DNA from: Microvirga lenta | GTDB lineage: Bacteria > Pseudomonadota > Alphaproteobacteria > Rhizobiales > Beijerinckiaceae | Assembly: GCF_020532555.1 (NCBI RefSeq) | Contig: NZ_JAJBBR010000013.1 | Location: 1 to 64,000, forward strand | DNA: 64,000 bases | Direction of reading: 5' to 3' | In this document: piece after piece, positions 1-64,000 of the stretch | Layout: each line of letters opens with the position of its first letter | Position numbering within the stretch: the stretch's first letter is position 1 | Made by a program: the position numbers and the translations under genes | The notes under the pieces: model-generated | What the model was told of the DNA's origin: nothing | Seen by the model: the letters and a program-made list of their open reading frames with translations, nothing else | Database searches by the model: none

Positions 1-164
1 GCGAGGTGCTCAAGCTCGATCCGGACAACCTGCAGCCCAACCCCGTGCACATGGACCCGCGCTGGGCCAGCCTGTCCCAGGGCGTCCACCAGCTCCAGTC
101 AAAACTCCTCATCATCCTAAACGTCGATCAAGTCCTTCAATTCGATATCCAAAAAGCTGCGTAA
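1..164 (+). CDS. cheW: CheW chemotaxis coupling protein, C-terminal fragment
   Basis: The frame is open from base 3 to a TAA at 162-164 and encodes the last 53 residues of a protein ending in LIILNVDQVLQF, which resembles the C-terminal end of CheW. CheW couples chemoreceptors to the kinase CheA at the inner membrane. The 5' part lies outside the window. It is followed after 20 bp by a CheY-like gene and then cheB and cheR, which supports the assignment; the upstream neighbour is probably cheA, but that is inference. Confidence 0.75.
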   Translation, partial: EVLKLDPDNLQPNPVHMDPRWASLSQGVHQLQSKLLIILNVDQVLQFDIQKAA

Positions 165-184
165 ATTTTCAGGAGTTTGAGACC

Positions 185-550
185 ATGATGCATTGCCTGG
201 TCGTCGATGATTCCACGGTCATCCGCAAAGTCTCCCGGCGTATTCTGGAAGACATGGGGTTCCGTGTCTCCGAAGCCGAAAACGGGGAGAAGGCGCTGAT
301 TACATGCCAATCGGAAATGCCGGACGTGGTTCTGCTGGACTGGAACATGCCCGTCATGGACGGATACGAGTTCCTGACGCAGGTCCGCCAGATGCCCGGT
401 GGAGGCGAGCCGAAGATCATCTTCTGCACCACCGAGAACGATATTGCCCACATCTCCCGCGCCCTCGAGGCCGGGGCGAACGAGTACATCATGAAGCCGT
501 TCGACAAGGACATCGTGGCAGCCAAATTTCAGGAAGCCGGCATCATCTAG
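185..550 (+). CDS. cheY: CheY-like single-domain response regulator
   Basis: A 121-residue stand-alone receiver domain. The acidic pair D8/D9, the phospho-acceptor D52 (LLDWNMP), T82/T83 and the conserved K104 (MKPFD) are all present, so it should be phosphorylated by CheA and signal to the flagellar motor or act as a phosphate sink. An AGGAG at 171-175 lies 9 bp before the ATG; a second ATG follows immediately at 188. It sits between cheW and cheB. A weak hairpin (arms 555-560 and 566-571) with a T-rich stretch about 17 bases later lies in the gap to cheB and might reduce read-through. Confidence 0.9.
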   Translation: MMHCLVVDDSTVIRKVSRRILEDMGFRVSEAENGEKALITCQSEMPDVVLLDWNMPVMDGYEFLTQVRQMPGGGEPKIIFCTTENDIAHISRALEAGANEYIMKPFDKDIVAAKFQEAGII

Positions 551-613
551 GCCACGGATGATTTCCATCCGCGGCTCCAATCCTCATCTTTGTTTTTGAT
601 CTGAGTTTCATTC

Positions 614-1705
614 ATGCCTGCAGAGTCCGCCTCCCAGACACTGCCCGCCGGGTCTACGCGGACACGCGTGATGGTCGTCGACGACAGCGTGGTCGTCCGT
701 GGCCTCGTGGCCCGATGGATCACCGAGACCGGGGCCTTCGACGTCGTCACGACCGCCGCTAACGGCCGCATTGCCGTCGACGCGCTGGAGCGCTTCGAAC
801 CCGACATCGTCCTGCTCGACCTCGAGATGCCCGAGATGGACGGCGTCGCGGCATTGCCGCTCATCCTCAAGCGCAGGCCGGGGGTCAAGGTGATCGTCGT
901 CTCCACCCTGACCCGGCGCAATGCCGAGATCTCGGTGAAGTGCCTGTCCCTCGGCGCCGTGGACTACCTCGCCAAACCGGAGTCGCAGCGCGAAAAGTCC
1001 ACCTCCGACGACTTCCGCCGCGACCTGATCGAGAAGCTGAAGACCCATGCCGGATCCCGCGCCCGTCCCGTGCGGATCGCCGCGAGCGTATCCCGCCCGA
1101 CCGTGAAGCCGATCATGTCCCGACCCAAGGTTCTTCTGATCGGAGCGTCCACCGGAGGGCCGCGTGCGGTCGAGCAGGTCCTCATCGGCCTCGGCCCCGC
1201 CATTCACAGGGTTCCGGTGCTGATCGTGCAGCACATGCCGCCGATGTTCACGGCGGTGTTCGCCGATCATCTGCGCGCCCAGTTCGGCGTGCGGGCCTGC
1301 GAGCCCGCCGACGGTGAGCCGCTGGTGCCGGGAACGATCTTCATCGCACCCGGCGGGCGTCACATGGGACTCTCGGGCGGGTCAGGAAACCCGGTCATCC
1401 GCCTCGACGACGGGCCACCGGAGAACTTCTGCCGGCCGGCCGTCGATGTGCTGTTCCGCGATGCGGCCGCCATCTTCGGCAACTCCGCTCTCGCCGTCAT
1501 CCTGACGGGCATGGGCTCGGACGGCACGGGCGGCTCACGGTCGATCGTTCAGGCCGGGGGCACCGTTCTCGCCCAGGACGAGGCGACCAGCACTGTGTGG
1601 GGCATGCCCGGCAGTGTGGCCAAGGCAGGGCTCGCTCAGGACATCCTTCCTCTCGAATCCATCGGCCCTGTTCTCAAGGGCCATATCACCGGGTCGACAC
1701 CATGA
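614..1705 (+). CDS. cheB: Chemotaxis response regulator protein-glutamate methylesterase CheB
   Basis: This enzyme demethylates (and deamidates) glutamyl residues of chemoreceptors during adaptation. The 363-residue protein has an N-terminal receiver domain (acidic pair D23/D24, phospho-acceptor D69) and a C-terminal methylesterase domain whose catalytic triad is visible as S179 (GASTGG), H207 (QHMPP) and D303 (GMGSDG). Length and domain order are typical. Its TGA overlaps the cheR start codon by 4 bp (ATGA), so the opposing receptor-modifying enzymes are translationally coupled. Confidence 0.95.
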   Translation: MPAESASQTLPAGSTRTRVMVVDDSVVVRGLVARWITETGAFDVVTTAANGRIAVDALERFEPDIVLLDLEMPEMDGVAALPLILKRRPGVKVIVVSTLTRRNAEISVKCLSLGAVDYLAKPESQREKSTSDDFRRDLIEKLKTHAGSRARPVRIAASVSRPTVKPIMSRPKVLLIGASTGGPRAVEQVLIGLGPAIHRVPVLIVQHMPPMFTAVFADHLRAQFGVRACEPADGEPLVPGTIFIAPGGRHMGLSGGSGNPVIRLDDGPPENFCRPAVDVLFRDAAAIFGNSALAVILTGMGSDGTGGSRSIVQAGGTVLAQDEATSTVWGMPGSVAKAGLAQDILPLESIGPVLKGHITGSTP

Positions 1706-2553
1706 CCGAACTCGACTTCGAATTCCTACGCGGTTTCCTGAAGGCTCGATCCGGGCTCGCCTTGACGGCGGAGAAACGCTACCTCGTGGAAAGCCGCCTC
1801 AGCCCGATCTGCCGCCGTTTCGAGCTGGAAACGCTCTCGCAGATGGTGACCGTTCTCAAGAGCGGGCGGAACTCCGGTCTCGAAAAGGCCGTCGTCGAGG
1901 CCATGACGACGAACGAAACCTTCTTCTTCCGAGACAAGGGGCCCTTCGATCTCTTCAAGGACGTGCTGTTGCCGCGCTATCTCGCAGCGCGCGCCTCCAC
2001 ACGCCGGCTGCGCATCTGGTGCGCTGCGGCGTCGACAGGGCAGGAGCCTTACTCGCTGGCCATGTTGCTCAACGAGGCGTCGGCGCGGCTTGCCGGCTGG
2101 CATGTCGACATCGTGGCCACGGACATCTCGACCGAGGTCCTGGAGAAGGCCAAGGCCGGACTCTACAACCAGTTCGAGGTGCAGCGGGGGCTCCCGATCC
2201 AGCTTCTGGTGAAGTACTTCAAGCAGAACGGGGATCAGTGGCAGATCTCGCCGCAGATACGCGCCATGGTGGACTACCGGCCCCTCAATCTGATCAAGGA
2301 GTTTGGCCACCTCGGCACATTCGACATCATCTACTGCCGCAACGTGCTCATCTATTTCGACAAGCCCACGAAAACGGACGTGCTGCATCGCCTGGCGAAC
2401 ACCATGGCGCCAGACGGCGCGCTGCTCCTGGGAGCGGCGGAAACGGTGATCGGCCTGACGGAGGCTCTGTCTCCCGATCCGGTCAATCGGGGTCTCTATG
2501 CGAAGGCGGCTTCCGAAACGGCAGCTCCAATGCGCCTAACCGCTGTTCGCTGA
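1702..2553 (+). CDS. cheR: Chemotaxis protein methyltransferase CheR
   Basis: This 283-residue SAM-dependent methyltransferase methylates glutamates on chemoreceptors. The N-terminal helical CheR domain is followed by the Rossmann methyltransferase domain with the SAM-binding stretch WCAAASTGQEPYS, an ATDIS segment and the family motif YCRNVLIYFD. The ATG at 1702 overlaps the cheB stop. It is the last gene of the chemotaxis operon here and converges on the helicase gene on the other strand. Confidence 0.95.
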   Translation: MTELDFEFLRGFLKARSGLALTAEKRYLVESRLSPICRRFELETLSQMVTVLKSGRNSGLEKAVVEAMTTNETFFFRDKGPFDLFKDVLLPRYLAARASTRRLRIWCAAASTGQEPYSLAMLLNEASARLAGWHVDIVATDISTEVLEKAKAGLYNQFEVQRGLPIQLLVKYFKQNGDQWQISPQIRAMVDYRPLNLIKEFGHLGTFDIIYCRNVLIYFDKPTKTDVLHRLANTMAPDGALLLGAAETVIGLTEALSPDPVNRGLYAKAASETAAPMRLTAVR

Positions 2554-2563
2554 TCGGGAGGGC

Positions 2564-2592
2564 GGGAAGCAGCAGCCGTCGTGCCGCTTCCC
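2564..2592. terminator. Hairpin between convergent cheR and helicase genes
   Basis: GGGAAGC at 2564-2570 pairs perfectly with GCTTCCC at 2586-2592, with a further GCA/TGC pairing inside. It lies in the 60-bp gap between two convergent genes, the usual place for a bidirectional terminator, but has no clear T-run on either side. Confidence 0.4.
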
Positions 2593-2613
2593 CTTACCCT
2601 TCGGATGGGACGC

Positions 2614-4410
2614 TCAGTCCCGCTTGCGCTTCTTGGAGAACCCTTCCTTGGGCTTTTGCTTGAAGGGCGGCTTCTTGCCGCTCTTGGGACCGCGGTCCTT
2701 CGAGGGGCCGCGATCCTTCGAGCCCTTGTTCCCTTCGGCCTTTTGGTGGGGGCGATCGCCATCCGCCGGGGCGATCTGGATATCCTCGTCGTTGGTCTTG
2801 CGGGCGGCAGCGGCGAATTTCGCAGCGTGTGACTTGGCGATCTCGAACTTCGTCTCTTGATCGAAGATGCGGATGACGCCGATTTCCTTCTTGGTCACGT
2901 GCCCCAGGCGGCAGATGATGGGGACGAGCCAGCGCGGATCGGCATTGTTGCGGCGACCCACGCTCATGCGGAACCACACCATGTCCCCCGGGCTGCGGCG
3001 GTCGTCCTCTGCTCCGTCTCCACGGCGAGAACCGCGGCGACCGTCGCCCTCTTCCCTGAATTCGCGCTTTTCCCTGCGGGGACGCTCGCCTCGATCCGAT
3101 CCGGAATCGAAGATCTCCTCCGGGGCCGGGAGGCGCATGCGGTAGGATCGAACCAGAGCCGCCGCAATGTCCTCAGCCGAGCGGCCCTCGAGGAGCGCCC
3201 GCGCCATCGCGAGGTCCTCCTCCGTCGACTCCTCGGAGAAGACCGGATCCTTCAGCAGCCGCTCCTGATCCTTCAGGCGGATTTCGTCGGCCGATGGCGG
3301 GCCGCCCCATGTGACATCCACACCGGCCGCATCCACAAGCCTCTCGGCCTTTCTGCGGCGGGTATAGGGAACGAGGAGGACGCAGACACCCTTCCGGCCG
3401 GCGCGGCCCGTGCGTCCGCTTCGGTGCAGGAGCGTCTCGTGGTCGTTCGGCAAATCCGCATGGATGACCAGGCCGAGATCCGGAAGATCGATGCCGCGCG
3501 CCGCGACGTCCGTTGCGACACAGACCCGCGCGCGGCCGTCGCGGAGTGCCTGAAGGGCATGGGTGCGCTCGCTCTGGCTGAGCTCGCCCGAAAGGGCGAC
3601 GGCCGAGAAGCCGCGCTCCAGCAGGCTTGCCTGCAGGTGCCTGACGGCCTCGCGGGTATGGCAGAACACCATGGCGCCGCGGCTTTCGTAGAAGCGCAGC
3701 ACGTTCACGACGCCGTGTTCGATCTCGTTCGGCGCGATCCTCACGGCTCTGTACTCGATGTCGCCGTGCGGCTGGTTCTGCACCAGGGTGTCGATTCGGG
3801 CAGCGTCGCGCTGGTAGCGCCGCGCCATCGCTGCGATGTTCTTCGGGATCGTCGCGGAGAAAAGGAGCGTCCGCCGTTCGGCAGGCGTCGCATCCAGGAT
3901 GAATTCGAGGTCCTCGCGGAAGCCCAGATCCAGCATCTCGTCGGCTTCGTCGAGCACCACGGCCTGGAGTTTCGAGGTGTCGAGCCGGCCCCGTTCCAGA
4001 TGGTCGCGCAAGCGCCCCGGAGTGCCGACCACGATGTGGCAGCCATCCGCGAGGGCGCGCTGCTCCCGGCGGACATCCATTCCGCCGACGCAGGATGCCA
4101 CCCGCGCACCCGCGGGCCCGTAAAGCCAGATGAGCTCCCGGTTGACCTGCAGGGCCAGTTCACGGGTCGGGGCGATGATGAGGGCCAGGGGCTCGGCCGG
4201 CGCGCCAAACCGCTCGGCGTCGCCGAGCAGGGTGGACGCGAGGGCGAGGCCATAGGCGACGGTCTTGCCCGAGCCGGTCTGGGCGGAGACGAGAAGGTCG
4301 CGGTCCAGGACGTCGGGCTGAAGCACGGCCGCCTGGACGGGAGTGGGCTCATTGTAGCCTTTATCGGCGAGAGCGCGCTCGAGGCTGGAATTCGTTCTAG
4401 GGAAGGGCAT
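2614..4410 (-). CDS. DEAD-box ATP-dependent RNA helicase with DbpA-type RNA-binding domain
   Basis: A 598-residue RNA helicase likely involved in ribosome assembly, RNA decay or cold adaptation. Visible motifs in order are the Q-motif region, Walker A AQTGSGKT (43-50), PTRELALQ, TPGRL, the DEAD box (154-157), SAT, and the second RecA domain with ATDVAARGID and HRSGRTGRAG. A C-terminal segment (WFRMSVGRRNNADP...) looks like the DbpA/CsdA RNA-binding fold, followed by a lysine-rich tail. It belongs to the DeaD/CsdA class; I do not assign a specific paralogue name. The gene is the last of the minus-strand group. Confidence 0.9.
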   Translation of the reverse strand: MPFPRTNSSLERALADKGYNEPTPVQAAVLQPDVLDRDLLVSAQTGSGKTVAYGLALASTLLGDAERFGAPAEPLALIIAPTRELALQVNRELIWLYGPAGARVASCVGGMDVRREQRALADGCHIVVGTPGRLRDHLERGRLDTSKLQAVVLDEADEMLDLGFREDLEFILDATPAERRTLLFSATIPKNIAAMARRYQRDAARIDTLVQNQPHGDIEYRAVRIAPNEIEHGVVNVLRFYESRGAMVFCHTREAVRHLQASLLERGFSAVALSGELSQSERTHALQALRDGRARVCVATDVAARGIDLPDLGLVIHADLPNDHETLLHRSGRTGRAGRKGVCVLLVPYTRRRKAERLVDAAGVDVTWGGPPSADEIRLKDQERLLKDPVFSEESTEEDLAMARALLEGRSAEDIAAALVRSYRMRLPAPEEIFDSGSDRGERPRREKREFREEGDGRRGSRRGDGAEDDRRSPGDMVWFRMSVGRRNNADPRWLVPIICRLGHVTKKEIGVIRIFDQETKFEIAKSHAAKFAAAARKTNDEDIQIAPADGDRPHQKAEGNKGSKDRGPSKDRGPKSGKKPPFKQKPKEGFSKKRKRD

Positions 4411-4464
4411 GGGTTTGCGGCTGAACCGTTTTCTGAGGAGCAGTGGTTAGCTCCGGTAAAATCA

Positions 4465-4779
4465 TCAGCCTGAGGCGGCGCTATCGTCTATTTCGTCGAT
4501 CGAGACCAGGAAAACAACATCGATATCAAGGTCATCGTCGCCGAGGTCGTCGTCTTCGTCCTCGTCCTCTTCATCCAGAGCCTCAGTGAAAGCGTCGATT
4601 TCGTCTTCCGATGAGGCCCTGGTCGTCAAGGCAGCCGATCCGTCCCAAAGGGGGCGGCCCTCGCTCTTAAACGACATCAGGTCATCTTTGAAGCTCTCGC
4701 TGAGAAACAGTTCCCGGGCTTGATCCTCGTCCGCGTTGGTGACGGCTACGGCCTTCCCGGCGATCTCGAGCGTAATCAT
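4465..4779 (-). CDS. Small acidic protein of unknown function
   Basis: I do not recognise this 104-residue protein. The N-terminal half looks like an ordinary small folded domain starting MITLEIAGKAVAV. The C-terminal third is extremely acidic, with runs of Asp/Glu around residues 70-85, and is probably disordered. No signal peptide or membrane segment is visible. It lies 24 bp after RNase HI and 54 bp before the helicase on the same strand, so co-transcription with nucleic-acid enzymes is plausible; any functional link is inference. Confidence 0.65.
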   Translation of the reverse strand: MITLEIAGKAVAVTNADEDQARELFLSESFKDDLMSFKSEGRPLWDGSAALTTRASSEDEIDAFTEALDEEDEDEDDDLGDDDLDIDVVFLVSIDEIDDSAASG

Positions 4780-4803
4780 GGCTTTTCCTTTGTCGGGGCA
4801 GGG

Positions 4804-5325
4804 TCATTCCACTCCACTAACGCCCATCCCAGGAATTCGATCATTTTTGCCCGGATCCCGGAGGATTCCGCGGGCGGCGCCCTGCGCCTCCTGATAGGCC
4901 AGGGCATGGGCACGCTCGTTGTGGAGGTCGCCCGAGTGGCCCTTGACCCAGTTCCAGGTCACGGAGCGCCCGCTCAGATGAAGGGAGAGACGCTGCCAGA
5001 GGTTCTTGTTCGCGACCTTGCCGCCTTTCACGATCCGCCAGCCCCGCGACCGCCACCATGGCAGATGCCTGGTGGCTCCCATGATGACGTAGTGGCTATC
5101 ACTGTAGATCTCGACCGGGATGGACGGCGGAAGGGCCTCCAGAGCCTCGACGACCCCCATGAGTTCCATCGCCGTATTGGTCGTGGCCAAGCTTCGGCCG
5201 GTGATGATGTCTTCCCGGCTTCCGAGGAGGATGATGGCTGCATAGCCGCCCGGACGCAGCCTGCCGCGGCCCATGCAGGCCCCATCGGTATAGACGACCG
5301 CGCGCTCCTCGGTCCCGTGGATCAT
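4804..5325 (-). CDS. rnhA: Ribonuclease HI
   Basis: RNase HI cleaves the RNA strand of RNA-DNA hybrids (R-loops, Okazaki primers). The 173-residue protein carries D14 (YTDGAC), E54 (AMELMG), D76 (YSDSHY) and the catalytic-loop H130 (VKGHSG). The fourth metal-site acid, Asp134 in E. coli within NERxDxLA, is replaced by H140 (NERAHALAY); this codon is CAT. The ATG at 5325 overlaps the TGA of the upstream exonuclease gene by 4 bp, which fixes the start and suggests coupled translation. The tail after residue 155 is short and unremarkable. Confidence 0.9.
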   Translation of the reverse strand: MIHGTEERAVVYTDGACMGRGRLRPGGYAAIILLGSREDIITGRSLATTNTAMELMGVVEALEALPPSIPVEIYSDSHYVIMGATRHLPWWRSRGWRIVKGGKVANKNLWQRLSLHLSGRSVTWNWVKGHSGDLHNERAHALAYQEAQGAARGILRDPGKNDRIPGMGVSGVE

Positions 5326-6155
5326 GCCGACAGCAGCCGCCAGAATTCGTGCTCGGCCATGATCGAGATCGGATGGCCGGCCAGAAGAAGGCGCTCTGCG
5401 TCCCGTTCCTTGGAACTCTTGCCGACCCTGTTCCTGTCGTCTCCGACGCAGAGAAGGGTGGTGGTCGGCGAGACGGCGGCCGCGACCGTGAACCCGAGGG
5501 CGGCTGCGCGTCGGGCAGCCTCCTGGCGGGTTATCTGCATACGTCCGGTGAAGACGACGGTTTTGCCTGCGAAGGGGCCATCGCTTGAACCGTGCTGCAG
5601 GATCGCCCCCTGGTGCGGGCCGCGCTGCCCCATGGCGGAGACCCACTGGCTGGCCGTCCGCCCGCTCTCCGCCAAAGCTCTCCGGAAAATGTGAGCCGTT
5701 GCAATGGCATCTTCGAGAGCATCGTGGTGCTGGAACTCAATTCCGAAGTGATTGGCCAGGTTTCCGAGCGAATAGCCCTTACGGGAGAACTGGGGCCAGG
5801 TCCGGCGCACGACAGTCTGGTTGTCGAGCCAGGTCGCCTCCACGGCGGGAAGCCCGTACTTCTGACAGGCCTTCGTGATCGCCACCCTGTCGAACGATCC
5901 GTGCGTCACGATGATCTGACCTTCGAGCAGGGGCATCAGCTCGGGAAGGAGCTCGCAGAAACTGGGGCAGCCCACGACATGGTGGGGCTGAATGCCATGC
6001 ACCTTGATGTTCCAGTGATCGAACCTGTCCTGCGGATCGATCAGATGGGAGATCGTCGCGGTGGTCTCGCCGCTCTCGACCTTCACGATCCCGATTTGGC
6101 AGATGGAGGCGCAATCGGGATTGGCCGTCTCCAGGTCGAGGACAAGGTAGTTCAT
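5322..6155 (-). CDS. DEDD-family 3'-5' exonuclease fused to a BRCT domain
   Basis: Residues 1-165 form a DnaQ-like exonuclease: D7 and E9 (DLETA), D89 (SFDR) and H144/D149 (HHDALEDA) give a DEDDh active site. Residues from about 195 to 277 form a BRCT domain (GKTVVFTGRM ... FWRLLSA), the fold found at the C-terminus of bacterial DNA ligase. Such exonuclease-BRCT proteins are annotated as DNA polymerase III epsilon-like but are distinct from the replicative proofreading subunit. The gene is coupled to rnhA, so a role in repair, primer or R-loop processing is a reasonable inference. Confidence 0.85.
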   Translation of the reverse strand: MNYLVLDLETANPDCASICQIGIVKVESGETTATISHLIDPQDRFDHWNIKVHGIQPHHVVGCPSFCELLPELMPLLEGQIIVTHGSFDRVAITKACQKYGLPAVEATWLDNQTVVRRTWPQFSRKGYSLGNLANHFGIEFQHHDALEDAIATAHIFRRALAESGRTASQWVSAMGQRGPHQGAILQHGSSDGPFAGKTVVFTGRMQITRQEAARRAAALGFTVAAAVSPTTTLLCVGDDRNRVGKSSKERDAERLLLAGHPISIMAEHEFWRLLSA

Positions 6156-6267
6156 CGGAAAAGGCTTTTTCGCTCGCGGAATTGTTCGGGCTCTAAGATG
6201 GGGCCGAGGTGTAAGGGTTTTGCGGGGCGGATGCGCATGAACGATTGTCGCAGAGGACGGCCACGGA

Positions 6268-7128
6268 TCAAACCCAAGGAGGGAGCCGCCCGGAGAACGC
6301 GACGGCGACGGGGCCGGTCAGGGTGAGGCTCTCGTCGTCGTCGACCTCGATCCTCAGCGTCCCGCCGGGCATTTCCACCGTGATGCACCTCTCGTCGGTC
6401 AGGCCCCGGCGGCGGGCGGCAAGGACGGCGGCACAGGCGCCGCTGCCGCAGGCCTGGGTCAGGATTCCAGGGCGTTCCCAGACGACGAGGCGCAGGCGGT
6501 CCGGCCCGACGACCTCGGCGACGCCGATATTGGCACCTTCCGGTAGCATGGGATGGTTCTGCATGGGCGCCGCCCAGCGCGGAACATCGACGGCATCCCG
6601 CTGCTCCACGAAGCAGACGAGATGCGGGTTGCCTACATTGACGGCGGTCGGCTGCGAAAGCGGGCCTGAGGACAGGTCGAGCATGAGGGTGTCGGCGGGG
6701 GAGGCGAGGGGGATGCTTCGCCAGTCCCATCGGGGAGAGCCGAGGCGAAGCGTCAGTTCATTCTCCCCCGGATCGGACGCGTCGATGATCCCTCCCAAGG
6801 TTTCGAGCCGGAGGCGTTTGCCCCCGCTCTCCTTCAGAAGAAGCCATCCGACGCATCGGGTCGCGTTCAGGCAAGTCTGTGCTTCCGTGCCATCCACGTT
6901 GTAGATGCGCATGCGCGCATCTGCGCCGGCAACCGTCGGCGGCTCGACGACGAGAAGCTGGTCGCCACCCACTCCGGTATGGCGGTTGCAGATCAGGCGG
7001 ATCACATCGGGAGGCGGAGCAAAGGGTTTCGTTCGTCCGTCGACAACGACGAAATCGTTGCCGAGGCCGTGCATCTTCAGAAAAGAGCGTCCGGAAAGGT
7101 CGAGCGACGCAATGGGATGGCTGAGCAA
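6268..7128 (-). CDS. dapF: Diaminopimelate epimerase
   Basis: DapF interconverts LL- and meso-diaminopimelate in lysine and peptidoglycan synthesis. The 286-residue protein has the N-terminal MHGLGNDFVVVD motif, the first catalytic cysteine C86 and the second C227 (QACGSGACAA). The residue after C86 is Leu (CLNATRC) where the family almost always has Gly, next to the substrate-binding Asn. The rest of the fold is intact. It is preceded by a 154-bp gap containing a 14-bp palindrome (7204-7217) and followed by the exonuclease gene on the same strand. Confidence 0.9.
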   Translation of the reverse strand: MLSHPIASLDLSGRSFLKMHGLGNDFVVVDGRTKPFAPPPDVIRLICNRHTGVGGDQLLVVEPPTVAGADARMRIYNVDGTEAQTCLNATRCVGWLLLKESGGKRLRLETLGGIIDASDPGENELTLRLGSPRWDWRSIPLASPADTLMLDLSSGPLSQPTAVNVGNPHLVCFVEQRDAVDVPRWAAPMQNHPMLPEGANIGVAEVVGPDRLRLVVWERPGILTQACGSGACAAVLAARRRGLTDERCITVEMPGGTLRIEVDDDESLTLTGPVAVAFSGRLPPWV

Positions 7129-7282
7129 GGGGGCCTCAGGACGAGCGGACGGCAGAAACCTCAGACTGAATGTGGCCCGCTGCGCGAGTCAAGTTTGGAG
7201 CCTTCATGGATCCATGAGAGGGCCGGCTTTCCTCGATGGGATCTAATCTTCCGAGCGGCGGAAAGGCGCTCCGTCACGCCTG

Positions 7283-8065
7283 CTAGAACGTGTAGCGAAG
7301 CGCTTCGCTCGCCTCTCTCAGGGACGGAAGAAAGCGCTCCTCCATCTCCGCCGGGGAGGCGTGGGCCACCTGCGCGCTGATGTTCAGGGCGATCGTGACC
7401 TTGCCGTTCTTCTGGATCAGCGGAACGGCGATGGACCTCAGGCCGAATTCGAGCTCCTCGCTGACCATCGCGAAGCCCTGAGCGCGGACAGCCTCCAGGG
7501 CGGCACGCAGTTGCGTCCTATCCGTGATCGTCTTCGGGGTCCTTGGCTCGAGCCGGACCCGTTCGAGATAGGCGTCGAGCTCCGCAGGCGGCTGATAGGC
7601 GAGAATGGCCCGCCCCAGGGATGTGCAATAGGCCGGAAGCCGGCTGCCGACGCCGAGCCCTATCGACATGATGCGTCTCGTGGCGGAACGTGCGATATAG
7701 ACGATCTCGTCACCGTCGAGCACGGCGGCCGAACTCGATTCCCCCGTCTGTTCGGAGATCCTTTCGAGGAAGGGCTGCAGGCGGGCGGAGTCCGACGCGG
7801 ATGAGAGATAAGCGTAGCCCAATCTCAGAATGCGGGGGCTCAGGCTGAAATAGCGCCCGTCGAAATCGGCATAGTTCAGCTTGGTGAGCGTGCGCAGGTA
7901 GCGGCGTGCGCCGGCACGCGTGATCCCGGTCAGCTTGGCCACTTCCGACAGCGTCAGCCGCGGGCGGGTTCCGTCGAAGGCCTCGATCACGGCCAGGCCT
8001 TTCTCTAGGCTCGCAACGATTTCCCGGTCTCCTCCGGTGCTCTCGTCCATATCCGAATTCGCCAT
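7283..8065 (-). CDS. IclR-family transcriptional regulator of the pca cluster (PcaU/PcaR-like)
   Basis: The 260-residue protein has an N-terminal winged helix (residues 15-75, LSEVAKLTGITRAGARRYL) and a C-terminal IclR effector domain. It resembles the PcaU/PcaR/PobR group, which respond to protocatechuate, beta-ketoadipate or 4-hydroxybenzoate. The start at 8065 is chosen because GGGAGG lies just upstream; an open frame extends to 8182 but would run through the operator. It is divergent from the importer and pca genes and faces a PcaU-like palindrome at 8152-8168. Which effector it binds is not known from sequence. Confidence 0.85.
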   Translation of the reverse strand: MANSDMDESTGGDREIVASLEKGLAVIEAFDGTRPRLTLSEVAKLTGITRAGARRYLRTLTKLNYADFDGRYFSLSPRILRLGYAYLSSASDSARLQPFLERISEQTGESSSAAVLDGDEIVYIARSATRRIMSIGLGVGSRLPAYCTSLGRAILAYQPPAELDAYLERVRLEPRTPKTITDRTQLRAALEAVRAQGFAMVSEELEFGLRSIAVPLIQKNGKVTIALNISAQVAHASPAEMEERFLPSLREASEALRYTF

Positions 8066-8131
8066 GAGACCTCCCGACAGAGCCTGTGCTGGACTTTGGT
8101 AGCCTTGACACCAGCTCGATATTTGTACTTC

Positions 8132-8168
8132 ATGTTCGCTATGGTAATCAATGTTCGCAGTGCGAACA
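8132..8168. promoter_or_regulatory. Probable IclR-type operator in the pca divergent control region
   Basis: TGTTCGCA-G-TGCGAACA (8152-8168) is a perfect 17-bp inverted repeat. The half-site ATGTTCGC occurs again as a direct repeat at 8132-8139, 19 bp upstream of its copy at 8151-8158. A palindrome plus one directly repeated half-site about two helical turns away is the architecture described for PcaU/PobR operators of Acinetobacter, and GTTCG...CGAAC resembles Pseudomonas PcaR sites. A TTGACA (8105-8110) is a possible -35 box for the plus-strand operon; the -10 is not clear. Confidence 0.7.
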
Positions 8169-8233
8169 AAAGATGAGACCAAAGGCTAAGAGACCGCAGG
8201 TCCTGCCGAATAAGGCCTCTAGGGAGGAAAGAC

Positions 8234-9415
8234 ATGCCATCTATGAAGAAGCTTCTCAGTGCCGCTGCCGGCGTCCTGCTCGCGGGCTCCGTCTCCGCGG
8301 CTGCCGACACCATCAGGGTCGGCATCATCGGGCCCTTCTCCGGCCCGTTCGCCTTGCAGGGCAAGAACTTCCAGGCGGGCGTCGAGGCCTACATGGCTCT
8401 CAACGGCAAGAGCGTGAAGGGCCACGACATCGAGGTCATCTATCGCGATCTTCCGGCCGCCAACCCGGCACAATCCCGCGCCCTGGCCCAGGAGTTGGTC
8501 GTCAAGGAGAAGGTCCAGTATCTCGGCGGCGTCTATTTCACGCCGGATGCGCTGGCGATCACGCCGCTCCTCAAGCAGGCCAATACGCCGCTCGTGATCT
8601 TCAATGCGGCCACATCCGCCATCATGAACCAGTCGCCGCTCGTCGTGCGGACGTCCTTCACCACGGCTCAGACGACGACGCCTCTCGGTAAGATCGCCAC
8701 CGACCGCGGCGTCAAGAAGGTGATCTCGGCCGTCAGCGATTATGGCCCGGGCGTCGATGCCGAGGCCGCATTCAAGAAATCTTTCGAGGCGGCCGGCGGG
8801 CAGGTGGTCGAGACTATCAGGATGCCGCTCAACACCACCGATTTCAGCCCGATCATGCAGCGCGTCCGCGACTCCGGCGCCGAGGCCGTGTTCGCTTTCT
8901 TGCCGTCGGGACCCACGACGCTGGGCTTCGTGAAGGCCTACAACGAGACCGGCCTCAAGCAGGCCGGCATCAAGTTCTTCGCGCCGGGCGACCTGACACA
9001 GGAATCGGACCTGCCGGCTCTCGGCGAAGGAGCCTTGGGTCTTCTCACCACCTTCCACTATGCCGTCTCGCACGACTCGCCGGAGAACAAGCGCTTCGTC
9101 GAAGCGGCGACGAAGGCCATCGGTTCGCCCGAGCAGCTCTCCTTCCCCTCCGTCGGGGCCTATGACGGGATGCACGTCATCTACAAGATGATCGAGGCTA
9201 CGGATGGGAAGCAGGATGCGCAGAAGGCGGTCGACGCCGTAAAGGGCCTTGCCTGGACCAGTCCGCGCGGTCCCGTCAGCATCGATTCGGAAACCCGGCA
9301 CGTGACCCAGAACATCTACCTGCGGGAAGTCGTGAAGGGGCCGGACGGCAAGCTCATCAACAAAGAGATCGAGACCTTCCCCAACCAGAAAGACCCGGGC
9401 CTCGCAACCCAGTAA
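8234..9415 (+). CDS. Branched-chain-amino-acid-type ABC transporter substrate-binding protein
   Basis: A 393-residue periplasmic-binding protein of the LivK/Peripla_BP_6 class with a signal peptide over about residues 1-24 (ending SAAAD). A GGGAGG sequence precedes the ATG. It opens an operon of two permeases and two ATPases that runs straight into pcaD, so the substrate is probably protocatechuate, 4-hydroxybenzoate or a related aromatic acid rather than leucine. This mirrors the PcaMNVWX protocatechuate importer of Sinorhizobium meliloti; the specificity here is inferred from context. Confidence 0.85.
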   Translation: MPSMKKLLSAAAGVLLAGSVSAAADTIRVGIIGPFSGPFALQGKNFQAGVEAYMALNGKSVKGHDIEVIYRDLPAANPAQSRALAQELVVKEKVQYLGGVYFTPDALAITPLLKQANTPLVIFNAATSAIMNQSPLVVRTSFTTAQTTTPLGKIATDRGVKKVISAVSDYGPGVDAEAAFKKSFEAAGGQVVETIRMPLNTTDFSPIMQRVRDSGAEAVFAFLPSGPTTLGFVKAYNETGLKQAGIKFFAPGDLTQESDLPALGEGALGLLTTFHYAVSHDSPENKRFVEAATKAIGSPEQLSFPSVGAYDGMHVIYKMIEATDGKQDAQKAVDAVKGLAWTSPRGPVSIDSETRHVTQNIYLREVVKGPDGKLINKEIETFPNQKDPGLATQ

Positions 9416-9441
9416 GGGTGCGGTCCGAGGCTATCAGAGAG

Positions 9442-9463
9442 CGCGGTCTCAGCCGAGACCGCG
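9442..9463 (+). terminator. Intercistronic hairpin after the binding-protein gene
   Basis: CGCGGTCTC (9442-9450) and GAGACCGCG (9455-9463) form a perfect 9-bp stem with an AGCC loop, followed by only a short TCTT. Its place between the binding-protein and permease genes suggests partial termination or 3'-end protection that gives more binding protein than permease. Confidence 0.6.
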
Positions 9464-9507
9464 TCTTACGCCCCATCTTCAGCCTCACGGCTGATTGAGA
9501 TGCTCAC

Positions 9508-10371
9508 ATGCAGACCATCCTCAGCATCGGGATCGACGCCTTCGCGTACGGCATGGCGCTCTTCATCATCTGCATCGGCCTGTCGCTCACGATGGGCTTG
9601 ATGCGGGTGGTCAATCTCGCCCACGGCGCCTTTGCGATGATCGCCGGCTACATCGCCTCCTACGCCGCCCGCGATCTCGGGCTGGGTTATGCGATTGCGA
9701 TCTTCCTCGCGATCATCGGAACGATCATCCTCTCCATTCCCCTAGAGAGGTTCCTTTTCCGACGCATCTACGGCAGTTCCGAGCTCACCCAGGTGCTGAT
9801 GACCATCGGCATCACTTTCTGCGTGATCGGCATCACCAACTACTTCTTCGGGCCGACCCTGAAGACCATTCCTCTCCCGGAGAGTCTGGCGCAGCCGGTC
9901 GATGTCGGCTTCAAGACAATTGCAGCCCACCGGCTCTTCGTGATGACGTGCGGGCTCGTCGTTGCCGCCGGCCTCTGGTATCTGATCGAACGGACGGCTT
10001 TCGGCATCAGGCTGCGTGCGACGGTCGACAATGCCGCCATGGCCGACGCCCTGGGGGTCCGCACACAGGTCGTCTACGCCGTCAGCTTCGCCATCGCGAT
10101 CGGGCTGGCTGCCTTCGGCGGAGTCGTGGGGGCGGAGTTTCTTCCGATCGAGCCCTATTACGCTCTTCGCTATATGGTCACTTTCCTGGTGGTCGTGTCC
10201 GTGGGTGGCGCTGGGTCCATTCTTGGGGCGGTGATCGCATGTCTCGTGCTCGGCGCCGTGGACACGACAGGCCGGTATCTCATGCCCGAGTTCGGTAACT
10301 TCTTCTTCTACGCCGCCGTCATCGCGATCGTCTGCATCTTCCCGCGCGGTTTCTTCGGAAAGGCCCAGTAG
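9508..10371 (+). CDS. Branched-chain-type ABC transporter permease (LivH family)
   Basis: A 287-residue inner-membrane permease with about eight hydrophobic segments. The LivH-like features include MGLMRVVNLAHGAFAM near the N-terminus and the conserved DALGV/AFGGVVGAE region in the C-terminal half. It pairs with the LivM-type permease that starts 2 bp later to form the translocation channel of the presumed aromatic-acid importer. Confidence 0.88.
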   Translation: MQTILSIGIDAFAYGMALFIICIGLSLTMGLMRVVNLAHGAFAMIAGYIASYAARDLGLGYAIAIFLAIIGTIILSIPLERFLFRRIYGSSELTQVLMTIGITFCVIGITNYFFGPTLKTIPLPESLAQPVDVGFKTIAAHRLFVMTCGLVVAAGLWYLIERTAFGIRLRATVDNAAMADALGVRTQVVYAVSFAIAIGLAAFGGVVGAEFLPIEPYYALRYMVTFLVVVSVGGAGSILGAVIACLVLGAVDTTGRYLMPEFGNFFFYAAVIAIVCIFPRGFFGKAQ

Positions 10372-10372
10372 C

Positions 10373-11386
10373 ATGCCGACCATGGCCCAAACCGAGAAGC
10401 TTGCGGCGGCGCCTATCCCCGGCTCGCGGGCTGTCCGCGATGTGGTGGGCGTGATCTTGATCATCGCCGCCGGGCTCGCCGGGTTCTGGTTGTTTCCGGA
10501 CAATCTGGCGCTTCTCACTCGTGTGATCGCCGTGGCGCTCCTCGTCCTCTCCATCGATCTCGTCGTCGGCTATTGCGGTGTTGCCACTCTCGGACAGGCG
10601 GCGCTCTTCGGAGCGGGGGCCTATGCTGCCGGGATTGCCTGCGTGAACGGCGTGACCGAGCCGCTGACCCTGATCCTGATCGGAGCCGTGGCGGGGGCGG
10701 TGGCGGGGCTTCTCATGGGGACGATCATGCTGAGGGCTCACGGTCTGGCGCAACTCGTTCTCTCGATTGCGATCGTGCAGCTCTTTCACGAGGCGGCCAA
10801 CAAGGCCTCTGCGTACACGGGCGGCAGCGATGGACTGGCCGGCCTGATGGTGGGCCCGCTCTTCGGTGTGTTCGAGTTCGATCTCTGGGGGCAGACGGCC
10901 TATCTCTTCGGCCTTGCTCTGCTCGTCGTCATCTTCATCGTGTTGAAGTTCGTCGTCTCTTCGCCCTTCGGCATGCTGTGCCGCGGGATCAAGGAGGATC
11001 CGATCCGCATCGGCGCCATGGGAGCCTTCGTGTTCCCCGTTCTGCTCAAGATGTTCGTCATCTCAGGAGCCGTGGCTGGCATCGGCGGCGCTTTGGCGGC
11101 AATCTCCACCCAGGTCGTCGGACTGGACAGCCTCAGCTTCGAGTTGTCCGCCAATGCTCTGGTCATGCTGGTTCTCGGCGGCCTGGGAAGCCTCTATGGG
11201 GCACTCGTCGGCACCGTTATCTTCATGGGCTTCGAGCACGTGGTCTCCGCCATCAACCCCTTCCACTGGATGACGATGGTCGGGGCGTTGCTGATTGCCG
11301 TCGTGCTGGCGGCGCCGGGCGGTCTCAGCGGCCTTGCCGACAGGGTCCTTCCCTCCAGACAGCGGAATAGGGGAGGAAGAGCATGA
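10373..11386 (+). CDS. Branched-chain-type ABC transporter permease (LivM family)
   Basis: A 337-residue polytopic membrane protein with LivM-type sequence (VGYCGVATLGQAALFGAGAYAAG) and a cytoplasmic coupling segment. The start at 10373 is 1 bp after the previous stop; an alternative ATG is at 10382. The TGA overlaps the next ATG by 4 bp, so permease and ATPase are translated in a coupled manner. It is the second channel subunit of the importer. Confidence 0.88.
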   Translation: MPTMAQTEKLAAAPIPGSRAVRDVVGVILIIAAGLAGFWLFPDNLALLTRVIAVALLVLSIDLVVGYCGVATLGQAALFGAGAYAAGIACVNGVTEPLTLILIGAVAGAVAGLLMGTIMLRAHGLAQLVLSIAIVQLFHEAANKASAYTGGSDGLAGLMVGPLFGVFEFDLWGQTAYLFGLALLVVIFIVLKFVVSSPFGMLCRGIKEDPIRIGAMGAFVFPVLLKMFVISGAVAGIGGALAAISTQVVGLDSLSFELSANALVMLVLGGLGSLYGALVGTVIFMGFEHVVSAINPFHWMTMVGALLIAVVLAAPGGLSGLADRVLPSRQRNRGGRA

Positions 11387-12147
11387 GCGATCTCTTCCGC
11401 GTCGAAGGGCTCTCCAAATCGTTCGGCGGCCTCGCCGTCAGCCGGAACATCTCGCTCGCCATGCCGGCCGGCGAAAGGCTTGCTTTGATCGGGCCGAACG
11501 GGGCAGGCAAGACGACATTCGTCAACCTTGTCACGGGGCAGATCAGGCCGAGCGCCGGGCGCGTCGTGCTGAACGGCGAGGACGTGACGGAGCTCGGTGC
11601 CGTCCGCAGGGTTCGCCAAGGACTGGTGCGCACCTTCCAGGTCACGCGCCTCTTCTCCGACATGACTCCCGAGGAGCATATCACGCTCACCATCCTGCAG
11701 CGGGAAGGAAAGGCTGCCAGAATCCTCGCCCGCTTCCACGGCAATTCGGAAGTAGCGGAGGAAGTCGAGGGTATCCTCGGCACGCTAGGCCTCATAGAGG
11801 TTGCCCGCCGCAGGGTCGGGGAAATCGCCTACGGTCAGCAGCGGCTGCTCGAAATCGGCATTGCGCTCGCGCTCAAGCCCAAGGTGCTGCTTCTCGACGA
11901 GCCCGCGGCCGGCGTACCATCGAGCGAAACGCCGCGCATCGAACAGGCTCTGGAGCGACTTCCGCCGAGCCTCGCAGTGCTCATGATCGAGCACGACATG
12001 GATCTCGTCTTCCGGTTCGCCAAACGGGTGGTCGTGCTGGCGGCGGGCGAGATCATCTTCGAGGGACTTCCATCCGAAGTCGCGGCCAACGCAAAGGTTC
12101 GCGAGGCTTATCTGGGGAACTACGCCAATGCCCGCAGCGTCGCTTGA
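11383..12147 (+). CDS. ABC transporter ATP-binding protein (LivG family)
   Basis: A 254-residue ATPase with Walker [10 protein letters not shown] and Walker B VLLLDEP. The signature motif is degenerate: IAYGQQRLLEIG in place of LSGGQ-type sequence. The switch-region EHDMD is present. In LivFGHMK transporters two different ATPases work as a heterodimer, so a degenerate signature in one subunit may be tolerated through the partner encoded by the next gene, with which this gene overlaps by 20 bp. Confidence 0.88.
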   Translation: MSDLFRVEGLSKSFGGLAVSRNISLAMPAGERLALIGPNGAGKTTFVNLVTGQIRPSAGRVVLNGEDVTELGAVRRVRQGLVRTFQVTRLFSDMTPEEHITLTILQREGKAARILARFHGNSEVAEEVEGILGTLGLIEVARRRVGEIAYGQQRLLEIGIALALKPKVLLLDEPAAGVPSSETPRIEQALERLPPSLAVLMIEHDMDLVFRFAKRVVVLAAGEIIFEGLPSEVAANAKVREAYLGNYANARSVA

Positions 12148-12844
12148 AGTCGAAGGATTGAGTGCCGGCTACGGCCCGACCGTGGTTCTGGAAGACCTCT
12201 CCTTCTCCGTTCCCGCAGGGTCTCGTCTCTCCATCCTGGGCCGAAACGGCATGGGCAAGACCACGCTCCTGGCGAGCCTCATGGGGATGACCCGCCGCTA
12301 CAACGGGGAGATCAGGATCGACGGCATCGACGTCTCGGGTGCGAAGAGCTCGGACCGTGCGATGAAGGGCATCGGGCTCGTGCCGCAGACGCGGGACATT
12401 TTCCGCTCCTTAACGGTGGAGGAGAATCTTCTGGTCGGCATCAAGGACCGACCGCGCAGCGTGATCGAGGAAGCCTACGACATGTTCCCCCGGCTGAAGG
12501 AGCGGCGGCGCAATCTCGGCTGGCAGCTGTCCGGCGGCGAGCAGCAGATGCTGTCTACTGCCCGCACCATTCTCGGGCGCCCGTCGGTGCTTCTGCTCGA
12601 CGAGCCCCTCGAAGGGCTGGCTCCCGTCATCTGCGACGAACTCATGGTCGCCTTCACGCGACTTGCGGCGAGCGGCGAGATGACGATCCTCCTCGTGGAG
12701 CAGCGGCTCGAGAGTGCTCTGGACTTCGCCGATTCCGTCATGATCCTTGAACGGGGGCGGATCGTCTGGCAGGGAACGAGCGAGACCCTGCGTTCCGATC
12801 ACGACCTGGTCGAGCGCTATATCGGCGTCGGGTCCCTGCACTGA
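12128..12844 (+). CDS. ABC transporter ATP-binding protein (LivF family)
   Basis: A 238-residue ATPase with Walker A GRNGMGKTT, a normal signature LSGGEQQML and Walker B VLLLDEPLEG. The ATG lies inside the 3' end of the LivG-type gene (20-bp overlap). It completes the five-gene importer and ends 8 bp before pcaD, which shows that transport and catabolism are encoded as a single unit. Confidence 0.88.
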   Translation: MPAASLEVEGLSAGYGPTVVLEDLSFSVPAGSRLSILGRNGMGKTTLLASLMGMTRRYNGEIRIDGIDVSGAKSSDRAMKGIGLVPQTRDIFRSLTVEENLLVGIKDRPRSVIEEAYDMFPRLKERRRNLGWQLSGGEQQMLSTARTILGRPSVLLLDEPLEGLAPVICDELMVAFTRLAASGEMTILLVEQRLESALDFADSVMILERGRIVWQGTSETLRSDHDLVERYIGVGSLH

Positions 12845-12852
12845 GGTTGGCT

Positions 12853-13647
12853 ATGGCATTCGTACGCGCAAACGGGATCGTCCTCCATCACCAGGTGCTC
12901 GGCCGCGCCGGCGGTCCCACCCTCGTGTTCGTGAACTCCCTGGGCAGCGACTTCCGGATCTGGCAGGAGGTCGTGCCGGCTTTCCTCGACCGTTTCCAGG
13001 TCGTTCTCTACGACAAGCGCGGCCACGGCCTGTCCGATGCCCCTCCCGCGCCCTACACCATGGACGATCACGTCGACGATCTCCTCGCGCTTCTCGACAT
13101 CCTTGGTATCGGGCGTGCGTCTCTCGTGGGATTGTCCGTGGGCGGCATGATTGCGCAGCGGATGGCGGTCCGCGTGCCCGATCGCGTTCAGTCCCTGACC
13201 CTGTGCTGCACGGCGGCCAAGATCGGTACGTCCGAAACCTGGGTGGACCGGATCGCTGCCGTCGAGAAGAACGGTCTCGAGTCGATTGTCGGCAACGTTC
13301 TGGAGCGCTGGTTCACCGCCGAATTTCGCCGCTCCCGCGCCGATGAATGCGCAGGCTGGCGCAACATGCTGGTCCGCACGCCGGTCCATGGCTATGCCGG
13401 TACCTGCGCGGCCATCCGCGATGCCGACCTGACGGTCGATGCGGGCCGGATCGCGGTGCCGACGCTCTGCGTCGCCGGAGATCAGGACGGCTCCACGCCG
13501 CCCGACATCGTGCGGCGCACGGCCGAACTCATTCCAGATGCGCGGTTCGAACTCATCGAGCCGGCAGGTCACATTCCATGCGTCGAGCAGCCCGTCGTGC
13601 TGTCCAGACTCATCGGTCAACACCTTCAGGAGGCGGGACTTGTCTGA
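12853..13647 (+). CDS. pcaD: 3-oxoadipate enol-lactonase
   Basis: PcaD hydrolyses beta-ketoadipate enol-lactone to beta-ketoadipate. This 264-residue alpha/beta hydrolase shows the nucleophile elbow GLSVGG, an acidic residue in CVAGDQDG and the catalytic histidine in GHIPCVEQP. I choose the ATG at 12853 with GAGG 6 bp upstream; a TTG at 12847 would add two residues. The last 8 bp overlap pcaC. In some bacteria PcaC and PcaD are fused as PcaL; here they are separate. Confidence 0.92.
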   Translation: MAFVRANGIVLHHQVLGRAGGPTLVFVNSLGSDFRIWQEVVPAFLDRFQVVLYDKRGHGLSDAPPAPYTMDDHVDDLLALLDILGIGRASLVGLSVGGMIAQRMAVRVPDRVQSLTLCCTAAKIGTSETWVDRIAAVEKNGLESIVGNVLERWFTAEFRRSRADECAGWRNMLVRTPVHGYAGTCAAIRDADLTVDAGRIAVPTLCVAGDQDGSTPPDIVRRTAELIPDARFELIEPAGHIPCVEQPVVLSRLIGQHLQEAGLV

Positions 13648-14041
13648 GAAAGCGCGTAGCGAGCGGTTCGAGGCCGGAATGGCGGTTCGCCGGCAGGTCC
13701 TCGGCGACGCCCATGTGGACCGGGCCACCGCCCAGATGACCAAGTTCGACGAGGATTTCCAGACCTTCATCACGGAGGGAGCATGGGGTTCGGTCTGGTC
13801 CCGCCCGGGCTTCACCAGGCGCGAGCGGTCCATCGTCACCATCGCCCTTCTCGCCGCTCTCGGCCAGGACGAGGAGGTTGCGATGCATGTGCGGGCAACG
13901 CGCAACACCGGGGCAACCAAGGAGGACATCAAGGAGGCGCTTTTGCATGTGGCGGTCTATGCCGGCGTGCCGGCCGCCAACCACGCCTTCAAGATCGTCA
14001 AGAAGGCCTATGCCGAGATGGAAGCGGATGCCGGCCGATAG
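13640..14041 (+). CDS. pcaC: 4-carboxymuconolactone decarboxylase
   Basis: PcaC decarboxylates gamma-carboxymuconolactone to the enol-lactone used by PcaD. The 133-residue product has the family length and the core FTRRERSIVTIALLAALG followed by a histidine-containing helix (AMHVRATRN). The start is a TTG at 13640 because a perfect AGGAGG (13628-13633) lies 6 bp upstream and the reading frame at this point matches the family N-terminus; the gene overlaps pcaD by 8 bp. Confidence 0.9.
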   Translation: MSEKARSERFEAGMAVRRQVLGDAHVDRATAQMTKFDEDFQTFITEGAWGSVWSRPGFTRRERSIVTIALLAALGQDEEVAMHVRATRNTGATKEDIKEALLHVAVYAGVPAANHAFKIVKKAYAEMEADAGR

Positions 14042-14098
14042 CAGGAGCGAGCCGAGCTTGCGTTCTTTGCTTCAGCACAATTTCAATGGGTAGAAAAC

Positions 14099-14824
14099 AT
14101 GGTTGATCAAGGCCCCTTCTATCATCGCGACCGGAGCTGGCATCCGCCCGCTTTCACGCCGAACTACAAGACATCCGTGCTCCGCTCGCCGCAGCAGGCG
14201 CTCCTGTCGCTCGACAACACGATTTCGGAAATGACGGGCCCTGTCTTCGGGCACGACAGGATTGGCCCGCTCGACAACGACCTCCTGCGTAACTTCGCAA
14301 AGACCGGAGACCCGATCGGTCAGCGGATCGTCGTCTATGGCCGTGTCCTCGACGAGAATGGCCGCCCCGTTCCCGGAGCCCTTCTGGAGTTCTGGCAGGC
14401 CAATGCCGGCGGCCGCTACCGGCACAAGAAGGAAACCTATCTCGCGGCCATTGATCCGAATTTCGGCGGCTGCGGACGCACGATCACGGACGAGGACGGG
14501 CGCTACTGGTTCAGAACCGTCAAGCCGGGGGCCTATCCCTGGCCGAACGGCGTCAATGACTGGCGGCCGGCCCACATCCATTTCTCGGTCTTCGGCCACG
14601 CCTTCGCACAGAGGCTGATCACCCAGATGTATTTCGAAGGGGACCCGATGATCTGGCAGGATCCCATCGTGATGACGATCCCCGACAAGGCCGGGATCGA
14701 GCAGCTGATCGCGGCGCTCGACCGGCAGAACACGCTTCCGATGGATGCGCTCGCCTACAAGTTCGACATCGTTCTGCGCGGCCGCCGCTCGACCATGTTC
14801 GAAAACCGGATGGAGGGGAACTGA
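14099..14824 (+). CDS. pcaH: Protocatechuate 3,4-dioxygenase beta subunit
   Basis: This is the iron-binding subunit of the intradiol dioxygenase that opens protocatechuate to 3-carboxy-cis,cis-muconate. The four non-haem Fe(III) ligands are visible: Y107 (GRYRH), Y146 (GAYPW), H159 and H161 (AHIHF), one residue off the classical Pseudomonas numbering. Length (241) is typical. It begins 57 bp after pcaC, the longest gap among pcaD-pcaJ, and its stop overlaps the pcaG start (TGATG). Confidence 0.96.
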
Positions 14825-15450
14825 TGGTCCAGAAACTCGGATTCTTGAAGGAATCGCCCTCCCAAACGGCGGGGCCGTACGTCCATATCGGCACCAATCC
14901 GAACTGGGTCGAGATCACGGGGGTCTGGAAGGAAGACCTCGGCCTCGTGCTCGTGGCTCCCGAGACGAAGGGGGAGCGCGTCATCATCAAGGGGCACGTC
15001 TACGACGGTGCCGGGGATCCTCTCAAGGACGCGCTCATCGAGATCTGGCAGGCCGATGCGGAGGGGCTCTACAACAGCCCGCAGGAGCGGCGCGGACGCG
15101 CCGACCCGCATTTCGTGGGATGGGGACGCCAGCCGGCCGACGGCACGACGGGCGAGTACCGTTTCGAGACGATCAAGCCCGGCCGGGTACCCTATAGCGA
15201 CGGACGCCTCATGGCGCCTCACATCACGTTCTGGATCGTGGCGCGCGGGATCAATACCGGTCTCCATACGCGCATGTATTTCAGCGATGAGGAGGCCGCC
15301 AATGCGGAATGCCCGGTTCTCGGCAGGATCGCCCACAAGGCGCGCGTGCCCACGCTGATCGCCACTCGCGGCGAGGAGAACGGGTTGCCGACCTACACCT
15401 TCGACATCCATCTGCAGGGTGAGAAGGAAACCGTTTTCTTCGATATCTGA
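14824..15450 (+). CDS. pcaG: Protocatechuate 3,4-dioxygenase alpha subunit
   Basis: The 208-residue alpha subunit shares the intradiol dioxygenase fold with PcaH but lacks the iron-ligand set, as is normal. The segment SPSQTAGPYVHIG at residues 10-22 is a family hallmark. It assembles with PcaH into the (alpha-beta)n dioxygenase. The ATG overlaps the pcaH stop by one base, consistent with equimolar, coupled synthesis. Confidence 0.95.
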   Translation: MVQKLGFLKESPSQTAGPYVHIGTNPNWVEITGVWKEDLGLVLVAPETKGERVIIKGHVYDGAGDPLKDALIEIWQADAEGLYNSPQERRGRADPHFVGWGRQPADGTTGEYRFETIKPGRVPYSDGRLMAPHITFWIVARGINTGLHTRMYFSDEEAANAECPVLGRIAHKARVPTLIATRGEENGLPTYTFDIHLQGEKETVFFDI

Positions 15451-15470
15451 TCGTCATCTGAAAGTGTACT

Positions 15471-16316
15471 ATGGCCAAGTTTCAAAGCCTGCAGGAAGCC
15501 GTTGCCGAGAACCTGCGCGACGGCGATACGGTCGCCTTCGAGGGTTTCACACACCTCATTCCCCATGCCGCGGCCCACGAGGTCATCCGCCAGGAGCGCA
15601 AGGACCTCACGCTGATCCGCATGACCCCTGACATCATCTACGATCAGATGGTCGGCATGGGGCTCGTCAAGAAGGTGATCTTCTCCTACGCGGGCAATCC
15701 GGGCGTCGGTCTCCTGCGCCGGATGCGCGACGCCATCGAGAACGGCTGGCCGCGCTCCATCGAAACCGAAGAACACAGCCATGCCGCTATGGCGAATGCC
15801 TACGAGGCGGGTGCTGCCGGGCTGCCCTGCGCCGTGTTCCGGGGCTATCTCGGTGCCGGTCTCAAGGAGGTCAATCCCTCCATTAAGAGCGTGACCTGTC
15901 CCTTCACCGGCGAGCAGTTGGCAGCTGTGCCCGCCCACCGGCCGGATGTCGCCTTCATCCATGCGCAGAAGGCCAGCAGGCGCGGGGACATCCTCATCGA
16001 AGGCATCGTCGGCGTGCAGAAGGAGGCGGTCCTGGCCGCCAAGCGCGCCGTGGTGACCGTCGAGGAGATCGTGGAGGATTTCGACGGGATGCACCCGAAC
16101 CTGTGCATCCTTCCTCATTGGACCGTGACCTCCGTCGTGCATGTGCCGGGTGGCGCGCACCCGTCCTACGCCCACGGCTATTATGATCGTGACAACGCCG
16201 CCTATCTCGAATGGGACAAGATCTCCGCCGACCGGGATCTGTTCACCCAGTGGATGAACGAGAACGTGCTCGCTGTGGGGCCAGAGGTCTTCGCCGCTCG
16301 CGTGCAGGGACTGTGA
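15471..16316 (+). CDS. pcaI: 3-oxoadipate CoA-transferase subunit A (CatI/GctA-like)
   Basis: With PcaJ it transfers CoA from succinyl-CoA to beta-ketoadipate. The 281-residue protein belongs to the family I CoA-transferase alpha group that includes glutaconate CoA-transferase and CatI, longer than the classical roughly 230-residue PcaI. The glycine-rich VAFEGFTHLIPHAAAHE segment lies near the N-terminus. Context, between pcaG and pcaF, argues for oxoadipate as substrate. Confidence 0.88.
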   Translation: MAKFQSLQEAVAENLRDGDTVAFEGFTHLIPHAAAHEVIRQERKDLTLIRMTPDIIYDQMVGMGLVKKVIFSYAGNPGVGLLRRMRDAIENGWPRSIETEEHSHAAMANAYEAGAAGLPCAVFRGYLGAGLKEVNPSIKSVTCPFTGEQLAAVPAHRPDVAFIHAQKASRRGDILIEGIVGVQKEAVLAAKRAVVTVEEIVEDFDGMHPNLCILPHWTVTSVVHVPGGAHPSYAHGYYDRDNAAYLEWDKISADRDLFTQWMNENVLAVGPEVFAARVQGL

Positions 16317-16327
16317 GAGATAGAGCC

Positions 16328-17107
16328 ATGAACGGTTTCACCCCTAACGAGATGATGACCATCGCGGCCGCCCGCGCCCTTTCCAGCGAGGATGTGTGCT
16401 TCGTCGGCATCGGCGCTCCCTCGGCCGCCTGCAACGTGGCGCGGCTGACCCACGCGCCCGACATCACCCTGATCTATGAGAGCGGCACCATCGGCACGGC
16501 TCCCGAGGTGCTTCCGCTTTCCATCGGCGACGGCGTGCTGTGCGAGACGGCGGTGTCGACCGTGTCGGTGCCCGAGATGTTCCGCTATTGGCTTCAGGGC
16601 GGGCGCATCTCCATCGGCTTCCTGGGCGCGGCGCAGCTGGACCGGTTCGGCAACATCAACACCACCGTCATCGGCGATTACCAGCACCCGAAGGTGCGCC
16701 TGCCAGGGGGCGGCGGAGCCCCCGAAATCGCGACCTCCTGCAAGGAGGTGTACATCACCATGAAGCAGTCCACCCGCGGCATGGTGGAGAAGATCGATTT
16801 CTACACGTCCTTCGGCCATGGGGAGGGCGGCGATCACCGCGAGCGTCTCGGCATCACGACCAAGGGCCCGACGCTGCTGATCACGGATCTGGCCGTTTGG
16901 AAGCCCGATCCGGAGACGAAGGAGTTCACCGTCGTGTCGATGCATCCCGGCGTGACGCGTGAGCAGGTTCAGGAGACCTGCGGCTGGAAGGTTCGCTTCG
17001 CCGACGATGTCGAGGAAACGCCTCCGCCGACGGAGCTCGAGCTCACGACCCTGCGCGAGCTGCAGGCGCGCACGGAAAAGGCCCATGGCGGCAAGAAGGG
17101 AGCCTGA
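16328..17107 (+). CDS. pcaJ: 3-oxoadipate CoA-transferase subunit B (CatJ/GctB-like)
   Basis: The 259-residue beta subunit carries the catalytic glutamate region of family I CoA-transferases (LIYESGTIG), where the enzyme-CoA thioester forms. The ATG at 16328 follows GAGAGA 11 bp after the pcaI stop. Like PcaI it is of the CatJ/GctB type. It ends 2 bp before pcaF, so the last two steps of the pathway are tightly linked. Confidence 0.88.
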   Translation: MNGFTPNEMMTIAAARALSSEDVCFVGIGAPSAACNVARLTHAPDITLIYESGTIGTAPEVLPLSIGDGVLCETAVSTVSVPEMFRYWLQGGRISIGFLGAAQLDRFGNINTTVIGDYQHPKVRLPGGGGAPEIATSCKEVYITMKQSTRGMVEKIDFYTSFGHGEGGDHRERLGITTKGPTLLITDLAVWKPDPETKEFTVVSMHPGVTREQVQETCGWKVRFADDVEETPPPTELELTTLRELQARTEKAHGGKKGA

Positions 17108-17109
17108 GG

Positions 17110-18315
17110 ATGCGCGAGGCTTATATCTGCGCCTATGTGCGCACCCCGATCGGCCGTTACGCCGGTTCGCTCTCGAGCGTTCGTGCCGACGATCTCGGCG
17201 CCGTCCCGCTGAAGGCCTTGATGGAGCGCTATCCGAACGTCGATTTCGAGGCGGTCGACGACGTGATCTATGGTTGCGCCAATCAGGCAGGGGAGGATAA
17301 CCGCAATGTCGCCCGCATGGCGGTGCTTCTTGCAGGCCTGCCCGGCTCCGTCTCGGGCACGACCATCAACCGGTTGTGCGGGTCGGGCATCGATGCGGTC
17401 ATTGCGGCTGCACGGGCCATCAAAGCGGGCGAAGCGGATCTGATGATCGCGGGTGGTGTCGAGTCCATGTCTCGTGCGCCTTTCGTCATGCCGAAGGCTG
17501 ACGCGGCTTTCTCCCGAGCCACCGAGATTTACGACACCACCATCGGTTGGCGCTTCGTCAATCCGCTGATGAAGAGCCAGTACGGCATCGACTCGATGCC
17601 GGAGACCGGCGAGAACGTGGCCGAAGAGTTCCAGATCTCGCGCGCCGACCAGGATGCTTTTGCGCTGCGCTCGCAGAAGAAAGCTGCTGCGGCGCAGGAG
17701 AACGGGCGTCTTGCCAAGGAAATCGTGCCGGTCACAGTCCCTCGGCGGAAAGGGGATCCGGTGGTCGTCGACAAGGACGAGCATCCCCGTGGCGACACGA
17801 CCCTGGAAGGCCTCGCCAAGCTTTCGACGCCGTTCCGCAAGGACGGATCGGTGACCGCGGGCAACGCATCCGGCGTGAACGACGGCGCTGCCGCGCTGAT
17901 CATCGCCTCGGAGGAGGCCATGAGGAGGTTCGGTCTCGAACCGATTGCGCGTGTCGTCGGCGGGGCCACCGCCGGTGTCCCGCCACGCATCATGGGGATC
18001 GGTCCGGCGCCGTCCACGAAGAAGCTCTGCGCCCGCCTCGGGCTCAAGCCCTCGGATTTCGATGTGATCGAGCTGAACGAAGCCTTCGCCAGCCAGGGAA
18101 TCGCCGTTCTGCGCGACCTGGGCATCCCGGAGGATGCGGATCACGTGAATCCCAATGGCGGAGCCATCGCCCTGGGGCATCCGCTAGGCATGTCCGGCGC
18201 ACGCATCACTGGCACGGCCGCACTCGAGCTGAAGCTCAAGGGGAAGAAGCGCGCATTGGCGACCATGTGCGTGGGCGTGGGGCAGGGCATTTCCATCGCC
18301 CTCGAGGCTGTCTAA
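17110..18315 (+). CDS. pcaF: 3-oxoadipyl-CoA thiolase
   Basis: PcaF cleaves beta-ketoadipyl-CoA with CoA to succinyl-CoA and acetyl-CoA. The 401-residue thiolase has the acyl-accepting Cys90 (NRLCGSGIDA), the NEAFA motif, the catalytic histidine in GGAIALGHPLG and the second cysteine in TMCVGVGQG. A general acetyl-CoA acetyltransferase is the alternative, but the operon position favours PcaF. Confidence 0.93.
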   Translation: MREAYICAYVRTPIGRYAGSLSSVRADDLGAVPLKALMERYPNVDFEAVDDVIYGCANQAGEDNRNVARMAVLLAGLPGSVSGTTINRLCGSGIDAVIAAARAIKAGEADLMIAGGVESMSRAPFVMPKADAAFSRATEIYDTTIGWRFVNPLMKSQYGIDSMPETGENVAEEFQISRADQDAFALRSQKKAAAAQENGRLAKEIVPVTVPRRKGDPVVVDKDEHPRGDTTLEGLAKLSTPFRKDGSVTAGNASGVNDGAAALIIASEEAMRRFGLEPIARVVGGATAGVPPRIMGIGPAPSTKKLCARLGLKPSDFDVIELNEAFASQGIAVLRDLGIPEDADHVNPNGGAIALGHPLGMSGARITGTAALELKLKGKKRALATMCVGVGQGISIALEAV

Positions 18316-18324
18316 GCTTCGTCG

Positions 18325-19392
18325 ATGATCGCGCCCATGCAACCGTCCTCCCTGCTCCAATCCCTCGTCGGAGACGACGAGATCGAGGCGCTTCTTTCCG
18401 GTGAGGCCGAGCTCCGGGCCATGCTTCGGGTGGAAGCGGCCCTGGCTTCGGCGGAGGCGGAGGCCGGTCTCATCGAACGAGGGGCGGCGGACCGGATCTC
18501 GGAAATCTGCGCCGTATTCGAGCCGGATTGGAAGGGACTGTCGCGTGGGCTGGCTCAGGATGGCGTTGTCGTTCCCGAGTTCGTGAGGCAGCTGCGTTCC
18601 GCAGTCGGCGAGCCTCATGCGAAATCGGTGCATGTGGGGGCAACGAGCCAGGACGTCATCGACACGGCTCTGATCCTGCGGCTCAAGAACATCATGGAGT
18701 TGTACCTGCGCCGTCTCGAACATCTCATCCAGGCGATGCAGGTGCTCAAGGTTCGCGACGGTGCCGTGCGTCTCATGGCCCATACGCGGATGCAGCAGGC
18801 ACTGCCCTTCACGGCCGCCGACAAGATCGAGACCTGGCTCAGCCCCCTCGAAAGGCATCGGGAGACGCTGCAGGCGCTCATGCCGCGTCTGCTGGTGCTT
18901 CAGCTCGGCGGTCCGGTCGGCACCCGCGCCGAGCTGAAGGGGCATGGCGCTGCCATTGCCGACGCCATGGCGAGGCAGCTCGGACTCGGCTCCGTTCCCG
19001 CGTGGCATTCGCAGCGGGATCGGATCGGCGAGTTCGCCTCCTGGCTCTCTCTCCTCTCAGGGACATTGGGCAAGATCGGACAGGACGTTGCCCTGATGGC
19101 GCAGAACGAGGTGAGAGAGGTGCGCCTCGCAGTTGGCGGAGGCTCGTCCGCCATGCCTCACAAGTCCAACCCGGTTTCCGCCGAGGTGCTCGTCACGCTC
19201 GCCCGCTTCAATGCAGGCCTGCTCGGCACGCTCCATCAGGCCCTCGTCCACGAAAATGAGCGCTCGGGAGCCGCCTGGACCCTTGAATGGCTCGTGCTGC
19301 CTCAGATGCTGGTGGCGTGCGGGGCAGGCCTGAACATGGCCCGGGGGCTCATCGAGGGACTCACGTTCCTGCCGTCGGAAACCGGAAGATAG
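18325..19392 (+). CDS. pcaB: 3-carboxy-cis,cis-muconate cycloisomerase
   Basis: PcaB converts 3-carboxy-cis,cis-muconate to gamma-carboxymuconolactone, between PcaHG and PcaC. It belongs to the fumarase/aspartase superfamily and shows the signature GSSAMPHKSNP plus the HVGATSQDVIDT segment. At 355 residues it is shorter than the roughly 450-residue bacterial enzymes and matches the shorter alphaproteobacterial form. A second in-frame ATG at 18337 is an alternative start. It is the final gene of the importer-pca operon. Confidence 0.92.
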   Translation: MIAPMQPSSLLQSLVGDDEIEALLSGEAELRAMLRVEAALASAEAEAGLIERGAADRISEICAVFEPDWKGLSRGLAQDGVVVPEFVRQLRSAVGEPHAKSVHVGATSQDVIDTALILRLKNIMELYLRRLEHLIQAMQVLKVRDGAVRLMAHTRMQQALPFTAADKIETWLSPLERHRETLQALMPRLLVLQLGGPVGTRAELKGHGAAIADAMARQLGLGSVPAWHSQRDRIGEFASWLSLLSGTLGKIGQDVALMAQNEVREVRLAVGGGSSAMPHKSNPVSAEVLVTLARFNAGLLGTLHQALVHENERSGAAWTLEWLVLPQMLVACGAGLNMARGLIEGLTFLPSETGR

Positions 19393-19400
19393 CCGGCGCG

Positions 19401-19568
19401 TCAGGCGTCGCCGACGATCACGGTGATTTTCCCGCTGCCGCCGCAATCCGGACAGGCTTTACGCCCGACCTCGCCGGAGCCGTTGCAGGTGGGGCAGATG
19501 TCGTCGCCGGTCTGCGCCGTTCCAGGCACATCCTCGTCGCCGGGGTTTTTCCGTTTCGTGTCAGCCAT
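19401..19568 (-). CDS. Small DnaJ-type zinc-ribbon protein
   Basis: A 55-residue protein with two CxxCxGxG motifs (CPTCNGSG and CPDCGGSG), the same arrangement as one zinc site of the DnaJ cysteine-rich domain, but no J domain. The ATG at 19568 is chosen because GAGGAG lies 8 bp upstream. It sits 8 bp from the convergent end of pcaB and 47 bp after the pobR stop on the same strand. The function is unknown; a minimal zinc ribbon is all that can be supported. Confidence 0.7.
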   Translation of the reverse strand: MADTKRKNPGDEDVPGTAQTGDDICPTCNGSGEVGRKACPDCGGSGKITVIVGDA

Positions 19569-19615
19569 CGGCATTCTCCTCAACTCCTGGGGAACGCGGG
19601 GAGGGGCGGGACGGT

Positions 19616-20500
19616 TCAGGCCGCCGTGCTTCGCTGGCGATGGCGGAATTCGAGCGGCGAAAGACCGGTGCGATTTTTGAAGAAACGCGTGAAGTAGGCC
19701 GGGTCGTCGAATGCCAGTGCCAGTGCAATCTCCTTAGCGCTCAGGGAGCTGAAGGTCAGGTACCGTTTCGCCTCGATGACGATCCGCTGGTGGATGATGC
19801 CCAAGGCCGTGTCGCCGAGATGCTCCCGGCAGATGCGGTTGAGGTGGGTCGGGGTGACGCCGAGCCTGCGGGCGTAGGTGTCGAGCGGCTGATGGGTGCG
19901 ATAATCCCGATCGACGAGTTGGCGGAAGCGCAGGGCGTGCTGGAGCGACCGGCTGCCTGGGCCATGGGAGGTTTGGAGCGCTAGGCCGCTCATTCGATGG
20001 ACTGCGATGAGCACAAGCGCAAGGCGGGCCTCGATCGCTCCGAGGCGGCATGGGGCCTGAGCCTCGAATTCGGTAGCGATTTCCGCAATGTCCGCAGCGA
20101 TGGACCGGGCCATCGTCGGGTGCTCGGACAGCGGCAGGAGCTGCACCTCGCGGAAGCTGTTCTCGGTTCCGCCTGCGGATCGAAGGACATGGGGCAGACG
20201 TCCCTCGAACAGGGTCAGCACGGTACCTTCCACATCGGGTGAGAATGTGTAGCCGTGCACCACCATGGCGGGCAATGTGACGATGCAGGGGGCATCGAGA
20301 CGGTTGCGCCTCCCGTCGAGGACGAGTTCCGCTTGGCCGCATTCCAAGTGGAGGATCTGGAAAAGACTTTCGTGTCGGTGCGGCTGGATCTCGTAATTGT
20401 GCAAGCGGCTGCGCGCCTGGATCGTTTCGCAATGGATCCAGTCCGACTGCGTATCCTCCTTGAATTCTCCATAGAGTGAGTAGGTTGGAATGCCTGCCAT
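19616..20500 (-). CDS. pobR: AraC-family transcriptional regulator of pobA
   Basis: A 294-residue regulator with an N-terminal cupin-like ligand domain (PHRHESLFQILHLECG) and a C-terminal AraC double helix-turn-helix (IALALAFDDPAYFTRFFKNRTGLSP). It is divergent from pobA and matches the AraC-type PobR proteins that activate pobA with 4-hydroxybenzoate. I choose the ATG at 20500 from the family N-terminus (IPTYSLYGEF); a start at 20572 is possible but would translate across the presumed operator. Confidence 0.88.
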   Translation of the reverse strand: MAGIPTYSLYGEFKEDTQSDWIHCETIQARSRLHNYEIQPHRHESLFQILHLECGQAELVLDGRRNRLDAPCIVTLPAMVVHGYTFSPDVEGTVLTLFEGRLPHVLRSAGGTENSFREVQLLPLSEHPTMARSIAADIAEIATEFEAQAPCRLGAIEARLALVLIAVHRMSGLALQTSHGPGSRSLQHALRFRQLVDRDYRTHQPLDTYARRLGVTPTHLNRICREHLGDTALGIIHQRIVIEAKRYLTFSSLSAKEIALALAFDDPAYFTRFFKNRTGLSPLEFRHRQRSTAA

Positions 20501-20542
20501 CGAAAAGCGCCGGTCCTGGGAAATTCGGAGTGAGATGTCCGA

Positions 20543-20570
20543 ATTGTCCAGGTCTTTGCGCGGATTGTCC
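20543..20570. promoter_or_regulatory. Direct repeats, probable PobR-binding site
   Basis: ATTGTCCA occurs at 20543-20550 and again at 20563-20570, exactly 20 bp (two helical turns) apart, with a partial copy ATGTCC at 20535-20540. Paired direct half-sites on one DNA face are typical of AraC-family activators. The repeats lie about 75-100 bp before pobA. Confidence 0.6.
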
Positions 20571-20624
20571 ATTGGCCGATGGAGGCCTCCCGCGCATCTT
20601 CCTGCCATATGAGATGCGGCCTGA

Positions 20625-21812
<1,188 letters not shown>

Positions 21813-21864
21813 GGCGCAGTCGCGCGCCTCCCGAAGCCGGAGGCAGGGTGTGAACAGCGCTTGA

Positions 21865-21905
21865 GACCAGTATGGACAGAGCGCGACCAATATGAGACCA
21901 GTTAG
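21865..21905. repeat. Three GACCA direct repeats upstream of the phosphatase gene
   Basis: GACCAGTATG (21865-21874), GACCAATATG (21885-21894) and the partial GACCAGTTAG (21896-21905) are spaced 20 and 11 bp apart, immediately before the GTG start at 21909. They could be a regulator-binding site; no regulator is suggested by the sequence. Confidence 0.4.
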
Positions 21906-21908
21906 GGC

Positions 21909-22781
21909 GTGAACGATACTCGCCCTCAATCCCGCTTCCGGTCGCTGTACCGGCAGTCCTTGCCTGGCTCCCGCATCAACGAGGACGAGGCCGGGCTGCA
22001 CGGATCCTATGCCTGGATCGTCGACGGGGCGACAGGCCTCTCCGGCGGGCGGCTGACCGCCGGGGCGACCGATGCCGCCTGGCTCGCCCGCACGATCGGG
22101 CAGAAACTCGGTGGCGTCGCCTCATCCGCAGATGTGGGGGAGGTATTCGATTGGCTTGAAACAGGCGTCAGGGACGCCTTCGCCGAGGAGGCCGTTCAGA
22201 CAGCCGATAGCGAGGGGCATGGTCCCTCGGCGTGCCTCGGCCTCCTGAGGGTTTGCGCAAGGGCGAACGGAAAGCTTCTCCTGGAGGGCGGGTTTCTGGG
22301 CGATGTGGTCGCTCTGGTTCCCTCCGCGAACGGTGTGGTCCGGTGGACGGACGAGCGGGCGAAGCCGTTCGAGCGGCGCACGCTGGCAGCGCTCGCCCCT
22401 GGAGGGCATGAGCCGGGACAGATTCCCGAAGCCGTCAGACGGCAGATCCTCGAGAACCGCGAACAGCTCAATCGTCCCGAAGGCTACTGGGTCGTGCATC
22501 CGACCCGTCCCTGGGCGGGTCGGGAATTGAGGTTCGAGACGGAGGCTGCTCCGGATGAGCCCATCGTCCTCGCGACGGATGGCTTCATGCGGCTTGTCGA
22601 CGTGTTCGGGGCCTATTCCGATGCCTCCCTTCATGCCCGCCTTGCCGCGGGCGAAGGCGAGGATTTGATGCAGGAGTTGCGTGAACTGGAGCGGAGCGAC
22701 CCCAAGGCGGGCGTCTACCCTCGTGTCAAAATCCACGATGATGCTACGGTTCTCGTGATCGCGGCCGAACCATACGGCTGA
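21909..22781 (+). CDS. PP2C-like serine/threonine protein phosphatase
   Basis: The 290-residue protein has the PP2C layout: an N-terminal NEDEAG segment, a VDGATG motif in the place of the usual DGHGG, ATDGF in the middle and a C-terminal DDATVLVIA metal-site motif. It therefore probably dephosphorylates a phosphoprotein in the cytoplasm, using Mn or Mg. The start is a GTG because nearby ATG codons are out of frame or blocked by a stop. No partner kinase is in the window, and its target is unknown. Confidence 0.75.
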   Translation: MNDTRPQSRFRSLYRQSLPGSRINEDEAGLHGSYAWIVDGATGLSGGRLTAGATDAAWLARTIGQKLGGVASSADVGEVFDWLETGVRDAFAEEAVQTADSEGHGPSACLGLLRVCARANGKLLLEGGFLGDVVALVPSANGVVRWTDERAKPFERRTLAALAPGGHEPGQIPEAVRRQILENREQLNRPEGYWVVHPTRPWAGRELRFETEAAPDEPIVLATDGFMRLVDVFGAYSDASLHARLAAGEGEDLMQELRELERSDPKAGVYPRVKIHDDATVLVIAAEPYG

Positions 22782-22788
22782 AGGGATT

Positions 22789-22821
22789 CCGCAAGATCCG
22801 TCCCCGGGACGGGCTTTGCGG
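22789..22821 (+). other. Two-tier hairpin next to the binding-protein ribosome site
   Basis: CCGCAA (22789-22794) pairs with TTGCGG (22816-22821), and inside it CCGTCCC (22798-22804) pairs with GGGACGG (22806-22812). The 3' arm ends one base before the GGGAGG at 22823-22828. It may terminate phosphatase transcription (no T-run) or influence translation of the next gene. Confidence 0.5.
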
Positions 22822-22857
22822 AGGGAGGACGAGACTTCAATGAAGAGGGAACTCAAG

Positions 22858-24105
22858 ATGAAACTGACAAGACGACTTCTGCTCGGTGTGGCCGCAGGCG
22901 GCTATCTGCTCTCGGCGGGCGCCGCCATGGCCAAGACGGAGCTGACCTTCTGGAGCTGGCGGCAGGAAGACAAGGCTTTCTACAACGACATCATCAAGAA
23001 ATTCCAGGAGAAGGAACCCGATATCTCGGTGAAGTTCGAGACCTTCGCTCCTGAGAACTATCAGACGATCCTCTCCACGGCGCTCGCCGCCGGACGCGGA
23101 CCGGACGTGATCCAGGTTCGCGCCTACGGCAACCTGGAGACGATTGCGGCTCCGGGCTACCTGCTCGCCCTCGACAAGCAGACCGTTCCGGAACTGGCGA
23201 ACTTCCCGGATGCGGCGCTCGCCGCCGAGACGCTGCGCGCGGACGGCAAGGTCTATGCGGTGCCTTTCGCCACCCAGACGATGCTGGTGATCTACAACAA
23301 CAAGATCTTCAAGGATGCGGGCGTCCAGCCGCCCCAGACCTGGGACGAGATGATGAAGCTCGCCCAGACCCTCAAATCCAAGAACATCACCCCGTTTGCG
23401 AACGGCACGTCTACGGCGTGGCAGAACGAGACCATCGTTGCTGCACTGCTCTCCTCCATGCTCGGCAAGCAGTTCGAGGAGGACATCGTTTCCGGCAAGG
23501 CCAACTTCACCGATCCGCGTTTCGTCAACGCGTTGGCCAAGCTCAAGGATATCAGCCAGTATTTCGCGCCGAACTTCACAGGCGTCGATTACGCCTCCTC
23601 GCAGCAGCTCTTCGTGGCCGGCCGCGCGGCCATGTTCGCGGGCGGTTCCTTCGAGGTGGCGAATTTCAAGAAGCAGAACCCGACCCTCGAACTCGGCGTG
23701 TTCGCCTCTCCGGTGGAAAAGCCCAGCGACGAGCGCTTGGTGGCCCGCTACTATGACGGCGGCTATGCCGTGAATGCGAAGACGGACAAGAAGGATGCCG
23801 CGATCAAGTTCGTGCGCTTCCTCGCCACCCCCGAATACGGCACGCTCTTCACCAACGAGTTGAAGAACCTGTCCCCGATCAAGGGCATCAAGATCGAGGA
23901 CCCGTTGACTCAAGGCATCGCGAAGCTGGCGGAAGGGGCCATGTCCTATCTGATGCTCGTGCGCTTCCGCTATCAGGAGCCGAGCGGTTCGGTTCTCCTG
24001 CAGTCCAACGTGCAGAAGATGCTCGCCGGTCAGCAGACGCCCGAACAGGCTGCCGCCGAGATCAACAAGGGCATCGCGACCTACTACAAGCCGTTCCAGA
24101 AGTAA
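22858..24105 (+). CDS. Sugar ABC transporter substrate-binding protein (family 1)
   Basis: A periplasmic solute-binding protein of the SBP_bac_1 class, 415 residues from the ATG at 22858, which has GAGGGA 7 bp upstream and gives a clean signal peptide (RRLLLGVAAGG ... AAMA). An upstream ATG at 22840 with GGGAGG is an alternative. Its operon contains two MalFG-type permeases, nanE and a MalK-type ATPase, so the ligand is likely an amino sugar such as N-acetylmannosamine; that is inferred from nanE. Confidence 0.85.
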   Translation: MKLTRRLLLGVAAGGYLLSAGAAMAKTELTFWSWRQEDKAFYNDIIKKFQEKEPDISVKFETFAPENYQTILSTALAAGRGPDVIQVRAYGNLETIAAPGYLLALDKQTVPELANFPDAALAAETLRADGKVYAVPFATQTMLVIYNNKIFKDAGVQPPQTWDEMMKLAQTLKSKNITPFANGTSTAWQNETIVAALLSSMLGKQFEEDIVSGKANFTDPRFVNALAKLKDISQYFAPNFTGVDYASSQQLFVAGRAAMFAGGSFEVANFKKQNPTLELGVFASPVEKPSDERLVARYYDGGYAVNAKTDKKDAAIKFVRFLATPEYGTLFTNELKNLSPIKGIKIEDPLTQGIAKLAEGAMSYLMLVRFRYQEPSGSVLLQSNVQKMLAGQQTPEQAAAEINKGIATYYKPFQK

Positions 24106-24118
24106 GGCTTCGACAAGG

Positions 24119-24146
24119 GAGCGGCGGGCGATGAAGCCCGCCGCTC
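24119..24146 (+). terminator. Strong intercistronic hairpin after the sugar-binding-protein gene
   Basis: GAGCGGCGGGC (24119-24129) and GCCCGCCGCTC (24136-24146) form a perfect 11-bp GC-rich stem with a 6-base loop, followed by TTTCC. It lies 14 bp after the stop codon and 20 bp before the permease ATG, suggesting attenuated read-through into the membrane genes. Confidence 0.65.
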
Positions 24147-24165
24147 TTTCCATGAGAGTTTTCCC

Positions 24166-25098
24166 ATGCCCGTCTCTCCCAAGCAGGCCCGGACCCTGAA
24201 GCATCGCAGCTGGGTGGCATTCCTCATCGTGCCGCCTGTGGTCTTCATGTCGCTCTTCGTGGTCTATCCCATCCTGTCGGCTTTCGCCTATGCCTTCTAC
24301 GAGTGGCAGGGACTGGCGCGCGGCGAGTTCGTCGGACTGGAGAACTTCAGGGAGGTCCTCTTCGGGCCCACAATGGCGCCGGTCGTGTGGAACGCCTTCC
24401 TGCACAACGTCTATGCCCTCGTCGCGCTGATGATCATCCAGAACGGCGGCGGGTTCCTCCTCGCCTGGCTTCTCTACAAGGAGCCGTTCGGTTTCCGCTT
24501 CCACCGCCTGGCGGTCTTCGTGCCCGTCGTGCTTTCGACCATCATCGTCGGGTTTCTCTGGAAGCTTTTTCTCAATCCGAATTTCGGCATCGTGAACCAG
24601 GCGCTTTATGCGCTGGGCCTCGATTCCTGGGCCAAGCCCTGGCTCGGCGATTCCTCGACCGCGCTGGGCGCGCTGATCCTGGCCAATGCCTGGCATTTCA
24701 TAGGCTTTCCGACGCTCGTCTATCTCGCGGGCATGCAGCGCATTCCCTCCGAGATCATCGAGGCCGCACGTCTCGACGGCACCAACGAATGGCAGTTGCT
24801 CACGAACGTGATCTGGCCGCTCGTCGCGCCGAGCACCACCATCCTCTTCACCCTGCTCTTCATCGGGGCCTTCAACTGGTTCGAGATCCCGTACGTCATG
24901 GCCGGCCTCGACGGCTCGCCCTTCGGTTCGACCGACGTGTTGGGCCTCGTGTTCTACCGAACCGCCTTCGGCAATCAGAGCGCCAGCATCCAGAATTTCG
25001 GCCAAGGCTCCGCGCTCGCCACGGTGATCTTCCTCTTCATCGTGGTCTTCGCCTCGATGCTCACGCTTTGGCTGCGCCGCCGGGAGATCCAGTTTTGA
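24166..25098 (+). CDS. Sugar ABC transporter permease (MalF-type)
   Basis: A 310-residue inner-membrane permease with about six hydrophobic segments and the cytoplasmic EAA-type loop EAARLDGTNEWQLLTNVIWP that contacts the ATPase. It pairs with the MalG-type permease encoded directly downstream, with a 4-bp overlap if the TTG start of that gene is used. Confidence 0.88.
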   Translation: MPVSPKQARTLKHRSWVAFLIVPPVVFMSLFVVYPILSAFAYAFYEWQGLARGEFVGLENFREVLFGPTMAPVVWNAFLHNVYALVALMIIQNGGGFLLAWLLYKEPFGFRFHRLAVFVPVVLSTIIVGFLWKLFLNPNFGIVNQALYALGLDSWAKPWLGDSSTALGALILANAWHFIGFPTLVYLAGMQRIPSEIIEAARLDGTNEWQLLTNVIWPLVAPSTTILFTLLFIGAFNWFEIPYVMAGLDGSPFGSTDVLGLVFYRTAFGNQSASIQNFGQGSALATVIFLFIVVFASMLTLWLRRREIQF

Positions 25099-25949
25099 CC
25101 ACCAAGGCCATGTATTCCCCGGCTCCGCCGAGGCCCATCTCGTTCGCGTTCCTGGCTCAGATCATTCTGATCATGAACTCGTTCATCATGCTCTACCCGG
25201 TCGTGGTCATGGTCTTCTCGGCCTTCAAGTCCACGGGCGAGATCTTCGAACATCCCTTCGCGCTGCCCGATTTCACGCAGGTTCAGAATTTCACGCGGGT
25301 TCTCGGCGAAACGTCCATGCCGACCTACTTCGTGAACTCCATCATCGTGACCGGAACCTCGATCGTTCTGATCCTCGTTCTCGGCACCATGGCGGGCTAT
25401 GCGGTAGCCCGCTACGAGTCGCGCACCAACACCTTCATCCTGCTGTTCTTCCTGGCAGGCCTGATGTTGCCCTTGAAGCTCGCGGTGATCCCGCTCTTCA
25501 TCCTGCTGCGCGACCTGAATCTCCTCGACAGCCGCTGGAGCCTGATCGTCACCTATACCGCCATCGGCCTTCCGTCGGCGGTGTTCATCATGGCCGGCTT
25601 CCTGCGCTCGCTTCCGTCCGAACTCGAGGATGCCGCCCGCATCGACGGGGCATCGGAGCCGCGCATCATGTGGTCGGTCATGCTGCCCCTGGCCCGCCCG
25701 CCCATGGCGATTGCGGCTATCCAGAATGCGGTGCCGATCTGGAACGACTTCTTCTTCCCGCTCGTGTTCATTCAGACGGACGACTACAAGACCCTGCCGC
25801 AGGGGCTTACCACCTTCATGGGCGAGTACACCACGGATTGGGGCATGCTGTTCGCCGGCCTCACCATCGCGGCCGCTCCCATCACGCTCCTCTACATCGC
25901 CCTGTCCCGTCAGTTCATCCAGGGTATGACCGCCGGCGCGGTCAAGTAG
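25095..25949 (+). CDS. Sugar ABC transporter permease (MalG-type)
   Basis: A permease of 284 residues from TTG at 25095, or 279 from ATG at 25110. The TTG is preferred because GGAG lies 8 bp upstream and it produces a TTGA overlap with the preceding gene. Six hydrophobic segments and the EAA loop (DAARIDGASEPRIMWSVMLP) are visible. It is the second channel subunit of the presumed amino-sugar importer. Confidence 0.87.
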   Translation: MTTKAMYSPAPPRPISFAFLAQIILIMNSFIMLYPVVVMVFSAFKSTGEIFEHPFALPDFTQVQNFTRVLGETSMPTYFVNSIIVTGTSIVLILVLGTMAGYAVARYESRTNTFILLFFLAGLMLPLKLAVIPLFILLRDLNLLDSRWSLIVTYTAIGLPSAVFIMAGFLRSLPSELEDAARIDGASEPRIMWSVMLPLARPPMAIAAIQNAVPIWNDFFFPLVFIQTDDYKTLPQGLTTFMGEYTTDWGMLFAGLTIAAAPITLLYIALSRQFIQGMTAGAVK

Positions 25950-25958
25950 GAGACGAAC

Positions 25959-26693
25959 GTGCTGATTCCGAAAGGTGCGCTCGTCGTTTCGTGTCAGGCC
26001 CGCGCCGACAACCCGCTTCATGGGCCTGTTCACATGGCCGCCATGGCCCGTGCGGCGGAGGCCGGCGGCGCAAGGGCCATCCGCGCCAACGGACCCGACG
26101 ACGTGGCGGCGATCCGTGCCGTGACGCGGCTGCCGATCATCGGAATCTCGAAGGTCTGGGATGATCGTTATCCGGTCTACATCACGCCGGATTTCGAGAA
26201 TGCGGCCGCGGTCGCCCGGGCTGGCGCCGACGTCATCGGCATCGATGCCACGCCGCGTCCGCGCAACGGCGAGTCTGTCGAGCGCCTGATCGCGCGGATT
26301 CGCGGCGAACTCGGCAGAGAGGTTTTCGCCGACATCGCAACGCTGGAAGAGGGGCGGGCGGCTCATGCCTATGGGGCAACCTACGTCGCCACGACTCTGT
26401 CCGGCTATACGGACGAGACCATCGAGAGAAGGGCCGCAGGTCCGGATCTGGACCTCCTGTCGGCCCTTGTCGGCGCTGTGCCGGTCCCGGTGATCGCAGA
26501 GGGGCGCTTCGACACGCCCGATCTGGTCACGGCCGCCTTCGAGCGTGGGGCTCATGCGGTGGTGGTCGGAACCGCGATCACCAATCCGCGCGAGATCACC
26601 AGGAAATTCGCCCAGGCCGCCGAGTTCTGGGCAGACAACGGAACATCGGCACCTCCCGGAGGGAGAGCCCATCTGTCACAGGACGGAGTTTGA
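25959..26693 (+). CDS. nanE: N-acylmannosamine-6-phosphate 2-epimerase
   Basis: NanE interconverts ManNAc-6-phosphate and GlcNAc-6-phosphate in sialic acid and ManNAc catabolism. The 244-residue TIM-barrel protein shows VSCQARADNPLHGP at the N-terminus, GISKVW, DIAT and the VIAEGRF motif. The start is a GTG with AGGAG 6 bp upstream. It is inserted between the permease and ATPase genes of the importer. No nanA, nanK, nagA or nagB gene is present in this window, so the route is incomplete locally. Confidence 0.87.
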   Translation: MLIPKGALVVSCQARADNPLHGPVHMAAMARAAEAGGARAIRANGPDDVAAIRAVTRLPIIGISKVWDDRYPVYITPDFENAAAVARAGADVIGIDATPRPRNGESVERLIARIRGELGREVFADIATLEEGRAAHAYGATYVATTLSGYTDETIERRAAGPDLDLLSALVGAVPVPVIAEGRFDTPDLVTAAFERGAHAVVVGTAITNPREITRKFAQAAEFWADNGTSAPPGGRAHLSQDGV

Positions 26694-26694
26694 G

Positions 26695-27765
<1,071 letters not shown>

Positions 27766-27901
27766 CAGGGACGGCCGAGCGGCTTACCTTGGGGAGCGTC
27801 CGATTGGCGGATATTTTGGGAGATTATAACACGAACGTGAGAGCACACCGCGCCCTTGGAGGTGTACCCATTCCAGAATGGATTTCAGACGAGGTGCTAC
27901 C

Positions 27902-28849
27902 GTGTTGATCCGACGCCCTGCCGACATTCTTCCATCCGAGATCACCCCTCGGGAGGTCTATCTCAACCGGCGGCAATGGATGACCGCCGCCGCCGGCCTC
28001 GCCCTGGCCGCGGGTCTGCCCGGTTCCCTCGGGGCTGCGCCGCTTCCGGCCGCCAAGAGCCCTCTTTCCGCGACCGACGAGAAGCTGACGAGTCGCGAGG
28101 ACATCACGACCTACAACAACTTCTACGAGTTCGGCACGGACAAGGCTTCGCCCGCCGCCAAGGCCCACACGCTCAGGACATCGCCATGGACGGTCAAGGT
28201 CGATGGGCTGGTCGCCAAGCCCGCAGACTATGCCTTGGAGGACCTGCTCAAGCCCGTGACGCTCGAGGAGCGCATCTATCGCATGCGCTGCGTGGAGGGC
28301 TGGTCCATGGTGATCCCGTGGGTCGGCTTTCCGCTGGCGGATCTCATCAGACGGGTGGAGCCGCTGGGCAGCGCCAAGTATGTGGCTTTCGAAACGGCCT
28401 ATCGGCCCGACGAGATGCCCGGCACGGACACGTTCTTCCCCGTACTCGACTGGCCCTACGTGGAGGGGCTGCGGATGGACGAGGCGATGCACCCTCTCAC
28501 CATCCTGGCCGTCGGCCTTTACGGCGAAACCCTGCCCAACCAGAACGGCGCGCCCATCCGGCTCGTGGTGCCGTGGAAATACGGATTCAAGGGCATCAAG
28601 TCGATTGTGCGCATCAGCTTCGTCGAGAAGCAGCCGGAAACCTCCTGGAACAAGCAGGCGCCCGACGAGTACGGGTTCTATGCCAACGTCAACCCGAGCG
28701 TGGACCATCCCCGCTGGAGTCAGGCGACCGAGCGGCGGATCGGGGAGGGCGGTCTTTTCGCGAAGAGGCGGCCGACCCTGCTGTTCAACGGCTATGCCGA
28801 CCAAGTGGCGCAGCTTTACGCCGGCATGGACCTGAAGAAGTTCTATTGA
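27902..28849 (+). CDS. msrP: Protein-methionine-sulfoxide reductase catalytic subunit MsrP
   Basis: MsrP (YedY) is a periplasmic molybdoenzyme that repairs oxidised methionines in envelope proteins. From the GTG at 27902 (GAGG about 9 bp upstream) the 315-residue precursor has a twin-arginine signal (NRRQWM, residues 22-27) and the molybdenum-ligating Cys130 ([10 protein letters not shown]). An ATG at 27878 is possible but lacks a ribosome site. TATAAC at 27825-27830 is a candidate -10 box. The stop overlaps msrQ (TGATG). Confidence 0.92.
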
Positions 28850-29493
28850 TGGCCGGAAGAACGACAGTACACGGGGCGAAGCGGGGCTTCGCTGTGCCCC
28901 AGATTCCCAAGATCGCCGTCTATATCGTCGGCTTCGTCCCGGCGGTGTGGTTGTTCTATGAGGGCGTCAACGATCGGCTCGGCGCCGATCCGATGCGCTA
29001 TCTGGAGCAGGCCCTCGGCCTATGGGCCCTGCGCTTCCTCATCGCCAGCCTCGCCGTCACGCCGTTGCGGCAGGTCCTCAACATCAACCTGCTGCGCTAT
29101 CGCCGGGCGCTGGGTTTGCTCGCCTTCTACTATGCCGCCCTGCATCTTCTGACCTATCTGGTTCTCGATCAGGGGCTCGATGCCGCGGCGATCTGGGCCG
29201 ACATCGTGAAGCGTCCCTACATCACGATCGGAATGGCCACTTTCGTCATTCTCATCCCTCTGGCGCTCACGTCCAACAACGCCGCCATCAAGCGTCTCGG
29301 CGGACAGGCCTGGGCGCGGCTGCACCGCCTGGTCTACTTGGCGGCCATCGGCGCGGTGCTGCATTACCTCCTCGTCGTGAAGTCCTGGCCGCCGGAACCC
29401 CTGGTCTACACGGCGATCGTTGTGGCGCTGTTGGGCTACCGCCTCGTGCGCTCCGTCGGCAGGCGCGCCTCTCCGAAACGACGTCCCGCTTGA
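28849..29493 (+). CDS. msrQ: Haem-binding membrane subunit MsrQ
   Basis: MsrQ passes electrons from the respiratory chain to MsrP. The 214-residue protein has about six hydrophobic segments with histidines suited to b-haem binding (AALHLLTYL, RLHRLVYLAAIGAVLHYLL). The ATG overlaps the msrP stop by one base, the normal coupled arrangement for this pair. The short basic C-terminus ends in RRASPKRRPA. Confidence 0.92.
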   Translation: MAGRTTVHGAKRGFAVPQIPKIAVYIVGFVPAVWLFYEGVNDRLGADPMRYLEQALGLWALRFLIASLAVTPLRQVLNINLLRYRRALGLLAFYYAALHLLTYLVLDQGLDAAAIWADIVKRPYITIGMATFVILIPLALTSNNAAIKRLGGQAWARLHRLVYLAAIGAVLHYLLVVKSWPPEPLVYTAIVVALLGYRLVRSVGRRASPKRRPA

Positions 29494-29563
29494 AGCCGGG
29501 GCCGGCTCCGGTAGGATGCCGGCTTGGCCGATCCGATCCGAGCCTCGCCAAGCTGGAGTGAAT

Positions 29564-30373
29564 ATGCATCGAGCGCATCACACCTGGGCCCTTGCGATCT
29601 GGGCGCTCGTGTTCGCGATGGTGCTTGGACCGGGCTCCCTCGATCTGCGGGCCGAATCCCGTCCCGTTCTCGTCTTCGCCGCCGCAAGCCTGAGGAACGC
29701 CCTGGACGATATCGGGGCTGCCTGGATGCGCGAAACCGGCAAGAAGGTCGTGATCTCCTACGCGGCCAGCAATGCCCTGGCGAGGCAGATCGACGCCGGC
29801 GCTCCTGCCGACATCTTCTTCCCGGCCGATCTGGACTGGATGGATTACGCCGCCTCCCGGAACCTCATCCGGAACGAGACGCGGGTGAACCTGCTCGGCA
29901 ATGCGCTCGTTCTCGTTGCCCCCAAGGGCTCGTCCCTGGATCTCGCCGTTCGACATGGCCTGGACCTCTCCAAGGCGCTCGGCACGGGCAGGCTCGCCAT
30001 GGGCAATGTCGAGGCCGTCCCCGCCGGGAAGTATGGCAGAGCCGCCCTGGAAGCCTTCGGGGCCTGGGCCGCCGTGAAGGACAAGCTGGTTCAGACCGAA
30101 AGCGTGCGTGCAGCGCTCCTTCTCGTCTCCCGCGAGGAGGTGCCGCTCGGGATCGTCTATCGCACCGATGCGGCGTCCGACCCGAATGTCAGGGTCGTCG
30201 ACACCTTTCCGGATGGCGCTCACCCTCCGATCATCTATCCGGTTGCTCTGACACGGGCATCGAACAATCCCGATGCAGGCGCCTTTCTGGATTTCCTTCG
30301 CTCGGACGAGGCGAAATCCCTGTTCGAGCGTCACGGATTCACCGTCATCGACAAAATGGCGTCCGCCTCGTGA
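29564..30373 (+). CDS. modA: Molybdate ABC transporter substrate-binding protein
   Basis: A 269-residue periplasmic molybdate (or tungstate) binder with an N-terminal signal segment (residues 10-30) and ModA motifs FAAASLRNALDDI and SYAASNALARQIDAGAPADIF. The ATG at 29564 has GGAG 5 bp upstream. It lies directly downstream of msrPQ, whose catalytic subunit needs molybdenum. The stop overlaps the modB GTG by 4 bp. Confidence 0.92.
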   Translation: MHRAHHTWALAIWALVFAMVLGPGSLDLRAESRPVLVFAAASLRNALDDIGAAWMRETGKKVVISYAASNALARQIDAGAPADIFFPADLDWMDYAASRNLIRNETRVNLLGNALVLVAPKGSSLDLAVRHGLDLSKALGTGRLAMGNVEAVPAGKYGRAALEAFGAWAAVKDKLVQTESVRAALLLVSREEVPLGIVYRTDAASDPNVRVVDTFPDGAHPPIIYPVALTRASNNPDAGAFLDFLRSDEAKSLFERHGFTVIDKMASAS

Positions 30374-31068
30374 GCGACTGGCTGTCTCCCGAGGAATGGA
30401 CGGCGGTGAGGCTCAGCCTCAAGGTTGCTCTGACGGCCATGGCCGCAAGCGTGGTGCCCGGGATCGCCGTGGCGCTGCTTCTGGAGCGGGGTCGCTTCTG
30501 GGGGCGGCAGGCGCTCGATGTGCTCGTGCATCTGCCCCTGGTTCTGCCCCCGGTCGTCGTCGGCTATGCCCTCCTGCTTGGTTTCGGGCGACGAGGGCCG
30601 ATCGGAGCGTTCTTGGCCGATCACCTCGGGATCGTGCTTTCCTTTCGCTGGACCGGCGCCGCGCTGGCCTGCGCGGTCATGGGCTTTCCTCTCCTCGTCC
30701 GCGCCGTTCGCCTGTCCATCGAGGCGGTGGACCGGAAGCTCGAGGATGCGGCGGGAACGCTGGGGGCTCATCCTGTGTGGGTGTTCCTCGTCGTGACCCT
30801 GCCGTTGATCCTTCCCGGCATCCTGGCCGGCATGGTCCTTTCCTTCGCCAAGGCCATGGGAGAGTTCGGAGCGACCATCACCTTCGTCTCCAACATACCC
30901 GGAGAGACACAGACGATCCCTTCCGCCATCTACACCCTGACGCAGGTGCCCGGAGGCGAGGGGGGCGCATTGCGGCTGACCCTCGTCTCTGTCGCGATTT
31001 CGGTCGGTGCGCTCTGGGTATCGGAATGGATGGCGCGGCGGGTGCGGCGGAGGCTTCTTGCCCGATGA
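30370..31068 (+). CDS. modB: Molybdate ABC transporter permease
   Basis: A 232-residue membrane permease with about five hydrophobic segments and the coupling loop EDAAGTLGAHPVWVFLVVTLP. The start is the GTG at 30370 in a GTGA overlap with modA, and its own stop overlaps modC in an ATGA, so all three subunits are translated in succession. Confidence 0.9.
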   Translation: MSDWLSPEEWTAVRLSLKVALTAMAASVVPGIAVALLLERGRFWGRQALDVLVHLPLVLPPVVVGYALLLGFGRRGPIGAFLADHLGIVLSFRWTGAALACAVMGFPLLVRAVRLSIEAVDRKLEDAAGTLGAHPVWVFLVVTLPLILPGILAGMVLSFAKAMGEFGATITFVSNIPGETQTIPSAIYTLTQVPGGEGGALRLTLVSVAISVGALWVSEWMARRVRRRLLAR

Positions 31069-32171
31069 GTCTGGACGTCGACATCCGCCATCGGCAGGGC
31101 GCCTTCACGCTTCAGGCATGCTTCCGTTCCGAGGGGCGCCTGACCGCTCTGTTCGGCCAGTCCGGCTCGGGCAAGACGACCCTGGTCAACACCATCGGCG
31201 GTCTCGTCCGTCCCTCCGAGGGACGGATCGTCGTGAATGGGCGCGTGCTCGTCGATACCCGTGTCGGAACCTTCGTGCCCAAGCACCGGCGTCGGGTCGG
31301 CTATGTCTTCCAGGAGGGGCGGCTCTTTCCCCACCTGAACGTGCGTCAGAACCTGCTGTTCGGGCGCTGGTTCACCCCGCGGGCCGAGCGGCGGGCGAGT
31401 TTCGACGGGATCGTAGGGCTGCTCGGCATAGGGCATCTGCTGACCCGCCAGCCCTCGACCCTCTCGGGAGGCGAAAAGCAGCGGGTCGCCATCGGGCGGG
31501 CGCTCCTGACCGATCCTCAGCTTCTCCTCATGGACGAACCGCTGGCCTCCCTCGACGAGGCGCGAAAGGCGGAGATCTATCCCTATATCGAGCGGCTTCG
31601 CGACGAGGGCGACGTGCCCATCGTGCTGGTCAGCCATTCCGTCTCGGAGATCGCGCGGCTTGCCACATCCATCGTCGTTCTCTCGGACGGACGGGTGAAG
31701 GCCTCCGGGCCTGCGGCGGATATTCTGACCCATGCCAGCCTCTTCCCGCACGCGGAGCGGTTGGAGGTTGGGGCTCTGATCGACACGCATGTGCTCCGGC
31801 ACGAGGATGTCTATGATCTGACGACGCTTCAGGCCAAGGCCGGCATCCTGACCGTGCCCCGGCTCGACCTCCCGGTCGGCGCGCCTCTGCGGGTTCGGCT
31901 TAGGGCCCGCGACATCATGCTCTCCCTGAAGGCCCCGGAGGGCCTGAGCGCCTTGAACGTCTTGCCTGGAACGATCTTCGGAATCGACGCGCCCGACGGT
32001 GCCGGCGTCGACGTTGCAGTCGACTGTGCCGGGGACAGGCTTGTGGCCCGGCTGACGCGGAAGTCCGTCGAGGGTCTCGGCCTTGCGCCCGGTCTTCCCG
32101 TTCATGCCGTCATCAAGAGCATCGCCTTCGATCCGGAGGTTCTCGTCCAAGCGCCCAGGAACGGGGGATGA
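31065..32171 (+). CDS. modC: Molybdate ABC transporter ATP-binding protein
   Basis: A 368-residue ATPase with Walker A GQSGSGKTT, signature LSGGEKQRVAIGRA, Walker B LLLMDEPLASLD and a C-terminal TOBE/Mop domain from about residue 290 that typically senses molybdate. No ModE gene or obvious ModE palindrome is seen next to the operon. Confidence 0.92.
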   Translation: MSLDVDIRHRQGAFTLQACFRSEGRLTALFGQSGSGKTTLVNTIGGLVRPSEGRIVVNGRVLVDTRVGTFVPKHRRRVGYVFQEGRLFPHLNVRQNLLFGRWFTPRAERRASFDGIVGLLGIGHLLTRQPSTLSGGEKQRVAIGRALLTDPQLLLMDEPLASLDEARKAEIYPYIERLRDEGDVPIVLVSHSVSEIARLATSIVVLSDGRVKASGPAADILTHASLFPHAERLEVGALIDTHVLRHEDVYDLTTLQAKAGILTVPRLDLPVGAPLRVRLRARDIMLSLKAPEGLSALNVLPGTIFGIDAPDGAGVDVAVDCAGDRLVARLTRKSVEGLGLAPGLPVHAVIKSIAFDPEVLVQAPRNGG

Positions 32172-32249
32172 GACAGCGTTCACAAGGCTTGCGCGCCCTG
32201 TCGGGGTGTGTAGCTTGACCCTCCACCTCTTCATCCGAAAGGCAGGATC

Positions 32250-33515
32250 ATGAACGACCAATTCCGGAATCCGTCCGAGACCACGTCCCATGCGACTCTT
32301 CTCGACCGTCTGGCCGAGGTTGCCGTACGCGTCGGACTCGGGCTGAAGCCGGGGCAGGAGGTCGTCATAACGGCGCCGCTCGACGCCGTTCCCCTGACGC
32401 GGCGCATCACGGAGCATGCCTACAGGGCGGGAGCCTCCCTCGTCACCACGATGTTCTCCGACGAGGAGGCCACCCTGATGCGCTTCCGCCATGGGCGGGA
32501 CGAGGGCTTCGATACCGCCGCAGCGTGGCTGTACGAGGGCATGGCGACGGCCTACAGGAACGGGGCCGCCCGTCTCGCCATCGTCGGTGAGGATCCGTCC
32601 CTCCTCGCCAAGGAGGACCCGGAAAAGGTCTCCCGCGCCAACCGCGCGCGCTCCAAGGCCTATATGCCTGCGCTCAACCTGATCGCCGGCTTCGACACAA
32701 ACTGGACCATCGTCTCCGCCGCAACACCGGCCTGGGCGAAGGCCGTCTTCCCGAACGATCCCGAGGATGTCGCCGTCGCCAAGCTCTGGAGCGCCATCTT
32801 CTCCGCCTCGCGGGCCGATACGCCGGACCCCATCGCGAACTGGGCCGAGCACAACGCGAACCTCCAGGCCCGCACGCGCATGCTGAACGAGAAGAACTAC
32901 GCCGCTCTCCACTTCCGCGGCCCGGGCACCGACCTGCGTGTCGGCCTTGCGGACGGGCATGAGTGGAACGGCGGCTCGACCAAGGCCAAGAACGGCGTTG
33001 TCTGTAATGCGAACATCCCGACCGAGGAGGTTTTCACGACGCCCCACAGGGACCGGGTGGAAGGCTACGTGACCAGCACCAAGCCGCTGTCGTACCAGGG
33101 AACCCTGATCCAGGACATTCAGGTCACCTTCGAGAGCGGACGGATCGTCGAGAGCCGCGCACGCACCGGCGAGGCCGTGCTCAACAAGGTTCTGGACACC
33201 GACGAGGGCGCGCGTCACCTCGGCGAGGTGGCGCTGGTTCCCTATTCCTCGCCGATCTCGCAGAGCGGCCTTCTGTTCTACAACACGCTCTTCGACGAGA
33301 ACGCTTCCAGCCACATCGCCCTGGGACAGGCCTACAGCAAGTGCATCCGGGACGGCGGCTCGATGAGCGAGGAGGAACTCGCCGCCCGTGGGTCGAACCG
33401 CAGCCTGATCCATATCGACTGGATGATCGGGTCCGATCAAGTGGATGTGGATGGTGTTACGGCAAACGGGCAGGCGGAGCCGCTCATGCGCAAAGGTGAG
33501 TGGGTAACTCCATAG
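32250..33515 (+). CDS. M29-family metallo-aminopeptidase
   Basis: A 421-residue cytoplasmic thermophilic-aminopeptidase-type enzyme (AmpS/AmpT family). Diagnostic stretches are NIPTEEVFTTPHRDRVEGYV, the HLGEVALVP segment and LFDENASSHIALGQAY, which supply the metal ligands. It should release N-terminal residues from peptides. It precedes the peptide importer on the same strand, though a hairpin and a 175-bp gap separate them. Confidence 0.9.
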   Translation: MNDQFRNPSETTSHATLLDRLAEVAVRVGLGLKPGQEVVITAPLDAVPLTRRITEHAYRAGASLVTTMFSDEEATLMRFRHGRDEGFDTAAAWLYEGMATAYRNGAARLAIVGEDPSLLAKEDPEKVSRANRARSKAYMPALNLIAGFDTNWTIVSAATPAWAKAVFPNDPEDVAVAKLWSAIFSASRADTPDPIANWAEHNANLQARTRMLNEKNYAALHFRGPGTDLRVGLADGHEWNGGSTKAKNGVVCNANIPTEEVFTTPHRDRVEGYVTSTKPLSYQGTLIQDIQVTFESGRIVESRARTGEAVLNKVLDTDEGARHLGEVALVPYSSPISQSGLLFYNTLFDENASSHIALGQAYSKCIRDGGSMSEEELAARGSNRSLIHIDWMIGSDQVDVDGVTANGQAEPLMRKGEWVTP

Positions 33516-33584
33516 CGACAGGGTGCGGCAGACGACAGCATTGCTGCTTGGGCCGCATCTCTCTAATGCATTAACAACATATGA

Positions 33585-33607
33585 ACGGGGCTTGACCTGA
33601 GCCCCGT
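33585..33607 (+). terminator. Hairpin after the aminopeptidase gene
   Basis: ACGGGGCT (33585-33592) and AGCCCCGT (33600-33607) form a perfect 8-bp stem with a 7-base loop, followed about 10 bases later by TTTT. This is a plausible terminator separating the aminopeptidase from the peptide-importer operon. The rest of the 175-bp gap shows no gene. Confidence 0.5.
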
Positions 33608-33690
33608 CAAGCTGTGTTTTGTGACAGGTATTAAAGAGGTTTCGTTCTGACATTGCGTCAGGCGGTCACCTCATCATGAGTTATTGATTG

Positions 33691-35574
<1,884 letters not shown>

Positions 35575-35598
35575 ACTCTACTCAGAGGGAGATTACAG

Positions 35599-37125
35599 AT
35601 GAGACTTTCACGAACCTTGAAGGCCTTGGGCCTCACGGTTGCGACAGCCTTGGCGCCGCTGATGGCGTCGGGTGCTCAGGCGGCCGGAACCATGACCGTT
35701 GCCGTCGCCATCGATCCCGGCAGCTGGGACCCCATTGACACCTTCCTGGTCGACTGGTCCTCGGCCGCCAATAACATCTATGACGGCCTGACCGCGCGCG
35801 GCGCCGACATGAAGCTGAAGCCCGGCCTCGCGACCAGCTGGGAATTCCTCGACAACAACAGCCGCATCCGCTTCAAGCTGCGCGAGAACGTGAAGTTCCA
35901 CAACGGTGAGCCCTTCAATGCTCAGGCCGTGAAGTTCACCTTCGATCGCCTGCTCGGCGCCGAGGGCAAGAAGGGTCCGCAGCAGTCGAACTACAACACC
36001 ATCGACCATGTCGAGGTGGTCGACGACCACACGGTCGATTTCGTCATGAAGCAGCCCGATCCGGTTCTGCTGACGAAGCTCGCCGGCTATGGCGCCATGA
36101 TCGTCCCGCCCAAATACATCCAGGAGAAGGGCGACGATCACTTCAACACCCATCCCGTCGGCACAGGCCCGTTCAAGTTCGTCGAGTACAACCCGAAAGT
36201 CAGCCTGACCCTCGAGGCCAATCCCGAGCACTGGGGCGGCGCGCCCAAGCTCGACAAGGTGGTGACGCGTTTCATCTCCGAGGCCAACACGCAGGTTGCC
36301 GAGCTCCAGGCCGGCCGCATCGACGTGGCGACGCTGATCCCGTTCGGCCTCGCGCCGACCGTCGAGAAGAGCCCGAACCTCGATCTCATCAGCATCACCG
36401 GCCCGACGGTGGTCTCGCTGCGCCTGAACACCAAGGAAGGCATCACGAAGGACCAGAACGTCCGCAAGGCGCTGATCATGGGCATCGACCGCGATGCGAT
36501 CATCAAGGCCGTGCTCCTCGGCCATGCCAAGCCCATCGCGAGCTTCCAGTCCGAACTGTCCTTCGGCCACGATCCGAACCTGAAGCCGCTGCCCTTCGAC
36601 CTCGCCAAGGCGAAGCAGATGCTGCAGCAGGCCAAGGTGCCGGCGGGCGCTCCGGTGAAGATCGACTTCCGCGGCAACGACGCCACCTTCCGCGAGGTGG
36701 CGCAGGCCGCCGCAGGCTTCCTGCAGGCCCTGGGCCTGAAGCCGTCGCTGCAGCCCTACGAGCCGCCGGTCCTGCTCAACGACATCATCCCGAACGGCAA
36801 GACCGGAGAGGCCTGGCACCAGGCCTGGGGCGGCTGGACGTTCGACTACGACAACACCGCTTACCTGATGTACCACACGGGCGAGAAGTGGAACCCGTAC
36901 GACAATGATCCCAAGCTCAACGAGATGCTCGAGAAGCAGCGCACGATCTACGACGTGAAGGAGCGTGAGAACCTTCTGCAGGAAATCGCCCGCTATGTGG
37001 CCGACAAGGCGCTCGAAATCCCGCTCTACAACCAGAACACGATCTATGGCGTGAACAAGCGGGTCAAGAACTTCGATGCTCCGGCGGATCGTCGCTTCCG
37101 CTTCACGGAAACGAGCGTCGACTAA
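35599..37125 (+). CDS. Peptide ABC transporter substrate-binding protein (family 5)
   Basis: A 508-residue periplasmic-binding protein of the DppA/OppA class with a signal peptide ending around AQAAG (residues 1-30). Characteristic blocks include NNSRIRFKLRENVKFHNGEPF and HPVGTGPFKFVEYNP. The downstream zinc carboxypeptidase suggests a peptide ligand, but family 5 proteins also bind nickel, haem and glutathione, so the substrate is inferred. A GGGAG lies just before the ATG. Confidence 0.9.
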   Translation: MRLSRTLKALGLTVATALAPLMASGAQAAGTMTVAVAIDPGSWDPIDTFLVDWSSAANNIYDGLTARGADMKLKPGLATSWEFLDNNSRIRFKLRENVKFHNGEPFNAQAVKFTFDRLLGAEGKKGPQQSNYNTIDHVEVVDDHTVDFVMKQPDPVLLTKLAGYGAMIVPPKYIQEKGDDHFNTHPVGTGPFKFVEYNPKVSLTLEANPEHWGGAPKLDKVVTRFISEANTQVAELQAGRIDVATLIPFGLAPTVEKSPNLDLISITGPTVVSLRLNTKEGITKDQNVRKALIMGIDRDAIIKAVLLGHAKPIASFQSELSFGHDPNLKPLPFDLAKAKQMLQQAKVPAGAPVKIDFRGNDATFREVAQAAAGFLQALGLKPSLQPYEPPVLLNDIIPNGKTGEAWHQAWGGWTFDYDNTAYLMYHTGEKWNPYDNDPKLNEMLEKQRTIYDVKERENLLQEIARYVADKALEIPLYNQNTIYGVNKRVKNFDAPADRRFRFTETSVD

Positions 37126-37181
37126 TCTGCGTTTCCGGGTGCTTTCGCCGAGAGAGCGCCCGGGGCCGATACTTTCAGAAA

Positions 37182-37207
37182 GGCCCCGCGAAAGCGGGGC
37201 CGTTTTT
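37182..37207 (+). terminator. Rho-independent-type terminator/attenuator inside the peptide-importer operon
   Basis: GGCCCCGC (37182-37189), a GAAA loop and GCGGGGCC (37194-37201) are followed at once by GTTTTT. This is a textbook intrinsic terminator placed between the binding-protein gene and the permeases, so a fraction of transcripts should stop here. Confidence 0.85.
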
Positions 37208-37230
37208 CCAAGACCAGGAAGGTTCACCGC

Positions 37231-38154
37231 ATGGCGGGCTTCATCCTCAAACGACTGCTGCAGGCCATATTCGTGGTCCTGGCCGTCACCTTGATCGTCT
37301 CGTTCGCGGTCAGGCTGTCGGGAGATCCCGCCATCATGCTCATGGGCGGCGGCGGCAACGTCACCGAGGAGGATCTGCAGAACATCCGGCAGGCTCTGGG
37401 CCTGGAACGCCCCTTCTTCGTCCAGTATTTCAGCTTCCTGCAAGGGATCTTCGTGGGAGATTTCGGGCGCAGCTTCATGGGGGGGACGCCCGTCTCCACG
37501 CTGATCGCGCAGGCCCTTCCCTCGACGCTTCTCCTCGCCTTCACCTCGCTTCTGGTGTCGATTGCCCTGTCGGTTCCGCTCGGCGTCTATGCGGCGGTCA
37601 ATCGCGGCCGCTGGCCGGATCAGCTGATCCGCATCCTGTCCCTCGTGGGCCTGTCCTTCCCGAATTTCTGGCTCGCCATCATGATGGTGCTCTTGTTCTC
37701 CATCGTGCTCGGCATTCTGCCGCCGAGCGGCATGGAGGGGCCCGAGAGCTTCATCATGCCGGCCCTGACCATGGCGATCATTCTCACGGCCACCAACGTC
37801 CGCCTCGTGCGCACCTCCATGCTGGAAACGCTGTCGCAGCAATACATCATGGTGGCCCGCTCCAAGGGTCTGGCGGATCGCGTCGTCCTCTACAAGCACG
37901 CCCTGCGCAACTCCGCGATTCCGCTCGTGACCTATATCGGCCTGCAGTTCGGCGGCCTGATCGGCGGCATCGTGATCGTGGAGCGCGTGTTCAACTGGCC
38001 CGGCATGGGCACGCTGGCCTTCGACGCGATCTCGGGCCGCGACTATCCGGTGCTGCAGGGCACCATCACGGTGCTCGCCCTGTTCATCGTTCTCATCAAC
38101 CTTCTGGTCGACATCGCCTACGGGCTGATCGACCCGCGCATCCGGACGGAGTGA
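37231..38154 (+). CDS. Peptide ABC transporter permease (DppB type)
   Basis: A 307-residue permease with six hydrophobic segments, the N-terminal DppB-like LLQAIFVVLAVTLIVSF helix, a GLERPFFVQYFSFLQGIF block and the coupling loop ARSKGLADRVVLYKHALRN. It begins just after the intrinsic terminator and 4 bp before the DppC-type gene. Confidence 0.9.
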   Translation: MAGFILKRLLQAIFVVLAVTLIVSFAVRLSGDPAIMLMGGGGNVTEEDLQNIRQALGLERPFFVQYFSFLQGIFVGDFGRSFMGGTPVSTLIAQALPSTLLLAFTSLLVSIALSVPLGVYAAVNRGRWPDQLIRILSLVGLSFPNFWLAIMMVLLFSIVLGILPPSGMEGPESFIMPALTMAIILTATNVRLVRTSMLETLSQQYIMVARSKGLADRVVLYKHALRNSAIPLVTYIGLQFGGLIGGIVIVERVFNWPGMGTLAFDAISGRDYPVLQGTITVLALFIVLINLLVDIAYGLIDPRIRTE

Positions 38155-38158
38155 TCCC

Positions 38159-39016
38159 ATGGCAGGAGCTCAGGCCGTATCCCCGAACCGCCGGCGTTTC
38201 CGCTCGCTGGAATTCGCCCTCGGCATCACTCTCACAGGCGGCATGTGCCTGGCGGTCCTGTTCTCCGGCTTCCTGTTTCCGGATGGCGGCGAGAGCATGG
38301 ACCTGATGGCCCGCCTGATCCCGCCCTTCCAGGATCCGGCGCACATCCTCGGCACCGATCCGCTGGGGCGGGACGTGCTGGCGCGCGTCATCGTCGGCGG
38401 CAAGATCTCCCTGACGGTGGGCATTCTGTCGGTGCTCGGGGCGGTGGTGCTCGGCACGCTCGTCGGCCTCGTGGCGGGCTATTACCGCGGCATCGCCGAG
38501 GTGCTGCTGATGCGCTTCGCCGACATCCAGCTCGCCCTGCCGTTCATCCTGATCGCCATCATGTTCCTGGCCATTCTCGGAACCGGCGTCGACAAGGTGA
38601 TCTTCTTCATGATCGTCGCGCAATGGGTGCAGTATGCCCGTCTGGTGCGCGGCTCCGTCCTGGCCCTGCGGGACCGGGAGTTCATCCTGTCGGCCCGTGC
38701 CATCGGCGTCGGCAACGGACGCATCATCTTCACCCATATCCTGCCCAACGTGCTCGGCCCCATCGTCATTCTCATGACGCTGAACGTCGCCAACAACATC
38801 CTGCTCGAGAGCAGCCTCACCTTCCTCGGGCTTGGCGTCGATCCGCTGATCCCGAGCTGGGGCGGCATGCTGGCCGACGGGCGCACCTACCTGCAGTCGG
38901 CCTGGTGGGTCAGCGTCTTCCCGGGCCTCGCCATCATGTTCACCGTGCTCGGCCTCAACCTCCTGGGCGATTGGCTGCGCGACCTCTTGGATCCGACAGG
39001 ACAGACAGGAAAATGA
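38159..39016 (+). CDS. Peptide ABC transporter permease (DppC type)
   Basis: A 285-residue permease with an N-terminal cytoplasmic segment, the DppC-type motif LGTDPLGRDVLARVIVGGKISL and six hydrophobic segments ending in the typical WWVSVFPGLAIMFTVLGLNLLGDWLRD block. The TGA overlaps the ATG of the following peptidase by 4 bp, so that enzyme is a genuine member of the operon. Confidence 0.9.
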   Translation: MAGAQAVSPNRRRFRSLEFALGITLTGGMCLAVLFSGFLFPDGGESMDLMARLIPPFQDPAHILGTDPLGRDVLARVIVGGKISLTVGILSVLGAVVLGTLVGLVAGYYRGIAEVLLMRFADIQLALPFILIAIMFLAILGTGVDKVIFFMIVAQWVQYARLVRGSVLALRDREFILSARAIGVGNGRIIFTHILPNVLGPIVILMTLNVANNILLESSLTFLGLGVDPLIPSWGGMLADGRTYLQSAWWVSVFPGLAIMFTVLGLNLLGDWLRDLLDPTGQTGK

Positions 39017-40785
39017 CGATTCTACTCAATGAGCGGGTCCCCCGTACCCTCGACACTCTCCTGCGCGAGTGGACCGGTGAAACCCGCCGCGGGGCTCGTC
39101 TCGAGGCCTGGCTCTTCGAGGATGAGCCCGCGCGCCGCGAGGCGGAGCGGACTCTCGCGGAGGCGGGCATTTCGGCGCGGCTGCACAGTGCCTACAAGCC
39201 TCTCGTTCATGCCTTCCTCGAAGACATCGACATGGCGGACCTGAAGCGGGTCGCCGTCTGCTATCCCGTGCACGAGGAGGCGGATCCCATGCGCTTCCTG
39301 TCGGAGGCCTATCCGCTCGCCGCCCTGCTCGACGGCGTCGAAACCGTCTTCGAGCCCGGCGAGGCCGACCTGACCTACCGGGTGCGCGTGGAATACACCG
39401 ATGGGCGTGCGGCGGAGCACGAGGTGTTCGCTCCGAACCGCCTGCGCACGAACCATCTCGAACAGGTCGACCTGACGCCGACAGGCTGGCTCAAGGTCAC
39501 GGGGCTTCCCGGAAATGCGCCCGACATCGACCGGGCGCTCGAAACGGAGATCGAAATCGTCTTCCGGAAAGTCATGGAAGCGGTCGCAGCCCATGAATGG
39601 CCTGCGGCGGAGCCCTATGCGGAGACCCTTGCGATCGATGTGACGATCCCCGGGATCGAAAGATCCCTGGGCTACGACGACGAGGTGATGAGCACCCGTG
39701 AGGCGCTGCACGAGGATTTCTATTTCTCGCTGCTCGAGTTCTTCAAGCACAGGTCGGGCCGCCCCCCGGAGGATCGCGGGTTGCAGCCGGGCCAGATCGT
39801 GCCCGACATCCGCGAAGGGGACGGGGACGCGCATGTGCGCGTGGAACTGCGCTCCTTCGGCGCTCCCGAGGATCCGCACCGGGCGGAACAGGACCTCGAC
39901 GCTGCGGATGCGGCCCCCGGATTGGCGCAGATCCACCGGGAGCTGGCGGAACTTCCGGGCGAGACGTTCGAAGGCCTGTCCCGCGAAGGGCGGCCGGTGC
40001 GTGGCCTCTACCGGTCGGGCTCGCGTCCGGCGGTGCTCGTCACCGGCGGCCAGCACGCCAACGAGACCTCGGCGCCGGTAGGCGCCCTGAGGGCGGCCAG
40101 GCACCTGCTTGCCGATCCCGAGGCGAACATCGCCCTCATCCCCGTGGAGAACCCGGACGGCTACGCGCTGCATGGTCGTCTCTGCGAGGGCAATCCGCGC
40201 CACATGCACCATGCGGCGCGCTACACTTCCCTCGGCAACGATCTGGAATACGACCGGGGCAGCCCGACCTACGAGAAGGGGGCGCGGATCCAGGCGCTGC
40301 AGATGTCGGGCGCGCAGCTCCACGTCAATCTGCACGGCTATCCGGCCCATGAATGGACGCGGCCCTTCACCGGCTATCTGCCGCGCGGGTTCGAACTCTG
40401 GTCGATCCCGAAGGGCTTCTTCCTGGTCATGCGGCACAAGCCCTCCTGGGCGGAGCAGGCGCGCAGGCTGGTCGAGGCCGTGACGAAGCGCCTTTCGGCC
40501 GTTCCGGGCCTGCCCGAGTTCAACCGGCGCCAGATCGAGATCTGTGCGATCCATTCCGGCGGGACGCCTTACGAGATCATCAACGACGTGCCGTGCCTGC
40601 TGACGGCCGACGAGCGCTATCCGACGCCGCTCACGCTGATCACGGAGTTTCCGGACGAGACGATCTACGGCGAGCCCTACCGCTTCGCCCATACGGTGCA
40701 GATGACCACCGTTCTGGCCGCCGAGGAGGCATTTGCCGCCATGATGGCGGACATGGCGGAAGATCTGGCGGTAGCGTCCGTTTAA
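39013..40785 (+). CDS. M14-family zinc carboxypeptidase linked to the peptide importer
   Basis: The 590-residue protein has a C-terminal M14 domain (about residues 325-590) with the zinc motif HANE (H348, E351), NPDGYALHGR, a third histidine in HVNLHGYP and a candidate catalytic glutamate in ITEFPDETIYG. The first 310 or so residues are not recognised and lack a signal peptide, so the enzyme should be cytoplasmic and act on imported peptides. The ATGA overlap with the permease gene fixes the start. The substrate is unknown; peptidoglycan peptides or a modified peptide are possibilities. Confidence 0.82.
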   Translation: MTILLNERVPRTLDTLLREWTGETRRGARLEAWLFEDEPARREAERTLAEAGISARLHSAYKPLVHAFLEDIDMADLKRVAVCYPVHEEADPMRFLSEAYPLAALLDGVETVFEPGEADLTYRVRVEYTDGRAAEHEVFAPNRLRTNHLEQVDLTPTGWLKVTGLPGNAPDIDRALETEIEIVFRKVMEAVAAHEWPAAEPYAETLAIDVTIPGIERSLGYDDEVMSTREALHEDFYFSLLEFFKHRSGRPPEDRGLQPGQIVPDIREGDGDAHVRVELRSFGAPEDPHRAEQDLDAADAAPGLAQIHRELAELPGETFEGLSREGRPVRGLYRSGSRPAVLVTGGQHANETSAPVGALRAARHLLADPEANIALIPVENPDGYALHGRLCEGNPRHMHHAARYTSLGNDLEYDRGSPTYEKGARIQALQMSGAQLHVNLHGYPAHEWTRPFTGYLPRGFELWSIPKGFFLVMRHKPSWAEQARRLVEAVTKRLSAVPGLPEFNRRQIEICAIHSGGTPYEIINDVPCLLTADERYPTPLTLITEFPDETIYGEPYRFAHTVQMTTVLAAEEAFAAMMADMAEDLAVASV

Positions 40786-40888
40786 GGCTTTCCTGGCCTT
40801 AGCGTTGCGTCAATCCATCCTGTCGTATCTCATGAGGGAGCCGTCCGGGCATTCGGCGCCCGGGCGGCTGCACGCGAGGGATCGGATC

Positions 40889-42832
40889 ATGTTGCGGGTT
40901 GGCTCTATCGGCGCATCGGCGGGTGCCTTTCCGGCGCTCACCGGGACGGCGCTGGCCCAGGAGGATGCCGCCGCCCTCGTTGCCGCCTCCGAACGGGCGG
41001 CGGAGCGAATGGCCGCCCATGCCGAGGCGGTGGGCACAGGAATCGGAGCTATTCCGGAGGCGCTGGGCCAGATGCTTGCCTGGCTGGCGAGCGGCCGCTC
41101 CATGCCTCAGTCGCTCCTGCTCTTGCTTGCCGCCATGGCTGCGGCCGTTCTGGCAGGGTACCTGCTGGAAGGGATTGTCCGGCGGTCCTGGCACTTCGCT
41201 CTCACGCACAGGGCCGGGGCCTTGCTCGCCGCGCTCCTGTTCCCTCTGCCGACGCTGATCGTCCTCGCGTTCAAGGGATCTCCGATCCGGTCCGCAGCGC
41301 TCGCCCTCAGCCTCGCCTGGGGCTTCATGCATGTGGTGGATACATTCCTGCGGCTGCTTGCCGGCCGGGATCGGGAAGAGACGATCCGCAAGCCGCTGCA
41401 CCGCATTCGTTCGGGGCTCGGCATCCTCGCGTTCGGTTACGTTTTCCTCGGTCTGTTGAGGCTCGCCGGCGTCGAGGCGGAGCCTCGGCTCGCCCTCGCG
41501 ACCCTGCTTTGGCTCGGCTTTCTCGGCGCGGGTTTCGGCGCCCTCGGCGCCTTTCGGAGCGCTCTTCCGCAGGACTGGGGAAGGCCCTACGAAGCGGGAG
41601 ACGTGATCGTCCGGTATATCAGGCCCCACTGGTATGGCGTCTCCGTTCTCATGCTGAGCCTGACCGGCGTCGTGACGGTGGTGGCATCCGTTCATCATCA
41701 GGGTGCGGCATTCTCGAAGGGGGCCGCGAGCGTTCTGCTTCTTGGCATCGTTCTCGCCTTTCTGTTCGCGAAGCCTTCCGTCGCGGCGGAGGAGGTGAAG
41801 GCGTGGCGGTTGGCGCTGCGGCGCAGTGCCCGTCTCGCGGCTTTCGCCGGCTACGGGATCGGCTTCGCCCTGATCTGGAACATCAATCCGTTGGCTCTGG
41901 CGACGGATCGACTGGGCGAGCCTTTCGCCCGGGCCGTCATCGATATCGGCATCGCCTGCGCGCTTGCGCTCATGCTGTGGGAACTCGCCCGCACGGCCTT
42001 GGATTCCTACGCCCCTGCCGCTCATGCGGACATCACCCGCTCCGACGATCAAGGGCACATCCTGGCGGCGACGCGCCTGCAGACCTTTCTGCCGCTCCTG
42101 CGGGCGGCGACGGCGATCTTCATCTTTTCGGTCGCCGGCATGGTGATCCTGATGGCGATGGGGATCAACATCGCGCCCATGCTCGCCGGAGCGGGCGTGC
42201 TGGGCATCGCCATCGGCTTCGGGTCGCAGACCCTGGTGAAGGACGTGATCTCCGGATTGTTCTTCCTGGCGGACGACGCCTTTCGGCTCGGTGAGTTCGT
42301 CGAGATCGGCAATGCCAAGGGCACCGTCGAGAAAATGTCGATCCGTTCCCTGCGGCTGAGGCATCCGCGCGGTCAGCTCTATACGGTGCCGTTCGGCGAA
42401 ATCCGCCAGATCACCAATTTCAGCCGCGACTACACCATCGTGAAGATCGAATTCACGATCGCGTTCGACACCGATCTCGTCAAAGCGAAGAAGATCGTGA
42501 AGCAGATCGCCGCCGAGCTGGACGGGGACGAGGAGTTCGGCTCCCATCTGCTCCAGCCGCTGAAGTTCCAGGGCGTCCGACGCATGGAGCAGTACGGCAT
42601 CGTCGTCGGAGTCAAGTTCACGGCCAAGCCCGGCGAGCAATGGGGGCTGCAGCGTGAGGTGTACCAGCGCGTTCGCGACGCCTTCGCTCGTGAGGGAATT
42701 CAGTTCGCCCGTCCTCAGGTCATCGTCCAAATGCCGCCGGGCGTCGAGCATCCGGAGGCGGCAAGAGCCGCCGCGCTGACCGCGCTGGAGAGCATGTCGA
42801 AAACGGACGAGCCGCAAGCCAGGGCATCCTGA
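40889..42832 (+). CDS. MscS-family mechanosensitive ion channel
   Basis: The 647-residue membrane protein has an N-terminal signal-like segment (ending ALAQ), a long multi-helix membrane region and a C-terminal MscS core (GAGVLGIAIGFGSQTLVKDVISGLFFL pore region followed by the beta domain GEFVEIGNAKGTVEKMSIR). It is larger than E. coli MscS and resembles the multi-helix YbdG/MscM class. The ATG at 40889 with GAGGG 8 bp upstream is preferred; an in-frame TTG at 40805 would extend it. It likely relieves osmotic pressure. Confidence 0.88.
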   Translation: MLRVGSIGASAGAFPALTGTALAQEDAAALVAASERAAERMAAHAEAVGTGIGAIPEALGQMLAWLASGRSMPQSLLLLLAAMAAAVLAGYLLEGIVRRSWHFALTHRAGALLAALLFPLPTLIVLAFKGSPIRSAALALSLAWGFMHVVDTFLRLLAGRDREETIRKPLHRIRSGLGILAFGYVFLGLLRLAGVEAEPRLALATLLWLGFLGAGFGALGAFRSALPQDWGRPYEAGDVIVRYIRPHWYGVSVLMLSLTGVVTVVASVHHQGAAFSKGAASVLLLGIVLAFLFAKPSVAAEEVKAWRLALRRSARLAAFAGYGIGFALIWNINPLALATDRLGEPFARAVIDIGIACALALMLWELARTALDSYAPAAHADITRSDDQGHILAATRLQTFLPLLRAATAIFIFSVAGMVILMAMGINIAPMLAGAGVLGIAIGFGSQTLVKDVISGLFFLADDAFRLGEFVEIGNAKGTVEKMSIRSLRLRHPRGQLYTVPFGEIRQITNFSRDYTIVKIEFTIAFDTDLVKAKKIVKQIAAELDGDEEFGSHLLQPLKFQGVRRMEQYGIVVGVKFTAKPGEQWGLQREVYQRVRDAFAREGIQFARPQVIVQMPPGVEHPEAARAAALTALESMSKTDEPQARAS

Positions 42833-42911
42833 TCACCCGGAACAGGACAACCTCCCCATCGTTAGTGGAGCACCGCAGAAGCGTTGTCTCTGGGCTTCAC
42901 GAGGTGTTGCG

Positions 42912-44255
42912 ATGGCCGGATTGTCATGGAAGCAGAAAGAGAACGAGGCGGGCATCCGTGAGGCTGTCGAGGTCGTGCGCGAGCATGGCGAGACATTGCC
43001 TCCGATTTCGGATGCAACCGCGTTCGGTTCCATGTTCGACCGCTTTTCCGACGCCAAGGTCGTTCTGCTCGGCGAGGCGACCCACGGCACGTCGGAATTC
43101 TACAGGGCGCGGGCCGCGATCACCCGGCGCCTGATCGAGGAGCACGGCTTCAACATCGTGGCCGTCGAGGCCGATTGGCCGGACGCCGCCAGGATCGACG
43201 CCTATGTGCGGCATCGCAAGGTTCCGGACACGGACGATGCCGCTTTCGAGCGTTTTCCCACCTGGATGTGGCGCAATGACGAGGTGGCGGATTTCGTCAA
43301 CTGGATGCGCGACCACAACCGTGACCGGCCGGAGGCTGAGCGCGCCGAGTTCCGGGGCCTCGACGTCTACAGCCTGCACTCGTCCATTCAGTCGGTGCTG
43401 AAATATCTGGAGAAGGTGGATCCCGAGGGTGTCGATGAGGCCCGGGGACGATATGGCTGCCTCAGCCCCTGGCAGTCGGATCCCGCCCTCTACGGGCGAG
43501 CCGTCCTCACGGGCCGCAAACGGCCCTGCGACCAGACCTTGCTCGACCAGCTCCAATCCATGCTCGACCGGAGGCTGGAATACCTGAAGGCCGATGGCGG
43601 CGAGGCATTCTTCGACGCGGTGCAGAACGCTAAGATCGTCCATGCGGCGGAGCATTACTACCGCATCATGTACGAGGGCTCGACGGAGTCCTGGAACCTG
43701 CGCGACCGGCACATGTTCGATACGCTCCAGAGCCTCCTGGCCCGGCGCGAGAACGCCAAGGCGGTGATCTGGGCGCACAACTCCCATATCGGCAACGCCT
43801 CGGCGACGGCCATGGGCTGGCAGGGGGAGTTCAATATTGGTGAGCTCTGCCGCACGGCCTATCGCGGCGAGGCGGTGCTGATCGGGTTCGGCACCGACCG
43901 CGGCACGGTCGCCGCCGCCAGCGACTGGGACGGCCCCATGGAGGTCAAGGACGTCCGGCCGGCGAGGCCCGACAGCCACGAGCGGATCTTCCGCGATGCC
44001 GGGCTCGGCTGTTTCCTGACCGACTGGCGGGAAAACGGACAGCAGGATCTGAAGGAAGCCTTGTCGCGGCCACGCCTGGAACGGGCCATCGGGGTGATCT
44101 ACCGGCCCGAGACCGAGCTCTACAGCCACTATTTCGAGGCCGTCATGGCCGAGCAGTTCGATGCCTTCGTGTGGTTCGACGAGACCAGGGCCGTGACGCC
44201 GCTCACCCATGCCCACGGGAAGGGAATGCCGGAGACCTATCCCTTCGGTCTCTGA
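42912..44255 (+). CDS. Erythromycin-esterase-family hydrolase
   Basis: A 447-residue protein of the EreA/EreB-like fold. Key segments are E55/H58 (GEATHGTSEFY), E86 (VEADWPDAARIDAYVR) and WAHNSHIGNAS. GAGG lies 7 bp before the ATG. Most chromosomal members of this family in soil bacteria are not macrolide resistance enzymes and their substrates are unknown, so the name should not be read as a resistance call. No neighbouring gene clarifies its role. Confidence 0.82.
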   Translation: MAGLSWKQKENEAGIREAVEVVREHGETLPPISDATAFGSMFDRFSDAKVVLLGEATHGTSEFYRARAAITRRLIEEHGFNIVAVEADWPDAARIDAYVRHRKVPDTDDAAFERFPTWMWRNDEVADFVNWMRDHNRDRPEAERAEFRGLDVYSLHSSIQSVLKYLEKVDPEGVDEARGRYGCLSPWQSDPALYGRAVLTGRKRPCDQTLLDQLQSMLDRRLEYLKADGGEAFFDAVQNAKIVHAAEHYYRIMYEGSTESWNLRDRHMFDTLQSLLARRENAKAVIWAHNSHIGNASATAMGWQGEFNIGELCRTAYRGEAVLIGFGTDRGTVAAASDWDGPMEVKDVRPARPDSHERIFRDAGLGCFLTDWRENGQQDLKEALSRPRLERAIGVIYRPETELYSHYFEAVMAEQFDAFVWFDETRAVTPLTHAHGKGMPETYPFGL

Positions 44256-44340
44256 TCCCAAACCCTTGCCGGTCTTGGCTCCCCCTGCTAACTGACGCGC
44301 AATCCATTCATCGCGTTCACCATTCAGCAGGGTTTTTGCC

Positions 44341-45993
<1,653 letters not shown>

Positions 45994-46001
45994 TTCGCAG
46001 C

Positions 46002-46688
46002 GTGGGAACATATCTCATTACTGGTGCAGGCCGCGGGATCGGGCGAGAGCTCGTCCGCGTTCTGCTTGCCCGCGGCGACTATGTGATTGGCACCGTTCGC
46101 GATTTATCGCGCTGTCCCCCGGAATGGGCGCCATTCAAGGATGGTGGACAACTTGACGTGCTCTCGCTCGACGTCCGGGACGGACGCTCCATTGCTGAAG
46201 CCGCGATGATTGTGAGCGGGCCGATTGACGTGCTCGTCAACAATGCTGGCATCATCGGGCCTGAGCGCCAGTCGACTCTCAACATGGATTTCGACGGGTT
46301 TCTCGACACTCTAGCGGTCAACACCCTCGGACCCCTGCGGGTCATCCAGGCTTTTCTCCCGCATCTGCGGCGGGCATCCTCGGGTAGGATCGTCACAATC
46401 AGCAGCCGCATGGGGTCTCTGTCCTATGCGAAGTCCGACCGGATCGCCTATCGGGCATCGAAGGCTGCCGTGAACAAGGTCATGCAAGGCCTGGCCACCG
46501 ATCTTCGAAATGATGACATCACAGTTGTTTCCGTGCATCCGGGTTGGGTTCAGACGGAAATGGGTGGCTCAGGTGCCGATATTTCCGTTGAGGAAAGCGC
46601 GGGCGGGATAGTACGGCTCATCGATAGGCTGACACTGGAGGAGACCGGAGGCTTCTTCGATTGGCAGGGAATGCGCCTCCCGTTCTAA
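46002..46688 (+). CDS. Short-chain dehydrogenase/reductase
   Basis: A 228-residue classical SDR: TGAGRGIG cofactor motif near the N-terminus, NNAG, the catalytic serine in ISSRMG and the YRASK catalytic pair. The GTG at 46002 begins 8 bp after the ettA stop with no good ribosome site. The substrate cannot be predicted. The final residues (MRLPF) resemble the 7-alpha-HSDH-unrelated C-factor-like SDR group. Confidence 0.85.
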   Translation: MGTYLITGAGRGIGRELVRVLLARGDYVIGTVRDLSRCPPEWAPFKDGGQLDVLSLDVRDGRSIAEAAMIVSGPIDVLVNNAGIIGPERQSTLNMDFDGFLDTLAVNTLGPLRVIQAFLPHLRRASSGRIVTISSRMGSLSYAKSDRIAYRASKAAVNKVMQGLATDLRNDDITVVSVHPGWVQTEMGGSGADISVEESAGGIVRLIDRLTLEETGGFFDWQGMRLPF

Positions 46689-46763
46689 TTCACAAGGCGG
46701 TTGGGTTCCTGTTCGAAAGGGTGTATGACCCTTGAGGCACGAGACATGACATGAGACGTCCCC

Positions 46764-48242
46764 GTGCCAGCCGATCAGATTCCAGCCTTTCAAACCGTTG
46801 CGACTCCTGAAGAAGCCGTCGATCGGCTCATTCACCTCTACGACACGGCCATCGAGGCGCAGCGCCATGCGCTGGAGCACTTCTTCTCCACCGGGACCGC
46901 CCCCACCGCCAGCGAGAGGGCCCGCTTTCGCTATCCGGAATTGCGGCTGACCTATCGGGCCACATCCCTGCCGCCGGTCAAGCAGCGCGCCTATGCCAAG
47001 TTCCAGGGGCCCGGCGTCTATGCGACGACGATCACCCAGCCCACCTTTTTCAAGAGCTACCTCCTGGAGCAGCTGAACTATCTCGTGCGCGACTACGGCG
47101 CGACCCTCGAGGTTGGCGTCAGCGATCAGGAGATCCCGTACCCTTACGTTTTCGAGCGTGGCGACGAGCTGGGCCGGGGCGCCCATTCCGCTGCGGAGCT
47201 GGCGCAGCATTTCCCGACACCGCTGCTGGCGAAGGTCGGCGACGAGATCGCCGACGGCACCTGGATCTTCCGGGAGGGCGATCCGCGGCCGCTGGCGCTG
47301 TTCGACGCCGCCCGGGTTGACTATTCGCTCCGGCGCCTCGTGCACTATACAGGCAGCGACTGGCGGTCCGTTCAACCCTGGATCCTGCTGACCAACTATC
47401 ACCGCTACGTGGACCAGTTCGTCCAGTGGGCGGTCGGTGAACTGGCGAAGGAGGACAGCGAGTTCGAGAGGCTGGTCCTGCCGGGCGGGATCGTGGTGGA
47501 GCGGGGACTGAAGGGCTCCGCCGTCGCCGAACTCGTGGCATCCTCCCCCTGGCACCGGTTCCAGATGCCGGCCTATCACCTGATCCACCGCAACGGACAC
47601 GGCGTCACCCTGGTGAATATCGGGGTCGGGCCCTCCAACGCGAAGAACATCACGGACCACCTGGCGGTGATGCGTCCTCATTGCTGGCTCATGGTCGGCC
47701 ATTGCGGCGGCCTGCGGCAGTCCCAGACCATCGGCGATTACGTGCTGGCCCACGGCTATCTCCGGCGCGACCGCATTCTCGACGGTGCCGTGCCGCCGGA
47801 AATCCCGATTCCCGCCCTGGCCGAGGTCCAGGTCGCCCTGCAGGAGGCGGCGGCCCAGGTCACCGGCGACCGGGGCGACGACCTGAAGCGGCGCCTGCGC
47901 ACCGGCACGGTCGTGACCTACGACGACCGCAACTGGGAGCTTCGCTGGAGCCAGGAGCGGCGGCAGATCAACTTGTCCCGCGCCATCGCCGTGGACATGG
48001 AAAGCGGCACCATCGCGGCTCAGGGCTATCGCCTGCGCGTTCCCTATGGGACGCTGCTCTGCGTGTCCGACAAGCCCCTTCACGGCGAGATCAAGCTGCC
48101 GGGCGCGGCGAATGCGTTCTACGAGCGCGCTGTGGGGGAGCACCTCATGATCGGACTTGCCGCCCTGGACAATCTCCGGGGCCAGCGCGGCTCGCTCCAT
48201 TCCCGAAAACTGCGGAGCTTCGACGAGCCGCCCTTCCGCTGA
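46764..48242 (+). CDS. amn: AMP nucleosidase
   Basis: Amn splits AMP to adenine and ribose-5-phosphate and helps set adenylate pools. The 492-residue protein has an N-terminal AMP-nucleosidase domain and a C-terminal nucleoside-phosphorylase-fold domain with VGHCGGLR, AVDMESGTIAAQGYR and CVSDKPLHGEIK. Length is close to the E. coli enzyme. The start is the GTG at 46764; no better codon is seen. Confidence 0.92.
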   Translation: MPADQIPAFQTVATPEEAVDRLIHLYDTAIEAQRHALEHFFSTGTAPTASERARFRYPELRLTYRATSLPPVKQRAYAKFQGPGVYATTITQPTFFKSYLLEQLNYLVRDYGATLEVGVSDQEIPYPYVFERGDELGRGAHSAAELAQHFPTPLLAKVGDEIADGTWIFREGDPRPLALFDAARVDYSLRRLVHYTGSDWRSVQPWILLTNYHRYVDQFVQWAVGELAKEDSEFERLVLPGGIVVERGLKGSAVAELVASSPWHRFQMPAYHLIHRNGHGVTLVNIGVGPSNAKNITDHLAVMRPHCWLMVGHCGGLRQSQTIGDYVLAHGYLRRDRILDGAVPPEIPIPALAEVQVALQEAAAQVTGDRGDDLKRRLRTGTVVTYDDRNWELRWSQERRQINLSRAIAVDMESGTIAAQGYRLRVPYGTLLCVSDKPLHGEIKLPGAANAFYERAVGEHLMIGLAALDNLRGQRGSLHSRKLRSFDEPPFR

Positions 48243-48251
48243 TGGCCCACC

Positions 48252-49133
48252 ATGTCGCGTGAAACCTCGGGCCTGCTCCTGGGCTTCGTGGGCGTGTGCA
48301 TCTTCGCCGGCACGCTCCCCTTCACCCATCTCGCCGTCGAGTTTCTCAGCCCGCTTTTCGTGACGGCCGGCCGGGCGGCGGTGGCGGGGCTTCTGGCCGG
48401 GACGACGCTGCTGCTTCTGCGCAAGCCCTGGCCGGAGAGAAGACAGGTGGGGACGCTGGCGCTCGTCGCCTTGTGCCTCGTCGGAGGCTTCCCGGGATTC
48501 ACTGCGCTTGCGATGCAGAGCGTGCCCGCCTCGCATGGGGGCGTCGTCCTGGGCATCCTGCCGCTCGCCACCTCCGCCATCAGCGCCCTCATCGCCGGGG
48601 AGCGGCCGAGCCCGGCCTTCTGGGCAGCCGCCGTGGCCGGTGCGGCCCTGGTCGTCGGGTTCACGCTGTACGAGGGAGGCGGCTCCCTGGGGAAGGGCGA
48701 CCTCTACCTTCTGGCAGCCGCCCTGACCTCCGCCCTCGGCTACGTCCTGTCCGGAAAGCTCGTCCGCAGCGGCTATGCCGGATGGGAGGTCATTTCCTGG
48801 GTTCTCGTGGTGGCCCTTCCGGCCACGATTCCCCTGGCCCTCTGGACCATGCCGGCCACGCCTGCGGCCGTTCCGGCCTGGAGCTGGATCGGCTTCGCCT
48901 ACGTCGCGCTCATGAGCCAGTATCTCGGCTTCTTTGCCTGGAACGCCGGCCTGGCCCTCGGCGGGATTGCCCATGTGAGCCAGGTTCAGCTGCTGCAGAC
49001 CTTCATCACCCTGATCTTCGCGGCGCTTCTCAACCGGGAGCCCATCGAGCCGACAGCGTGGCTCGTCGCCACCGGGGTGTTCGTCCTGGTCCTGATGGCG
49101 CAACGGGCCAAGGTGGTCCGCAGAAAGGGGTGA
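48252..49133 (+). CDS. EamA/DMT-superfamily transporter
   Basis: A 293-residue membrane protein with about ten hydrophobic helices and two EamA repeats (residues 5-140 and 150-288), typical of drug/metabolite or amino-acid exporters of the RhaT/YdcZ kind. It begins 9 bp after amn and is probably co-transcribed. The substrate is unknown. Confidence 0.85.
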   Translation: MSRETSGLLLGFVGVCIFAGTLPFTHLAVEFLSPLFVTAGRAAVAGLLAGTTLLLLRKPWPERRQVGTLALVALCLVGGFPGFTALAMQSVPASHGGVVLGILPLATSAISALIAGERPSPAFWAAAVAGAALVVGFTLYEGGGSLGKGDLYLLAAALTSALGYVLSGKLVRSGYAGWEVISWVLVVALPATIPLALWTMPATPAAVPAWSWIGFAYVALMSQYLGFFAWNAGLALGGIAHVSQVQLLQTFITLIFAALLNREPIEPTAWLVATGVFVLVLMAQRAKVVRRKG

Positions 49134-49161
49134 GGATCCGCTTGCCGCGCGCTTACGATGA

Positions 49162-49185
49162 AGATATAAACATATCTTTATATGT
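49162..49185. promoter_or_regulatory. Two overlapping 16-bp inverted repeats, probable operator of the ArsR-methyltransferase regulator
   Basis: AGATAT-AAAC-ATATCT (49162-49177) and ACATAT-CTTT-ATATGT (49170-49185) are both perfect 6-4-6 inverted repeats, offset by 8 bp and sharing the central half-site. They form an AT island in otherwise GC-rich DNA, 18 bp before the GTG of the regulator gene, and look like tandem dimer sites for an ArsR-type repressor that also blocks the promoter. Confidence 0.75.
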
Positions 49186-49202
49186 GAGAGCGAGATTTGG
49201 CT

Positions 49203-50216
49203 GTGACCGATTCTGCGTCCCCGTCTCTTGATACGACCCTGAACGTGCTGCGGGCTGCGGCCGAGGAAACGCGCATGCGGATCCTGGCTCTTCTCACGGA
49301 GGGCGAGCTTTCGGTGTCGGACCTCACCGATATCCTCGGCCAGTCCCAGCCCAGGATTTCCCGTCATCTGAAGCTTCTAGTCGAGGCCGGCCTCGTGGAG
49401 CGCCACCGCGAAGGGGCCTGGGCCTTCTTCCGCTTGACGGACCGGGGACCGGCCCTGAGCATCCTCCGCCCGATGCTGGACAGCCTCGACCGATCGGATC
49501 CGCAACTGCTGGAGGACCGCACCCGGCTGCAGACCGTTCGCGAGCAGCGTGCCCAGGCGGCTCAGGCCTTCTTCTCCCGCCTTGCTCCCGATTGGGACCG
49601 CATCCGGTCGCTCCATGCTCCCGAGGCGGTTGTCGAGGCGGCCGTGGTGGACGCCCTCGGGTCGAAGCCGATCGTCAATCTCGTCGATCTCGGCACCGGC
49701 ACCGGCCGAATGCTGCAGCTGCTGGCGCCGCGCGCGCTGCGGACAGTCGGGCTCGATGCCAGCCACGCCATGCTTTCCGTGGCGCGGGCGAACCTGGAAA
49801 AGGCCGGGCTCTCGCGGATCGAACTCCGGCAGGGGGACATCTATGCGCCTCCGTTCCCGCGCGACACGTTCGATCTCGTCGTCATCCATCAGGTGCTGCA
49901 CTATCTCGACGATCCGGCCCGGGCGATCCGCGAGGCGGCCCGTCTCGTCGCTCCCGGCGGGCGCATCCTGGTAGTGGATTTCGCGCCCCACAATCTCGAG
50001 TTCCTGCGCGAGGCTCAGGCCCACCGCCGTCTCGGCTTTGCGCCCGAGCAGGTCTCCACCTGGCTCGATGAATCGGGCCTCGACTGCACGCTCACGCGGG
50101 ATGTCGCGCCGCAAAAGAAGGCCGGCGAGCAGCTGGTCGTTTCCCTTTGGCTCGGCCAGGATCGCCGCGTGGCGACGGATTGGCCTCTGATCGAATCCAA
50201 CAAAGAGGTTGCCTGA
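49203..50216 (+). CDS. ArsR-type HTH / SAM-dependent methyltransferase fusion regulator (SahR-like)
   Basis: The 337-residue protein has an N-terminal ArsR winged helix (residues 10-90, MRILALLTEGELSVSDL ... QSQPRISRHLKLL) and a C-terminal class I methyltransferase domain (LVDLGTGTGRML, LVVIHQVLHYLDDP, VAPGGRILVVDF). It heads a metF-metH unit. Fusions of this type include SahR, a repressor of methionine-cycle genes that senses S-adenosylhomocysteine; equivalence is inferred from architecture and location. GTG at 49203 is preferred over TTG at 49197 by ribosome-site spacing. The stop overlaps metF (TGATG). Confidence 0.85.
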   Translation: MTDSASPSLDTTLNVLRAAAEETRMRILALLTEGELSVSDLTDILGQSQPRISRHLKLLVEAGLVERHREGAWAFFRLTDRGPALSILRPMLDSLDRSDPQLLEDRTRLQTVREQRAQAAQAFFSRLAPDWDRIRSLHAPEAVVEAAVVDALGSKPIVNLVDLGTGTGRMLQLLAPRALRTVGLDASHAMLSVARANLEKAGLSRIELRQGDIYAPPFPRDTFDLVVIHQVLHYLDDPARAIREAARLVAPGGRILVVDFAPHNLEFLREAQAHRRLGFAPEQVSTWLDESGLDCTLTRDVAPQKKAGEQLVVSLWLGQDRRVATDWPLIESNKEVA

Positions 50217-51120
50217 TGTCGCCGCTCACGCTCCGCCCCAGCCGGCAGGACACCTGTTCGATCCGAGTCTCGTTCGAGTTCTTCCCGCCCAAGACTCCGG
50301 AGATGGAGGCCACGCTCTGGTCCTCCATCGAGCGTCTGGCCCCCTCGATCCGCAATTCGTCTCCGTCACGTACGGCGCCGGCGGCTCGACCCGCGAGCGG
50401 ACCCACGCCACGGTGTCCCGCCTCGTGCGCGAAACGGCGCTGAAGCCCGCCGCGCACCTCACCTGCGTGGCGGCCACCAAGGAAGAGGTGAACGACGTCG
50501 TCCGCTCCTATTGGGAGGCAGGCGTCCGCCATGTCGTGGCCCTGCGCGGCGACCCGGTCGGCGGGCTCGGCACGACTTACGTGCCCCATCCGGGCGGTTA
50601 TCAGCAGGCCTGCGACCTCGTGTCGGCGATCAAATCCATCGGCGACTTCGAGGTGTCGGTCTCGGCCTATCCGGAGAAGCATCCCGAGGCTTCGTCCCTC
50701 GATGCCGACATCGACGCCCTGAAGGCCAAGGTCGATTGCGGCGCCGACCGCGCGATCACGCAGTTCTTCTTCGATAACGACCACTACTTCCGCTATCTCG
50801 ACCGCGTCCGGGCGCGGGGCATCGACATTCCCATCGTTCCCGGCATCGTTCCCGTCCAGAACTTCAAGCAGACCGCGAATTTCGCCGCCAAGGCGGGCGC
50901 CACCATTCCGGCATGGCTCGCTGCGCGGTTCGACGGTCTCGACAACGACGTGGACACGCGGAAGCTCATCGCCGCCGCCGTCGCCGCCGAGCAGGTGATC
51001 GATCTCGTGGACCGGGGCGTCAGCGAGTTCCACTTCTACACCATGAACCGCGCGGACCTGGTCTACGCGATCTGCCACCTGCTGGGATTGCGCGACCACG
51101 CCGTGAAAGTGGCAGCCTGA
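50216..51120 (+). pseudogene. metF: 5,10-methylenetetrahydrofolate reductase, apparent one-base frameshift
   Basis: MetF makes 5-methyl-THF for MetH. The ATG at 50216 starts a correct MetF N-terminus (VSFEFFPPKTPEMEATLW, IERLAP), but after the C-run at 50340-50344 the frame is lost; the family sequence resumes in the +2-shifted frame as LDPQFVSVTYGAGGSTRERTH and continues intact to the TGA at 51118-51120. Adding one C to the run restores a continuous protein of about 301 residues. Everything else (ALRGDP, ITQFFF, FHFYTMNRA) is conserved, so a sequencing error, or a very recent mutation, is likely. A TTG at 50209 could start the second frame but would lose the normal N-terminus. Confidence 0.85.
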
Positions 51121-51168
51121 TCATTCTGCGACGTGCCGGACCGTGCGGTCATGGCGAAAGAAAAGAAA

Positions 51169-54924
<3,756 letters not shown>

Positions 54925-54931
54925 CCTCCGG

Positions 54932-56160
<1,229 letters not shown>

Positions 56161-56164
<4 letters not shown>

Positions 56165-56886
56165 GCGGCGGTCTCCGCCGCCACGAGGTCGCGCGCATCG
56201 AGGGGTGTCTGACGCAAGTCCTCGATGACGCGACCGTCCTTGAAGCGGACGAGGCGGCGCGCATGGCGGCCCACATCGGCATCGTGGGTCACGAGAACGA
56301 TGGTGACGCCCTCGCGGTTCAGCTCCTGGAAGAGGCTCAGGATCTCGGCCGCCGTCCGGCTGTCGAGCGCGCCGGTCGGCTCGTCGGCCAGAAGCAGGCT
56401 CGGATTGTTCACGAGGGCGCGCGCGATGGCGACGCGCTGCTGCTGCCCGCCCGAGAGCTGCATGGGACGGTGATGGGCGCGTTCGGCCAAGCCGACGCGG
56501 CCGAGGGCCTGGAGGGCGCGCTCCTGGCGCGTCCTGCGGTCCGTGCCGGCATAGATCATCGGCAGGGCCACGTTGTTCAGGGCGTCCACCCGCGGAAGAA
56601 GATTGAACTGCTGGAAGACGAAGCCGATCTCGCTGTTGCGCAACCGCGCGAGACCGTTCGCGTCGAGGCTTTCGACGGCCGTGCCGGCCAGCCGGTAATG
56701 ACCGTGGGTCGGCCTGTCGAGGCAGCCGATCAGGTTCATGAAGGTGGACTTGCCGGAGCCGGACGGTCCCATGACCGCCACGAAGTCGCCTTCCTCGATG
56801 TCGAGGGAGACGCGGTCGAGCGCGACGACGCGTCCTGCGTCGAGTTCGTAGGTGCGTCCGAGATCCCGCGTTTCGATGAGGGCCAT
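56161..56886 (-). CDS. ABC transporter ATP-binding protein (MacB/LolD type)
   Basis: A 241-residue ATPase with Walker [10 protein letters not shown], signature [14 protein letters not shown], Walker [13 protein letters not shown] and the LVTHD switch. It is the middle gene of a membrane-fusion protein, ATPase, permease operon that probably exports a substrate or drives outward efflux through the periplasm. Confidence 0.9.
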
Positions 56887-56896
56887 GGCCGCTTCC

Positions 56897-58339
56897 TCAG
56901 AACATGCGGGGAGGGCGCGGGCGTGAGCGCTGGCCCGGTCCGGCGGAAGCGTCGGCAGCGCCGCCGCGCGGACCGCCGACGATCACGGCGTCGCCTTCCT
57001 GCAGCTCTCCGCTCAGCACCTCGGTCACACTCCCGTCCGTCACGCCGAGGCGCACGGGCACGGCCTGCGGCGCACCGTCCGGCCCGAGCCGGTAGATGCG
57101 CCCGCCCGTTCCCTCATCCGTGGACCGGCGAGGGCCGCGCTGCGGCCCGGCGGTTCCCGCCTCCGCGGCGCCCCTCCTGCCCGTGGAGGCGGGGGTGACG
57201 GCAGGGCGGAAGCGCAGGGCTGCGTTGGGAACGCGCAGAACATCCTCGCGCTCGTCGGTCACGATCTGAAGGTTGGCGGTCATGCCGGGCAGAAGCGCGA
57301 GGTCGCGGTTGTCCACGCCGATCACGGCCGTATAGGTCACCACGTTCTGCACCGTCTGCGAGCCGAGGCGGACCATGCGCACCGTGCCTTCGAAGGTGCG
57401 ATTGGGATAGGCGTTCACCGTGAAGCTGACCGCCTGGTCCGGCTTCAGGCGCCCCACATCCGCCTCGTCGATATTGGCATGGATGTCGATCTCCCGCAGA
57501 TCCTGCGCGATGGTGAAGAGGGTCGGCGCGGAAAGCGAGGCGGCCACGGTCTGGCCGAGTTCGATGTCGCGCTTCACCACGACGCCGTCCACGGGCGAGC
57601 GGATGTCCGTGCGGCCGAGATCGATCTCGATATCCTTCAGCTTGGCCTGACGCTGCAGGATGACGGCATCCGCGGATTTCAGTCCCGCTTCCGCAAGGGC
57701 GATATCGGCCCTGAGGCCCGTCGCCTCGGCCTTGTTGGAGGCGATCTGGGCTTCGGCGGATGCGAGAGCCGCCTTCTGGATCTCGACCTGGGTCTGCGCC
57801 TGCTCGAGGGCGCTCTGGGTTCCGACCGCGCGGGCGCTCAGGGTCTTCTGACGTTCGAGATTGCGCTCCGCCTCCGCAAGCTGCGCCCGGGCGCGGTCCC
57901 GCTGGGCCGCAAGGTCGAGGGCGATCGCTTCGGACCGCTGAAGGGCGGATCTGGCCTTGTCCACCTGCGCGCCCTTGGTTTCACGGTCGGCCCTGGCTTG
58001 TGCGAGATCGGCCTGGGCGGCATCGCGGCGGGATTCGATCTGTTCGGAGTTCAGGCGGGCAACGACCTGCCCCTCCTTCACGGCGGTGTTGTAGTCGGCG
58101 AGGATCTCCACGACCTGTCCCGAGAGCTGGGAGCCTACGAGGACCGTGGTGACGGGGTTCAGGGTGCCGGTGGCGCGTACGCTCGCGACGACGGGGCCGC
58201 GGTCGGCGGCGGCGAGGCGATAGGCGACATCGGACGCATTCCCGCCGGCAGGCTTCCACACGAAGAAGCCTGCGGCTCCGGCCACCGCCAGAACGCCAAT
58301 CACCCAGAACCAAACCCGCCGCACCGGAGCACCCCTCAA
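56897..58339 (-). CDS. Membrane-fusion (MacA/HlyD family) periplasmic adaptor
   Basis: A 480-residue adaptor with an N-terminal anchor helix (WFWVIGVLAVAGAAGFFVW), a lipoyl/barrel-sandwich domain, a long coiled-coil hairpin (about residues 95-220, rich in Ala/Gln/Glu heptads) and a beta-barrel. The C-terminal glycine-, arginine- and proline-rich tail (ending RSRPRPPRMF) is low in complexity. It should link the ATPase/permease pair to an outer-membrane channel, but no TolC-type gene is in the window. Confidence 0.88.
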   Translation of the reverse strand: MRGAPVRRVWFWVIGVLAVAGAAGFFVWKPAGGNASDVAYRLAAADRGPVVASVRATGTLNPVTTVLVGSQLSGQVVEILADYNTAVKEGQVVARLNSEQIESRRDAAQADLAQARADRETKGAQVDKARSALQRSEAIALDLAAQRDRARAQLAEAERNLERQKTLSARAVGTQSALEQAQTQVEIQKAALASAEAQIASNKAEATGLRADIALAEAGLKSADAVILQRQAKLKDIEIDLGRTDIRSPVDGVVVKRDIELGQTVAASLSAPTLFTIAQDLREIDIHANIDEADVGRLKPDQAVSFTVNAYPNRTFEGTVRMVRLGSQTVQNVVTYTAVIGVDNRDLALLPGMTANLQIVTDEREDVLRVPNAALRFRPAVTPASTGRRGAAEAGTAGPQRGPRRSTDEGTGGRIYRLGPDGAPQAVPVRLGVTDGSVTEVLSGELQEGDAVIVGGPRGGAADASAGPGQRSRPRPPRMF

Positions 58340-58402
58340 GACATGACGTCCATGAGCGCGGATTGTGGCTGAATTCTTACCCGAATTCGAGTTAACTCTT
58401 TG

Positions 58403-59176
58403 TCATGCTGTGGGGTTCGCCGGCCGCGTCGCGATCAGGTCCCGGAGCGTGGTGATGGTCGAGGCGTCGGCCACCCCATCCACCCGCTCGGGCCGGAAGT
58501 GGCGCTGGAAGGCCGTGACCACCTTCTCGGTGTCCTCGTCGAAGGTGCCGTTGATCCTCAGGCCGTAGCCGTACATGGCGAGCATTGCCTGAAGCGCCTC
58601 GATGGGCATGCCCTGGTCCCCGCGCGAGAAGAAGCGCCCGTCGCGGATGGGGGCGGGGGCGACCCGGTGGCCGACGCCCGCGCGATGGAGCCGCTCCCAC
58701 GGAAAGCCCTCGCCGGGATCGAGCTTGCGGCCCGGCGCCACGTCCGAATGGGCGAGGACCCGCACCGCCGGAATGCGCCAGCGGGTCACGATGTCCTTGG
58801 TCAGGGCGACGACGCTTTCCATCTGCGCATCGGGGAAGGGCGGCAGACCTCCCGGATGCCCGGGATTGGCGATCTCGATGCCGATGGAGCGGGAGTTGAT
58901 GTCGCTTTCCCCATTCCAGGAGGAGACGCCCGCGTGCCAGGCCCGCCGCGCCTCGGGCACCATCTGCAGGACCCGTCCGTCCTCGAAGACGAAATAGTGC
59001 GCGGAGACCTGCGAGACCGGATTGCACAACCATTGCAGGGCTTCGCCCGCATCCGGCATTCCGGTGTAGTGCAGGATGATCATCGAGGGATGCTGACCGT
59101 CCTTCCTCTCCCCATGGTTGGGCGAGGGGAAGACCTTCGCGGCAACGGGACTTTCGGGAGAAAGGGAGGGGCTCAT
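58403..59176 (-). CDS. AmpD-like N-acetylmuramoyl-L-alanine amidase with peptidoglycan-binding domain
   Basis: The 257-residue protein has an Amidase_2 domain (zinc ligands H36, H143 and D153 visible in ILHYTG and AHSDVAPGRKLDPG) and a C-terminal PG_binding_1 domain (residues 185-250). No signal peptide is seen, so cytoplasmic recycling of anhydro-muropeptides, as for AmpD, is likely. The ATG lies 4 bp after the DjlA-like gene on the same strand. Confidence 0.88.
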   Translation of the reverse strand: MSPSLSPESPVAAKVFPSPNHGERKDGQHPSMIILHYTGMPDAGEALQWLCNPVSQVSAHYFVFEDGRVLQMVPEARRAWHAGVSSWNGESDINSRSIGIEIANPGHPGGLPPFPDAQMESVVALTKDIVTRWRIPAVRVLAHSDVAPGRKLDPGEGFPWERLHRAGVGHRVAPAPIRDGRFFSRGDQGMPIEALQAMLAMYGYGLRINGTFDEDTEKVVTAFQRHFRPERVDGVADASTITTLRDLIATRPANPTA

Positions 59177-59180
59177 CCGG

Positions 59181-59906
59181 TCACCTCAGGTTCCGCTCGG
59201 CGGCGACGCGCTCCCACGCGGCGTTGATGGCGGCCAGACGTTCCGTCGCGATCTTCACGGCCTCCGGGGGAAGGCCGCGCGCGATTTCCCGGTCGGGATG
59301 GTTTTCCGCGACGAGCTTGCGGTAGTGGCGCTTCAACTCGTCGTCGCTCATGTCCCGGTCGGCCTTGAGGATGAGATAGGGATCGTCAGCGAGCCTGACG
59401 TGGCGCGCGGCGATGCGCTCGAAATCCGTCTGGCTGAACTCGAAGATCGTCGCCACGTCCCGCACATAGGCGAATTCCGCCTCGTGCACCGCTTCGTCGG
59501 CCTTGGCGACGTGGAACAGGCCGTCGAGCACGTCCTCCAGAAGCGCGGGCTCGTCCTTGAAGGCGTCGCCGATCTGGCGCGCATAGGCCTCGAACCCCTC
59601 GGTCGTTTCCATGGCGAGGCGAAACAGGCGCGTCACGCGCTCATGCTCCTCGGGCGGCACGTCCACGACCTGCTCGAAGGCCTTGACCTCCCGGTCGACC
59701 ACGATGCCGTCGGCCTTCGCCATCTTGGCCGCGAGGGCGACGAGACCCATCGTGAACATGACGTCGCGCGGCGGGCGCCCGAACAGCGAGCCTTCGCGAT
59801 CGACGAGCATATGGCCGGCCACGCCGCCCAGGAGGGCGCCGATCGGTCCCCCGAGCGCAAGCCCGATGCCGGCGCCGCTCAACTTGCCCCAAATCGACTG
59901 AATCAT
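59181..59906 (-). CDS. DjlA-like co-chaperone with TerB and C-terminal J domain
   Basis: The 241-residue protein starts with a glycine-rich hydrophobic segment (GLALGGPIGALLGGVAGH) likely to bind the inner membrane, has a TerB-like helical domain (residues 50-160) and a C-terminal J domain with the HPD tripeptide (VAENHPDREIA) that stimulates DnaK. This matches the DjlA family. It precedes the amidase in a two-gene unit. Confidence 0.88.
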   Translation of the reverse strand: MIQSIWGKLSGAGIGLALGGPIGALLGGVAGHMLVDREGSLFGRPPRDVMFTMGLVALAAKMAKADGIVVDREVKAFEQVVDVPPEEHERVTRLFRLAMETTEGFEAYARQIGDAFKDEPALLEDVLDGLFHVAKADEAVHEAEFAYVRDVATIFEFSQTDFERIAARHVRLADDPYLILKADRDMSDDELKRHYRKLVAENHPDREIARGLPPEAVKIATERLAAINAAWERVAAERNLR

Positions 59907-59935
59907 GATGAGTGAGTGGTACGCTCAAGAGCAGG

Positions 59936-59967
59936 CAAAAGAAAAGGGCCGAGAGAAATCCCGGCCC
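59936..59967 (-). terminator. Intrinsic terminator after the glycine-zipper lipoprotein gene
   Basis: Read on the minus strand, GGGCCG (59967-59962) pairs with CGGCCC (59951-59946), with three further pairs inside, followed by TTTTCTTTT. It lies 24 bp after the stop of the lipoprotein gene and before the DjlA-like gene, separating the two transcripts. Confidence 0.8.
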
Positions 59968-59990
59968 CTAAAATTCGCGTCAGGTGGCGA

Positions 59991-60269
59991 TTAGCGGCAA
60001 TAGACGTTGCCGTAGACGTCCTGATAGGTGCCGTAGGGGCATGCCGGGCCGCGCGGGGCCGTGCCGGCGCCGACGATAGCACCACCGGCCGCACCGATGG
60101 CCGCACCGGCCAGAGCGCCGCCCGCACGACCGGTCGCCGCGCCGCCGATCGCCGCGCCGGCAAGGCCGCCGATCGCTGCGCCGCCAACGGCACGCTCGCC
60201 GGGGGTGTTGCAGGCTGCCATCGAGAGGGTGAGCGCACCGGCGGCAATCGCTGTGATGATCTTCTTCAT
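59991..60269 (-). CDS. Small glycine-zipper lipoprotein
   Basis: The 92-residue product from the ATG at 60269 has a lipoprotein signal peptide with a lipobox ending MAAC at C21 or so and a run of glycine-zipper repeats (AIGGLAGAAIGGAAT...) that should insert in the outer membrane, as in OmpA/SlyB-type small proteins. An AGGGAA lies upstream. The C-terminus is YQDVYGNVYCR. The 290-bp gap to the divergent transglycosylase holds no gene that I can support, only promoter-length sequence. Confidence 0.75.
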   Translation of the reverse strand: MKKIITAIAAGALTLSMAACNTPGERAVGGAAIGGLAGAAIGGAATGRAGGALAGAAIGAAGGAIVGAGTAPRGPACPYGTYQDVYGNVYCR

Positions 60270-60559
60270 GGAAGCTTCCCTGTATTTGCGGGCTGTAGGC
60301 CGCCCAGCCCTACTTAGCTTGGCCTTACGATCTCGCCAACTCTCCAGGTTCAAATCGGTTCCCCTGCGGGAGCTTCGTCCCTAGAAAATTTTCCGAAATC
60401 CCGTCCATGTAAAACCGGCAGCGGCGCAGTTTGTTCGAAGAATAATACGGTCTAGCTTCAAAAGGCTCGAACATATTTGCGACTTGATCTGCCACATCTT
60501 CGCCCGATTTGGCCATCACCCACCGGGCTGCGCGACGATCAACAAAGCGGGGCTGTAGT

Positions 60560-61279
60560 ATGACTTGGCAGAATTTCTCGAAGACGACGGTCGTCGCTGC
60601 ATTGAGTGTCGCTGCACTTGCCTTTGCTACGCAAGCCAAGGCGGAAGGCGGGGACGGCCCCAGCATCATCCTCCCCGACCAGTTCGAGGCGATGCAGCAG
60701 GCCGCAGCCGCGGCGGCCGAATCGGCCCCCTCGGAGGAGACGGCTGCGGAGACGGAATCGGCTCCGGCGGAAAAGTCTTCGAAAAAGATTGCCGGCAAGG
60801 CGTCGCAGACGGTCCCCGGCGAGGAGGCGCTCGTCGAGCAGACCTCGGCCCTTGCGCCGGTTCAGGCCAGGTCGTCCAGGACCTCCTCCTCGGATGCCGT
60901 CCGCGCGGCCGCCCTGAAGCCGCTGATTGCCCGGTATGCGTCCGAGAACAATCTGCCGTTCGAGCTGGCCGATGCGGTGGTGCGCCTCGAGAGCCGCTAC
61001 AATGCGGGAGCGCGCAACGGACCCAATCTCGGCCTGACCCAGGTGAATTTCCGGACGGCGCAGTCCTTGGGATACAAGGGCAGTGCGGCGGGTCTCTTCG
61101 ATGCCGAGACCAATCTTCGCTATGGCCTGAAATACCTCGCCCAGGCCTATCAGCTCGCGGGCGGCGATACCTGCGGCACCATCCTGCGCTACCAGTTCGG
61201 GCACCGCACCCAAACGATGACGAAAGCCTCCCGCGTCTATTGCTCCAAGGTCAAGACCATCATCGCGGCCGCCGAGTAG
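60560..61279 (+). CDS. Lytic transglycosylase (SLT domain)
   Basis: The 239-residue secreted protein has a signal peptide (residues 1-28, ending ATQAKAE), an alanine/glutamate-rich linker (40-110) and an SLT goose-type lysozyme domain (115-235) with the catalytic Glu144 (RLESRYN) and GLTQVNFRTA. It should cleave peptidoglycan glycan strands in the periplasm. The ATG at 60560 is chosen for the signal peptide; a start at 60509 adds 17 residues. Confidence 0.85.
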   Translation: MTWQNFSKTTVVAALSVAALAFATQAKAEGGDGPSIILPDQFEAMQQAAAAAAESAPSEETAAETESAPAEKSSKKIAGKASQTVPGEEALVEQTSALAPVQARSSRTSSSDAVRAAALKPLIARYASENNLPFELADAVVRLESRYNAGARNGPNLGLTQVNFRTAQSLGYKGSAAGLFDAETNLRYGLKYLAQAYQLAGGDTCGTILRYQFGHRTQTMTKASRVYCSKVKTIIAAAE

Positions 61280-61368
61280 GCACGGTCTCCGGCTCCGAAA
61301 CGCGGTCGCTCGTCACGCCGCATGGGATTGAGCCTTGACGTAGGCGTGCATTGTGCACCACATCCGGG

Positions 61369-61745
<377 letters not shown>

Positions 61746-61881
61746 CTCTTCTTCTTCCCGAAAATCTCCCGAGAATTTTGCAACAGCGAGCGCAAACCGT
61801 TGCGACGCTTACGGTTCATTAACCCTAAACGATTCTGATGTGGATTGCCGGCCAACCGGTCTGCAGCCCATCCCCGTTCCG

Positions 61882-61920
61882 TTGACGACCATACTATCCC
61901 ATGTTATCCCAAATCATCCC
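61882..61920. promoter_or_regulatory. Candidate dcw promoter with MraZ-type repeats
   Basis: Three boxes with 10-bp spacing, TATCCC (61895-61900), TATCCC (61905-61910) and CATCCC (61915-61920), read GGGAT on the complementary strand, with TGGGAT for two of them. MraZ binds direct repeats of TGGGN with 5-bp spacers. TTGACG (61882-61887) with 17 bp to TATCCC is a possible promoter overlapping the boxes. The 325-bp interval from rnpB to mraZ otherwise holds no gene. Confidence 0.6.
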
Positions 61921-62069
61921 GTTGACGGTGTCTTCCGAAGGGGCCGCCAATCGCTCGAAAAGCGATGGAAACCACCTTCGGAAAGAGGCGTTACTGCCGG
62001 CTGCGGGCGGCGGCGGATCGATCCGATCCGCCGGGGGGCTGACAATCGGGAGTGCGCAAGCTGCGGCCC

Positions 62070-62567
62070 ATGAACCGCTTCGTGTCCAATTTCACCAACA
62101 AGTTGGATTCGAAGGGTCGGGTGTCGATCCCAGCATCCTTTCGGGCGGTTCTCGCCAGGGATGGGTTCGAGGGGCTGTACGTGCATCCGGCGCTGGATGC
62201 GCCGGCTTTGGACGCGGGCGGCAACGTGCTTCTGAACGAAATCGACGCGTTCTTGTCGACGATGTCTCCCTATTCGGACGAGCGGGATCAGTTGTCGACG
62301 GCGTTGTTCGGAACCAGCGAAATCCTGAAAGTCGATCCGGAGGGGCGTGTCATCCTGACGGACTCAGTGAAAGTACATGCCGGGATCCGCGATACGGTGA
62401 CGTTCGTCGGGCTCGGTCACAAGTTCCAGATTTGGGAGCCGGAGCAGTTTCGCGCGCATCTGGAGGGGGCACGCGCGAAGGTGCGGGATCTGAAGAAGGT
62501 CTTGGGCAACCGGGTTTTGGAGCCACGTATGGTGCAAGACGCCTCACCAGGAGTACGGGAGCGATGA
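62070..62567 (+). CDS. mraZ: Transcriptional regulator MraZ
   Basis: MraZ is a ring-forming AbrB-like DNA-binding protein that represses its own division/cell-wall operon. The 165-residue protein has two SpoVT/AbrB-like halves, each with the DxKGRxxxP-type signature (DSKGRVSIP and DPEGRVILT). The ATG at 62070 matches the family N-terminus; a GTG at 62052 would add six residues. The stop overlaps the rsmH start (ATGA). Confidence 0.93.
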
Positions 62568-63613
62568 TGGGACGCGGCGACGGCCCAGAAGCCGGAGCCG
62601 CTGGCGGACCGACCCGTCACGTTCCCGTGCTCCTGGGAGAGGTCTGCACGGCGCTTGATGTCAAGCGCGGCGGCATTTTCATAGACGGCACGTTCGGCGC
62701 AGGCGGATACACGCGCGCCATCATCGATGCCCATCCCCGCAACACGGTCATCGCCATCGACCGCGATCCCGCCGCGATCGAGGGAGGCGCCGCTCTCGTC
62801 GCGAAGGCGAAGAAGCGTCTCACGCTCGTGGCGGGACGCTTCGGAGATCTGGACGACATCGCGAAGGCGCAGGGCGCCGAGAGCGTCGACGGCGTCGTGC
62901 TCGACATCGGCGTGTCGTCGATGCAGCTCGACCAGGCCGAGCGCGGCTTCTCGTTCCGCAACGACGGCCCTCTCGACATGCGCATGGAGCAGGCCGGCCC
63001 GAGCGCGGCGGATCTCGTCAACGAGTCGTCGGAAGCCGAACTGGCGGACATCTTCTATCACTACGGCGAAGAGCGGCGCGCCCGCGCCGTGGCGCGTGCG
63101 GTCATCGAGGCGCGGCGCCGGCAGCCCATCGAGACGACGCGGCAGCTCGCGGATCTCGTGGCCTCGCTCATCAGGCAGGAGCCGAACGGCATCCATCCGG
63201 CCACGCGCGTGTTCCAGGGGCTGCGCATCGCGGTCAACGACGAGCTGGGCGAACTGGTGCGCGCGCTGCATGCGGCCGAACGCATCCTGAAGCCCGGCGG
63301 ACGCCTCGTCGTCGTCACCTTCCATTCGCTGGAAGACCGAATCGTGAAGCAGTTCTTCGCGGCCCGCACCGGCCGGGCGCCGGGCGGCTCGCGGCATCTG
63401 CCCGCGAGCGCGTCGGCGGCACCGACATTCGAGGCCGTCACGAAGGGTCCTGTCGGACCGAGCGACGAAGAAGTGTCCCGCAATCCGAGGGCGCGCTCCG
63501 CGAAGCTCCGGGCGGGCGCACGCACGGACGCTCCGGCCCAGGAACCGCTGAGTGCCATCGAGATGCTGGCGGAATTGCCGCAAACGGCTGAAAAAAGGGG
63601 AGGGCGCCGGTGA
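62564..63613 (+). CDS. rsmH: 16S rRNA (cytosine(1402)-N4)-methyltransferase RsmH
   Basis: RsmH (MraW) methylates C1402 of 16S rRNA. The 349-residue protein shows [10 protein letters not shown] at the N-terminus, the SAM motif [30 protein letters not shown] and [13 protein letters not shown]. Between mraZ and ftsL it sits in its canonical dcw position. The ATG at 62564 overlaps the mraZ stop; a second ATG follows at 62567. Confidence 0.95.
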
Positions 63614-64000
63614 TCCGATTGCTTCACATCATCGCCATCACGGCCCTGATCGCCTCGGCGGCTTACGCCTACTCGGTCAAGTACGAGACGCTCTACTACG
63701 TGGAGCAGGTGGCGAAGCTCAAATCCAAGGTGCAGCGCGAGCGCGACATCATCGCGGTCCTGCGGGCGGAGTGGCAGTATCTCGACCGTCCCGACCGTCT
63801 CCAGGAGGCGGCCGACCAGCACCTCGATCTCCAGCCCATGAAGATCCAGCAGCTGGCCCGCCTGTCCGAACTTCCCGCCCGTCCCGAACGCGAGGATGAG
63901 ATCGGCCGCAAGCTCGAGGCGCTCGGGCTCTTCGGGCCGACCACGACTCCGAAGGACAAGAACGGCGAATCCCGCACTCCGACGACACAAACTCCGAAAC
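63610..64000 (+). CDS. ftsL: Cell division protein FtsL (runs off the window end)
   Basis: The first 130 residues of a small bitopic division protein: GTG start overlapping the rsmH TGA, a short N-terminus, one transmembrane helix (about residues 3-22) and a periplasmic coiled-coil-like segment ([38 protein letters not shown]). FtsL is poorly conserved, so the call rests mainly on topology and the mraZ-rsmH-ftsL order. The 3' end lies outside the window. Confidence 0.8.

Follow-up and report, generated by a model that had tools for sequence, protein, structure and literature searches.

Results

We found that metF, the gene for the enzyme that makes 5-methyl-THF, is split by a one-base frame break in the window (the whole 64,000-nucleotide stretch of DNA that was analysed), and we consider it likely that this is a real and recent loss of the gene, one instance of a pattern that recurs in Microvirga and does not extend to the tested control genes. 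A lone frameshift of this kind is ordinary; what stands out is the pattern of five different breaks described below.

The metF reading frame is interrupted at a run of five Cs

The index genome (G000) comprises 4.5 Mb in 33 contigs, and its metF, whose nearest named relatives are from Microvirga, is carried on a contig of 170 kb. A regulator gene, metF and metH lie there in one direction, over positions 49197-54924, with the following features:

49197-50216, plus strand: sahR-like gene for an ArsR-type regulator fused to a methyltransferase-like domain; intact, matching PF01022 and PF08241
50216-50344, plus strand: 5' part of metF in the frame of the ATG, with the SFEFFPP motif; family match, motif aligned with the MetF structure 1zp3
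50340-50344, plus strand: run of five Cs, place of the one-base loss; from the sequence and the comparison with relatives
50344-51120, plus strand: remainder of metF in the -1 frame, without an internal stop; family match, TIGR00676
50345-50443, plus strand: out-of-frame extension of the metF ATG frame; stop TGA at 50441-50443
51154-54924, plus strand: metH, cobalamin-dependent methionine synthase, intact; above the cut-offs of TIGR02082 and NF007024, start approximate

Read from the ATG at 50216, metF follows the family sequence (MSPLTLRPSRQ...VSFEFFPPKTPEMEATLWSSIERLAP) up to the five Cs at 50340-50344, which form the sole C or G run of at least five within the gene. The family sequence then resumes in the -1 frame (LDPQFVSVTYGAGG...) and continues through the TGA at 51118-51120, and the ATG frame itself runs for 75 codons before a stop at 50441. 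When the whole genome was searched for the family, MTHFR positions 8-37 matched one frame at 50252-50341 and positions 39-287 matched the other at 50344-51087, with PF02219 E-values of 6.8e-07 for the 5' piece and 1.7e-82 for the tail; at E <= 0.001, this search returned no third MTHFR match. The tail by itself scores 315.5 bits against a TIGR00676 cut-off of 293.7. The PF02219 domain is thus divided between two frames, and no single open frame holds it complete. All 29 relatives that were aligned at the C run have one net base more than the index metF. A preliminary description of this DNA had placed a metF frameshift at the five-C run and had proposed comparison with relatives; the frameshift was borne out by the switch of the family sequence to the -1 frame and its continuation to the normal stop, and the relatives agree. 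The lesion is absent from close relatives and the genome carries no second copy of the gene, as expected of a loss of function.

The SFEFFPP motif was identified by aligning a relative's MetF with a solved MetF (residues 14-294 of the intact MetF of G017 align with 1zp3), and it sits in the 5' piece, which is 43 residues long. We take its glutamate to be the catalytic Glu28 of E. coli MetF. Because this residue is in the 43-residue piece and the remainder of the protein is in another frame, MetF is in all likelihood dead in the index strain. An alternative start in the tail frame, TTG at 50209 (303 aa), was rejected as a repair: it exchanges the motif-bearing N-terminus for unrelated sequence. 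No direct repeats were found inside metF.

The metF ATG at 50216 overlaps the stop of the upstream regulator gene (TGATG; regulator gene end, 49197-50218), which may couple translation of metF to that of its likely regulator. The name SahR for the gene at 49197-50216 is our assumption, drawn from its architecture and position. The available part of a study of such regulators lists metF and metH within SahR regulons of Proteobacteria (PMC4239095).

Five different lesions break metF in Microvirga

We searched 48 Microvirga genomes, one per species, and found metF whole in 42, split in five and cut by a contig end in one, so that 47 could be judged and five events counted. The genome with the cut gene (G062) was rejected as a sixth loss: its contig terminates inside metF. 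The five lesions are all different:

Index (G000): -1, C lost from the C run at 50340-50344
G018: +1 base in a G run
G023: -1 base at a short CCCGG stretch
G010: -4 bases
G016: exact 83-bp tandem duplication, 83 not being a multiple of three

Three of the five (index, G018 and G023) are one-base changes, such as can arise in sequencing or polishing. The other two, of 4 bp and 83 bp, are hard to explain as base-call errors.

In a midpoint-rooted FastTree phylogeny of 47 genomes, built from the regulator gene and the 5' part of metH, G010, G016 and G023 fall in separate parts of the tree. G000 lies near G018, but its closest neighbour is the intact G068, and the G000 and G018 lesions differ. These placements, together with the differing lesions, therefore point to five separate events. 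With lesions masked, dN/dS against the nearest intact relative has a median of 0.080 (0.057-0.117) for the five broken metF genes and of 0.061 (0.023-0.110) for the 42 intact ones, and the two ranges overlap. With no clear further decay in the broken genes, the losses therefore look recent on the scale of species divergence, and are perhaps as recent as cultivation.

We also inspected the 80 best-scoring of 584 named loci, and metF was in one frame in all 80; a best-scoring set favours whole genes, and these loci were left out as a control. The gap between the metF and metH matches is 585 bases in G016 (L256) and 581 bases in G070 (L193), as compared to 24-310 bases in the other 46 genomes.

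Neighbouring and methionine genes remain in frame

The control genes present a different picture. A single full-length metH match, in one frame, was found in 48 of 48 Microvirga genomes, and the regulator (sahR) was in one frame in 47 of 47. For the metX-like gene, 47 of 48 genomes gave a full-length match and the remaining one, an assembly of 780 contigs, a partial match; none of these matches attains the curated cut-off of its family (the best reaches 486.9 of 500 bits), and the gene's identity as metX is likely.

As a neighbour control we followed nine genes, the regulator and metH among them, in metF neighbourhoods of 12 to 20 kb taken from 46 relatives and from the window itself. Of 423 gene instances, 8 partial and 57 absent ones were left out, and one of the 358 assessable instances was split (G064). 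Two of 11 neighbour models had been dropped, g10 with in-frame stops in 28 genomes and g11 present in 29 of 47; no split was seen in either, and with both included the control stands at 1 of 393. In-frame stops in metH (G014, G071 and G029) and in neighbour g3 (four genomes) were rejected as splits: they occur within the first 20 model residues, ahead of where the gene probably starts. With the window's protein as the reference, metH was free of stops in G014, G016, G071 and G029. The lone split neighbour (L223 of G064, 18481-19244) is a gene of 255 aa about 8 kb from metF, found in two frames in a genome of 6 contigs.

The index genome was left out of the main test because it had been chosen for its break. 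Among the remaining genomes, metF was broken in 4 of 46 and neighbours in 1 of 358 instances (Fisher p = 6.8e-4, this and the other Fisher tests treating genomes as independent); inclusion of the index genome gave p = 9.5e-5. The 4-bp and 83-bp lesions only, at 2 of 46 versus 1 of 358, amount to a weak excess (p = 0.035). By length, the chance that all four non-index breaks among metF, the regulator, metH and metX would fall in metF is 3e-4, or 4e-5 with the index genome included. Set against the controls, these five lesions in 47 genomes have the form of a recurrent, gene-specific loss, a signal that is weak on the two multi-base lesions alone.

Among other genera of the family, 344 of the 352 genomes searched have a metF match. 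Twelve genomes outside Microvirga with weak or doubtful matches were inspected in detail, and three of them carry metF as two or three pieces in different frames on one contig (L198 of G366, L203 of G307 and L202 of G408); G307 and G408 are fragmented genomes with two metF breaks each and are possibly error-prone. The comparison of 4 of 46 in Microvirga with at least 3 of 344 in other genera, in which strong double matches are left unresolved, gives p = 0.0046. The tendency of metF to break may not be confined to Microvirga.

No other frame break is found among the comparable ORFs of the contig

We compared the 170-kb contig with the syntenic stretch of a close relative (G017, 210 kb), in which 59 reference ORFs had a homologue. 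Two frame-break candidates emerged: metF, and a second at about 37.1 kb of the contig. The second was rejected, since it is a spacer that separates two intact genes, through which the reference ORF had been read. In-frame stops in four contig ORFs were likewise rejected, being located in a 5' extension, at a gene end or in ORFs that are probably not genes. Two further contigs were compared for synteny (the C26 stretch was not syntenic, C24 was), and neither entered the counts.

These results bear on whether the strain actually has six Cs and a working metF, its break being a base-call or assembly error, as the preliminary description had offered among its options. This we judge unlikely, though it carries appreciable weight: the difference is a single base inside a homopolymer, all of the sequence downstream of the C run is intact and conserved, and to that extent the single base here could be wrong. 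However, the contig holds 216 C or G runs of at least five, so that an error-prone assembly would show more breaks, and metF is the sole one among the 59 comparable ORFs. Moreover, metF is broken in four other genomes in which the control genes are unbroken, and an error at this site would account for neither the loss of 4 bp nor the exact duplication of 83 bp in other genomes. That three of the five lesions are one-base changes tells somewhat against a real loss and in favour of an error. The same description had also suggested an on/off switch, in which changes of the run between five and six Cs would switch MetF within the population. The lesion does sit at the only C or G run of at least five in metF, and slippage is its likely mutational mechanism, but the switch itself appears very improbable and did not survive the comparison: a six-C run is found at the site in only 1 of 46 relatives, the other four lesions are elsewhere in metF, and none of the 216 runs on the contig goes with another break in the 59 ORFs. 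Known slippage switches use longer runs, and five or six bases are short for a switch; a long repeat tract kept among relatives, by which phase variation would be recognized, is likewise missing, with five Cs here and six in a single relative. Most improbable of all is a programmed -1 ribosomal frameshift that would join the two metF halves into one MetF. In its favour, the tail does lie in the -1 frame, and within the run a CCC codon could slip back by one base and pair again. The arrangement is not conserved, however: metF is in a single frame in 42 of the 47 judged genomes of the genus, and in the other four with a broken gene the break is elsewhere, one of these breaks being an 83-bp duplication that does not fit such a mechanism. 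GGCCCCC is not, to our knowledge, a usual slippery heptamer. No Rfam family was found at gathering score in 48500-55500, a null that says little because few frameshift signals are in Rfam.

The evidence thus favours a real loss. Most likely, slippage shortened six Cs to five in the sole copy of metF, and the index break would be one of five independent, recent metF inactivations among the 47 Microvirga genomes. The strain would then be unable to make 5-methyl-THF via MetF and would rely on methionine from outside or on a methyl donor whose use does not require MetF. Loss would be favoured or tolerated for metF in particular, because metH, a target four times larger, is unhit. Of the options in the preliminary description, real loss with MetH kept is the best supported, since four other Microvirga have unrelated frame-breaking metF lesions while metH, sahR and the metX-like gene stay in frame; the methionine dependence that it named is something we infer. 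A broader account would invoke plain relaxed selection, under which the whole methionine pathway decays in a methionine-rich medium or in consortia and metF is hit by chance. This is possible but doubtful. The apparently recent losses comprise several kinds of mutation, and a 2026 preprint, in the part available, reports genome models that predict methionine dependence of Microvirga in myxobacterial consortia (PMC12919014). That part attributes the dependence to the absence of metA and of assimilatory sulfate reduction and not to metF, a word with 0 occurrences in the text; GapMind did not agree with the prediction. Against decay of the whole pathway, metH (3.8 kb), sahR and the metX-like gene, which are the methionine genes tested, show no frame break in 47-48 genomes each. 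On this account metH should have been hit about four times as often as metF, and the concentration of 4 of 4 non-index breaks in metF has the low length-based chance given above.

Possible routes to methionine and a possible advantage of losing MetF

Without a bypass of MetF, the strain would need methionine. Several proteins encoded in the genome could conceivably provide one. It has a relative of PF02574 homocysteine methyltransferases that scores 46.2 bits against a cut-off of 338 for the betaine enzyme and 61.7 against a cut-off of 215 for the general homocysteine methyltransferase equivalog, a PRK06520-group MetE-like protein (558.6 bits), and two GcvT-family proteins, of which one is YgfZ-like. 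By analogy, the MetE-like, homocysteine-methyltransferase-like and GcvT proteins could act as a MetF bypass, and the PRK06520-type gene in particular could be relevant to strains that lack MetF. This gene, at L153 16361-17464 (contig C29 of G000, about 31.4-32.5 kb), adjoins ORFs that by eye resemble those for ABC transport.

A more specific and tentative proposal is that selection has repeatedly favoured metF loss in Microvirga because it lets cells escape a methylfolate trap. In the accessible portions of the literature, the MTHFR step is described as irreversible in vivo, such that a blocked MetH locks folate as 5-methyl-THF (PMC5070874), and nitrous oxide is described as inhibiting MetH-reliant bacteria, which methionine rescues (PMC13059711). 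Microvirga seem to depend on the B12-requiring MetH, the index genome having only one weak match to the MetE catalytic domain. A shortage of cobalt or B12 might limit MetH, and so might nitrous oxide released by nearby denitrifiers. MetF would then keep sending folate to a dead end, and with methionine present, cells without MetF would win. That metF is broken and metH and metX are not would fit such a trap, because losing metH or metX would not help.

Discussion

The five different metF breaks, with the other tested methionine genes intact, suggest a specific pressure on 5-methyl-THF synthesis, either in soil or during laboratory handling. If the pressure acts in soil, it bears on methionine dependence among soil bacteria. 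If it arises from laboratory handling, some sequenced Microvirga strains would be laboratory auxotrophs, with consequences for species descriptions and metabolic models. In a limited set of literature, searched for metF together with Microvirga, frameshift or pseudogene, experimental evolution and methionine auxotrophy, we found no reports of recurrent metF loss in these bacteria; for patient isolates of Burkholderia, changes in metF are mentioned in the available parts of two papers.

Models for methionine synthesis independent of MetF are available from other systems. According to the accessible parts of these reports, MesD/MesX allow other bacteria to make methionine without MetF (PMC7857596), and Bmt makes methionine from betaine in vitro (PMC12366255). 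The index genome has candidates of a related kind in its PF02574 relative and its PRK06520 MetE-like protein. Unlike Bmt and the homocysteine methyltransferases, however, the PF02574 protein lies far below the cut-offs of the named enzymes, and, as compared to MesD, the PRK06520 protein is MetE-like by group membership only.

The bacterial methylfolate trap, as set out in the available text of PMC5070874, in which the word "metF" has 0 occurrences, offers a second point of comparison: the trap should be averted by losing metF but not by losing metH or metX.

With respect to its own family, both pieces of the index metF are members of the MetF/MTHFR family (PF02219, TIGR00676); what sets the index gene apart is the lack of a single open frame joining the SFEFFPP motif to the rest of the barrel. 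Finally, the pattern across Microvirga resembles that of genes lost recurrently in isolates, of which we take rpoS in E. coli stocks to be an example. The likeness lies in null lesions that are independent, diverse and recent, with whole neighbours; the difference is that the gene lost in Microvirga encodes a one-carbon enzyme.
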